From Fragilaria crotonensis (taxonomy: Eukaryota; Bacillariophyta; Fragilariophyceae; Fragilariales; Fragilariaceae): a stretch of DNA of 56,125 nt. The DNA lies in contig JAKSYS010000401.1 in the NCBI GenBank assembly GCA_022925895.1, positions 1 to 56,125 of the forward strand, read 5' to 3'. The translations under genes were made by a program, and so were the position numbers. Positions 1-56,125 of the stretch are shown here, one piece after another (position 1 is the stretch's first letter; the number at the start of each line of letters is the position of its first letter). Under the pieces are notes generated by a model, which ran no database searches, had not been told where the DNA came from, and saw nothing but the letters and a program-made list of their open reading frames with translations.

Positions 1-429
1 ATATGGATCGCCTGATGAACCATGAAACGAAAATACTGTTTCATCGCTTACGAAATCATTGAACGCGAGCGCCGCTGAAACAGTGAAAGATCCGTGGCGA
101 CAGGACCTGATTGGTTGTAACACGTTTTCCTGACGATCGTAGTCACGGACTACTAAACAAATGCCTACTACGGCACAGTGGTCGGCTTGGGAGTCGTGAT
201 CGGATGCAGATTCATGGACAACCTGACTTGTCGAGCAATCCCAATGGTCGAATGGCGGCCAAGCGTGCGCAGCGTCACTCTGGGCTCGTCGTTAGACTTT
301 CTTCTGGCGCGGGAGCGCCGCGTTCATGCGATTGCTGGCACCATTTCGCACTCGTTGCGGGCTCATCGGCCGACGCCGGAGTCCTTGAAAAGAGAGTGCT
401 GTCATCATCTGCAACCGAGGTCTTCTTCA

Positions 430-1215
430 GTTGCATCGCCGATTGGGACATCTGGCGGTTGACGGCACGTCGCTCTCTTTGGCGCTTCGTTATCATATAC
501 GCATCATTCGCCACACTTAAGGCGCTTGGAAGCAAGATCCTTTCTTCGAGGAAGTCTGGCATATAGTCCTGGTGCGGACACGATGCTTCAAAATTGGAGC
601 GCAACATTTCCACAGACGTAATGCGTGTTTTGACGGCATCAAACTTGTCGGTTTTGATACCATCAACAAGAGAGGTGTCGAACCTTCGAACGTGGATCGA
701 TACCACATGTCCGTGCTCTATCCAGCCTTCCAAGAACACTAAGCAAGGCTGCTTGTGCACATATTTGTCGAAATTTGAGCGACGCTGCTGCTCGCTGTGG
801 TAGACTGTATACTCCAGCTTGTCTTCGGCCATCGTGGCCATGCTGTCGACATGCCGGGCCCAAGTAATGGCTGTAGAAGCTTTGATAGCTAGGCCATCCT
901 ATCATCTCCGGTTTCGCGCTGGTTTGTCATTCGTCCAGGCACGGTCTTTGCGAGTGATGCGCAAGATTATGTCCAATACCTTTCGCGATTGACAGGTAGC
1001 TAGACAGGATTTGCCGTCGCGATCATTCCATCCTGCTGCACTGTTGGGAAGATCTCCTCATCGGGCGCAATCACCCAGTGTCACATATGACGTATGCTAG
1101 CGGGATCTTACGTTTTTTTCCAGCACCGAGCGCAGGTACTTGTCGATGGCTTTATCGTTTCGGCCAGTCCTTCAAGTTGATGATGGGCAAGTCATCAGGA
1201 TACTTGTGGTGGATT
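430..1215 (-). pseudogene. Degenerate gag relic of a Copia-like retroelement
   Basis: Two overlapping minus-strand frames carry pieces of one protein. One frame (663-905) contains GIDPRSKVRHL. The other (275-841) contains DGIKTDKFDAVKTRI followed by LRSNFEA. Together they resemble a gag type I associate with diatom Copia elements; this is recognition from memory, not a search. A further piece near 1130-1215 on the same strand may be its N-terminal part (DLPIINLKDW, then KYLRSVLEKNV). Stops and frame shifts separate the pieces, no flanking LTR is visible, and no start can be chosen, so it is treated as a dead fragment. The family assignment is moderately supported; the limits are approximate. 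Confidence 0.45.
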
Positions 1216-2155
1216 CGAACTCACGATATTCGCAAATGCTGCAAATGTTGTCGAGCGTAACGTTTGCGATGACCACTGTACAACTCCGAGTCACCTGCCT
1301 GATGGCGAAGGTAGAACGGTTCTGGATCTGCGCGGATCCAGCGGTGGCCCCGTTGCGTGGAGGAATCGTTCCTCAGGGCAACTTTTGATCTTGTCATCAG
1401 ACTGGACTCTGATCTCCACTAGGGAGTTAATGCCCTGGTCCTCGACAGGGACTCTGAGCAGCCTGTTCAGAGAACCCGATACGGCCCAGCATAGCCGTGC
1501 ATTACAGGATATCCATGTCAGCATAGAACTCAAAACCGGGAGAGAACCGAAAGAGCGATCAAGGACCCTCCCTGAAGTTCCGGGGTCAATCCCTGTTGGA
1601 TGCGTTCAACGGAGATCACGTATTACGCCAGTGCGAGTATAATCATTCGTACTGTATAATATATACTCTTGCCTAACGGGCGATGTATGAATCTTTCATC
1701 CGCGATGGTACGGATCGAAGGATGGATGTGATCAATCCATCAATCGGTTGTCGAGATCGGTTCAACAAATTGAATGGGGATCAGATAATCACCTCATTCC
1801 GATTCAGGCCACATGCACCATCTCGCATGTTATGGTTCACTGGTTTCAACGGGTAATTTTTATGGCAGTTCAACGCATGCCTGGGCACAGCTGACGAGTC
1901 ACTCGACGCGAGCGAAGGGAGCAGCCCTATTCACTAAGAGCATGTACATTGCCATCGAAATCGTCAGATGACATCGTCCGTCATCATCCAGAGCGGTGGG
2001 TCTGATAAACTGAGTAAAAGTAGACATGCTAAGGGAGACGGTGCAACGATATGCTAGTAACGGGTATAGATCATGGGATAGGTCAAGTTGTGAGATCGAG
2101 CTATTGTACCGCATACTGTACAGTCGTGTACCGTACAACGCATACAATAAATCAG
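1216..2155. other. Non-coding stretch, nothing recognised
   Basis: Only short overlapping reading frames without recognisable motifs. The phrase ggattcgaactcacg at 1211-1225 looks like a reversed tRNA T-arm but does not fold as one. Confidence 0.4.
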
Positions 2156-2377
2156 TGGTCCAGACTAATATATGCTTGAAACTTATTTTTGCCAAAAGGG
2201 CATCAGGAAAATTCGGATTCTTTCATGTGGCTTCTGCATCGCTGATAAGACGAATCGTAGATGTGTTTCCTGATCCCTCTGGTATTCGTGCGCCAATATT
2301 TGCAAATTGGCCTATCCAGACTAATTTATGTTAGGGGTCAAAAAATGGCATGTTGCACATATGCATAGTCTGGACCA
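2156..2377. mobile_element. Possible MITE-like element with 12-bp inverted termini
   Basis: The left end reads TGGTCCAGACTA (2156-2167) and the right end TAGTCTGGACCA (2366-2377), a perfect 12-bp inverted pair. A looser similarity (ATATATG against CATATG) continues inward. An internal copy of CCAGACTAAT lies at 2316-2325. No coding capacity. I see no convincing target duplication, so this may be chance or an eroded element. Confidence 0.3.
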
Positions 2378-2400
2378 GACTAAATACTGTACTCGGTGTA

Positions 2401-2405
2401 CTGAC
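2401..2405. repeat. Target-site duplication CTGAC, left copy
   Basis: The five bases just before the left LTR are CTGAC. The same five bases follow the right LTR at 14475-14479. A 5-bp duplication is standard for Copia integration. Confidence 0.9.
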
Positions 2406-3295
2406 TGATATGGTTCGGGTTAACGGAACCTAGCGACGCGCAGGTCGGCATAGGGTTCGGGTTAAGAACCAGGACGTAACCGTTACGGGGTACGCCCCCA
2501 GTAGGTAAGTGTCTAGTACGACACTGACTACTGCTCAGTTCATCTATAAACGGTACAGCTACGCAGTGCTGTCTACCGCTACAGATAACGATATGCGTAC
2601 TATCTGTCGTTCTATCGCTACATGAATGTGCGAGAGACTGACTAGTAGAAATATCGTGTGTCGCATAGTGTGTGTGCACTGTCTATCTGTTTATCGTTAT
2701 GTACAGTAACGTTAAACTTAGACGTGCGCGTACTATCGACGGGCAGAGGAAGTTGTGTGCGAAAGGTACTGTTGTACCGGTCGCCGTGTTGTGCTGTATT
2801 GTCGTCGTAGTGAGTACCGTCGTACTGGCTACTAATATTTACATACAGTGGGTATATGATGTCATGACGACGGCGGGTAAAAACGCGTCATGGTCGATCA
2901 TCATCATCGTGCGAAAAATATGTGCAGTAAGTAAAAGGTGAGTGACACTAAAATATGAAAAATTGACAATTGTGGGAAAAGGAGAGGGCGACCGATGAGA
3001 GGTCTGATGAAAGGAGTGTTCCTTGGAACAATCAGGAACACTCCTCGTTTCGTGGAGACGTCGTTTCGCGTGGTGACGCTGTTTTTGATATACGAGGCGT
3101 TGAGTCTCGTTTGAAAACGATGTTCATCTCGGGATGAGATGAACATGATTTGAATCGACGTGAGTTTTGATTCCAGTCGTGCAGTGTCGCACTGGTTACT
3201 GGAGCATCGATGTAATGTTTTACTGTGCACTCGGGCGTCAGTAATTAGGATAGGGATAATGTAAAAATATGTAGGGCGATACGGAATGTTTAACA
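2406..3295 (-). repeat. 3' LTR of the minus-strand Copia element
   Basis: 890 bp, matching 13574-14474 along its whole length with scattered indels (for example tgtgtgtgcac here against tgtgcac in the other copy). Ends are TG...CA. Confidence 0.92.
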
Positions 3296-3306
3296 CCCTC
3301 TTGAAT
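3296..3306 (-). promoter_or_regulatory. Candidate polypurine tract
   Basis: On the minus strand the bases next to the 3' LTR read CAAGAGGG, a short purine run in the correct place to prime plus-strand DNA synthesis. It is short, so it is assigned mainly by position. Confidence 0.5.
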
Positions 3307-6300
3307 CAAATCTCTGTAGATTCACTTGTAGTTGTAGCATGTGATCAGGAAGTGTACAGAAGACTTTGTCAATGTGTTGATCAATTTTGGAAGAGACTTG
3401 TGTTTTTGTGAGGATGTCGGCAAGTTGAGAATCGCAAGGTATCCAATGTAGTTGATGTATACCGTCTTGTTGGCCTTGACGGACATAGTGGAAACGTCGT
3501 TCGATGTGACGAGTCTTGCGGGTTAATTTACCGTTCTTGGCGATCTGCACAGTGGCTTCGTTGTCGATCATAAGAATCGATGGAATGGTTGGAAGACGCT
3601 GCATAGATTCGCGCCAATGTTTGGTTCCGAGATATGTCATGTCGTAGAGTAGCATCCGAATGTGAGCTGTGGCCATGGATGCAGAGCATGCGGCCATGTA
3701 TTCGGCCTCGGACGTTGACATAGCAATTGGTGTTGGCATCGTAGAGTTGGCTTCGATGAGAGCACCGTTGTGAAAGATCATATAACCGACAGTAGAGCGG
3801 CCAGTGTCAGGGCAATCTTGCCAGCTGGCGTCGGAAAATACGGTTAAGTCGGAATGGGGAATGCGGTGTTGACGACATATGTCGTAAACAGGGTTGGTCG
3901 TGGCATCCGGTAGAACTTGATGGCATAATATGGGCGACGGCGTAGGTAGCCAATCAGCCAGATAAGAGCACGGAAGTCGAGTTCGCCAGGGCAGACGCAG
4001 GCTTTTGCAAGTTTGCAGACTGCAAAGAGGATATCAGCACGGGTGTTGTAGGCAAGATAGAGTAGCGTACATACAGCGGAGCGGAATGGGAGGCGTCGTG
4101 TTGTTCGACAACTTGTTTGTCATGATCGGTGACAGGTCGATTGTCTTTACTGAAGGTGTAATCCGGTGGGAATGGTGTTTCACGTTCAGGGAACTCGGAG
4201 TTGGGATCGTAACGTTGCAAAGTGTTGAGAACGTAGCGATGTTGGTCGAGGGTGTAGGTTTTGTCTTTGTGTTGATGGATGCATTTGCAAGAACCATTGA
4301 GCAGGTCCAAGGAACTTGACGTCAAAGCGATTGCGGACAGATTCTTCGAATTTTTTCGATGGCGTCATTGCTGCCAGCGTAGAGCATGTCGTCGACAAAG
4401 AAGAGAAGGCGTAACCATTGGTTGTGTTTGTTGTAAAAGACAAAATAGGAGGGTTCAGACTGGGATTGGATGAATCCTTTGGAGTAAAGCCATTCAGAGA
4501 ATTCAATGTTCCAATATTTTCCAGAGTAAACAAGTCCATAGATTCCCTTGTTCAAAAGGGCTGGAGTTCCAAAGTATTTAGCATATTCAGGAAGTAATAT
4601 GCATACTCAAGTGGAAGTCTGACAAAGTGGCGACCGATGACTTTGGCTTGTAGATATGCGCCAATGAAGTCGGCACTTTTGAGTGTGCGGGATGCACAGA
4701 TTGTTGAGAGAAGTAACTTGACCCCTCTTGAAGATGCACAGGGTGACCATGTGTCCTCAAAAGGTTGAGGTACCTCAATTGGGATGGTGTTAGTTGTCTT
4801 GCTGGATTCAGGATTGTTTTCAGCATTGTCTTGTTTTTGTTGTTGGAGAAATTGCTGGTAAGCAGCTTTAGTTTTCTTCAATCGTCGTTTTCCAAGTCGC
4901 CACGGGCGACAAGGCGAGCTTTAAGTTTTTCAAGTTTACCAGTTGCAGTTTGTTTTGCTTTCAAGACAAGTTTGACAGGGATGATGAGTTCATCTTTCCG
5001 GGTTGTTCACCCAGGATGAAGGTATCGTGGTCGATTAAGTTCTTGATTTCCATGCGAATAGCATGTAGCCAGGGTTGCGGACGTCATCGTCAAGTTTGAG
5101 AACGGCTTTGAAGGATTGCGGTTCAGGAAGATACTTGTCCACTGGATCGTCGGTGGCGAAGTTGTGGATGCGTCAACAGCAAGCATGGCAGTGTGGATGG
5201 GATCAACTGATGGCAGAGATTCAGCACACTCTTGGAAGTATAAAGTCATTTCCTTGTGAAGTGGGGTGTGTCTCAGTTGGTGAAAGGTCCAGTTGATCAG
5301 CTGAGGAGTTGGTGGTGTTGGTCCAGGAGAGATGTCAGATTCTGTGATGGGATCAGTGTCATCAATATCATCTTCTGGATGGGTAGTGCTTGAAGGGCCA
5401 TTGTCTTGTGCTTGTAAAAGTTGTTCAGAGTCATGGAGTTCTTCAAGATAGGTGGATGGTGTGATGCCTAGATTGGCAGCAGATCCGGTTTGGTGGACAA
5501 TTGATGGTTCAGAGTTGTCCAAAGATTGGAGTCCATTGGGATCCAAGTGAGATCGGATGGGAATGGCTCCGGCAAAGGGCTTTGAATCGAAGGCAAGGGC
5601 AGAGCTGAAGTCTTCATCAAAGTAGGCGTCGCGAGTGATGACGATGCGCTGCGGATGATCAGGAGAGTAAACGAGCCATCCGGCTGAGTTCTCTGGGAAT
5701 CCGATGAAGATACCACGGGAAGCACGTTGGAGTTGTTGCTTATAGGTAATGAGCTTGTTGCGGAAGGTCGGTTCGTAGCGCTTGAAGTAGACAGGGCATC
5801 CAAATACGCGGAAGTTGGCAAGGCTTGGTTTTCTGCCATAGCTGTATTGGAAGGGTGTGGTTGGGTTGCCATGTTGATCAGTCACATTCTTGGCTGGACA
5901 AGCATTAATAATGCTAACAGCATAGGCATGTGCATGATGGAAGAAGGCACCGCCAAGTCGGGCAGTGTTGAGAAGTACATTTGCAGTGTTGTGAACTTCT
6001 CCATTTGGCTTCACAGATGCCATTCATTTCTTGGTGTTCTGGAGCAGCAGCTTCAAGTTTGATTCCAAGGTTGTTGCATTCTGTGATGAATTTTGCAGAT
6101 GTAAAGGCAGATCCGGCATCAGTACGGATGAAGCGGACGGACTTTGTGCGCCAAGTAGTTCTGTCTGAGTAAGCCAGGACTTAAGGGCTGTGATGATGGA
6201 TGTGGTGCTTTCAGTTGGAAGTCCTATCCAGCCAGTTAGCTTGCCAGGTGTTGTGACAATAGAGGTAGGCTGAATAGTTTGTTGCAGTGGTGAGTCCAAA

Positions 6301-7221
6301 CCGAAAGGGGTTTCTCATGAGATCAAGGTGAAGTTGGTGAAACGGTTCTGAGCCTTGTCTGAGAGGAATTTTGCTGCGAGCGTGTTTTTGGCTAATCGAG
6401 ATACGAATTGGCCAAGTGTTTTTGTCAATCGCAGGCGAGAGTGTATGATCATTCCAAGCGTGATGCAGGGATCCGGTCATGAGATTGCGGAAATTTCTGT
6501 GCGCAAGGCGACGGGATATGGTCTCAAGAGGCAAAGAAGTTGTTGGTCTTGAGGTGTCAGCTTGTGTAGGATCAACATGTTGGTCAAATGCAGGGGAGAA
6601 GGAAGTTTCATCAGGTGTGGTGTCCACAGGTTGTGCCATGGTAGAAAAGGCATTCTGTGTTGGGAGTTCATGCAGGAGCAGGGGCCATGTGTATTTTGAA
6701 TTGTTTGGGAACTGGATTGTAGTGGCTCTGTTCTGGATGATGACTGTGAAATTCTGGGTTGCAGAGATGGTTGTCAGGGAAAGAAGGCGGTGGCTGAGAC
6801 CTTCAATATAATAAACATCAGTTAGGCCAAGGATAGACTTTTGTCCTTCATCAGAGGTGAAGTAGCAGTCAGTGGTTCCTTTGAATGTTGAGATCTTGGT
6901 GGTTCCGTCAGCAAGAGAGACAGGGATGTGGCAGGCTTCAACATCACGAAGGTCGCTGAAAACGGGTGTATAATGACATGTGGCACCACTGTCAGGTAGC
7001 CAGTTGTCAAGACTTGGTGGTCCAAATCTTTGATGTGTTGATAAGGGGTCTTCAGGGAAGAGTTCTGTTGAGCCTGTGTTGGGTGGAGAGTTTGGTGCTG
7101 ATGGTAAGAAATCATTGTTGAGCAATGCTCTGTTGATTTCCATCTGAGGAGCATTGACATCAGGCCATGAGGTTGCTGCAGATGGGGCATTGAAGGTGTC
7201 CTGGAGATCACAGGAGGCCAT
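3305..7221 (-). pseudogene. Copia pol (protease, integrase, RT, RNase H), frame-broken
   Basis: Domains in order on the minus strand. The aspartic protease has WLPDSGATCHYT near 6990. The pre-integrase zinc-binding region has LAHRNFRNL. The integrase core has HLDLMRNPF, TDAGSAF and a following glutamate region, then NTARLGGAFFHHAHAYAVS and GRKPSLANFRVFGCPVYF. The RT region has SADFIGAYLQAKV and LRLLFFVDDMLYAG. RNase H has MSTSEAEYMAACSAS, DNEATVQIAKNG and DSQLADILTK, ending about 10 bases before the 3' LTR. At least five frame changes are needed (near 6300, 6020, 4880, 4555 and 4325, plus one near 3790-3950), so this copy cannot make a complete Pol and must rely on another copy if it still moves. 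Confidence 0.85.
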
Positions 7222-8720
7222 GTATGCTTGATGGTGAAAAGCATGGGAGTTAGAGCAGTTGAGTCAGTAATGAAGTAAGCACGCTGGTTGCGGGGTGCTG
7301 CATTTTCATTGTTTGGATTTCTGGGCGGCGGTCCTCCACGGTTGTTCTGGTTAGTTGATGAGCGATTGGCGGTTATGCATCGATTAGCATAGTGGCCAAG
7401 TCTACCACAGTTATTGCATACAATATTTGCAGCATTGGATGTGTTAGGGTTTCGTCTCACAGCTGGTGTGTTGTTTGGAGGGCGCCGTTGATTTCCATTG
7501 TTTGAAGATATCGGTCTGAGAGGGCGTGAGCCGCGATTCTGTTGTTGAAAAGGGCGAGATTGTTGTGGTGTGCTTCTGCGATCATTGTTGTTATGTTGTC
7601 TTGGTGGTGCAGGAGCTTGATTCGGTCCTCGATTGTTTGGTCGATGCGGTGGTCTGTTGTTTGAAGCAGTGTACGGTCGCATCATAGAACTGAAGGCATG
7701 TTGTTGGCGTGGTGTGAAAACGCGCGTTGTGCCTTGGCGAGGTCGAGAGGATTGGTTTGAAAACGGTTGACGTGCAGAATTTGCATGCTGGTTGTAATTG
7801 CGTTGATTTTGGGAAGGGAGAGTGAGTCCACGCGAGTCGTCGATGTTCAGCAAATGGCTCTCAAGTTCCGCAAAAGTGGGTAGTTCTTCGTCATTCAACT
7901 CAGCTCGACGGATGTCGGCGTCAAAACGTTGGTAGGAAGCAGCATAAAAGTGGTGATTGCTGCCGCCACGGATGGTTCGCTTGATAATGTCGGCATCGGT
8001 GTTAGGGATACCGGCATGATAGCAGTCGCGCGTTAGAGTCCGAATGCGATTCAAGTATGATGTCGCAACTTCTTGGTGACCTTGTTTGATCGAGTAGAAG
8101 GATTCGCGCGTGCGTTCAATGTGATCTTGGGTGAGTGGGGCACAATGACGTCTTAGAGTCAGAATGGCAGTTCTGGCATCAGGTGGACAGTCAATGATGT
8201 GCTTCTGGCAAGGATCACTGATGTTGGTGAAGATCAGGTTGTAGAGTGCTGTGCCAATGCATGGATGGGAGTAGCTGATTTGCTTTGGCCAAAGGTCAAA
8301 GACGTTGCGTGTCCATGGAGATATGTTGCAAACAATTCGAAGGTTGTCCATAAAGGCATTGAACTGACGTCGTCGTTGGAGAAGATCACTTGGATAGTTC
8401 AGCTTTCGAAGGTTTGCAGTCTTGGCGTATTTCAGGAGCGTTCTTGTTAGATCTTCAATCGGAGGATATGTGAAGTCGGTTCTTGTTGATGAAGTCAGGG
8501 CATCAGGAGAACCTAAGGGAATCTGAGGCGGTCCGTTGTCGTCTTCTTGTTCGTCGTCTTGGTCGTCGTCGTCGAAGAATGTCTCTTGTCTTGGCGGGTA
8601 AGCGAACGTTGGGTGAGTTTCTGAGCGTTTTGTCGGTAACGGAGCGTTTGGTCTTGACGTTGGTGTTTTGGGAACAATTTCAGCGGGTGGAGGCTGGGTT
8701 TGGTCTGCTGTGTCGGACAA
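6822..8720 (-). CDS. Copia Gag-like protein with CCHC zinc knuckle
   Basis: A 632-codon frame opening MSDTADQTQPPPAEIV. The N-terminal 100 residues are acidic and proline-rich. The central part (about residues 85-290) resembles a Copia capsid region (FNAFMDNLRIV, RTRESFYSIKQGHQE, TSYLNRIRTLTRDC). A long Asn/Gln/Pro/Arg-rich tract follows, then a zinc knuckle CNNCGRLGHYANRC near residue 433, the nucleic-acid-binding motif of retroelement Gag. The frame continues past about 7240 only as out-of-frame reading; true homology moves to the -1 frame, which carries the protease. No classical slippery heptamer is seen at that point, so a mutation is as likely as programmed frameshifting. Confidence 0.8.
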   Translation of the reverse strand: MSDTADQTQPPPAEIVPKTPTSRPNAPLPTKRSETHPTFAYPPRQETFFDDDDQDDEQEDDNGPPQIPLGSPDALTSSTRTDFTYPPIEDLTRTLLKYAKTANLRKLNYPSDLLQRRRQFNAFMDNLRIVCNISPWTRNVFDLWPKQISYSHPCIGTALYNLIFTNISDPCQKHIIDCPPDARTAILTLRRHCAPLTQDHIERTRESFYSIKQGHQEVATSYLNRIRTLTRDCYHAGIPNTDADIIKRTIRGGSNHHFYAASYQRFDADIRRAELNDEELPTFAELESHLLNIDDSRGLTLPSQNQRNYNQHANSARQPFSNQSSRPRQGTTRVFTPRQQHAFSSMMRPYTASNNRPPHRPNNRGPNQAPAPPRQHNNNDRRSTPQQSRPFQQQNRGSRPLRPISSNNGNQRRPPNNTPAVRRNPNTSNAANIVCNNCGRLGHYANRCITANRSSTNQNNRGGPPPRNPNNENAAPRNQRAYFITDSTALTPMLFTIKHTWPPVISRTPSMPHLQQPHGLMSMLLRWKSTEHCSTMISYHQHQTLHPTQAQQNSSLKTPYQHIKDLDHQVLTTGYLTVVPHVIIHPFSATFVMLKPATSLSLLLTEPPRSQHSKEPLTATSPLMKDKSLSLA

Positions 8721-9309
8721 GGGGGGTTTTTGGTGTTAGAATTTGTCCGACTGCACGTGACAGACGCTGCAAGGGATTCGACGGATTTTCTGTCGGATTT
8801 TGTGGCGAAGTGTCAATAAAAGGAGCAGGAGTGTCAGAAATGGGTGAGTTTTCAGGAATTGCTGACGTTTCATGTTCTGTTTCGTCAATTTCGGTAGAAC
8901 TGTCTGAGTTTTCAGGATTGGGGGTTGCAGGTTCGATTCCCGGGTTGTTTTCCGGTAGAAGCGATGATCTGCGTGTTAGAACAACTAATGCATTGTGTTC
9001 AAGAGGACATTGTTGTTTTTCCAAATCATATCTAATTACATTGCAATTATCCTCTGTTGCTACATTCACATCATTGTGTCTGTGGCCAGGAGGGATAAGT
9101 GAGTTGCAAGTAATAGATTTGGCTGTGCTTTCATTGTCAGAACACAAGGAACTGGACTCACCAGGAATGACATTAAGGAGTAATTCTGGAGTCTTGTTTG
9201 TGTATGGGTATTCTGGGTGATTGTGCTGTTGCCAGAAAAATGAAAAGCGATTGTGTTTGATCTGATCAGCCGGCTTTTGAGGGCGTCTTGAAGATGTGGC
9301 AAGGCCCAA
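8680..9309 (-). CDS. Uncharacterised ORF upstream of gag inside the Copia element
   Basis: A 209-codon sense-strand frame that overlaps the start of gag by 41 bases in a different frame. The C-terminal half is rich in Pro, Glu, Asn and Ser (ENPGIEPATPNPEN type), which suggests a disordered segment. No domain is recognised. The overlap makes a frameshift fusion with gag conceivable, but nothing in the sequence proves translation. The next frame upstream (9266-9487) may be part of the same broken reading unit. Confidence 0.4.
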   Translation of the reverse strand: MGLATSSRRPQKPADQIKHNRFSFFWQQHNHPEYPYTNKTPELLLNVIPGESSSLCSDNESTAKSITCNSLIPPGHRHNDVNVATEDNCNVIRYDLEKQQCPLEHNALVVLTRRSSLLPENNPGIEPATPNPENSDSSTEIDETEHETSAIPENSPISDTPAPFIDTSPQNPTENPSNPLQRLSRAVGQILTPKTPLVRHSRPNPASTR

Positions 9310-9483
9310 GCGCGGTAGACATTGTCGGATCCACGTTTCGTGGTGATAACTTGGATAAGTCTGATAGCAAGATCAAGGGAACAGTGTGAGGATCATCAAC
9401 AACATGGTGGACAGGGTTTGACTGGCGCCAAAGTTGACTGGGATTGTTAGGACATGCCCATTGATTTGCTTCATAGTTTGCAG

Positions 9484-10044
9484 TCATAGGAATGCAAGCT
9501 TGAGTCTGAAAAAGGGCTTGAACTGTGGTTGAAGTGTAGGGTTCAACATTGCCATTTCTGTGATCAAAATGATGGGCAGATTGCCAGAATCATAGATGAT
9601 AGGGAAGGTGTGTGCTCCTTCCTTTGGAATAGGCAGTTCAACTTGAGATCCAGAGGTGTAGGATGGGTTCTCTGAGTGTGTACCTTGGAAGATGAGAACA
9701 TTGGATGGTTCTGGGGTCTGCGGTAGCACACGTTGGGGATCGATAACATCAAGAGTCTTGACAACACGGAAGAGTAGATACTCATGATCTGGTAGAAAGT
9801 CGATCGAGTAGTTGTAGGTGTTGGTAGAAATTGGGATGAAGTGGGACTTGTCCGAGGAATATTGATGGTTTCCAGCGGGGATGTCGATCTCTTGGAGGTA
9901 ATTTGGAGATATATCTCGACAAATCACAAAGTTCACTGCTAGGGTGGTAGCAGGGTTCATTGCATAGGTAGTGTTGCCATGGAGCTGCTCAGTTGTAGGT
10001 AGAGTAGCCATTGGGAAGGCAGAGCAATGGTAGTTGAAGATCAT
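9484..10044 (-). CDS. Uncharacterised ORF in the extra region of the Copia element
   Basis: A 186-codon frame on the element's sense strand with mixed, protein-like composition (for example ILITEMAMLNPTL near the end). It is not visibly low-complexity. I recognise no family. It ends 4 bases inside the next sense frame (9266-9487), which looks like a one-base break in a longer coding region. Confidence 0.35.
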   Translation of the reverse strand: MIFNYHCSAFPMATLPTTEQLHGNTTYAMNPATTLAVNFVICRDISPNYLQEIDIPAGNHQYSSDKSHFIPISTNTYNYSIDFLPDHEYLLFRVVKTLDVIDPQRVLPQTPEPSNVLIFQGTHSENPSYTSGSQVELPIPKEGAHTFPIIYDSGNLPIILITEMAMLNPTLQPQFKPFFRLKLAFL

Positions 10045-11375
10045 GTCAGCTGGGGTAGGGCTCCAAGAATGATGTTGGTAGGTTGCAAATCTGGGTCATC
10101 ACCATTGGTGACTTGGTAGAGAGAGATGCATGGTGTTGGAGGGCAGCTGAGATGAGGGACCTTGCAGCTAGAGAGCTTCTAGGTGGGATTTCGGGAGATG
10201 GGTCACCAAAGCCGTTCACAAGCGGAGAATAAGTGAAGGCAAATAGTGAGGTTGAGCCAAAGTTGGTAGGATGCTCATTGTAGGATGAGCGTTGGCTGTC
10301 TTGTCGCTTGTCGAAGGGTTGGAAGCAACTTGCTGGTCTTGGAAGAAAGTGTGAATGAATGCAGGGACGTCTCTGAAATTACTTCGGTTGGGAAATAAAC
10401 GCAGTGCTGTCGCAAAGGATGGCACATTCGGATGATATCAGAGAGGTCATGTGGCATGAACTTGAAAGTGGAATCTTGACTTGAGGGGTAGGTCAGAAAG
10501 TGAACAAGATGCAGTGTCTTGAAGGCATAGAGAATGGCAAGGGCACATTCATGGCCTGGGGTGTCTGGCTCATGATCAGTCAGGAGACTCAGATAAGAGG
10601 CAGGGTGCCATCTGGGAAGTTAGTTTGGAGCAATTCAGCAGGTAAATTGTCCATGACTAAGTTGGTTGTCCTGTTCAAAGTGTGTTGCATACATTGGATG
10701 TACTCAATGCTGTCATCATTGTCAGCAATAGTTGTATGATCCACAGTTAGGACAGGGTGAAGTTCGCGGAAGAAATGACGTAGGTGGTCCGTAGTGAGGT
10801 CACGGATACATTTCTTGGTCGCGCGTCCGATTGGATGTATCGGAGGCAGAAGGATGCAGCGGTGATGCTAACGTCAACGCATGCAGGTAGGTTGCGCATG
10901 GTGACTGGCCCATTAACATTATCCTGCAAAGTTGCATCAGGGTAATATAGAAGGGCGGCATGAGGGTTAGTCCTGAGTCAAGCTCAGAGGATGCAGGAAG
11001 GGCACATGGTGGATTGGGTCCAATGTGCTGTCTGTCGGTAGGGGACAAACGGTGTCAAGTCGGTAGGGATCCGTAGGGTGATCACTTGACATGGCTTGAC
11101 GAAGTTGGGCAGTGCCTGTAGTCGAGAAAGGGGTCGAGGCGATGCGATGTTCGGTGAGTGAAGTGGAATGGCGTGCTGAGGATGGCGGGTGAGTCGTAGG
11201 AATCAGTGTGGTGAAAGGTGAATAGCGTGTAAGTATGAAGGTGTGTGAGCGATAGTCGAAGATGAAGTGAGCGCCGGAAGTGGCGGTGAAGTGAGAATAA
11301 AGGTGCGGTTTCGGATGCAAACGTGAAGGAGATGGATGTCTGTCGAAGCTGAAGGGCGTTGGGATCCTAAAAGCT
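10045..11375 (-). other. Broken sense-strand ORFs inside the Copia element
   Basis: Several short minus-strand frames (10216-10457, 10747-11048, 10967-11320) read like pieces of protein but are interrupted by stops and frame changes. No motif recognised. This is part of the unexplained insert between the 5' LTR and gag. Confidence 0.35.
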
Positions 11376-12338
11376 TCAGGGTCTTGAATGAGACGTGAGG
11401 CGTTGCACGCGTAGATGATGTCGTAGTCGTCGCTGTCGACGATGGGATGAAAATATGAGGGTCTTCAGAGATGTGTTGAAAATAAAAGGCAGTTTGTGGG
11501 CTGCAGTTTTCGATGAAAAATTGTGATATGTGACTGACGAAAAGCGGGTAGTTTTCTTGTTCGTCTTGTCTGTCTCACCGTAGATCTTGGTGTCCGGGCG
11601 ATGGAAGGCGGACATTGCGTGTGGCTGTGCTGGAAACGTAGACGTCAGCATGTCCACAGACGCGTGGGTGGTGTCCGTGGGAGGGCAATTCGACGTAGGG
11701 AATTTCGATTTCTCGTCCTGGGGAGGAGTCTTGATGAATATTTCGTCCATTGGTTTTGTTCGGATTCCGTCTGTAAAGGCAGTGTGAGGAGTACATGACG
11801 TACGTGTGAGTTCAGGCATGTACAAATGCACGCTACGTCTACTACTCAGCGCAGGCGGCGAGTAGATAGAGGTATTGGCTGACATGTTAACTACAGCAAG
11901 GACATTTTCGCAAATGTCGTCGTTGAAGTTGGGGTTAACGGCATTTTCGATTCCGGGATCGCGCTCGGACATCGGACCAATGCCGTCGTTGTGACCGGGG
12001 CCATTGATGGCGTCACCGTGGACGGGGGTGTTCTCGTCGGGGAGACTGGTGACTGAAATGCCGCGAGTGCGGCCGGAGGTTGTGCTGGGCGGAGTCCCAG
12101 GGAAGAACACTGTGCCGCCGTGTATGACCGCATTGATGCGGTGTGGGAAGAAGCGCGTAGCGTACCCAGGCGTAGAAGGGCAGTACTCGCGGAAGAACTG
12201 TTCGTCTGTCGTAGAGACCGCCGTAAAAACAGTACCAGGAGGAAAAACCACATGTTCTGGCGTCGCGGGTGTATACTCGTTGTCGGCGCCATACATGAAT
12301 TTGCGTTTTGGAATGGTTGTCATCCATTTTGCCGTCAC
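11376..12338 (-). CDS. Uncharacterised 320-codon ORF upstream of gag in the Copia element
   Basis: This is the longest frame in the extra region, on the sense strand. The N-terminal half contains VVFPPGTVFTAVSTTDEQFF and a Gly/Asp/Asn-rich stretch. The remainder is Thr/Ser/Pro-rich and ends in a basic segment (RRQRRLRHHLRVQR). No transmembrane segment, zinc finger or catalytic motif is visible. It starts 4 bases inside the end of a preceding frame (12335-12715), so these may be one reading unit with a frameshift. It could be an extra element-encoded protein or captured host sequence. Confidence 0.4.
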   Translation of the reverse strand: MTAKWMTTIPKRKFMYGADNEYTPATPEHVVFPPGTVFTAVSTTDEQFFREYCPSTPGYATRFFPHRINAVIHGGTVFFPGTPPSTTSGRTRGISVTSLPDENTPVHGDAINGPGHNDGIGPMSERDPGIENAVNPNFNDDICENVLAVVNMSANTSIYSPPALSSRRSVHLYMPELTRTSCTPHTAFTDGIRTKPMDEIFIKTPPQDEKSKFPTSNCPPTDTTHASVDMLTSTFPAQPHAMSAFHRPDTKIYGETDKTNKKTTRFSSVTYHNFSSKTAAHKLPFIFNTSLKTLIFSSHRRQRRLRHHLRVQRLTSHSRP

Positions 12339-13423
12339 TGTTTCGTCTCGTTCTCCGCCAATTTCTGGCGGATTAAGGTCAGTGAGGTCTTGTTCGAAAG
12401 CTCTTTCGTCGCCGGAGAGGATGGCGTCGTCAGAATTCTCGGGAGAGCGTCTTCGGGGAGCACGGTAGTGAAACGCGTTTTTTCTTGAAATAACTTGATG
12501 GGCTTCGCGGTTTCGACGATTTCTCTACGAGTAATCGTCGGATTGCGGATTGAGAAGTGCATTGGAAAGCACTTTCGGAGACGGTTCGAATGGTACCCTC
12601 TTGTCGTTGGAGAGGTCTTCGGCGTTGAACGCCGGGATCTTGAAAGAGTCGCATTTCGCGACTTCATTGTAGTCCTTGTTCTTGATGATTGCGACGTTGG
12701 TATCGAAGCTAACACGTTGTTTCTTGATAGGCCTTTCGTAGGAGGCGAGGGGAGTCTTCTTGGCGCGGGAGGGAGGTGGGAGGAGTGTTATTGCGCGCGT
12801 CGTCGTCATTGTCATTTTGGGTTCGGCGGCTTCGATGTCGTTGGTGGCGCCGTTTGCGTTGGAAATAGAATGGGAGCGACCCATTTCGGTAGATCCTGCT
12901 TCGTTGGAGGGTTCGCAGGCGTAGGTAACCCTGGTCTTGGTGTCTTGGGCGCGTTCTTGCTCGACGAGTGCAAGGAAACGCGAGATCTCGGCGGACTCTT
13001 GTTGAGGAGTCAGGGCCGTGCGAGCGCGCTGAAAATCGCCTGGAGCCTTGTTGGTGCTCTTCTTGGGCGTGAAGGTGTTAGTTCCAGCTGTAGGATAAGT
13101 GTTAGTGAAGTGGTTAGAAGTTGCAGCATAGATGTTTGAAGTGTTGCAAGGTAGAACAGCATTTTGAGTGCATCAAAAGGAGCTGCAAAATCGCCGTCGG
13201 CGGCGACGTAGTTCGCCATGTGCTTCGTAGGCTTCACACAATGGGCGGAGGAGGGTTGGCCTTGGTTGGAGGCGAACGGGTGGGCGCTGGGTTGGCCATG
13301 GTGAGTGTTGCAAAGTTGAGGATGAAGTGTTAGTTGGGTGAGAACAGTTTTGCAAAAAAAAGTGAGCGCAAGGAATGAGAATTTCTTTCTCCCAGCAGTA
13401 GGGACATGTACTGCTGGTATCAA
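12335..13423 (-). other. Broken ORFs just downstream of the 5' LTR
   Basis: Overlapping sense frames (12335-12715, 12525-12884, 13010-13423), all short. The middle one has ASYERPIKKQRVSFDTNVA and looks like real protein. The 5' end of the element's RNA would lie here; no domain is recognised. Confidence 0.35.
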
Positions 13424-13553
13424 TTGAGGGCTGGAATGAAAAAGAACAAGGGTTAGAGCAATTTAAATCGGTGCTAGGCACCAGATTTAAATTGAGACAG
13501 GTCGGAGTTTCCGGGGAGGGAACCCGGCGACCGGTCAGGATATGGGCCAGGAC

Positions 13554-13573
13554 GGGGGTCTGGCGAGCAACCA
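13554..13573 (-). promoter_or_regulatory. Candidate primer-binding site
   Basis: Immediately inside the 5' LTR the minus strand reads TGGTTGCTCGCCAGAC. A leading TGG complementary to a tRNA CCA end, with no gap after the LTR, is what a primer-binding site should show. It does not match the usual initiator-Met half-tRNA site of many Copia elements, and the donor tRNA is not identified. Confidence 0.55.
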
Positions 13574-14474
13574 TGATATGGTTCGGGTTAACGGAACCTA
13601 GCGACGCGCAGGTCGGCATAGGGTTCGGGTTAAGAACCAGGACGTAACCGTTACGGGGTACGCCCCCAGTAGGTAAGTGTCTAGTACGACACTGACTACT
13701 GCTCAGTTCATCTATAAACGGTACAGCTACGCAGTGCTGTCTACCGCTACAGATAACGATATGCGTACTATCTGTCGTTCTATCGCTACATGAATGTGCG
13801 AGAGACTGACTAGTAGAAATATCGTGTGTCGCATAGTGTGCACTGTCTATCTGTTTATCGTTATGTACAGTAACGTTAAACTTAGACGTGCGCGTACTAT
13901 CGACGGGCAGAGGAAGTTGTGTGCGAAAGGTACTGTTGTACCGGTCGCCGTGTTGTGCTGTATTGTCGTCGTAGTGAGTACCGTCGTACTGGCTACTAAT
14001 ATTTATACAGCACGGTGTATATGATGTCATGACGACGGCGGGTAAAAACGCGTCATGGTCGATCATCATCATCGTGCGAAAAATATGTGCAGTAAGTAAA
14101 AAGGTGAGTGACACTAAAAATATGAAAAATTGACAATTGTGGGAAAAAGGAGAGGGCGACCTTGATGAGAGGTCTGATGAAAGGGGAGTGTTCCTTGGAA
14201 CAATCAGGAACACTCCTCGTTTCGTGGAGACGTCGTTTCGCGTGGTGACGCTGTTTTTGATATACGAGGCGTTGAGTCTCGTTTGAAAACGAGTGTTCAT
14301 GCTCATGGGATGAGATGAACATGTTTTGAATCGACGTGAGTTTTGATTCCAGTCGTGTAGTGTCGCACTGGTTACTGGAGCATCGATGTATTGTTTTACT
14401 GTGCACTCGGGCGTCAGTAATTAGGGATAGGGATAATGTAAAAATATGTAGGGCGACATACGGAATGTTTAACA
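13574..14474 (-). repeat. 5' LTR of the minus-strand Copia element
   Basis: 901 bp, the partner of 2406-3295. It would drive leftward transcription of the element. Its outer edge lies about 430 bases upstream of the LRR1 start codon, in divergent orientation to that gene. Confidence 0.92.
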
Positions 14475-14479
14475 CTGAC
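14475..14479. repeat. Target-site duplication CTGAC, right copy
   Basis: Identical to 2401-2405. Confidence 0.9.
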
Positions 14480-14900
14480 TACTTTGTAACCGGATACACG
14501 GGGAATGCAAGTAGAGAGTCGTACTTGTACGCCGCGTTCCGCGTTAGTCGTTAGTCGTGATTGTATTCTTAGAACTTGGGTGTGAACGTATGAGCTACGC
14601 AAACACAGTATGATGTATCTGTATCAGAGGACTGAGGACTGTCTCTCCTCTCTTTCAATACCAGGTACAAGTACAGTATGATACAGCGTACTCTCTACTA
14701 GTATCATACTTGTACTATGATAGTAGAATTCATTGTAGCCCACCACTACATAGGATTGGCGCATGACTCGAAGTTTCGGCGTTTTGCGGTTTGCGGAGTC
14801 CACCTTCTCTGTAGTAAGTGTGACTTGTGGCACGTGGGTGAATTTTGGGATATCTTAGTTCGGTCCTACAAGCACGTTCACAGATCAAAAGGAAAGTATT
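14480..14900 (+). promoter_or_regulatory. Upstream region of LRR1
   Basis: No gene. The last 150 bases share blocks with the region before the LRR fragment at 18369: both contain catgactc.aagtttc.gcgttttgcg, gtaagtgtgact and tcctacaagc.cgttcacag. The promoter was therefore duplicated together with the coding region. No TATA box can be assigned with confidence. Confidence 0.5.
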
Positions 14901-17234
14901 ATGTCATTCCGCGCATCTTCAACGCCGTCTGATGGCCGTCGTGGTGTGTACCAGGACGATCAGGGCTTCAATCAACTGAAGACCCCACCGTCGCGAGACG
15001 ATGTCAACGACTCTTGCGTTGAACAATTCAGATCTTACAGTCCTATCTCGCTCATCAGTGAAGACGATAGTACGAAACCCCCTCCTGTGCCGAAGAGGGA
15101 TAATTCCCCAGAAGAACTACGTCGAATGGTTTCATTCGGATCGCTCGAATTATCTCAACCTGACACCACCGTAACAGTTCACATTGATACGGATGACGAT
15201 TCATCTGCGCATCAAGAGAAGTCTGCGTGCTCCTCGGCAGAGACAGCGCATGCCTCAAACATGGAGCATTTTTCTTCCACAAGGACTTTTAAAGCATCAA
15301 ACGCCACCAAGAAATCTGGGACGCACGTTGTTGAAGACGTCGATGTTGGCATGTCCAGAAATGAACGTAAAGTGAACAGGTTGAAGAAACTGTTTCAAGT
15401 CCCAACAATTGCTGCAATAGCTGGTGAGCATGAACCTGATATTCAACATCAAACGAATGTTCATGGTGATGCAGTTGGCACCGTTTCTGAAACGGAGTAC
15501 AGATTGACACCCGGACTTGGCTATCGAGGTGCTGAAGATATCGATGTTGTCACCATTGACGCCAAATCGACGAAAAATCTACGTTTTCCGACTACTGTAG
15601 CAGCTGCCGGTGTGCAAGAACCCAATGTTCAACACCAGAAAAATGAATATGGCGATCTTCCTTGCTCCGTTCCTGAAATGGAGTACATTTTCAAACCCGA
15701 CCTTGAATGCCCGTCGCAAAGTCCACCACAAGTCACAGAGGCGACGATCCCAGCAATGGATCTAGACCTGCATGGCGAGAACCTCGCTGAATCGGGATTG
15801 CGAGTTGCGAACGTGGAAGAGTTATTTAAAGACGAGAGCGTTTGCGAAGAGCAGTTTCGCACTCCGGTTCACAAAAAATGGTGCTTCTTGGCCGTATTCG
15901 TGGTAATTCTATTGGGAATAGGCATACCGGTGTATTTGACGCTTGTCAAGGGTGAAAATAGTAGTCCCGGCCCTACTACTATCCCGACAAATGCAAGCTC
16001 CCCCACGTCAAGCCCATCAGGAACTCCCACTGTATCCCCAACTCGTGATGAAGATTTTGATAGCATTGAGGAAATTCTCACGAGATTCTTCGGTAATTCC
16101 TCAACCGATCAACAATCCCCTCAATCAAAAGCTCTAGCTTGGATGGTGAACAACGACACAAGCAACTTGACAGCCGATACCAGTCACGAGATGGAGATCA
16201 AAGACAGGTACATCTTGGTTGTTTTATACTTCGCCATGCGTGGTGATTATTGGTTCCATCATTCGGACTTCCTTTCTTCGAAACATCATTGCTTGTGGAA
16301 TATCAGCGCCCCAGCTGCTGGTTTCCTTGGAATCACTTGCGATGTTTTGAAGCAGGTAATCCGGTTGGATCTGATGAGGAACGGCCTGAACGGGATGATT
16401 CCTAGTGAAATCAGATTCTTGACAAAACTAGAGGGATTAAATCTCACAGGCAACAACATTTCAGGCAATCTCCCTTCGTCGCTTGATCAACTAACAAAGC
16501 TGCAAGGTGTTGATTGTAGTCACAATAATTTATTCGGGACGATACCTCCGGAGCTCTTCCAGATCTCAACACTCCAAGTTGTTAAGCTTGGTAACAATTC
16601 ACTAAACGGAACCCTACCTGATTTCGATGACGAGAAGGGAAATGTTTCGGATGTGACTAATTCGCTGGCGGGAACACTCTCGGAGGGACTCGGTAATCTG
16701 AGTTCACCCGGTCTCGTAGATCTTGGGAACAAGTCGCGTTCTGGGACGATTCCCAAGTCCATAGGCTCACACAAAGCGTTGGTGACCTTGATTCTTGACA
16801 ACAATAAGCTCAAGGGCAGTCTCCCTTCAACCCTAGGGAGCCTAAGCAAAATGGAAGTGTTCTCCGCCAACAATAATGGATTAAGTGGCACAATACCGAC
16901 AGAAATGGGACGCCTAACGAACTTGACGAGATTGGAATTGATGTCCAACGAATTATATGGTCAAATCCCGTCGGAGCTAGGCCTCCTCGGTGAGCTCAAG
17001 ATTCTGAATTTGGCTGATAATAAATTCAATGGAACAGTTCCAACTCAGCTTGGCGATTTGTCTCGATTGCAGACCGTCCATCTCGAAAATAATTCATTGG
17101 GTGGCGACATGGAGAGCTTTTGCAAGAATAAGGCTTCGTTTTTGGGGGTAGACTGTGATGGTGAAATTAAATGCACATGCTGCACTTTTTGCTGTAACTC
17201 TTCGGACGTGTGCACAGATAGGTCTAATGCATAG
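14901..17234 (+). CDS. Single-pass membrane LRR protein, copy 1 (LRR1)
   Basis: A 777-residue protein from an ATG at 14901. Residues 1-325 are hydrophilic and probably disordered. A hydrophobic segment at about 327-348 (LAVFVVILLGIGIPVYLTL) is the only membrane span. A Ser/Thr/Pro linker (TIPTNASSPTSSPSGTPT) leads to a cap region (about 395-480) and then plant-type leucine-rich repeats of about 24 residues (pattern L..L.L..N.L.G.IP) from about residue 485 to 745. The C-terminus is a cysteine cluster (CTCCTFCCNSSDVC). There is no signal peptide, so it should be a type II protein with the LRR outside, possibly a surface binding or recognition protein (inference). There is no kinase domain. One repeat looks damaged near residues 575-610. 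The gene is intact. Confidence 0.85.
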   Translation: MSFRASSTPSDGRRGVYQDDQGFNQLKTPPSRDDVNDSCVEQFRSYSPISLISEDDSTKPPPVPKRDNSPEELRRMVSFGSLELSQPDTTVTVHIDTDDDSSAHQEKSACSSAETAHASNMEHFSSTRTFKASNATKKSGTHVVEDVDVGMSRNERKVNRLKKLFQVPTIAAIAGEHEPDIQHQTNVHGDAVGTVSETEYRLTPGLGYRGAEDIDVVTIDAKSTKNLRFPTTVAAAGVQEPNVQHQKNEYGDLPCSVPEMEYIFKPDLECPSQSPPQVTEATIPAMDLDLHGENLAESGLRVANVEELFKDESVCEEQFRTPVHKKWCFLAVFVVILLGIGIPVYLTLVKGENSSPGPTTIPTNASSPTSSPSGTPTVSPTRDEDFDSIEEILTRFFGNSSTDQQSPQSKALAWMVNNDTSNLTADTSHEMEIKDRYILVVLYFAMRGDYWFHHSDFLSSKHHCLWNISAPAAGFLGITCDVLKQVIRLDLMRNGLNGMIPSEIRFLTKLEGLNLTGNNISGNLPSSLDQLTKLQGVDCSHNNLFGTIPPELFQISTLQVVKLGNNSLNGTLPDFDDEKGNVSDVTNSLAGTLSEGLGNLSSPGLVDLGNKSRSGTIPKSIGSHKALVTLILDNNKLKGSLPSTLGSLSKMEVFSANNNGLSGTIPTEMGRLTNLTRLELMSNELYGQIPSELGLLGELKILNLADNKFNGTVPTQLGDLSRLQTVHLENNSLGGDMESFCKNKASFLGVDCDGEIKCTCCTFCCNSSDVCTDRSNA

Positions 17235-17254
17235 AAAATGGATTGTGCTAGTGT

Positions 17255-17400
17255 TTAGTCACCTTTGGTAGCCTCTTTCTTCTTCTCTGGCTTTTTGCCC
17301 TGTTTTTTGTCAGCGATGTACTGGGCAAAAAGCCCAACTACGACTATTTGCACACCCACGCAAGGCTTATCAGAAACTACAGGTTTGGGTCAATACTTCA
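17255..17400 (-). pseudogene. Relic of the 3' end of a prolyl 4-hydroxylase gene (copy A)
   Basis: The minus strand translates to DKPCVGVQIVVVGLFAQY then IADKKQGKKPEKKKEATKGD and a stop. This matches the C-terminal membrane segment and basic tail of the complete hydroxylase at 44961-46572 (DKACVGVPVLVIGLIVQY, then ADKIQGKKPEKKKKASKDD). Upstream of this the frame has stops and no catalytic domain. It lies tail-to-tail with LRR1, exactly as the complete gene lies against the third LRR copy. Confidence 0.8.
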
Positions 17401-18041
17401 TTGATCAGATGAATGAACTTCGACTAGAGTTCTGCCCCAGTCAAGAATATCTCGTTCTGAAATCGGCCGGTTGTGTGCTTCCTGCTAGAGAGTAGAACTT
17501 GGATAAAATGTGTCTCATCCGCTGAATCAGAGTAATTGCACTGGTTCCATAGGGTATATGGTATATGATATTGGTATCGGTCGCTGCGTCTGGCTTTCTT
17601 TGCAATGCCCTGCTAGAAATTGGAAGTGCATGTTTCTGATAGCGGAGCACTGCGTCATGTGTGAACTGCAAGTACACGCGTGGAGCGGCGCCAACCGAAC
17701 GATGCGTGGTGGTGATTCCGCTGACGAATAAACTAAATATTCCTTGCCGTACAATTGATCGTGTCGTTCGCGACATTCTGCTACCTGAGAACTGGGGGCA
17801 GGCATCGATAGCAAATGCTTGATCATATCCGTTCTTCGACATGGATCATCGCTTTCCTGCGGGCCCCAAGACAGTGATTTTGACTTAGCGATTCGCCGTT
17901 GTCGAGAAACGCGGATCGATGTGACTTTAGTGAATCAAATGGGTGAATGCCACTCATTGTACCACGTGATACGGTACCAGAGGACCGAAATCTAGTAGTA
18001 GGGCTTAGTACGGTGAACGTGCACGCGTTCAAATTTATCAG
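17401..18041 (+). repeat. Duplicated spacer, copy A, with empty insertion site
   Basis: Nearly identical to 32317-32868 plus 42192-42257, apart from small indels (a block of about 30 bases around 17650-17685 is absent from copy B). At 17974-17977 the bases GTAC stand uninterrupted, where copy B carries the 9.3-kb inverted-repeat element. No coding evidence. Confidence 0.85.
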
Positions 18042-18368
18042 TCGTACAGTAAGTCGGAAGCCCTTTATTATATAGTCGTGACAGCTTGTATTCTGAATTT
18101 GAAGTTTCAACCATGAACACAGTTGTGTGTACGATACTGATGTCTCCATCGCAATCGGAGTACATGACTCCAAGTTTCAGCGTTTTGCGCTTGGCGTAGT
18201 CCATTGTATCTGTCGTGCTAGTCGTAAGTGTGACTGGTGGCTGAATTTTAGGATGTATCTGAAACCGCGCTCAAGACAAACGGAATGGGCAACACGCATA
18301 GTCGTGCATTTGAATATTGAATCCTGTCCTACAAGCTCGTTCACAGCTCAGATCTCAAGGAAAGTACC

Positions 18369-19205
18369 ATGTCATTCCGCGGATCGTCGACGCCGTCTGA
18401 TGGCCGTCGTGGTGTCGACCATGACGATGCTGGCATCAATCATCAACAGACCCCACCATCGCGAGATGATGCCGACGACTCATTCGTTGAACAAGTCAGA
18501 GCTTACAGTCCTATCTCGTTTATTAGTGAAGACGATGGTACGAAACCCCTTCCTGTGCCGAAGAGGCATAATGTTCCAGAGAAACTTGGACGAATGGTTT
18601 CATTCGGATCGGTCAAGTTATCTGAACCGAGCGCCACGGTGAGAGTTGTTAATGATAGTGATGATGAATCATCCGGGCGTCACGGAAGTCCGTGTGCTCA
18701 TCCGCAGAGACAGCGCATGCATCAAACATGGTGTTTTCTTCCTCAGAAAGGACTATAAAAGCATCAAACGTCACCAAGAAATCGGGGTTAGAAGTCGTTA
18801 AACAAGTCCACGTTGGCATGTCCAGAAATGAACGTAAAGCTATCAGGTTGGAAAACTTGTTTCAAGTCCCAACAATTGCTGCAATAGCTGATGAGCTAGA
18901 TCCTGATCTTCAACATCATTCGAATGTGCATTTTGATGGAGTTGGCACCGTTTCTGAAACGGAATACAGATTGGAGCCCGGACTTGGATACCCATTTACT
19001 GACGAAATCGATGTTGGCATTACACAAATGCGATGCACAGACGCCAAATCGACGAAGAACGAACGCTTTCCGACATTTGCAGCAGATGCTGGTGCACAAA
19101 AATCAAATTTTCAACTCCAGACACATGAACACGGTCATCTCCCCTTGCACCGTTCCTGAAAAGGAGTGCATTTTCGAACCCGACCTTGAATGCCTGACGC
19201 AATGT
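18369..19205 (+). pseudogene. 5' fragment of an LRR1-type gene
   Basis: It starts at ATG 18369 with MSFRGSSTPSDGRRGV, close to LRR1, and follows LRR1's disordered N-terminal region (SRNERKAIRLENLFQVPTIA; PGLGYPFTDEIDVG). It has frameshifts near 18690 and 19140. Similarity stops near 19200 at PDLECLTQ, before the membrane segment, and the LRR half is missing. Its upstream region also matches that of LRR1. It is a truncated tandem copy; the break lies next to the block of tyrosine-recombinase elements. Confidence 0.8.
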
Positions 19206-20426
19206 TAAAAGGAACTACTGAAATACGCTGAGGGGCGCCATTATTGTCAATAAGCGAAGAGGCAGGTGGATGCAAGTGATGCATTATGCAAATTTGTATG
19301 CGACCCTTGTTACGTCTTCTGACATTTTCTTCAATGGCGAAAGGATTGTAGGAATCCATGCATGCTGCAAGAAATAAATTGGTGGGAAGGGAGTTGTCAT
19401 CGACTGGAGGAACTTTGAATACCCACATACACGAACAGAACACACATTCGAAACGCAAGTCATCAACACTTCGACTACTACTATTATAGGCAATAGTTAA
19501 ATTTCAAGTCCAGAAATATCATCATGGCATAAAGTAATAAATCACTCCGCAATCGGCTGAACATGAAAACGTTTCAGCCCTTACACTTGCATAGACGTAA
19601 AACAACACACTTGTGGAGAACTAGTTCTCCTCAGCGCCCACCACTTCAACATACTGTGAGTAAATGTCCTGTTTCAGAGGCAGATCACACTGACGATACC
19701 TCTTTCAACGGGTGTCGACCTTGTTCAGTCAGACAATCATTACATTACACAGTATTTACCGCCAGACAATTCTCCTCACAAACATAATAGACATGACTGC
19801 AAGCATCTTTCAGTCCATTTTTCCTTTAGGAAGTAAGCGCATTCGAAAGAAGTGAACATGAGCAGCTCGAAAGGAGTAAATGACGAGAGATACATCTGCC
19901 ATCTGCCTGGCAAACGAAATGGATTTGCGCATTTGTCTGTATTGACCTTGCGGTTTTGCGAGCCAATCCGACGTGGGACACTGGACACGCATACTCTGCT
20001 ACCGTACCATACTACTAGCCATTATACACAGTACGATGTCCGTAGACTTGAAGTGTACGGAGCGCTGCCGTACCGAAGTTGTTCGCTGCGCCACTTCGAA
20101 ACCAGTCTGTCTTCTCTCTTGTTCCCGTTTGGGTTGCCCAAGTACTTCCGTATTACCTCGGAAATGCGACCGAGGTAGTACTTCTCTTATAGGATTCCAC
20201 GAAATTCCGGATCTTGCACTACTGGTACTATGCCCCATAGTTGGGGTACTTGAAGACGTTTTCGGTAGATTTATGTGGACCATACTCAGTCCAAACAATA
20301 GTACCAGCAGTTTGGGAACTGCGACTTTCGTTGCACTTGCAGTAAATTTACATGTGGTACATATGGAACGAATGCGACAAGTTTCGTAAGGTACCCTTTG
20401 GCTCATTTGTAATACTTGTCGATAGA
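19206..20426. other. Region without a recognised gene, between LRR fragment and Crypton
   Basis: Short frames only (for example 19852-20178 plus, 19999-20451 minus), none with motifs. It probably includes the 5' flank of the Crypton, whose left boundary I cannot place because Cryptons lack inverted repeats. Confidence 0.4.
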
Positions 20427-22432
20427 ATGGTTGACACCAAAACTCTGACAAAGTACAAATGTATTCTTGCTTCGTTCATGTCTTTTCTCCACAATCGTCC
20501 TGTTGGAGGTGAGTATCATCGGGATCATGTTCATGCAATGGAGGTGTTAGCTGCTATAACTCCGAATGATGTGCTGCGGTATATGAATTTGAAGACTTTG
20601 GGACAACAGAACCTGCGGGAGATGCGAATCCCATTTCAGCACGAGCAAACTCCTTGGCAATGGACAAGAAAGCAATCTCGTATTTCATGCCTAATCGCGA
20701 CATGTGGAGTGTGACAAGAACTGAAGGTAACCCTACCCGTAGTGCGCTCGTAAATGGTCTGATCAAGCGTGTCAAGAAGAAAGAGGCAAGGAAACAAGGG
20801 GTGGATTCGCAGACTCGACGGCCCATGCTTGGTCAGGAATTTGTTGTAATGCATGACCTTTTGAATCGTAATGTTTTGTCTGCAGGCCAGAGGGGTGAAG
20901 GTGCACATGATGTATTCTGGAAAAGGTATGGTATATCGGCGATGGTGAACTTCCAATTCCATTTGATAGCTCGAGTTGATGACTCAACTCAACTTGTACT
21001 GGAGCATATTCGAGTCCACGATGCGTTTCAAATGCATTGAAAACCAGATTGAACTGGTCCAAAAATGTGGACGATGAACGAGATGCACCATGGCAGATTG
21101 TGTTGGGGTCCCTGAATCCTGTATATTGTGTTTTGTGCTCACTCGCATTGTGGCTTGAATTAAATTTGAAGTTGAATCCGACAGCAATGAATTCTCCATA
21201 TGTTTTTGCATCAGCGATGACGTACGTGTTCCAGATGGAGGACTGAAGACAAAGGCAATGATACAATCTTTATTTACACGTATGTTCAGACGCCAGGAAT
21301 TCAAGGGGAGGAGAATGGTGACGGTGAATTGTCTATGCTGGGAGTCACAGCATTCGAAAGTATGCTGCGACATTTGCCCGACGATGTGGGGTCACTAAAG
21401 ACGAGAAAGATATCAGAGGTAGATGGAAAGGAACAGGTAGAGTATCCGATGTCTATGATGATGTTGAGCTTCCATTTCCCGATGCGAAGGTTGCTGAGAA
21501 GTTGTGTGGTGGCGGACCTTGCTTTTATGTGCCTGACGAGACACTTGACGCGACTATGATGAACACATTCGTTCTGAGTCGAGTCGTTCCAAATATCAGG
21601 AAGCGACTCCCAGAATCGGCGTGTCTTGTACTTGGTAAGGCGTTGTTGTGGTTGATTTGCTCTCCGCTTGCTGATGAGTACGTTCCGGGTGATTTCAAAC
21701 GTGACGTTCTTTCGGAATGGGAACATGTTCGCGGGCAGATGTTGATCCTGAAATGAATCCAATCAAGAAGATGGCGGTGACGGTGTCAGGCGATCACGGA
21801 GCAGTCTTCATTGATATGGTTGGGGCAATTGATGTGGATGGAGTAGCTGGACAGCCTGCGCTTGGGACGAATGTGACAATGCGAAATCAATTGTTGGGTA
21901 TGCAGTCGGGTTTGTTGTCCCTACGACAAGACAATGTGGAATTAAAGACAGCGGTCAATCGAATTCAATTGAATCTGGAGCGGTGTTTTGGCATTTTGAA
22001 TGGAAATGTGAGGCGAATTGCATTGCAACCTGCGAGGCGACGGACTGCTGGTGGGGAGAGAGGCGAGGGCGAAGCAGGAGCGGAGGAGGTGCCTGAAAGA
22101 GCTGCTGCGAACGACCTCGCAATGATGGCGACGCTGATGCCGACGCCCAGAAGTCTTCACGACCTCTGGCAAGAGTATCATCATGGAGTCGGTGGGAGGA
22201 AAGCAGCTAGACTGTTCTCCTACACTGAGCGAGGTCGCTCAAAGCATCGGTACAGCCGACGCAAGGTTGTGTGGGACTTGGTATCAAGATTGATTCGCAT
22301 GGGGATACTGCAGAGACCGCCATAGACAAGATTTATGCTGTCTATGGTGGTCAGACTTCAGTGACCAACATCATTAATGGGCTGAAGAGGGATAAGAAGG
22401 ATGGGACTCTGAATCCCAACTTTAGAATTTAG
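20427..22432 (+). pseudogene. Crypton tyrosine-recombinase gene, frame-broken
   Basis: Read across frames, this is one protein of about 660 residues. The N-terminal part (MVDTKTLTKYKCILASFMSF) and ALVNGLIKRVKKKEARKQG look like a core-binding region. The catalytic part has LIARVDDS (first arginine), LNWSKNVDDERDAPWQI (lysine region), then SHSIRKYAATFARR (H-x-x-R) near 21343, RGRWKG near 21414, and VYDDVELP (tyrosine) near 21438. The C-terminal part (21720-22432) has a coiled-coil-like stretch and LHDLWQEYHHGVGG with YSRRKVVWDLV, resembling the GCR1_C-type DNA-binding domain of Cryptons. Frames change near 20620, 21037, 21240, 21340, 21720 and 22303, so this copy looks inactive although all catalytic residues survive. 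Confidence 0.75.
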
Positions 22433-22790
22433 CTCGCCGTAGTATGTTTTCTACTGTACTAGTACGATACGAAGCTTTTTCTTACCATTTATACGTACTG
22501 TCGTACGCCGGAATCCTCCATTTTAGCACGGCGACAGCACGGAGTTTTTTCTACTTGGTGAATATACGAAGCCCTACATGGTTGCTTTATTTGTTTCATG
22601 AATTTTAGGTACATCCGTAGTGTCGGGCACGGCAAATAATTTACTGGTACTGGCTAGTATAAGTTGGTCGTATGCTGACGTTGGCTTGGCCGAGGGGAGT
22701 TCCCTCGGCAGTAACTCCAGCTCCAACTCCCCGGAGGTTGGATGGTCCAGCCATTGAACTATCTCTTTTGCTCAGAGCTGTCAACCTCCA
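22433..22790. other. Flank between Crypton and the DIRS-like element
   Basis: No gene. It holds a strong hairpin at 22689-22709 and a second, imperfect one at about 22721-22739. These probably belong to the 3' flank of the minus-strand element; its exact end is not visible. Confidence 0.4.
22689..22709. other. Perfect hairpin GCCGAGGG / CCCTCGGC
   Basis: An 8-bp GC-rich stem with a 5-base loop, lying about 80 bases beyond the end of the recombinase reading frame. It could be a transcription-end or recombination structure of the element. Function unknown. Confidence 0.6.
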
Positions 22791-24200
22791 TTAGTGGTGC
22801 AAGTGCATCCGATGAGCTTCCTTTCTCGATCCGTTCGCGAGCACAGTGCCCCCTTTTGATCTCGTTCGAGGGTCACCCGAGCTTGTCCTCCGTGAGTCCG
22901 TTGCGTCGAAGAAGGAGTCATTGTGTATCATGTCTCGGCTCAACTGGTTTGTCCATTCCAGGACTTGGGGTCGAATGTAATCGAGGAAAGCATCCGACGA
23001 CCATCGACCCAATATCATGATCTTTGCCACCGGGTGGTTCATCAAGAACAATCCCATGGCGGCTCCCGATCGTATTGACCTTGTTCCTATCTCGCCAGGC
23101 CCGTATCCGAAGGTTCCGGCTCCTCCTCCTTTCAGACACGTTGATCTCAGACTCCATCGGAGTTCGCCGCTTGTGATTTCCGCCGTAGTGCCGGTCATCT
23201 GCTGTGCCGAACTGATCGGCGTGTCCGGTCCTGAATTCGGCACTCTATCCAGGATCCTCCGAACAAGGGAGGCTAATCGCAGAACGGGGCACATGATGCT
23301 GTCTCCTGTTCGCTCCTGGGTTCTCCTATCCATCTTGAGACCATTTTTCTGATTTTCGAAGGTCACTGTTACCCTCCTTGCTCCTCGGAGCTCGTTTGAC
23401 GAGGAGTGGGGTATCTCTCGGTGTGCAGCGTCTCGGAAGATTACTCCTGCCTCGGAGTCTGACGGCCTTCGTTCGTCCTGGTGTTTCCGTCTTCGTTATT
23501 TCGCATGCCCTCATTGCGAAAAAATAAGCTGTGATCGCGACCTCGGCAATGACTGCCCCACGGGTGTCCTTCCCGGACTCCGTCCCTGCCCCCGCCTGTT
23601 CATACATCGCTCGTAACAGTTGAGGGGTCACGGCCTTTGCTTCCTTTTGGAGGGTCGACGTTGTCACAGGCCTTCAGCCAGGCTCGGACGAAGGGTTGCA
23701 AGTTCGGAGATCCTTGAGGTGCAGGGGCTGCTCCTGAAATTGATCCGAAACGCCGTAGCCAGGTTGCTTGTGGTTTTGCGCAGAGTACTTGCGACCACTG
23801 GTTCGCGACGATTGCCCGTAGGTCTGCCCCTGCGTCCCAAGTTGCTTGTCGGTAGAAGTCGAGGAAGGCCCTGATGAAGAGACTCCTTTCGTTGTCGGAT
23901 AACAGAGCGAGGCCGGGGTCAGCATCGTACCCGACGTGATGGCAGTAACCTTTCCACCTTCTCCACGTCCTGTCGAAGGATTCGTTGCTGCCCTCTTGCC
24001 TTGCGTCAAAGATGACTCTGCGATTCGCAGCACTTGCGTAGTCCAGGATAGCATCTCTTCCGGCAGTTGGGAGATGACGAAGTTCGCCGGTACCTGTGAT
24101 GGGTACGAGGCAAGAAATCGAATTGTTAGCTCGTCGTTTGCTGGCATGTCTGCGGCTATTGGATGTCTCTTCCCCCTCAAGGCTTCCCCGGCGAAGGAGA
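22791..24200 (-). pseudogene. Tyrosine recombinase of the DIRS-like element
   Basis: It is spread over three frames. A core-binding part has SNESFDRTWRRWKGYCHHVG and FIRAFLDFY. The catalytic part has AYFFAMRACEITKTE (first catalytic arginine, near 23510). It then has GTRSIRSGAAM near 23070-23090 and ILGRWSSDAFLDYIRPQ near 23000, with the tyrosine present. In this family the third motif is normally HSIR; here the histidine is replaced by arginine (RSIR). With the frameshifts near 23880, 23640 and 23350, this points to loss of activity. Confidence 0.75.
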
Positions 24201-27200
24201 GCAGGTCGGCTACAATGTTGAGATCGCCTTTCAGATGCTGTGAAGCCAGACAGCACCGAAAGTCGATCAACAGAGTCGCTATCTTCCTCGCGACTAGCAA
24301 GTGGGCGCTCTGGTCGTCCCCTCTCGTGTCCAATCGGGATGAGTAGTGGAGCCATCCTATTGCTGATGTGTTGTCGCCGATTGCCAGGATGCGATGCTCG
24401 CCTCCCTCCGATTCGAGACAGGCAAGCCAGATGTTTATGGCCATTCCGATGAACTCGAGAAGGTTGTTGATTCCCTTGTGCCCGAAGATTGGGCTCGAAC
24501 TCGGGATCCGTAATCGCCAGGCCCTTCCAGACAGGCTGTACCCTCCGAGGCCGTATGGACAGGCATCGGACCAGCAGAGTTTGTCCGGCTCCCGGGTGGT
24601 CAGGAGGTTCATGGATACGCCCTTGTTGGCGTGGGTGAGGAACCCTTCCCACAGCAGGAGGTCTGACAGGGCCTCGGTCCCGACTTTCCTCCCGCCCCTG
24701 CCCTTCCCCCTCGGTCCTGACTCGAGTCCTGCTCGAATCCTGCTCATGAAGTGGCGAGCGTTCGGTATGATGTAAGCTGTGTGGTTCAGCCTACCTACCA
24801 GGGTCTCGAGCTCTTTCGCGGGGCACTGCTTCGACGCACGAAGACGCCTGAGGTCTCCCGACCAGGCGAGGTACTTGTCGTCCGGGAGGGATATCTCCAG
24901 AAGCCGAGTATTGATCCTCCACCCTAGGACTATCTGGATTTCCTCCGGCCGGCCCTCCGCTATGAGCTTTGGGATGGAGAGGATCGGTCTGCGTGGGATA
25001 GGCTCCTCAGTGTCGCCCGCGTGTGGGCGACTGGTGAGGTGCATCGCCAAGGGGACAATGTTGGGTTGTCTTCGGCAGTTCTCGGGGGTGTCCAGGAATA
25101 CATTGATCAAGTCGTCAATGAATCCGTCCACCCTTCCTCCTGCCTTGGTTGGTGGGATGCTCACTGCCATTCTCCGGGCTTGTACGATGGGGATGTCTGC
25201 CGATAGGCGTCGGGGTTCCGGCGTCCGTGGCTGTGCTGGGCTCCGGACTTCGTCAGGGTTCCAGTCATCGCACTGCCCTATCTCGTTCGCCAGGTCGGTC
25301 ACCAACTCCGAGAACATGCACCAGGTTGGTGGGTTTGGTGATCCACCGAAGGTGAGACGAAGAGAAAGGAAGGCAGTTTCTCCGTTGATTGCGATGGTTT
25401 GGGTCGCCGCCTCTGCGCTGTGGGCTATTCGCCTATACGCATCACTGTAATCGTACTTGCTGATAAGAATCAGCAAGGTCGGGTTCTGGGACCGCAGGGA
25501 CACAATGAAGTGGACTATCCGCGGGAAGCACCACCCGTACACCATCTCCACGTACGCCGACATGTTGACCCGCGCGTTGATCGAGGTCGGCTCGGGTTCG
25601 ATTGGTGGAGAAGCTCAGGTCCTGCGTTAACCTATACTTGATCTTCCGCTCGCCGTCGTGGTCGATAGACCATTGTTGGACCAACCCTAGGGGTTGCACC
25701 ATTGCTCCTGGGATCAACGTGACCACCGAGATGGGCAGAGGTATTGTAAATCCGTGGGCGACGTCCTTGGCTAGGAGTTCTCTCACTCGCTCCCGTTCCA
25801 GCTGCGCTGACTTGTGGTTTCCCCGGGCAAGCATGGCTGCCACCTCTTCTCTCTTTTCTTCGGAGCTTAAGTCCCTGACAAATACGTAGTGCATCCCTTC
25901 GCTTAGGAGGCTCGCAAGTCGAGGGAAGTGGGGGTGCCTTCCAATCAGGGTCCGGAGCTGTCCCACCGGGCGGAACTCCGACCCGAACCCAAGCGTGGAG
26001 GAGCTGTTGTCCCGGATCAACCTTCCCAAGTCAAAGTCCAGCGCTCTCAGCACACTTGCGTTGTGTTCGGAAGCCTCTTCTGAGAGCTCGAACCGGACTG
26101 GGGGCTTCGTTGGCGCTATCGAGGGATCAGCGCATATTTTCTTGATCGCCGCCAGGAACCAGTCCGGTGGCTCGAAATCGTCGCAGGGACCCACGACTGG
26201 AGTTGGGAAGAACAGAGATGCATCCCCCGGGAGGTGGCTTTCTCTGCGCTGGCGAACATCACTTGGGGACTCACCTATTGCTTCCCGGTCCGATTCGTTG
26301 GCCTCCTTGAGTCGTTTGGCATTACGTTCGTCGCCTCGAGAGGGGCACACGCCGGGGTGTTTGCCACTGCCTGGCTTTCCAGGGTATAGGCCGTTTGCGC
26401 TGGGCCGTCGTGCTGTGCTGGGTGCCGACACACTCAGGAGGGACCTTACCAGTTCCGCGGCGCTCACCCTCTCGATCCGGCTACTGCCCCCTACCGGCTG
26501 GGGGGATTCACCCCGCGACATCCGCGGGTCCCCCCCGGTGGCGTCGGATGACTCCAGTAACGCTTCGTACCTCAGTCGGGCGCGCCGGGCCTCCAATGCG
26601 TCGGCTCTGAACCTGCCCTCCGAGGTCGGGTCCTCCTGGTGGCGGTCCCTCCCCGCCCCCACAGGAGGGGTGGCGCTAGTAGCTGTTGTCACCCGGTTTC
26701 CGGTTATGCCCTCGGGTTCCCCACGACCGACGTTCATAGTCGTGGTCGGTCGGGGGAGGTCGTCCTCTTGTGTTGTGTTCCGGCCTTCCGGGTCGGTGTG
26801 TCCCCCGGGCACGACTTTCCTCGATCCTGGCCTCGTGTGTGACGAGTCCCGGCTCGTCGAGGCTAATCCTGCTGATTCCGTGGTGTCGTTGAGACCGTAC
26901 TGGCCCTGGGTAGTCGATGGAGCGCGCAGGGCCGTACTGGCCCTTGCCGGACTTAGCGTTGCCTTACTGGCTGGTCCGGTTCCCGACGTCATAATAGTTT
27001 CCGTACCGGAATCTGTCAGGCTGTTCGCTCCTCCCCATGTCGTAGGAGTTCCCATACTAGTCCTCCCAACTTTACGTTCCCTCACCTCCGTACTGGAGTG
27101 TGGGTCGTGACGCCTCCCTTCCTGTTGTTTCCTGGCGGATTCCGTTCTGGGATCTGGGCCGTGTCGTCCCCCTCCCTTCATTCCTCGTTCTCGTTTTCCT

Positions 27201-27229
27201 TCCCCCATCCCTTGTTCCCTTCGAGCCAT
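23674..27229 (-). pseudogene. DIRS-like reverse transcriptase and RNase H
   Basis: The first frame (27229-25442, 595 codons, MARREQGMGEG) has a long Arg/Ser/Thr/Pro-rich N-terminus, then a structured part (FRPVGQLRTLIGRHPHFPRL; KYRLTQDLSFSTN) that begins the RT. A frameshift near 25560 moves to 25563-23674. That frame has KYDYSDAYRRIAHS, LTFGGSPNPPTWCMF, the active-site FIDDLINVF, and LGWRINTRLLEISLPDDK. RNase H follows with CWSDACPYGLGGYSL, LLEFIGMAINIWLA, GDNTSAIGWLH and HLKGDLNIVADLLSF. FIDD replaces the common YVDD, as is usual in DIRS-type RTs. No integrase or protease is present. Confidence 0.8.
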
Positions 27230-27339
27230 TGAATGATCTGTCCTGAGGGAGCGGGGGTGGGGGTGGGCGGCGAGGGTGGTCGGCGTGAGAAGGTGGGGCC
27301 ATCAGTCGTGAAGGGGGCGGACGCCGATGGCCGACGCCT

Positions 27340-29458
27340 TCAGGCGCCGTACACGGCCTTAAAGCGAGCGGTGGCCGTCGCTCGAGCGGTCTCGGACATG
27401 GCGCTGGATGTGATGTGGGCGAGGGAGCAGCCTTGTTGGCATACGCCCGTCGACTGGAAGCGCACGCACATGGGAGCCCTCTGGGCTTTGTTGAGTCGCT
27501 TGGGGATTCGGGTGTCCAGGAGTACTGGCCACCCTTTGAGGCCTGGCATTTTGGTGCCGAACAGGTCGAGAAAGTCCACTCCAGAGGGCAGGGTCCAGTC
27601 TGTCACGGGCTCCTTGTTAGGGTGGTTGACGGACGAGTTCGAAGATTCGGTGTGGTTGGCGGTCGCCGTCGCCGTTTTCTTCTTCTTTGTCACTTTCTCT
27701 GGCGTTCCGATCCCCACCGCGACTCGTTTGGTTTTGTCGGCTGATGGCGTTGGGTGACTCAGCGCTGCGGGGAGGACGACATTGAGACCTTGACCGTCTT
27801 CGAGGCGCTCAATTAGTTCCTCGGCTTTGTTAACAAGGTACCGGGATTGACCGTCGGCGGCGATGTCGTCCCAACGTGTGACCTTGTTGAAGAAGGTCTG
27901 AAGGTTCCGGTCCAGTGAGTAGCAGAACTTTGCTCCGAAATCTTTTTCTGACTTGAAACGGTCGTTCAGGATGGTTGTCATCCGCGCCCAGCGGCTCGCA
28001 TCCAGCACGTAGGCGAGTCCCTTTCCCGCAATGGTCCCATCGCACGTTAGGAGTTCGAGCGTGTCGTGCGCCGTTTGGAGTTGTACTCGAAGGTCATGCG
28101 GAGTGTTTGGGGTATAGAACCCTTGCCTCATGTAGAATTCCAGGGTTGCTTCGTCGACCTCCATTCCAAGGTACTCTCGGAGAAGTTCGTTTCCACCTTT
28201 CCCTCCTTTTGTGCCGAGATCCACCGTTTTGGGGTGGAACATGAAGATGGTGAACCCGCCGGGGTTTGCGCGATTGGGGTCCTGCGATAGGAATCCGTTC
28301 GAGAGCATTCGGTGAAATCCTCCTACTGAGAAAGTCCCTTCCCAGTCCCGCATCTCTGACTGGATCAGGTTGAGTGCCTTTTGGGGCGTTGTGCTCGTGG
28401 TGAGGTTCCGCATGAACTCTGTCATAGCTGGCTCGACGTTCATCCGTCGGGTGCAGAGTGATGTGAACAAACCTCTCTGCGTCGGTCCCATCGTCTTGAG
28501 GATGGATTTCTCGGATTCCTTCTTTCTGCGGTCTTCTTCCGTTCCCTCGTGGAACCGACTGAGAAGGGCAACCATGCTCTGGGATGACGCCGCCATCATC
28601 TGCATGCTGGCACTACCCTCCCCAGGCGTTGTCGGGTCTTGGGTTTCGCCCTCGGAGGGGTTTGTTGTTCCAGTTATGATTCTCCCCCTAACTCCCCTGA
28701 TCAGATGGTTCATCATGGTGTTCTCGGGAACGTCTTCCAATCGGACCTCCGCCAGGATCCCTTGTTCGGACGCCCACAAGAATGCCAATGTGTCCTCCAG
28801 GCCCTCCGCTTCGGCTTCGCGTTCAATACTGATCTCATCGTCGTCTGCCGCCGCGGCCTGAAAGGCTTCTATGATTTTGAACGCCAGATCCTTGGCCGAC
28901 ACCACTTTTGCTCCTCCGACTTCTTCGAAAGTGCTGGCTGTGATTAGGCAGTGGTTAGGGATATGCGTCAATATTGTGTTGTCGGCGGCCTCGAGGTTCG
29001 TAAATTCTTCTGGTGATTCGGCGGCCATCATGTTATCCAGTCGCGGGACTCTCCACGCTCGGGCGGGACCATCATCTCCCAGCTCCACGGGTTCCAATGC
29101 TGCTGGTGCGACCATGTCGTCTCGATTGACCGTCTTGAACGAGGTGGTGTCCCCGAGGTTTCCGTGCGCGAACGCGAGTACGAACCCGTCCTCCGTGTTG
29201 CATGCAAAGCCATGGTGGAGGATCTGCATTGTTCCTCTCTCCCGGGGACCATCAGCATATTTCCGTAGTCACTCCCTGTGATAGTCTCGGTTAGTTTGGT
29301 GACGTTGCTGAGGTGGCTTTCTGTCCTCCTTGCCATTGCTGCAAAGTTCGTTTCGAAAAGAGTCTGGAACGGGCCCCTATCGGTCCGATTTGGGCGTAAA
29401 AGTCCGTCCACTTGGTAGGTGCAGGGTTATCCCCTGCGAAGCTGACAATGGGAGCCAT
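27340..29458 (-). pseudogene. Gag-like protein of the DIRS-like element
   Basis: The natural start is MAPIVSFAGDNPAPTKWTDF at 29458. Two frame changes (near 29390 and 29240) lead into a 629-codon frame ending at 27340. The body is a long helical protein (LWASEQGILAEVRLEDVPEN; TQRGLFTSLCTRRMNVEP). The C-terminus has a cysteine/histidine motif, CVRFQSTGVCQQGCSLAH, spaced C-x8-C-x3-C-x3-H like a CCCH zinc finger, probably nucleic-acid binding. A matching C-terminal finger occurs in the first ORF of the other tyrosine-recombinase element in this window (near 37095-37155). Confidence 0.65.
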
Positions 29459-30179
29459 TGAATAAATTTAAACGATTAGTACGCTATTGACTTAGAAGCT
29501 GGGTTGGAAAGGGCACAATCGATTCAAGTTGATGGATCGATGTGTGCAAAGTTTCCCACTCCAGCTTAGATCGGCGATTTCACGTTTGGGTTCCGTTCAA
29601 CCGTGACTCCGGTTGTCTCCTTATCCGGTACGAATTGTATTCATGCAAATAGCCGATAGTCCCGACCGTTGCGCCCATGTAATTGGGCTACTGTCGTGAT
29701 CCTGGTTTAGTAGCGCTGGAGGCACAGTACCGTGCTCTCATACCAGACCATGTAATCATGTACCAGTACGATTCAATAATGTTCCGGATCATTTTTGTAA
29801 AATGAATCTGCCCTTGACTCGCACAAAGCTCTCTCTGTTAACTTTTTTAAGAGTGTATTCCTATTAATTGTGCATTGTTCATTAAGATTTAAAACATTGA
29901 GAACTACTCTAGTAGGTTGTGAGTATACTACAGCACACGTTTGAGAACGCAAACAGTTCCTATTCTTGACCTTCTCGTTGTTGTATTAACGTTTCGTCTC
30001 GCGTGCACGGACGACTCGAGAATACGAGTGGTTCATTGCTTGGCATACTATCTTGTAGGAGAGCTACCGGTATTCTGTCGGAGTTGATCTGACTTGACGG
30101 TCTTGGAGACCAATCGCATCAACGCTTCAACTCACATGCACTCTCTTTCTATTCCAGTAATGCTTAAAACTTGTTTCGG
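29459..30179 (+). promoter_or_regulatory. Intergenic region upstream of LRR2
   Basis: No ORF of note. It joins the 5' side of the minus-strand DIRS-like element to the LRR2 promoter; the boundary is not visible. AT-rich blocks around 29780-29900 and 29980 could be promoter DNA. It shows no similarity to the LRR1 upstream region. Confidence 0.4.
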
Positions 30180-32150
30180 ATGGAGAATCGTGGCAGTGCC
30201 GATAACGTTGACGACGTTGCGAAGGATTCTTCACGTGCTGGAGGAATCCAGGAGAGTGACTTTGCTGAAGAATTCTCATCGGATTTGCCAAGCACGGCCA
30301 TGCTGTCGTCGGCACCTTCTGGTTCCTCTCCCTACGCTTCGTTATCGTCGCCATCCGCAGCAAAGGTTGATGATCGTGACGTTGCTCATGGTGCTGGTCG
30401 TGTCGGTGATACCAAGAAATTGGAACATGCACCACCGACTGACCCAAGAATGCAATTACCCGCCGCCGGGTTTGGAATGGTAGACTCGATGGGAAGACCT
30501 CCAGTTGTTTATGCAAGCAATTCCGACGTTGGTCCTGGAGCATTTCCAGTACGATCAGGTCGGAACACTGCAACACGTCGGACAGTCAGGTCTCCAATTC
30601 GTTCGTATGATTCCCCTAGAGAGTTTACGAATGAAGAATCCAAACAGGATGATGGAGTGCGGAACTCCGCAGTTGCTGGAATTGGTGTGTATGCTGTGGA
30701 AGCACAACGGGTACCAGACGGAAGCGAGGATGGAACGGTGTTGGTGGCCGAGGCCCAATACGTCAGAACGAAATGGTATCAACGTCGTTGGATTTTTGTG
30801 GGTCTTGCCTTGCTTGCGTGCGGTTTTGCCGCTGCGGTGGTAGTGATGGTTGTACTTTTAGTTCGACAACCATCTGCGGCTGCCAGTTCTTCATTGACGC
30901 CCCCTCCCACCGTCCAAACAACAGGCGCGCCCTCCATTCCGGAACTAACTGCTAGTCCAGTTCCCACTCCCACTGTATCCCCAACTCGTGATGAAGATAG
31001 CATTGAGGAAATTCTCTCGATTCGCTTCGGTAATTCCTCAACCGATCAACAATCCCCTCAATCAAAAGCTCGAGCTTGGATGAAGAACAACGACACATGG
31101 GTATTGAATGCCGACATCAGTGCCACGATGGAGATCGAAGAAAGGTACATCCTGGTTGTGTTGTATTTCGCCATGCAAGGTAGTGCCTGGTTCAATCAAT
31201 CGGACTTCCTTTCTTCGAAACATCATTGCTTGTGGAATACCAGCGCCCCAGCTGCTGGTTTCCTTGGAATCACTTGCGATGCTTTGAAGCAGGTAATCCG
31301 GTTGGATCTGATGAGGAACGGCCTGAACGGGACGATTCCTAGTGAAATCAGATTCTTGACAAAACTAGAGGGATTAAATCTCACAGGCAACAACATTTCA
31401 GGCAATCTCCCTTCGTCGCTTGATCAACTAACAAAGCTGCAAGGTGTTGATTGTAGTCACAATAATTTATTCGGGACGATACCTCCGGAGCTCTTCCAGA
31501 TCTCAACACTCCAAGTTGTTAAGCTTGGTAACAATTCACTAAACGGAACCCTACCTGATTTCGATGACAAGAAGGGAAATGTTTCGGATGTCTTCGCGAA
31601 TAATTCGCTGGCGGGAACACCCTCGGAGGGACTCGGTAATCGGAACAAGTCGCGTTCTGGGACGATTCCCAAGTCCATAGGCTCACACAAAGCGTTGGTG
31701 ACCTTGATTCTTGACAACAATGAGCTCAAGGGCAGTCTCCCTTCAAGCCTAGGGAGCCTAAGCAAAATGGAAGTGTTCTCCGCCAACAATAATGAATTAA
31801 GTGGCACAATACCGACAGAAATGGGACGCCTTACGAACTTGACGAGATTGGAATTGATGTCCAACGAATTATATGGTGAAATCCCGTCGGAGCTAGGCCT
31901 CCTCGGTGAGCTCAAGATTCTGAATTTGGCTGATAATAAATTCAATGGAACAGTTCCAACTCAGCTTGGCGATTTGTCTCGATTGCAGACCGTCCATCTC
32001 GAAAATAATTCATTGGGTGGCGACATGGAGAGCTTTTGCAAGAATAAGGCTTCGTTTTTGGGGGCAGACTGTGATGGTGAAATTACATGCACATGCTGCA
32101 CTTATTGCTGTAACGCTTCGGACGTGTGCACAAATCTGTCTCCGGCATAG
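30180..32150 (+). CDS. Single-pass membrane LRR protein, copy 2 (LRR2)
   Basis: The first ATG of the frame is at 30180 (MENRGSADNVDD), giving 656 residues. Residues 1-200 are hydrophilic and unrelated to the N-terminus of LRR1. The membrane segment lies at about 203-228 (WIFVGLALLACGFAAAVVVM). A Ser/Thr/Pro linker follows, and from PTPTVSPTRDED (about residue 263) onward the protein is nearly identical to LRR1 through the cap, the leucine-rich repeats and the cysteine cluster (CTCCTYCCNASDVC). One repeat is short (EGLGN then NKSRSGT). It is an intact gene, probably type II with an external LRR. The abrupt switch from unrelated to near-identical sequence shows exon or segment swapping, or gene conversion. 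Confidence 0.85.
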   Translation: MENRGSADNVDDVAKDSSRAGGIQESDFAEEFSSDLPSTAMLSSAPSGSSPYASLSSPSAAKVDDRDVAHGAGRVGDTKKLEHAPPTDPRMQLPAAGFGMVDSMGRPPVVYASNSDVGPGAFPVRSGRNTATRRTVRSPIRSYDSPREFTNEESKQDDGVRNSAVAGIGVYAVEAQRVPDGSEDGTVLVAEAQYVRTKWYQRRWIFVGLALLACGFAAAVVVMVVLLVRQPSAAASSSLTPPPTVQTTGAPSIPELTASPVPTPTVSPTRDEDSIEEILSIRFGNSSTDQQSPQSKARAWMKNNDTWVLNADISATMEIEERYILVVLYFAMQGSAWFNQSDFLSSKHHCLWNTSAPAAGFLGITCDALKQVIRLDLMRNGLNGTIPSEIRFLTKLEGLNLTGNNISGNLPSSLDQLTKLQGVDCSHNNLFGTIPPELFQISTLQVVKLGNNSLNGTLPDFDDKKGNVSDVFANNSLAGTPSEGLGNRNKSRSGTIPKSIGSHKALVTLILDNNELKGSLPSSLGSLSKMEVFSANNNELSGTIPTEMGRLTNLTRLELMSNELYGEIPSELGLLGELKILNLADNKFNGTVPTQLGDLSRLQTVHLENNSLGGDMESFCKNKASFLGADCDGEITCTCCTYCCNASDVCTNLSPA

Positions 32151-32170
32151 AAAATGGATTGTGCTAGTGT

Positions 32171-32316
32171 TTAGTCACCTTTGGTAGCCTCTTTCTTCTT
32201 CTCTGGCTTCTTGCCCTTCTGTTTGTCAGCGATGTACTGGGCAAAAAGCCCAACTACGAGTATTTGCACACCCACGCAATGCATATCAGAAACTACAGGT
32301 TTGGGTCAATACTTCA
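32171..32316 (-). pseudogene. Relic of the 3' end of a prolyl 4-hydroxylase gene (copy B)
   Basis: Same arrangement as 17255-17400: the minus strand ends in KPEKKKEATKGD and a stop, with the C-terminal membrane segment before it and no catalytic domain. Confidence 0.78.
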
Positions 32317-32868
32317 TTGATCAGATGAATGAACTTCGACTAGAGTTCTGCCCCAGTCAAGAATATCTCGTTCTGAAATCGGCCGGTTGTGTGCTTCCTG
32401 CTAGAGAGTAGAACTTGGATAAAATGTGTCTCATCCGCTGAATCAGAGTAATTGCACTGGTTCCATAGGGTATATGGTATATGATATTGGTATCGGTCGC
32501 TGCGTCTGGCTTTCTTTGCAATGCCCTGCTAGAAATTGGAAGTGCATGTTTCTGATAGCGGAGCGGCGCCAACCGAACGATGCGTGGTGGTGATTCCGCT
32601 GACGAATAAACTAAATATTCCTTGACGTACAATTGATCGTGTCGTTCGCGACATTCTGCTACCTGAGAACTGGGGGCAGGCATCGATAGCAAATGCTTGA
32701 TCATATCCGTTCTTCGACATGGATCATCGCTTTCCTGCGGGCCCCAAGACAGTGATTTTGACTTAGCGATTCGCCATTGTCGAGAAACGCGGATCGATGT
32801 GGCTTTAGTGAATCAAACAAATGGGTGATAGACTGATATGCCACTCATTGTACCACGTGATACGGTAC
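32317..32868 (+). repeat. Duplicated spacer, copy B, left part
   Basis: Matches 17401-17977 nearly base for base. It is interrupted at GTAC (32865-32868) by the 9.3-kb element and resumes at 42192. Confidence 0.85.
32865..32868. repeat. GTAC duplication, left
   Basis: GTAC precedes the left inverted repeat and recurs at 42192-42195. The paralogous empty site at 17974-17977 has a single GTAC. Confidence 0.85.
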
Positions 32869-32891
32869 TAGCATAACCCATATAGTGGGAC
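32869..32891 (+). repeat. Left terminal inverted repeat (23 bp)
   Basis: Perfect reverse complement of 42169-42191. Confidence 0.93.
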
Positions 32892-34791
32892 TAAAAAAAT
32901 TAATCGATACCAAAAAACCGGTCGTCAGAGGCTGACAGCACCTCAAAATGTGCAGAATTGTGAGGCGCACAAACTGGTCGAAGAAGAATGGCGAAAGGAC
33001 TGATAATCAGAAAGATATCTTTAGTCGTAGTTTTTTTTTGGATGATTTTTTTAACTCAATAGTGGGACTCGTCGTGCATTTATCGTGTTGTCAATGTTTG
33101 AAAATAATTCACGTTCCACCTTGTGCCCCCAAAAAAATTATGCTCGACTTTTGGGCATCATAACTCTTGATGAATCCAAAGATTTCCACAACCATCAACT
33201 GTAACCCCTACTGAAAATTGCAGATAAGACACTAAGCCAATGCAACAGTAGACGAGTGAGCTACTCCCTTCTATTGCAGTACCCAAGTGTCTATCTAACA
33301 TTCGTCGTTACGTAAATGACATACTGACGGCCCTAGGACATTCGACCGCAGCGCGGTCGAGGGCAAACAACTTGTTCCCTGATGGAAATCACTCACTTGT
33401 TTTGCAAATGAGCGATTTGAATACATCGGTGATGCGATATCTGCCGATGTACTTTTTGCTAGTTTCACAACAATGTCATGACGCCAACGTCATTTGTAAT
33501 ACCCTGTTATCCAGATGTTTGAGACTAAGAGTGGTCCAACATCTCTAATTTCGCAAACCATTGTGCCTGTCACTTTTGGCCAATGGCGCGCGTGCAGTTC
33601 TACCCCATGTCAATGATAACCGTGAATCGCGTTAACCATTCGACTCCAATAATTGAGATCTTTTACGATCCAATAATTGGCGATTACCCTTTTTGGATGT
33701 CTGGTACCTCGAGAGGACCAGCACCCATTCGCAAACCATTGTACCCATCATGTACGGTCAATGGAGCGCGGCTATTTCCCTTTCTTTTCAATGATCATTG
33801 CTACTAATCAAGCAAATCAGATAATCTTCATTATCATGATCCGATGCTAGCAATTACCCTAACGAATGCCTTGTACTACGAATAATCCGGAATTCATTTG
33901 GTGGCTATCGCATTCACATCTCTGTTCAACGGCGCGCGCGCCTTTTTTGACCAATGATTACTAATGAATGCACGCACTACACCAATCTCTTCTAACCACT
34001 AGAGATTTGTCGAGAGGCAGTAAACAAACGCAGCCGAACGAACTGCAAGAGAACGATGTTTGATTAACAATCCCAAAAAGCGATAAACAACCATACACTT
34101 GTCGCTCATCGTTCGTATTGCGTGATGTCGACGCCGATCTTTCCCATATTTGATATGACTTACCTATCCAACTCTAACTACGTACCATTTGCCATGTAAT
34201 GCATGTAAAGATACCAATATTTATATTGCCTCAGGATCTCTAAGTAATTTGCAATGACCCAGTAGAACCACCTTATCACTCAATCTCACTGTTTAGAGAA
34301 ATCAACGCGCCTAATTTGTCATAACTCGGAACCGGTATATAAAATTCCGAATCACTAAAATCATAAAAACCTTGGTCACACTTTCGTGTCAGACCGCGTC
34401 TTTATAAAACACAGTACCGTATATCGTAAGTTAAATCAATAACCAATTTTACCCAATACAAAGTTATCCCTACTTGCATCTGAAAGATGCCGATCGTGTG
34501 ACTAAAAACTAATTACCCTTTTCAAGAACTTATGGGTATGAACTGTATGATGGTACATAGACATGAAATGTGTCTGACAGTAGATGCAACACAAAACCTG
34601 TCAGTCATTCACAACAACGAATTTATTGGCCTTTCCCAAAGTGTTACTCAAATGAGCATTTATTAAGCTGTACAGCTTAGCTTGTGGTGTACTAGAGGGA
34701 CTGACTTCCCTTATTTCTAACATTTTAATTTAAGGATTACAATCCGTCGAATTCATCGATAAGCCTTTACACAGTAACTCTCAACTCCACG
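32892..34791. other. Left non-coding flank inside the 9.3-kb unit
   Basis: AT-rich, with no ORF with motifs. It contains a perfect hairpin TCGACCGC-AGC-GCGGTCGA at 33342-33360. It also has a loosely repeated block: cgcaaaccattgt.c followed by caatgg.gcgcg, near 33555-33590 and again near 33730-33770. This may be the untranslated leader of the retroelement. Confidence 0.5.
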
Positions 34792-37318
34792 ATGCCCTCT
34801 ACAACCCCATCTACGGACCCTTCGTTCCGTGACCTCGCACTCCAAGCAGCCAACTCAGCCAAGATGGTCAGCTTTGCCAACGCAACCACGCTAAACCAGG
34901 CGCATGCAGACAGGGTCAACGCAACCTTTGCTAAAACCTGCCCAACTCTCACCCGTTTCGCAACCCTATGCGACACTGGTGTTGTGAAGCAATTTGCTTT
35001 TATCTTGCATGCTTCCAAAAAGATGGCCGTCTTGTCTTGCCCTTTCCCAGCCCAAGGTCGAAACGGCGAGGAGGTATTTGCTGGGAGTCTCGGCGACTCT
35101 ATGGATTTCCCATGCCCAGTCACTATTCGGATGAAAGATGTGCGGGGTGACGTATTGAGTATCTGCGAGACTCGCGCCGAAGCCAATGCTTTCCAGCTCC
35201 CAACGTCAGAGTCAAACCCACTCGAGGAAGACGCGCCTCCAGGCGACGAGCAAGACTTCGTTGTATTGGCAACCGGCCCTGAGCGTATCGGTATCGAACT
35301 GAACGTCCCTACCAAGGAACCATGCTTCGTCGCGGTTCCAAAAGTCCTCCCAGTACCAAGCGGTGCGAAGGCATGCGCGGAGTTTAGCTCTAGCACGTCT
35401 ATCGATGACACAGAAGCCATTCCATCCGTCCCCGTCGCTAGTATGACAGCCATCTGGTATGAAGCAATGAGGTATGGCATCAGAAAGCTCGACAACTGTT
35501 CTCTCCAAGCCCGGGATGTCCTTTTTCACTACGAAAGCCTTGAGAAAGCAGAATTCACCAACGAGAATTGCAAATTGGTGTCGCATTTTACAACGATCGT
35601 TACTTACCTCAACCCGGAAGACGAACTGTACCATACAGTCACTAAGCATTTTCTTGAAGAAAAAGAGAAACTGTTGCTTATGTATGGGGCAAAGATCATT
35701 GTGGCGAACCCACCTGCTAATGCGGCACCACCGCAACTCCCATTCCAAACAAACCCCGCCAACCAGTACCTCGCAGCAATTCCCACAGGAGTAATGAACC
35801 CACCGCAGTCGGAAATGAATGTATTGCTCGAAGGATTGGCGAAGGCTATCAGCGATTCATCTTCTAAGACACTCACTGGAACGGAGCGTGAAAAAGCGTC
35901 AGAAGCCGAAGATGCAAAACGTTTCTACGGGATCTTGTTTGGCTCCGTTCGCGACGTTTTCGGAGAAGATGGCACCGCATCTAAAATGTTTGTCCATGCA
36001 ACCCTCCACCCCTTGTTTGTGCCTGTCGTGGCGGCGAACAAAAATTCCAAGGCGACAAAAGCTATGCATGAAGCTGTCGAAACCATGGCGGCGGAACTCA
36101 GCATGCAAGACAATCATTTCGCATCCGCGAGCAACTTATTCCCCCGCATGTTCGACCAGCCTCTCACCGCGGCACTCGAACCGGTCAGTGGGAGTACCAG
36201 CACACAGTGCTGAACCCAGAAGGTATCAAAACAAACTTCGGCATCCACCATCTTGCTCCGCCACGAACATGGACGACAGCATATATCACGCGCCAGCAAG
36301 GAGAACTCCAATTGACCCAACAAGAGCAAGTCGAAGAAGACAGAAGCCGCCTCCAAGCAAAGACCACAGAGCTTTACCACTCGGGATGTATGGGATCCAT
36401 ATCGGATATACACGAGATGATTGGCAATTTTATGGTCTCATGAGTGTAATCATCGACTTTGACCGTGCCAACCCGCCCTTAATTTGGACAGAGATTGCCC
36501 AATACGTCCAGATACTACGGTCAGGCGACGGCAAAGGGTTCACCAGTCGCCACCGCAACATCAAAGAAGTTATGTTCAATATCGGACAAGACGTCCAATC
36601 AATCATCGCTGGTTTTGTTTCAGAAGCAAGAAAGACGAGTTACAAGGCAGCCGTGAAAGCAGGGAATGACATATCCCCACTTATTTTTTCCATGGCACAG
36701 AACCAAGCAAACGAACTTCGAAGCAGATTCACGCTGACCGTGCTGGCAGCATCCGCAGGAACGTACAAAGATGTATCCGTCATCTACAAACTTTTCATGC
36801 CGGAACCGACAAAAGATGAAAAGGACAAGAAGAAACGAGAAGCAGGACAGGATGCTTATTCGAATTCCTCGTCGTCCGCACGTAACCGTCCGTTTGCCAC
36901 AACAGGTGGAGGCAATCATAACTCAGGATCTTCCCCTCAGCCGACTAACCGCGTGACCCCGAACGGAAGTCCAACCGCAGCAGCCTCTCTGCCAGGAAAA
37001 CTGTCTTCGTTCATACATCGCCGGCACCACAAAGTTACCCCACCCGGGTGCAATTTTCCTCACCCGACTCGTGCAAACCAATTCACAATCCTCTGTTGCA
37101 GAAGTGCTTTTGAAGGTCGCAGCTGCACCATTCCAACATGCGCCTTCTATCACTTCCCCAACCAACTAACCCAAGTTCCCCGAGACTTGAAAGATAAATT
37201 GAAAGAATGGGTGTCCAACCACAATCTTGTTTCATGGCACGCAGACGCGGCCAACTGGGCCAACCCACCAGGTAATGTCCGCTCGGGCTCTCGCGCAGCA
37301 ACCAATCTCCCTCCTTAA
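34792..37318 (+). pseudogene. Gag-like first ORF of the tyrosine-recombinase retroelement, two frameshifts
   Basis: It opens at ATG 34792 (MPSTTPSTDPSFRDLALQAA) and runs 473 codons to 36213. Homology continues in a second frame from about 36207 and a third from about 36380 to 37318. The sequence is mostly helical and polar (IWYEAMRYGIRKLDNCSLQA; FTSRHRNIKEVMFNIGQDVQ). A basic Ser/Asn-rich linker leads to a Cys/His region near the end (ILCCRSAF...CTIPTCAFYHF) resembling a CCCH finger. Position before RT and the finger support a Gag-like nucleic-acid-binding role (inference). The two frameshifts at 36205 and 36380 break this copy. Confidence 0.65.
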
Positions 37319-37470
37319 CTGCCGCCTCCAAGTATAACTAACCACAATCATATAGTACCTGTTTTCTTCCCTAATTTCCGCTTGCAGATACCACCAACAT
37401 CATACAATCGCAAACCACAGAACCCTTTGCCGACGAACGTGCTGCACAAAAGGATTGTCCACTCACCACC

Positions 37471-40249
37471 ATGTTACGGTCGGATGCGGGGGGGAAACCC
37501 CCAATCCACCAAAACGTGACGAAAATCGGCCCAGATCCAAGCTCCACCGGCCCGAACACAATGCCCCATTCGGATCGAAGCGCCGTGACCAACACCGCCA
37601 GCGAAGACACAGTACCGGTCACGTCCGAATATTTGCAGACTATGACACCGACTCTCGATTCAACAGGCATTGTTAACGAGGCTATGTGCCTCACAAACTT
37701 AAGCGACAACTGGACGCAAGGCAAGCTGACGTCAAAACGTTTGGACACCTTTGCCAAAGTTGCCCTTCCGTCAACTGTGCAAATTCAACTCGCCCAACCC
37801 TTTGGTAAGGACTCCTCACTCATTCCTTTTACGCGCAAAAATGTTTTCGTCATGTCTTGCTACCTGTTTTAAAAAGTGGTTTTTTATCGTGTCGTGCCAC
37901 AAAGTACCTCGAAAAGGCATCTCGGCGAGTGCGACAGCTCCAGATGATGCGAAAGAAATACGACGCCGTCGACTTCTTACCTTTGCAAGGATTCCAAGAG
38001 GATTGGGAATCAACAACAACCATTCGTACCGATTGGAAGTCAATGACGTCGGCATGTCTACTTCACTTTAACGGAGATGTAGCGACAATGGTGCGATGGA
38101 TCGGAGGGCCACATGTTAACGCACACCTTGACATCCCCGCAATCCTCGCAAAACTTAAGTTGATTGTCGACCCTGACATCTATGCTGACGTAAGTCGTAT
38201 ACTTTTGCTGGGAGCACCAGCACGGTGTAATTCGTCAGCGACGGAAGAGAACTTCCAAGCGTATCTGCAATACGGCAATCATAAATCCGTGACGAATAAC
38301 CAACAAGTGTATGCCTCAACGATTGTGAAGCAAAACAAACGGGGACTCACCCTAATTATGGACCCGCAACTCATCCACTTCGCATTAGATGCTCACTTGT
38401 CGCCACAAGGTCTCGTCGACGTCCTTCATCCCAGACGAAAGCCTAGACCGTTGTCCGACAGCAGCTTCCGACCTTGGCCAGGAGCAATGGCCATTAATGA
38501 TTGGACGAGCAAAAAGAACGAGCCGCAACTCCATTTTGCCAAGTCATTTTTGAACTTCTGCGTGTGGCAATGGAATCTCGCCATCACTTACCCAACCCAT
38601 GACCGCCATACTGGTGATGACGACGTTCAATGTGCATTCCCACGTCTAAAATATCACCCCCAGTTAGTTGCAATGCACAGTTCCATTTCCAATCACACAT
38701 TGGTCATGAACACAGGACTTACCTTCGGTGACAACACAAGCCCCTCCAACTGGGAACCAATTGCGAGGGCCCGCCAACAACTCGCGCAACACTACTGGCT
38801 CCACCAGCCGGACATGGTCCAAGAACGAGCAAAGAAGTACCTCCCAACATTCAAGTTTGCCCCACCAGCAACCGAAGTCGAGAAAGCCGCATTTGCTATA
38901 GCAATCCCAGACTCCATAAATACAGGAGTTATGGATGAGAATGGAAGCCGTCGGGCGCCAACATACGACCACCACGTTGATGACAATATGTACGGTGACA
39001 TATCTGACTTCATGCCTCTCGCGGCAGCAGCAAGCGTTATAGCCTTGTATGAAATCCTGGGATATCCTGATGGAAGAATCCCCGACCCAATATCGTGGGA
39101 CAAATTTGCAACTGTTCATGGGCACATAAGGAGAGTGGTCGGGTGGGATTTCAATACCCGCGACCTCACATTTGCACTTCCCGATGACAAGAGGGAAGCA
39201 ATTCTGGTAACACTCGAGGATTGGAGCACAAAAACATCATGCACTCTAGTCGAAGCTGCCGAATTGCATGGGACACTTGCCGATGCATCTCGAGCAAACA
39301 GAAAAGGTCGTGCAATGTTCTTTGGATTTCAAAACGCATTGCGCCGAACCATTCGGGAACGATACCACAAAGTAAAGGGGTACTACTCGCGCCAATCCAA
39401 ACGCAAGTACCTGTCCCAACAACTCCCACAGCACTTGCATCATCGCCTGGACTCACTGATTGCTCGAGACATGGCTGCACTCATATGGCGAACGAAAACA
39501 ATTCTCCCAGTTCCTGCGTCAGCCCGCTTCGAACTCCAAAACCTTCGATCCCTTTAGCTGACAAGAACCGGCCATGGTCCATTAATATCGGGCACGTAAT
39601 CCCTCGCGACGCGCAGTTCACTAGCCTTGGCGATGCATGTGGGATCGGAGGCGGAGCGTACTGCCACGAACTCCGTTATTGGTTCGATATAGTGTGGTCG
39701 GAACAAACCCACCAACGATTCCAAAGCGGCCAGGTCCATATCAACGTCCTCGAGTTTATTGTTGTCTTAATCCAACTCGCTGCAGCGATCACGAGGCACG
39801 AAAACGGATTCCAATTTGACGGACAATATATCCGCCCCCTCCACAAGCTGTTGATTCGGTCGGACAACTCGCCATCGTGTAACTGGGCACACAAAGCGTC
39901 GGCAAAATCAGAGAGAGGGCAACTTTTCGTCAGTATATATGCTGACATGATCGAGCGAACCGAGCTCACAGTTGATTGTACCCACATCGCGGGAACCGAT
40001 AACGACCTCGCTGATTTTATTTCGCGACCCCTCCCCGATCCCATCACTCACATTGCCCGATGCCAACAGATATTTCTAAAGGAGCCGAGGCTGCAGTCTT
40101 ACTGCTTTTTCCGGCCTCATCCCGAGCTCTTATCATGCCTGGTGTCCAGGCTGTCCACCGTACATTGGCAAGCAAGCCCGCCTCTCCCAAAGTCGCTCGG
40201 ACGATTCGAAACCGCCGACTCCATTACCTCTTGTTCTGTTATCATATGA
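37471..40249 (+). pseudogene. DIRS-order reverse transcriptase and RNase H
   Basis: A 37471-37872 frame holds a probable N-terminal part. The RT frame runs 37857-39557 with GAMAINDWTSKKNEPQLHF, HTGDDDVQCAFPRLKYHP, the NTGLTFGDNTSPSNW block, the active site HHVDDNMYGD, and WDFNTRDLTFALPDDKRE. After a frameshift near 39535, RNase H continues to 40249 with SLGDACGIGGGAYC, HINVLEFIVVLIQL, IRSDNSPSCNWAHKASAKS and TDNDLADFISRP. A possible 125-nt spliceosome-type intron (GTAAGG at 37805, ending GCGAG at 37929) would join the N-terminal part to the RT frame; this is speculative. HVDD in place of YVDD is notable. Confidence 0.75.
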
Positions 40250-40262
40250 AGATGACGGACGA

Positions 40263-41297
40263 TTGGCTTCTCGAAAACCAGCCGCAAGAAAGGGCAAATT
40301 TCCAACTGGCAATGTATGCCACTCACCTGGCGACGGATCAACGTTGCACTGCCGTGCTATCAAGTCGAGCACGATCGCAAGTTACTTACATGATATTGCA
40401 ACGTTCTTAGGACGTTTCCGACCAATTGACCCCCGGTTTGTTTCAGCGGCCGATACAACTTTGGCACCTGCTATCGCAAAGGTACTCGCCGAACAACGAC
40501 GATGGGAAACGGTCCCAAATCGACGTGAACCATTTACGGTCGAAATGCATCTCGCCATCGCCAACCTGTCAAGTTCCCATGAGGATGATTGTTGTCTGAA
40601 CGCCGCCATGGTAAACTGGACACTGTGTAACCTTTATGCGGGTTGCCGAGGCATTGAATGGGCACAGACACAGCTCATCCACAAGCCCGTCAACAAGTTC
40701 CACATGAATCGTTTCAAAAACGCATACGCGTTCACGCTGTCCGACGTTCTATGTTTCACAGAAAATTCAGGCCCCCTAACATTCGCGCAAGCACTGGCTC
40801 ACCCGCTCACAGTCGGGAAACTCAAACTCCGATTCGAAGAACAAAAAAATGGCCAAAACGGAGAGTGGAAATTATTCACCAAAAACCACAGCAATCCGCA
40901 CCTCTGTTTTGTCATGCATTTCATGCGCATACTTGCGAGGCATAAACGCCTGACCAATGCATCGCCAACCCAACCTTTGAGTGTCTACCGAGGCACGGAC
41001 GGAACAGTCTTTAATATCACAACAGTCGACATCGACGTGACGCTCCGACACGCAGCCGCTACCGTGTATAAACTTGACCCTGTCACCCACCACGCTACTC
41101 TTAGTCTATGGTCCAGTCACTCACTACGCGTCGGTGCATGTACCCTATTGTATTCAAAAGGGTTTAGTGAGATGGAAATCAAGTATTTGTTGCGGTGGAA
41201 AAGCAATGCATTCATGACTTACCTGCGCAATCTGGTTCACCTCCCGCCGTCAAACGACGCGGTGAACGACACAAGCGAAATACCTAATTTTGTGTAA
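40263..41297 (+). CDS. Tyrosine recombinase of the inverted-repeat-bounded element
   Basis: A 344-codon frame, with the core from about residue 30. The core-binding part has SSTIASYLHDIATFLGRF. The catalytic part has LYAGCRGIEW (first arginine), SSHSLRVGACTLLYSKG (H-x-x-R, near 41117), then LLRWKSNAFMTYLRNL (W and nucleophilic tyrosine, near 41195-41225). All expected catalytic residues are present, so the recombinase domain itself may be functional, in contrast to the copy at 22791-24200. It would cut and rejoin circular element DNA and target DNA. The in-frame start is unclear (a TTG at 40263), and the protein is probably made as the end of the RT-RNase H polyprotein. Confidence 0.78.
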   Translation: MASRKPAARKGKFPTGNVCHSPGDGSTLHCRAIKSSTIASYLHDIATFLGRFRPIDPRFVSAADTTLAPAIAKVLAEQRRWETVPNRREPFTVEMHLAIANLSSSHEDDCCLNAAMVNWTLCNLYAGCRGIEWAQTQLIHKPVNKFHMNRFKNAYAFTLSDVLCFTENSGPLTFAQALAHPLTVGKLKLRFEEQKNGQNGEWKLFTKNHSNPHLCFVMHFMRILARHKRLTNASPTQPLSVYRGTDGTVFNITTVDIDVTLRHAAATVYKLDPVTHHATLSLWSSHSLRVGACTLLYSKGFSEMEIKYLLRWKSNAFMTYLRNLVHLPPSNDAVNDTSEIPNFV

Positions 41298-42168
41298 TCA
41301 GATTTACCCTTTCGGGTAGCGTTCGCATGTGTATTAACATTCCCGAGCAAGCAGAGCCACCTCGGTGCCCACACCATGTGTTGTAATTAGCCCGACGAGC
41401 GCATCCGCCTTGCCTGCATGCCGCAAGGTCCAGCGTTAGTCTACACTGAATTATCGAATTGAGAAGCGAACATCACACATATGACATATGAAAACGTATG
41501 TCAAAAATCATAACGCATGCCCACCAAAACGGTACATACGCCTAAGTCGGCGAGCGTGCAAACGCGCTAGTGTACCGACACACAATATCATTTTACATGT
41601 CTGTCTTGTTGTCTTACTAATAAAAAACGAGTTTTAGCAACCCAACTGTTTAAACCATGTTAGATGCTTGTTACGTTGGCGTGCAAAACGCAATTATAAC
41701 AACCCGACTGAAACACAGAATATTTTTTTTTTTTTTTCCGGCTGTCTGCCGCCGCACGATATGGCCCCCAACCCTGCGCTACACTGCGTATACCAGCGTC
41801 AGCAGACGACACGGGCAGGCCAGTGCTTTAGTGAACCATCCGGGAATCCGTTGGACTCCTCGGATACTCTAAAATCGTCATAGTCACTACGTTTTTTTGC
41901 CCACTATGCTACTGTCACTACGTCATATTCGTAGAAGAAGTACACATACGACAGTACCATGAATGCTCCATACGTAGTTGCTATGTGGTTACACTATTGC
42001 ACAGCCATACCGTTCGACAGTGCAGTACAGCTGAGGCGACTTCTGGGAATCCATAGGATTCACTGTTAACTACCGTTCTTAAGTAGCACAATCACCAGCC
42101 TTCAGGGATGAATTAAATGTGAAAACGACAATTTTGTTTGGTGTCCCACTACTCTTTGAAAAAAACCC
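41298..42168. other. Right non-coding flank inside the 9.3-kb unit
   Basis: No coding signal. It includes a T-run near 41725-41738 and a phrase CCCACTATGCTA at 41900-41911 that resembles the right terminal repeat with its middle deleted. Short repeats cactacgt and gtcactac lie near 41884-41925. Confidence 0.45.
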
Positions 42169-42191
42169 GTCCCACTATATGGGTTATGCTA
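42169..42191 (-). repeat. Right terminal inverted repeat (23 bp)
   Basis: Perfect reverse complement of 32869-32891. Confidence 0.93.
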
Positions 42192-42195
42192 GTAC
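42192..42195. repeat. GTAC duplication, right
   Basis: After these four bases the duplicated spacer resumes (cagaggaccgaaatctag) and follows copy A until about 42257. Confidence 0.85.
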
Positions 42196-42440
42196 CAGAG
42201 GACCGAAATCTAGTAGGGCTTAGTACGGTGAACGTGCACGCGTTCAAATTTATCAGTATTTTACAGAACGTCGTAATATTAAGCCGCGTTATTAGGCCCA
42301 TCCTTATCGAGAGCAAAAACTGGGTTGCAAAACTGACCTCCAACTTTTTTTTTCAACTTTGTCCACTTCCCGTCCTTATCGACGCCAGACAAAAAAGTGC
42401 CTTTTTCCGGGTGCTTTGAGACGTCACCCCTTGTTTCCTT

Positions 42441-43788
42441 GTGAATTCGTTTTCGAGTAGTAGATTGTATGGCATACATGCCTCCAACAATGGAGCGAAT
42501 TTGATGAAATCATTGTCGACGACCATGGTGCCAACAGCTATAAAGAAGAAGACAACTGGAAAGAGATTGGAGCCTCTTAAGTTTGTGGGTGGTTCCAAGT
42601 TTATGAAGGAATTGCAGAGGACCGTATTTTTTGCAGCCTATGAATCAGTCGTATTCTCTTCTGGGAATGTTTTACAGACAAAGAACAGAAGGAGATGCTC
42701 CGTCGCAGCATTCTTGGATCTGAAGACCCTGATGACATTTCACTCCCAGAGCAAATGGTTCTCGGTGTCAACCAGTTTGCACATCTATATGATGATGTGC
42801 CATTGGAAAATAACGATGACAGAAATGCAACTTCAGCACTCGGGGGGGCAGGTACTAATGAGGATTTGATTCTCGGCAGGTCGTCACATCGCAATGAATA
42901 CGACAAGAGGCTCAAGGATTGTTTCTTTCCACAAAAAAGTTCGGGAGGTAAGCTTCACATTTATGCAAATAAGCCAGACGGAATCACCAAATCATTGTTG
43001 ATTGCCAAGAACATGTCAAATCCAGTTGACGTTTCTGTACAAACAATCATGCGAGCTGCAAAGGAGGTTCGAAATGGGAGGAAGGCACTTGCATGTGTCA
43101 AAGAAGCCGAAAGTGACTATAAAGATGGAACACTTCCATCTGGGCGGACCATTTCTGATTATCATCGGTATGTCCGGGAACGGATGTTTGTGAAACTGAA
43201 GGGCACCATTGGTGCTGATTGTGATGATGCTGACGCCGATGATGATGTTATCGGATCAGAGGATGTTGAGAAACAACAAGACGATAATGGCAATCGATTA
43301 ATCAATCCTGAAGAGATGCCAGAAGATTATTATTTCTCCGGCATGATTGCTTTCTTCTTGTGGGGTCATATCATCGAAGACCCCAATCAAGAGTGCTACC
43401 GGTCAAAACAATTCCAAATTGGCGATAGTGCACCAGAGGAAAAAGGACTTCAGGCAGGAGGCAGATAAAGAAAGAGACCGCTAGGGCCGAATCAAAGCAG
43501 CGAGACATGGGAGCAGCAACCCCGGTTCGCCATTTAAGCGAGGTGCTACACTGTCGCAACAAATTGAAATTGCCAAGTTGCAGGCCGCAAGGGCTATCGA
43601 AGAGAGGCGTACCTCGACCATGATTATACGATTGCCTTAATGAGCATTCAGAAGGATATTGACCATCATATGGCTCTAGCCAAGCTCTGGGATGCGAAGG
43701 ATCGGAACGATCCTATCTTTTCCAAGATCAACGACCTCTTTGATTCGAAACAAAAGTTGAGTGTGACATTTGCTGAAAAGCAGATCAT
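42441..43788 (+). pseudogene. Unrecognised broken gene next to the third LRR copy
   Basis: The main frame (42695-43468, 257 codons, continuing a frame that is open from about 42645) encodes an acidic, hydrophilic protein: ISLPEQMVLGVNQFAHLYDD, KPDGITKSLLIAKNMSNPVD, TISDYHRYVRERMFVKLKG, then an Asp-rich run and EDYYFSGMIAFFLWGHI. An earlier frame (42441-42700, KKTTGKRLEPLKFVGGSKF) and later pieces (ATLSQQIEIAKLQAARAIEE; IQKDIDHHMALAKLWDAKD) look like parts of the same protein, separated by stops. I do not recognise the family. It is cut off at about 43788, where LRR sequence begins. It may be a mobile-element accessory gene or a captured host gene. Confidence 0.45.
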
Positions 43789-44928
43789 CCTCAACCGATC
43801 AACAATCCCCTCAATCAAAAGCCCTAGCTTGGATGTTGAACAACGACACATGGGTATTGAAAGCCGACATCAGTGCCACGATGGAGATCAAAGAAAGGTA
43901 CATCCTGGTTGTGTTATATTTCGCCTTGCATGGTAGTGCCTGGTTCAATCAATCGGAATTCCTTTCTTCGGGACATCATTGCTCGTGGCATGTGAAAGCT
44001 GTAGCACCATCTGATGGTTTCCTCGGAAGCACTTGCAATCCTTCCAACCAAACAATGCGTTTGGATCTGATGGGGAACGGCCTAAACGGGACTATTCCTC
44101 ATGAAATCCAATATTTAACAGGACTTGTGGGATTGAATTTCTCAGACAACATTTCAGGCAACATCCCTTCGTCGCTTGGCCAACTCAATAAACTTCAAGA
44201 TATTGATTGTAGTGACAATGTGCTATCTGGGACGGTACCTGCGGAGCTCTTCCAGATCGCAATACTTCACTTTGTCGATTTTGGTTCGAATTCACTGAAC
44301 GGAACCCTGCCTGAAATCGACAATAATGTGCAAGAAATTCGTTCGTTTGCCTTCGCAAATAATACGCTGTCAGGAACGCTCCCGAAGGGACTCCTTGATC
44401 TGAGTTCACTCAGCCTCCTTGATCTTGGGAACAATTTGCTTACCGGGACGATCCCCAAGTCCACGGGCTCACACAAAGCGTTGGTGACCTTGATTCTTGG
44501 CAACAATGAACTAAAGGGCGGCCTCCCTTCATCCCTAGGGAGCCTAAGCAAAATGGAAGTGTTGTCCGCCAACAATAATGGATTGAATGGCACAATACCG
44601 ACAGAAATGGGAAACCTAAAGAACTTGGTGATATTGGAGTTGATGTCCAACGATTTCTCTGGTGAAATCCCGTCGGAGCTAGGCCTCCTCGGTGACCTCA
44701 AGATTCTGAATTTGGCTGATAATGAGTTCGAAGGGAAAGTTCCAACTCAGCTTGGCGATTTGTCTCGATTGCAGACTGTCCATCTCCAAAAGAATTTATT
44801 GGGTCGCGACATGGGAAGCTTTTGCAAGGAGTATAAGGGTTCGTTTTGGGGCAGACTGTGGTGGTGAAATCGCATGCACATGCTGCACTTATTGCTGTAA
44901 CTCTGCGGGCGCGTGCAAAGAGGTATAA
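43788..44928 (+). pseudogene. Third LRR copy (LRR3), truncated and fused to foreign sequence
   Basis: It begins abruptly at cctcaaccgatcaacaatcc, equivalent to 16109 in LRR1, with no ATG, no N-terminal domain and no membrane segment. From there it follows the LRR1/LRR2 cap and repeats but is clearly more diverged (HHCSWHVKAVAPSDGFLG; NVLSGTVPAELFQ). A frameshift near 44850 gives a premature stop at 44867. The original C-terminus, with the cysteine cluster CTCCTYCCNSAGACKEV, is in another frame ending at 44928. The preceding unknown ORF is not in frame with it. Confidence 0.8.
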
Positions 44929-44960
44929 ATTAAGGCAAAGAAAATGGATTGTTCTACGGC

Positions 44961-46572
44961 TTAGTCATCTTTGGAAGCCTTTTTCTTCTTCTCTGGCTTT
45001 TTGCCCTGTATTTTGTCGGCGATGTATGCATACTGCACAATAAGCCCGATTACGAGTACTGGCACCCCCACGCAAGCCTTATCAAAGTATGATGAACCTT
45101 GCTCCATTCCAAAACGTTCGACCAACAAATTATGCAACTGCGCCAGAAGGAAAGACGAGCCGATGAAGTCAAAGAGCGGAACAACTATCCTTCGTGCGTA
45201 CGACACGGGTTGGACCAGTACGAACTTCTGCGCAATATAAACGGTGCCTTTGGACGGCATCATGGCGTGGAGGGTATCGTAATCAAGGTCCATTCCATTG
45301 TCAATGGTGTTGTGGTGCACAATCGCCATGCCCTGTTTGGGGCGAATTTTGATGGGTTCCTTGGCGTTCGGATAAACAACTGAAGGCTCCTCGCCATCGC
45401 TCAGGAATATCGTAATTGTGGCCATAGCAACGGTATTTGGAAAAACATCATAGTGAGGCTTACGGTGTGATCCAGCCTCATACTTGTCAACGATGAAGTC
45501 GCTGAAATGAATCGCCGGGAATCCGGTTACTTGTTCGATTCTTTCTTCAATTGCTTTGCTGGCTGGAAGCTGCCAAAGTCCCTGCCAAAGCGTAGCACGT
45601 TGTACGTTGTGTAGCTTTTCTGTATTGTAAGAGAGATCTAGCAAAGAATCACCAGCAATTGGTTTCATCTTCTTGTCAGCTTTCTTGATCAACATTGCAC
45701 ACTCCTCAGCAATCAACAAATTATGAATCAAATACAAAACAGGATTTCTGGGCATGACATCTTCAAAAAATGGACGATCTCCACCAGCGTAAAGGCGAAT
45801 ACGATCTGGCATTCCATTGTTAACAACGTCCTCCTGTCTTGTCTCAGCAGTGACTGTCGCGGTTGTCAAGACATTGGCCGAGTTGTATGAGATCATCACA
45901 ACAGGGATATCGATCCCATCAGCAGCGTCTCCTTCAGGTGACGGGAGGCGATAAATCTCGTCTGGATGCTTCTTGTCAATATTGACCACAATCAATGCTG
46001 CAGCTCCACTTTTCTTGGCAAGCTGCGCCATTTGCCATCCCTCCAGGTCTCCTTGATTCGTCATGACAACCATATTTCCATGCACTTCATCCGCATTGTC
46101 CAATAACGCAACAGGTTCCATCGTCTCCCTATTAATTCCTGACACTGGGTCAGCTAAAACTGGTCGAGTTTCTACCTCCAACAAGGCTGCTTGTGCGGTT
46201 TGAGGCCCAAAATGTGCCACTGAACAGTCTAATGCACTAATATCCAACGAGAAAACGTTGTGAGGAGACTGGTCACACACTGCCAGTCACATTTATGCAT
46301 CAAGCTATGCACTACCTTCACAGTTTCAAGAACACGCACAGAGGAATAGCAAGCGAAATAGCAAAACCATCACCTTACCTAATGACAGCAGAGTGTCCCC
46401 ATTCCATCACTGCCGCTTCGGCCTCGGTACGACGAGGAAACTCGCGATACACCAAATCTTGGAGGTTCTTTTCCTTTCTGCTTGCTACCAGCGTTATAGA
46501 TGATAACAGAAGAGTAACTGATAGCAGGAACAACCTGAAATGTTGCTTCGATGATGCAATCGTCGTCGTCAT
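44961..46572 (-). CDS. Prolyl 4-hydroxylase-like protein with PA domain and C-terminal membrane anchor
   Basis: The main exon (46280-44961, 439 codons) holds, from its N-terminus, a protease-associated-like domain (about 60-145), then the 2-oxoglutarate/Fe(II) dioxygenase core with the iron ligands in HRKPHYDVF (H276, D278) and DTLHAMMPSKGTVYIAQK (H338). The C-terminus has a membrane segment (about 403-420, VGVPVLVIGLIVQYAYI) and a lysine-rich tail KPEKKKKASKDD. An upstream exon (46572 to about 46380, MTTTIASSKQHFRLFLLSV) encodes a signal peptide. The intron lies between about 46381 and 46265 (a good donor AG|GTAAGG). The acceptor that restores frame is unclear (…GACCAG|TCT needs an alternative donor), so exact junctions are uncertain. 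It should hydroxylate prolines of secreted proteins in the ER (family knowledge). Confidence 0.82.
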
Positions 46573-46916
46573 GGTCGTTTGATGCCACCAACGAAAGTAG
46601 ACTACAAGTACTGGTCGTACTTATTAGAAGAGAAGTGTTTAAGATTTGCTTTCTTGCGGCTAACAGGCTAAGATAGCACGAGCGCCACCTGGCATCCTGT
46701 CACCTGATGGATGTATAGACGGAGCTAATTTTTTACAACAGTCTCAATCTCAAGTCCGAAGTCCCAACCCGCGGTACAGTACAAGTACGAGTACCTGCTA
46801 ATACAGTATATAATCTCTACTCGGAGTACTTGTAGTTCGACGTCAGACGTCTGTCGTCAGACGTCACCAAACGAAAGCCACAGCAACTGTTTCACAAGAA
46901 TACGAAAAGAGAGACG
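46573..46916. promoter_or_regulatory. Divergent promoter with paired ACGTCA boxes
   Basis: This is the shared upstream region of the hydroxylase (minus) and the oxidoreductase (plus). ACGTCA stands at 46840-46845 and 46861-46866, with a further GACGTC between them. The second box is 51 bases before the plus-strand ATG. TGACGT/ACGTCA is the core of bZIP-bound CRE elements, including those linked to CO2/cAMP responses in diatoms (established for other genes). A role here is inferred. Confidence 0.45.
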
Positions 46917-47783
46917 ATGATGCGCTATAGTCTCGCTCGCCTCAACGGTGTTTCGCACGCCCGTCATCGCTGTCTATCGACGCTCGTGATCCCTGTCGAG
47001 CTTATCTCGGACACCTTATGACCAAACGGGTTCATTGGGAAGAGGCACCTGAACAAGGCCATGACCCAGGTCTTGGCAAATCCACTTCCCAACGCGCCCC
47101 GTCCAGTCGTTTTTTCGGTGATTCGAGTCCCCTTCTTTCTCGAGCCGCAGTACGACGAGAAAAAGCCATTTATTGAAACAAATCGTGAACGTCTTATTCA
47201 AAAGTGGGGCGGGAAGCAGGGATGGGAACGCCAGAAGAATGCTCACGATTTGAAAGGCCGCGGTCTCGAAGCTGGCATCCCGCACTTTAATTTGGATCGA
47301 TTGACCAGCAACACCATGGCGTCGCATCGATTAATTCAACACATTGGCAAGACTCACGGCCTTGCTGCGAGTGAGGCGATTTACGACTTGTTAAACCAAT
47401 ACTATTTTGTCGATGGATACTCTCTCAATGATCGGCCGCGACTTGCCAAGACTGTTGCCGATCAACTCGTCAAGATACTGCCGAATAGTGCACCAAAGGA
47501 GGAGGAAATTCTGGAGTTTTTGAATGGACAACAGGGTCGAAGGGAAATTGAACAGGCCCTCGCCGCCTTGCGGAAGCTTGGAGTTCACGGGATCCCCAAG
47601 TTCATCATTGAAGGGACAACGGTAGTCGATGGTGCTGCTCGATCTGACGTCTTTGTAAACATCTTCCGAGAAATCGAACGTCGAGGCGAAGTTCAATCTG
47701 GGCCCGTTTTTGCGGATATATTAGGCTTGCGGCAAGAAGTTATCGAGCAAGGTAGTCATCGCCCAGAAGATATGGCGGCCTAG
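46917..47783 (+). CDS. DsbA/FrnE-family oxidoreductase with in-frame TGA at the catalytic cysteine (probable selenoprotein)
   Basis: From ATG 46917, 288 residues with a single in-frame TGA at codon 35 (47019-47021). Residues 1-25 (MMRYSLARLNGVSHARHRCL) look like an organelle-targeting peptide. Around the TGA the reading is VELISDTL-TGA-PNGFIGKRHL. FrnE-like proteins have SDTxCPWC-F-x-GKRHL here, so the TGA sits on the first active-site cysteine, and the second position is glycine. The rest is a complete DsbA-type thioredoxin fold with the helical insert and a cis-proline loop (GVHGIPKF, Pro227). The frame is open on both sides without other damage. With the hairpin at 47852-47915, this suggests selenocysteine insertion. 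Otherwise it is a nonsense mutant, or the protein starts at the internal ATG 47061 and lacks its active site. Confidence 0.72.
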
Positions 47784-47851
47784 TCTGTCGTTGTGAGGTT
47801 GTGAGGCACACACCCGCGTTTCCTCATTAGACCATTTAGCAAAGCGTGCAC

Positions 47852-47915
47852 GCATGCCGCCAGAATGATAATCAAGAGCGGACGTTGTTCTTGATTTGAT
47901 ATTGGACTGTCATGC
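47852..47915 (+). ncRNA. SECIS-like hairpin in the 3' UTR
   Basis: It begins 69 bases after the stop codon. The lower stem pairs GCATG (47852-47856) with CATGC (47911-47915) and CCAG (47860-47863, approximate) with TTGG (47902-47905). The core has ATGA (47865-47868) opposite TGAT (47897-47900), the UGA/GA arrangement of the SECIS quartet. The upper stem pairs AATCAAGAGC (47870-47879) with GTTCTTGATT (47887-47896), with one G-U pair, under a 7-base loop GGACGTT. The unpaired AA usual at the apex is missing, which weakens the call. Confidence 0.5.
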
Positions 47916-47920
47916 AACCA

Positions 47921-48074
47921 CTGTTTGCAGCTGCGTCAAGAGAGGATAGCGTATAGAAGATACCCATTCACCTTGAGTAGTTTCATTCGTATTCACGCTG
48001 TTTGCAGCTGCGTCAAGAGAGGATAGCATATAGAAGATACCCATTCACCTTGAGTAGTTTCATTCGTATTCACG
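47921..48074. repeat. 77-bp tandem duplication
   Basis: Two head-to-tail copies (47921-47997 and 47998-48074) differ at one base in the part compared (gcgtata against gcatata). Non-coding, beginning 6 bases after the SECIS-like hairpin. Confidence 0.9.
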
Positions 48075-48341
48075 CTAAGCCAAGTGGATTGTTGAATATA
48101 TTCCACGAAATTGATAGTGCAGAGTGCACTCGAAAAGCGTAATCGCAGTTCTGGTAATTGTACTTGGAGTTTTGAGTACAAGTAGATCTCGGCCCCATTT
48201 ATCATGTTGCAAATAGCAAGTTCCAGGTACAGTATTACCATAGCCATTTGGAGCAAATAGGCCTGCGGGAGAAGCCAATCATCAATCACAAAATGCTTAC
48301 TAAGTTAGTCGTGCAGTTAACTATCGAAAGCCACCTTATCT
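48075..48341. other. Intergenic, nothing recognised
   Basis: Short frames only. Probably the 3' flank of the dehydrogenase gene. Confidence 0.5.
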
Positions 48342-49112
48342 TCAAGCTGAAATGGGTTCCGCGGGCTGAGGAGTCGCCATCATGACCTCCATTGCCTTGG
48401 CATCCGCTTGCCATCCAGTGTGAAGCTGGATGGCCATATCATCTGGAAACACGTCTTCTTTCCCAGTTAAAAGGGCATCCACAATAGCGGTCGCAACGGC
48501 GGATGGTGGAGTCTTGTCAAATGGAAGACCGTCTGCCATGTCTGTGTCTATCGGACCTGGATAGACACCAATCACCAGTGTTTCATGTCCAAAGTCGCGA
48601 CGTTGTGCTTGCGTCAATGAATGAATGGCGGCCTTTGAGGCAGAGTAGGTACCAGCAATGTTGAAATTGATAAAGCTGGCAATCGAGGCGACGTTGACAA
48701 CGGCAGTATTGGTCTTTCCCTTGAGGGTCTTTGCAAAGCTTTGGTTGATTCTCAGAGGTCCAAAATAGTTTACTTCGATCTCCTTGACTGCCTCTTCCAG
48801 AGCGTCGTTGTCAAGTGCCGAGGCAGCATATCCCGCATATCCAGCATTGTTGATGAGAAGATTAACATCTGGGTAGAGGTCAGCGAGGCTCGCAATTTGG
48901 TCCTTGTCTGCAACATCGAGGGAAACAGCAACAACTCGTCCGCCGGCTGTCTGAACGAGTTCATCCAGCTGACTTGCGTCGCGAGCCGTGGCGTACACCT
49001 TCTTGGCGCCGTTGGCAAGCAGGGCATCCACAATGGCGCGGCCGATGCCATTCTTCTTGTTCGTTCCAGTCACGAATGCGACGGAGTCGTTGATTTGGAA
49101 TGTAGAAGTCAT
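48342..49112 (-). CDS. Classical short-chain dehydrogenase/reductase
   Basis: 256 residues, intron-less, from the ATG at 49112 (MTSTFQINDS). It has the Rossmann nucleotide-binding motif TGTNKKNGIG (residues 15-24), NNAG (88-91), the catalytic serine in VNVASIAS (S143) and the YxxxK pair in YSASKAA (Tyr156, Lys160), followed by YPGPIDTDM. ARD after the second strand (residues 43-45) suggests NADP preference. Length and motif spacing are normal for a classical SDR. The substrate cannot be told. There is no targeting peptide, so it is probably cytosolic. Confidence 0.9.
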   Translation of the reverse strand: MTSTFQINDSVAFVTGTNKKNGIGRAIVDALLANGAKKVYATARDASQLDELVQTAGGRVVAVSLDVADKDQIASLADLYPDVNLLINNAGYAGYAASALDNDALEEAVKEIEVNYFGPLRINQSFAKTLKGKTNTAVVNVASIASFINFNIAGTYSASKAAIHSLTQAQRRDFGHETLVIGVYPGPIDTDMADGLPFDKTPPSAVATAIVDALLTGKEDVFPDDMAIQLHTGWQADAKAMEVMMATPQPAEPISA

Positions 49113-49565
49113 TATTGTGTTGCTTTGTTGTTCTTCTTTTTGTTTTGCTTATTTTGTGAGCATTGTAGGGGGCATGAATGCGAGCGATGAATGCTTGCGT
49201 ATGAACTCAGGGAGATGGTCGCGAATCCAGAATCCAACCGAGATATATCCATTCATGGTTTCATAATATCCGTTCATTGATCGTCCTGGATCATCAAGGA
49301 GAATCGCAGCGAGACACAAACGTACTCGGACTGTACCCAGTGCATGTTTCTAATAAGATACGTTCGTTGATCGTCTTGGATCATCATGGAACTGTCGAAT
49401 TTCAAATCCTTTTTTAATCACGGAATTTGATGACATCATTTAGACGTTGGATGTCGCGAACGCCGTAAACTATTCTAAACGGTACTAAAACAGTACGTCA
49501 TACTCTACTAGGGATATCGCATTGCGTGGACCGTGATGACGGATTCAAAATAAAAGGAGAAGTTA
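49113..49565 (-). promoter_or_regulatory. Upstream region of the dehydrogenase with a repeated motif
   Basis: No gene. The block cgttcattgatcgtcctgg (49271) recurs as cgttcgttgatcgtcttgg (49361), followed each time by atcatca, exactly 90 bases apart. This could be a promoter duplication or a binding site. The left end of the next Copia element follows. Confidence 0.5.
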
Positions 49566-49912
49566 TGAATAAATCTAGTGGTACAGTGGTACTGGGTTAC
49601 GGTATGGGATACCGTATGATGCCCGTTGCCATGGTGCGCATTAGCGAGTGGTAACTAGCCGTTACCAAGCGTGCACGTTAGCGAGCATATATCTGATAAG
49701 ATGTGTGGTTGCTCGAGCTGCGAGATGCGAGCGTACTTATCTTAGGATTGCTTTTACACCTTTTAACCAAGTTACCTTTAGCGTAAGTCAGAGGATCTCT
49801 CGATCCCACGACGGAATTTATACGGTTTATCAGACCCATTACAATGGCGTTGGCGGAGAGAGAGAGGGGGAGAGAGAGAATCCGAAAGAGAGAAGGAATG
49901 GAATGTTCAACA
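49566..49912 (+). repeat. 5' LTR of the plus-strand Copia element
   Basis: Starts TGAATAAATC. The right edge is placed at GTTCAACA (49912) because that gives TG...CA ends and a TGG-starting primer site directly after. Only the first 224 bases can be checked against the other LTR. A GA-rich tract lies at 49858-49897. Confidence 0.75.
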
Positions 49913-49926
49913 TGGTGTCAACATAC
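49913..49926 (+). promoter_or_regulatory. Candidate primer-binding site
   Basis: TGGTGTCAACATAC directly follows the proposed LTR end; TGG matches a tRNA CCA terminus. Donor tRNA not identified. Confidence 0.45.
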
Positions 49927-50153
49927 TGATTGATGCCAGCGACGGCTGACAATGGGCATCAGTAGCACACATTGTTGATTGTGGCGATGAGGGAATCCTC
50001 ACACACACAAAGCGAAGCGTAGCGCCAACATAACAGGGATTGATCACCCCTACGTGTTGGAAAACATGTCTGCTCAAACATGTATATCAATAGCGTTAAG
50101 TTGGGAATCCACTAACGTCAAATTTGCGTTGCGTCAAACCTCACACAGATAAA

Positions 50154-51643
50154 ATGGCCGAACTCATTGGTATTGCCGGAGATGGAGCCGGTGTTGCGTT
50201 GGCAGGAGATCCCTTAATCGGGATGGAAAGTATTTTGCAGACCATTGGCTTCACTGTGGCCGAGGAGCGAGCCAGTATCCTTGAAGCAGGACTCGCGGAG
50301 TACGAGGATTTTCGTTACCTTGTCGAGAAAGATATCAGGGACATGGCCGAAGAATTTGGAAAGCGCACCGTCGCGAACGGGCGCATTGTTTTGGGCTAGG
50401 ACGCACGAAGAAACTCACCGGTGTCATGCACTGGATTCAAGATTGTTTCCGTGCGGACGATATGCCGTCTCATATCACATTCAACAACGAAGTGTTGTTC
50501 CAAGCGTTAAGCCTTGCACAGATTCGCAAATCCGATGTCGACCTAGTCGTTACCAACACGAAGGCGGCGGACCCCGGAAAGTTCAAGGATGAGCGAAAGT
50601 GGCCAGAGTGGGAGAAGGCATTTACTAACTATTTATCTGTTATTCCAGGCGTGAGCGGAATCCCATTGGCGTACATTGTAAGGGAAGAAGAGGAACCAGA
50701 AGACAATTTCATCTATGCTACGTTCAATGAACGTGTTATCAAGCGTGCCCCACTGAGAGGACAGTATTACATTGCGGACGCGCGACGAGTTCACAACCTA
50801 CTCGTTGGATTTTTACAAGGCGAGAACACAGAGAATTGGATCAGAGCAATTGCTAAGTATCAAGATGGGCGAAAGGACATGATTGCGTTGCGTAGGCACT
50901 ACGCTGGTGAAGGAAACTCGACTCGTCGTATTTCTGACGCCAAGAAAATCCAAACAACTTTGCATTACAAAACTGAGCGTGCTCTTCCTTTTAACAAATT
51001 TCTTGATTCCTTACAGCGCATGTTCACTATCTTTGAGGAGGAAAACGAACCATTGACAGAAAGAGCGAAGGTGGATGAACTGCTTACTAAGGTCCAGAAT
51101 TCGAATTTGTCCGCAGCAGTTGCCCAACTGCGTTACCAGTTGAACACTCAAGGGATCTCGTTTACGGTGGCCGCCAATCATCTCAACTCCGAAGTCTCCC
51201 AGACACCAGACTACCAGATATCTAGAAAGATCAATGCCACAACCACAGGTCGCGGCGGAGGTGGACGAACTGGGGGGAGGGGAAGGCGTGGCTACCAGGG
51301 ACGTGGACCCGGCCGTGGCCGCACTAGCGGCCGCGGTGGGAGAGGTGGCGAAAAGTCTACTACATACTACTCTCCGGCGGAATGGGAGAAACTGTCCTTT
51401 GAAGAACGAGACAAGATCAGGAAAGAGCGCGATAGGAAAGGAGAGCAAGGTGGCTCCAAACGCAGTATATCTGAAATGACCACCAAACAGTTGACAACCG
51501 CCATCATCAGCTCCATCCAGAAAGCGACAGCAAGCGACGACAGCAGCATCAGCACCACACCCTCCACTCCGAAAAAATCGAATACACAGGCAGGAAACTC
51601 GTTCGGGGGAAAAGAAAGTGCCAAGCGAACAAAACACGAATGA
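50154..51643 (+). CDS. Copia Gag with an internal -1 frame change
   Basis: The ATG at 50154 opens an 81-codon frame (MAELIGIAGDGAGVAL) ending at TAG 50397-50399. The protein clearly continues in the -1 frame (GLGRTKKLTGVMHWIQDCF) to 51643, about 495 residues in all. At the switch (50390-50396) the bases are TTTGGGC, a T-TTG-GGC heptamer in the right register for -1 slippage, directly before the stop. Loss of one G is the alternative. The capsid-like core (KWPEWEKAFTNYLSVIPGV; ALRRHYAGEG) precedes an RGG-rich basic region at about 360-395 that replaces a zinc knuckle. The frame ends with an in-frame TGA (51641-51643) before pol. Confidence 0.82.
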
Positions 51644-54600
51644 CCATCGGTGGCGGCCTATCAATCCACCATCCGGAGGGCAAGGTCGCTACCATCAAAT
51701 CATCGTATCGTCTCGTCCCTCCAGCATTCAGAACCACATTTTGCCCGTTGCGAACTCGATTCGCATGCTGACACTTGCGCTCTTGGGAGCAATTTCACTC
51801 TTTTATCGTACACAGGCCGCGAATGCGATGTATCCCCTTACAACGCATCGCACGAACCAGAACGAAATGTCCCCATTGTCAGCGCAGGAACCTCGTACAC
51901 TTGCCAAACCTCGGGCGTTACCTACATCCTTGTCATCCACGAAGCACTATGGTTTGGTGACAAACTTCAACACTCCTTACTGAATCCCAACCAATTGCGA
52001 TTTGCCGGCATGGAAGTTCACGACAACCCGTTTGCCCGCGAACATCGTATTTCCATTGACCATCCCGACCTGCACATACCTCTTGACATTACAGGCACCA
52101 CTATCTTCCTTGAATCGTCCACACCCACTCAACACGAGCTGGATACTTGTCCACATATACATCTAACACTCGACTCCGATTGGAATCCACACACCGTGCA
52201 ACTGGCGTCAGCGCAGCGTGCGGAGGCGGAAATGAGCGGCGCGAGTGATATTGAACCTGGACTTGCACAAATATCAGCGGTGTTTTGTTGCAACCAAATG
52301 GCGGAAGCGATGAACGAACAACGACACATAAAGGCCACCACCGTCGATGTGCCAGGAACGAAAACTTTTATATCTAACAAGCGTCACACACAGATAACAA
52401 GCGAACAATTAAGCGAGCGATGGAATATCGGACTATCGCAAGCGAAGAACACGTTAAAAGTAACAACACAGCGCGGCGTTCGATCAGCGATCATGCCACT
52501 GAGCAGACGATATCGAACGGACAGAATGTATAATCAGCGAAAATTGCGAAATCAAAAGTTCTACACTGACACCTTGTTTGGAAAATGCAAATCGATCACC
52601 AACAACACATGTGCACAAATATTTGCGAACGAAGCATATTTCGTGAAAGCGTATCCGATGGAAAAGAAATCGATGGCTGGGCTTGCTCTGCGACAATTTA
52701 TAAGAGACTATGGCGTGCCGGAACAACTGACATCTGACGGCGCAGCAGAGCAAACTGGTCCCAAAACAGAGTTCATGAAGAACGTAAGGAAGTATCAAAT
52801 CGACCACCATCTAAGCGAACCACACAGGCCACAGCAAAACAGGGCAGAGTCCGTAATTCGGGAAGTGAAGAAGCGTTGGTTCAGGCAGATGACTAAAAGA
52901 AAAGTCCCGAAAAGGCTCTGGGATTATGGTATTGTATGGGTGTGCGAAATCATGTCGCTGACATCGAACTCAACCTTTGCGTTAGACGGGAGAACACCAA
53001 CCGAACAAATCACGGGCGAGACTCCAGACATATCGGAATACCTGGACTTTACTTTCTATGATTGGGTATGGTATAAAGACAACGCTGGGGTTGGGGACAA
53101 CTCCTGTGGGCGATGGCTTGGCGTTTCGCACAGAGTGGGAAATCTAATGTCATACTGGATACTAACCGAGAACGGGAGAGTCATATCGAGAACAACTGTA
53201 CAGCGAGTCACCAACTTGGAGCAAGGCACAGCAGAAGTCAAAGAGCGAATGTCGAGTTTTAATGAGCGCGTGTCGACTGTCCTCAACGATGCCAACCATA
53301 TCATACAAGAAAATGATGGCGATAGGCAGCTTCAGGATTGGGACAACTACACACTTGAAGACGACCCGGACTTTGCGGAAGAGTTCAACAACATGGTCTC
53401 GGATGATAAAATCCCTGAAGCCGATGACACGTTCACCCCAGATCTATTTGACGACACATACTTAAACAAGGAAGTGGCGATCGCGAGAGGTGCCGGAACA
53501 GAAGAGGATGTACAATATGGTAAAGTGACCAAGCGACTGCGCGATGCGGAAGGCCGACCGATTGGAACGGCACATGAGAATCCTTTGCTAGATACGCGAG
53601 AATACGATGTGGAATTCATGGACGGACACAATGAATCACTGTCTGCCAATTTAATTGCTCAACACTTGTACTCACAAATTGACGAAGAAGGAAACAGACA
53701 TGTTATGCTCGACGACATTACAGATCACAGGCGAAAAGAAAGCGCAGTTGACAAGAGCGATGAGTTCACGACAATGTCGAATGGCGTAAAGCGTCGGAGA
53801 GAAACAACTCAGGGTTGGCAGTTACTGTGCCAATGGAGAGACGGAAGCACGAATTGGGTTGCATTAAAGGACATGAAACAATCGTACCCAGTCCAAGTTG
53901 CAGAATATGCAATAGCCAATCGAATCGACGATGAACCAGCGTTTGCGTGGTGGGTCAAACATGTGATCAGAAAGCGCGACCGAATCCTATCTAAGATCAA
54001 ATCCAAATACTGGCAAAGGACACACAAATACGGAATCAGGATACCCAAAACCGTGGAGCAAGCGTTAGCGTTTGATAAACAGAACGGCAACACTCTATGG
54101 TGGGATGCGATATGTAAAGAAATGAAGAACGTCAGGCCAGCTTTTGAGAAATGGGAGCAACCCGAGCGAGAAATGCTACCCGGATACCAGAAGATTAAGT
54201 GCCATTTCATTTTCGACGTTAAGATGGGAGAGAACTTCCGTAGAAAAGCGAGGTTGGTGGCGAACGGTAACCAGACAGAGACCCCAACATCATTGACGTA
54301 CTCGTCCGTGGTATCACGAGACTCCGTAAGAATTGCTTTGCTTGTTGCTTCACTTAATAACTTACAATTGTTGGCTTGCGATATCCAAAATGCATACCTC
54401 ACAGCAGACTGCAGAGAGAAAATTTACATCACAGCTGGTCCAGAATTTGGATCGGAAGCAGGCTCCACAATGATCATTCGGAAAGCGTTATACGGTCTGA
54501 AATCAAGTGGAGCAGCGTTCAGGGCTCACTTAGCGGAGACCCTCTACGAACTGAACTACCAACCAACGAAAGGAGATCCTGACGTATGGATAAGGCCGGC

Positions 54601-55720
54601 GACTAAAGCGGATGGCTTCGAATACTATGAAATGGTATTGGTATATGTTGACGACATCCTTTGCATATCGGACGATCCGAAGGCCACTATGAAAGGAATC
54701 CAAGCGACGTTCAAACTCAAGGACGACCGGATCGAAAAGCCGGAGATGTACTTGGGAGCGACGTTGACCGAAAAGAACCTGAACGGAACCATGTGCTGGA
54801 CAATGTCATCCGAGCAATATGTGAAGGCTGCAATCGCGAACGTTGAAGCGAAATTGGACGAAAGTGGGCAAAGATTACCATCAAGGTGCTCGTCGCCATT
54901 ACAAGCAGGCTATCGACCGGAGCTAGATGTTTCAGCGGAGCTCAAAATCGATGGAATAAGATATTACCAAGAATTGATTGGCGTTTTGAGATGGGCGATT
55001 GAGCTGGGAAGGATTGATATCACAATGGAAGTGTCTATGTTGTCTACTCACCTTGCTATGCCCCGCGAAGGACACTTACAGCAGGCGTATCATGTGTTCG
55101 GATATTTGAAAGCGAAACCAAAGAAGACACTTGCTTTCGACCCAACTCACCCAGACATTGATGAAGCGAGATTCGAAAAGTGCGACTGGCATGATTTTTA
55201 TAGAGGGGCGGCAGAATCGATTCCAGGGGACATGCCGGACCCCAGAGGTAATGTTGTTTCCACTCATTGTTTTGTTGACGCTGACCACGCAGGTAACAGA
55301 GTGACCAGAAGGTCGCAGACAGGGATTTTATTGTTTGTGAACCGAGCCCCAATCATATGGTATAGTAAGCGACAAAACACCGTCGAAACGTCGACGTTCG
55401 GGAGCGAATTTGTGGCGATGAGAATTGCAGTCGAGTTGGTTGAAGCTTTACGCTACAAGTTGCGGATGTTCGGGATACCGATCGAAGGATCCACGAACGT
55501 ATTCTGCGACAACGAAGCGGTCACCAAGAACGCGATTAACCCGGAATCTACTCTCAAGAAGAAGCATAACGCAATTGCATACCACCGAACGCGTGAAGCT
55601 GTGGCTGCGGGAACTATCCGAGTTACCAAAGAAGATGGAAAGACGAACTTGGCGGACGTATTGACGAAACCGTTGTCGCAGATGACGAAAGATTTTTTAT
55701 GCGATCGGTTCATGTATTGA
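51644..55720 (+). CDS. Copia Pol polyprotein, intact
   Basis: It is in the same frame as the second part of gag, separated only by TGA 51641-51643. The first ATG is far inside the protease region, so it is probably made as a Gag-Pol fusion. Residue numbers below count from 51650. Protease: CELDSHADTCALGSNF near 40 (DSHAD in place of DSGA). Integrase: FYTDTLFGK (about 306), LTSDGAAEQTG (about 362), QNRAESVIREVK (about 398). A chromodomain-like segment lies at about 718-780 (WQLLCQWRDGSTNWVALKDM, then VAEYA and EPAFAWWV). RT: LVYVDDILCISDD near 998. RNase H: HCFVDADHAGNRVTRRSQTG, STFGSEFVAM, CDNEAVTKNA, LADVLTKPLS. All catalytic residues are present; this copy may be functional. Confidence 0.93.
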   Translation, partial: PSVAAYQSTIRRARSLPSNHRIVSSLQHSEPHFARCELDSHADTCALGSNFTLLSYTGRECDVSPYNASHEPERNVPIVSAGTSYTCQTSGVTYILVIHEALWFGDKLQHSLLNPNQLRFAGMEVHDNPFAREHRISIDHPDLHIPLDITGTTIFLESSTPTQHELDTCPHIHLTLDSDWNPHTVQLASAQRAEAEMSGASDIEPGLAQISAVFCCNQMAEAMNEQRHIKATTVDVPGTKTFISNKRHTQITSEQLSERWNIGLSQAKNTLKVTTQRGVRSAIMPLSRRYRTDRMYNQRKLRNQKFYTDTLFGKCKSITNNTCAQIFANEAYFVKAYPMEKKSMAGLALRQFIRDYGVPEQLTSDGAAEQTGPKTEFMKNVRKYQIDHHLSEPHRPQQNRAESVIREVKKRWFRQMTKRKVPKRLWDYGIVWVCEIMSLTSNSTFALDGRTPTEQITGETPDISEYLDFTFYDWVWYKDNAGVGDNSCGRWLGVSHRVGNLMSYWILTENGRVISRTTVQRVTNLEQGTAEVKERMSSFNERVSTVLNDANHIIQENDGDRQLQDWDNYTLEDDPDFAEEFNNMVSDDKIPEADDTFTPDLFDDTYLNKEVAIARGAGTEEDVQYGKVTKRLRDAEGRPIGTAHENPLLDTREYDVEFMDGHNESLSANLIAQHLYSQIDEEGNRHVMLDDITDHRRKESAVDKSDEFTTMSNGVKRRRETTQGWQLLCQWRDGSTNWVALKDMKQSYPVQVAEYAIANRIDDEPAFAWWVKHVIRKRDRILSKIKSKYWQRTHKYGIRIPKTVEQALAFDKQNGNTLWWDAICKEMKNVRPAFEKWEQPEREMLPGYQKIKCHFIFDVKMGENFRRKARLVANGNQTETPTSLTYSSVVSRDSVRIALLVASLNNLQLLACDIQNAYLTADCREKIYITAGPEFGSEAGSTMIIRKALYGLKSSGAAFRAHLAETLYELNYQPTKGDPDVWIRPATKADGFEYYEMVLVYVDDILCISDDPKATMKGIQATFKLKDDRIEKPEMYLGATLTEKNLNGTMCWTMSSEQYVKAAIANVEAKLDESGQRLPSRCSSPLQAGYRPELDVSAELKIDGIRYYQELIGVLRWAIELGRIDITMEVSMLSTHLAMPREGHLQQAYHVFGYLKAKPKKTLAFDPTHPDIDEARFEKCDWHDFYRGAAESIPGDMPDPRGNVVSTHCFVDADHAGNRVTRRSQTGILLFVNRAPIIWYSKRQNTVETSTFGSEFVAMRIAVELVEALRYKLRMFGIPIEGSTNVFCDNEAVTKNAINPESTLKKKHNAIAYHRTREAVAAGTIRVTKEDGKTNLADVLTKPLSQMTKDFLCDRFMY

Positions 55721-55901
55721 ATGGGAATGCGGAAGAGCCAAGGTTCATCGAACGCTGATAGTTGCAGCGTCGGTTACCTCCTGAGCACGCAAGACGTGTG
55801 GCTATAAAATTCAGGTCGATGTTGCGCGATGATTGAGGAGTTTCAGAGTTGATTTGAGAGCGATCATAGAGTCGGCAGCCTCGTCTTATGTTCGAGGGGA
55901 C
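55721..55901 (+). promoter_or_regulatory. 3' untranslated part with polypurine tract
   Basis: Non-coding. GAGGGGA (55894-55900), just before the LTR start at 55902, is the candidate polypurine tract. Confidence 0.6.
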
Positions 55902-56125
55902 TGAATAAATCTAGTGGTACAGTGGTACTGGGTTACGGTATGGGATACCGTATGATGCCCGTTGCCATGGTGCGCATTAGCGAGTGGTAACTAGCCGTTA
56001 CCAAGCGTGCACGTTAGCGAGCATATATCTGATAAGATGTGTGGTTGCTCGAGCTGCGAGATGCGAGCGTACTTATCTTAGGATTGCTTTTACACCTTTT
56101 AACCAAGTTACCTTTAGCGTAAGTC
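55902..56125 (+). repeat. 3' LTR, truncated by the window end
   Basis: Repeats 49566-49789 from TGAATAAATC onward. Confidence 0.93.

Follow-up and report, generated by a model that had tools for sequence, protein, structure and literature searches.

Is the TGA codon that interrupts a long reading frame of Fragilaria crotonensis a site of selenocysteine (Sec) insertion, or does it mark a damaged or wrongly delimited gene? In the stretch of 56,125 nucleotides that we analysed (the window), translation from ATG 46917 to TAG 47783 meets a single internal stop, TGA 47019-47021, at residue 35, and no other in 288 codons. This agrees with the initial annotation, made from the letters alone, which had described the frame as open but for this codon and undamaged on both sides of it, and had proposed a FrnE/DsbA-like enzyme in which Sec replaces the catalytic cysteine. 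At the level of sequence the proposal is supported, in addition to the frame itself, by TGA at the same codon in six homologues (deduced for these relatives) and Cys in another, by eight selenoprotein genes and eEFSec in the genome, and by a hairpin architecture, core and geometry, that the gene shares with them. The gene is very probably a selenoprotein of FrnE/DsbA type, with Sec at residue 35 directed by a 3' stem-loop, and insertion of Sec at this TGA is almost certain. The features of the locus are collected in Table 1.

Table 1. Predicted features of the Sec-containing gene and its surroundings, in window positions.
Feature	Position	Strand	Remarks
Predicted Sec-containing FrnE/DsbA-like gene	46917..47783	+	288 codons and TAG, read as a single exon; translated with TGA as U
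N-terminal extension, residues 1-23	46917..46985	+	four Arg, no Asp or Glu; pLDDT below 50 over residues 1-19
Predicted Sec codon TGA (U35)	47019..47021	+	just ahead of active-site helix 36-54
U-P-N-G active-site motif	47019..47030	+	PNG invariant in 5/5 aligned sequences
ORF as conventional finders call it	47061..47783	+	without the active site
Predicted SECIS	47850..47916	+	helix I - GA - ATGAT - helix II - TGA - TAT - helix I'; GAATGA at 47863

The read-through protein matches the Pfam family DSBA (PF01323) with 34.3 bits (cut-off 25.6, E 2.7e-08), and this gene gives the one PF01323 match in the genome, whose assembly comprises 881 contigs and 62.1 Mb. A search of NCBIfam with the same protein gave no match. 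The best meaningful relative of solved structure is FrnE (PDB 5cp1 and 5cnw; E about 3e-06, or 0.00073 with an alignment profile), from Deinococcus radiodurans, which differs in having a CPWC dithiol, with Cys and not Sec. Two PDB rows that ranked at the top, both designer PPR proteins, were set aside as repeat artefacts. In the alignment with FrnE, the first Cys of CPWC stands opposite residue 35 (SDIACPWCYIGKRR in 5cp1 against SDTL-U-PNGFIGKRH), exactly where the TGA had been placed from the letters alone. In the AlphaFold2 model of the read-through protein (mean pLDDT 88.3, pTM 0.86) the order of secondary structure is consistent with a DSBA thioredoxin domain, and residue 35 follows strand 23-31 and precedes helix 36-54, in the slot that holds the nucleophile in thioredoxin folds. 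Around the Sec site the confidence of the model dips to a mean of 64 (residues 31-40), and the Sec column carries a letter in only 19/53 aligned sequences. The computed mass is 32.5 kDa with Cys in place of Sec, and smaller if a presequence is cleaved. A mitochondrial presequence is suggested for residues 1-23 because these contain four Arg and no acidic residue; we lean slightly towards this reading, by which the product is perhaps mitochondrial. N-terminal extensions are present in homologues P0009 and P0081 too.

Protein-database searches gave 479 and 613 matches (the latter at E <= 0.001), of which 120 each were listed; these make 151 distinct sequences, all of which were examined. Named close homologues include sequences of Cylindrotheca, Nitzschia, Mayamaea, Entomoneis and Thalassiosira, which we take to be diatoms. 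No relatives of the protein were found in the viral contig or genome contig collections searched, and a region-limited protein search returned the query alone. The active-site motif is missing in frame from 147 of the 151 listed homologues, because of the TGA codon or of an adjacent intron. Taken alone this is weak evidence, since unrelated residues before GYIGKK in several models suggest an intron, and some of the shortened models may, judging from their sequences, owe their truncation to an intron behind the PN codons and not to TGA.

The comparison that the initial annotation had called for, whether homologues carry Cys or TGA at the Sec codon, could be made for ten of the 151 listed homologues. 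TGA was deduced in six (P0018, P0025, P0029, P0043, P0071 and P0081), W stands at the position in three (P0007, P0009 and P0044; the codon being TGG, or TGA called as Trp) and Cys in one (P0010), which provides a Sec/Cys pair. The deduction uses protein letters that are out of frame at the site. Five models start with MTQW, MTQR or VTQR and P0081 contains LMTKWY; ATG-ACC-CAA-TGG read one base later is A-TGA-CCC-AAT-GG, that is, stop-Pro-Asn-Gly (xTGA-CCC-AAT-GG). This decoding was done by hand, with codons picked among synonyms. In P0081 the letters before LMTKWY are also compatible with SDTL in the shifted frame. The word xT[QK][WR] occurs nine times in the 37,371 positions of the 151 proteins, five times at position 1 and once in P0081. 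The occurrences in P0027, P0050 and P0094 were taken as background; the STQR of P0050 would not yield TGA if it overlapped the Sec site, and P0050 was left out of the count. Related algal genes thus seem, by this deduction, to read TGA as Sec at the active site as well.

A recent nonsense mutation or a base error, leaving a pseudogene or a faulty sequence, could formally create the same codon, as TGA is one base away from TGC, TGT and TGG. This explanation is very improbable, however: the frame holds no further stop, the six homologues share the deduced TGA and include two that are transcriptome-derived by their source names (P0025 and P0071), the PNG beside the TGA is conserved, and a SECIS-like element lies at the usual place downstream. 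We give equally little credit to a protein that begins at Met 47061 (residue 49), has no active site and is preceded by a 5' UTR. The plain ORF list does start the gene there and loses the active site, as had been foreseen for simple ORF finders, the database entries of the close homologues P0001 and P0002 begin at the equivalent methionine, and most listed database models begin there or nearby. However, such a start would remove strand 23-31 and most of helix 36-54 of the predicted model, and the protein sequence of residues 24-34 (VIPVELISDTL) is conserved in the four homologues whose frame includes the site, where the residues ahead of and at the Sec position read VELVSDTLW, IELVSDTLW, VELISDTLC and IELVSDTMW.

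The stretch SDT-L/M-x-PNG keeps its S, D, T, P, N and G unchanged in all five in-frame sequences, the queried gene included. The U-P-N-G centre is present as the initial annotation gave it, although it is not a CPWC with a changed second residue, but a conserved site of its own, x-P-N-G. Neither is it a local oddity, for PNG is kept in 4/4 other homologues reaching the site in frame; what had gone unnoticed is that neither a resolving Cys nor another conserved one is left. The only Cys of the gene is residue 19, within the N-terminal extension, and the domain columns outside the Sec site have Cys in at most 5/53 aligned sequences (1/15 in a smaller alignment). Neither of the dithiol patterns CxxC and UxxC was found, Gly taking the place of the resolving Cys. 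A UxxC selenenylsulfide is impossible because the only Cys is residue 19 and the domain has no conserved Cys, and the lack of a resolving Cys, and of any other conserved Cys, makes function as a CxxC disulfide enzyme impossible as well.

The genome encodes other selenoproteins. Family and pattern searches found eight canonical genes: SelT (CVGUG), GPX (NVASQUG), SelM (CSGUK), TXNRD (GCUG-stop), SelU (RRPGUFFCRE) and three MsrA with GUFW, from 15 PMSR matches. We take these to be the usual textbook Sec sites of the families. The GCUG-stop pattern had five matches, and only L025 was judged, by sequence, to be a genuine thioredoxin reductase end. Each of the three MsrA genes with Sec in this genome (L034, L035 and L038) has GUFW and a GAATGAC element. 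Domain III of eEFSec (PF21208) was detected with 97.1 bits. SepSecS had no match in the genome, nor did a tRNA-Sec pattern; RF01852 (tRNA-Sec) gave 10 weak matches with 53 of 5073 candidates scored, and the eight of these that were examined are tRNAs of the ordinary kind, for Leu, Ser, Gly and Arg. That tRNA-Sec and SepSecS are missing could be due to introns, gaps in the assembly, sequence divergence or the limited share of candidates that was scored. Decoding of the TGA as some other residue (Trp, for example), or its read-through without a SECIS, is the least probable reading of all: the three homologues listed with W would fit it, but a Cys homologue exists, the genome has eEFSec, TGA ends other genes of the window (e.g. 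SDR and a retroelement polyprotein) and so is not a general sense codon, and with Trp in place of the nucleophile no thiol chemistry would be left.

The hairpin with an ATGA/TGAT core that had been noticed behind the stop was confirmed; it spans about 47850-47916, at a distance of at least 66 nt from the stop. Its fold has an MFE of -23.1 kcal/mol (z -3.45; 2/200 shuffles equally stable) and pairs as CCA-GA-ATGAT, ten helix II pairs and TGA-TAT-TGG, with a short helix I. GAATGAC lies 24-153 nt past the stop in 8/8 control selenoprotein genes of the genome and GAATGAT at 80 nt in the TGA gene, where 0.05 core words per 160 nt are expected from the window's own frequency. The elements have a common architecture of helix I, GA, ATGAN, helix II, [TC]GA, usually three bases, and helix I', and the hairpin shares its core and loop geometry with those of the other selenoprotein genes. 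By a strict rule (GAATGA, and three or more contiguous pairs in each of helices I and II), which only 5/8 control elements pass, about 0.003 elements per kb are expected in first-order Markov sequence; in the window the hairpin is alone on the + strand, with one other element on the - strand. The word GAATGA is absent from the 600 nt past the stop in three of the four Cys paralogues examined (SelT, SelM and GPX L017). The GPX-Cys gene L014 has three copies past its stop, none within a hairpin, and the core word alone is thus no proof.

Six control elements from five unrelated families (two MsrA) were aligned, their segments padded with N to equal length; GPX, which has an unusually short inner stem and whose 3' end was placed by eye, and MsrA_b, which has a weak helix I, were left out. 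In this alignment 91.7% of cells are paired; sliding one side by 1-3 columns lowers this to 30.3-45.0%, a comparison that favours the unslid version since register and structure were chosen from the same six sequences. Changes on both sides are seen at 11/12 pairs. As the elements come from five unrelated families, their pairing reflects shared constraint. A covariance model (R1) was built from these six, with the TGA gene excluded. With filters off, the highest-ranking R1 match in the window, searched on both strands, was 47857-47910 (11.8 bits; E 1.9 over 56 kb), the next matches having 11.2 bits, and on 1.5 kb around the gene the hairpin had E 0.052; with default filters R1 gave no match in the window. 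Scores as modest as this are common for elements that the model has not seen, since the left-out GPX reached 13.8 bits and MsrA_b was not listed. The decayed elements of the SelT and SelM Cys paralogues scored above the hairpin (22.5 and 17.7 bits), which is explained by the presence of their siblings in the training set of R1. The core of these copies is broken (CAATGA for GAATGA; ATGG for ATGA), and they record, as a fossil, that Sec was lost after duplication. Both of these Cys paralogues (L013 and L021, on contigs C173 and C548) share their contigs with the Sec genes.

The classical SECIS rule, as given in the available part of PMC2375036, has AA or CC 10-13 nt after the quartet. At this distance both are missing in the hairpin and in 4/8 controls (SelT, TXNRD, MsrA_b and MsrA_c). 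No Rfam family matched 46900-49000 at E <= 10, and RF00031 (SECIS_1) had no match in the genome with 133 of 1211 candidates scored, the eight controls being missed likewise.

If Sec is inserted, the enzyme is likely to work by monoselenol chemistry, a proposal based on the replacement of the resolving Cys by Gly and on the lack of any further conserved Cys in the domain. The mRNA would be decoded by the eEFSec-dependent machinery of the organism, under the direction of the stem-loop at about 47850-47916; UGA 47019-47021 would thereby be read as Sec at residue 35 and translation would continue to UAG 47783. The product would be a FrnE/DsbA-type enzyme of thioredoxin fold that acts as a monoselenol. 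Its selenolate would attack a disulfide, a peroxide or another electrophile, and an external thiol would resolve the intermediate, perhaps in mitochondria; glutathione is a tentative candidate for this thiol. A DsbA with the first cysteine only is still capable of disulfide exchange, according to work cited in the available part of PMC2874816.

Sec-DsbA/FrnE is a known algal family, and the diatom gene is probably a monoselenol variant of it. The available text of PMC2874816, PMC3473315 and PMC7539508 reports Sec-DsbA in bacteria, green algae and marine invertebrates; PMC7539508 counts DSBA among the Sec proteins with the widest distribution in algae, and a diatom Sec-DsbA may already be in the database of its authors. 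The proteins of algae and marine invertebrates have in common with the diatom gene the DsbA family and Sec in place of the upstream catalytic Cys. In Ciona and amphioxus the part with the Sec codon was once annotated as UTR, and it is likewise cut off in the diatom gene. The Sec-DsbA of Figure 11 in PMC2874816 have U(or C)XXC, whereas the diatom gene has U-P-N-G and no resolving Cys. The Sec-FrnE of Mamiellophyceae and M. viride (PMC6627142) are also of FrnE type, with Sec, and from aquatic algae, but belong to the green lineage; in the accessible part of that paper Sec-FrnE is found in no other Archaeplastida genome. DsbA 3 of the Global Ocean Sampling, as outlined in PMC2398784, has a DSBA domain, Sec and no Cys at the second position (UxxV), but is prokaryotic and has Val, not Gly. 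A thioredoxin-like, or thioredoxin-fold, selenoprotein of T. pseudonana (PMC2375036), compared by its description only, is likewise from a diatom and combines the fold with Sec, and may be of the same family. No description of the U-P-N-G form was found in the literature on selenoproteins of diatoms and algae and on DsbA, as far as its accessible text extends.

It is conceivable, though we hold it somewhat below even chances, that diatoms share a large and almost wholly mis-annotated family of single-selenol FrnE proteins without conserved Cys in the domain, together with a SECIS form of their own (GA-ATGAY, a 2/3-nt internal loop, often no apical AA) that standard models miss. If this lineage form is real, diatom selenoproteomes are therefore undercounted. 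The eight elements in this genome, of which the Rfam model found none, are a start for a lineage-specific SECIS model, and correct gene models would ease estimates of selenium demand in diatoms. A thioredoxin-fold selenoprotein without a partner cysteine would also be a clean system for the function of a lone selenol.

The gene is flanked on the - strand by a gene with a PA domain and a sub-threshold match to 2OG-Fe(II) oxygenase (44961-46280) and by a short-chain dehydrogenase (48342-49112); a link of these genes to selenium is not evident. Elsewhere in the window there are three similar leucine-rich-repeat ORFs, two recognised by Pfam (14901-17234 and 30171-32150) and one by sequence (43770-44867), which are probably a local duplication. 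A long polyprotein with the Pfam reverse transcriptase RVT_2 occupies 51650-55720, presumably a Ty1/copia-like retroelement. Just behind the predicted SECIS, at 47921-48076, a 77-base unit stands in two tandem copies that match at 98%.
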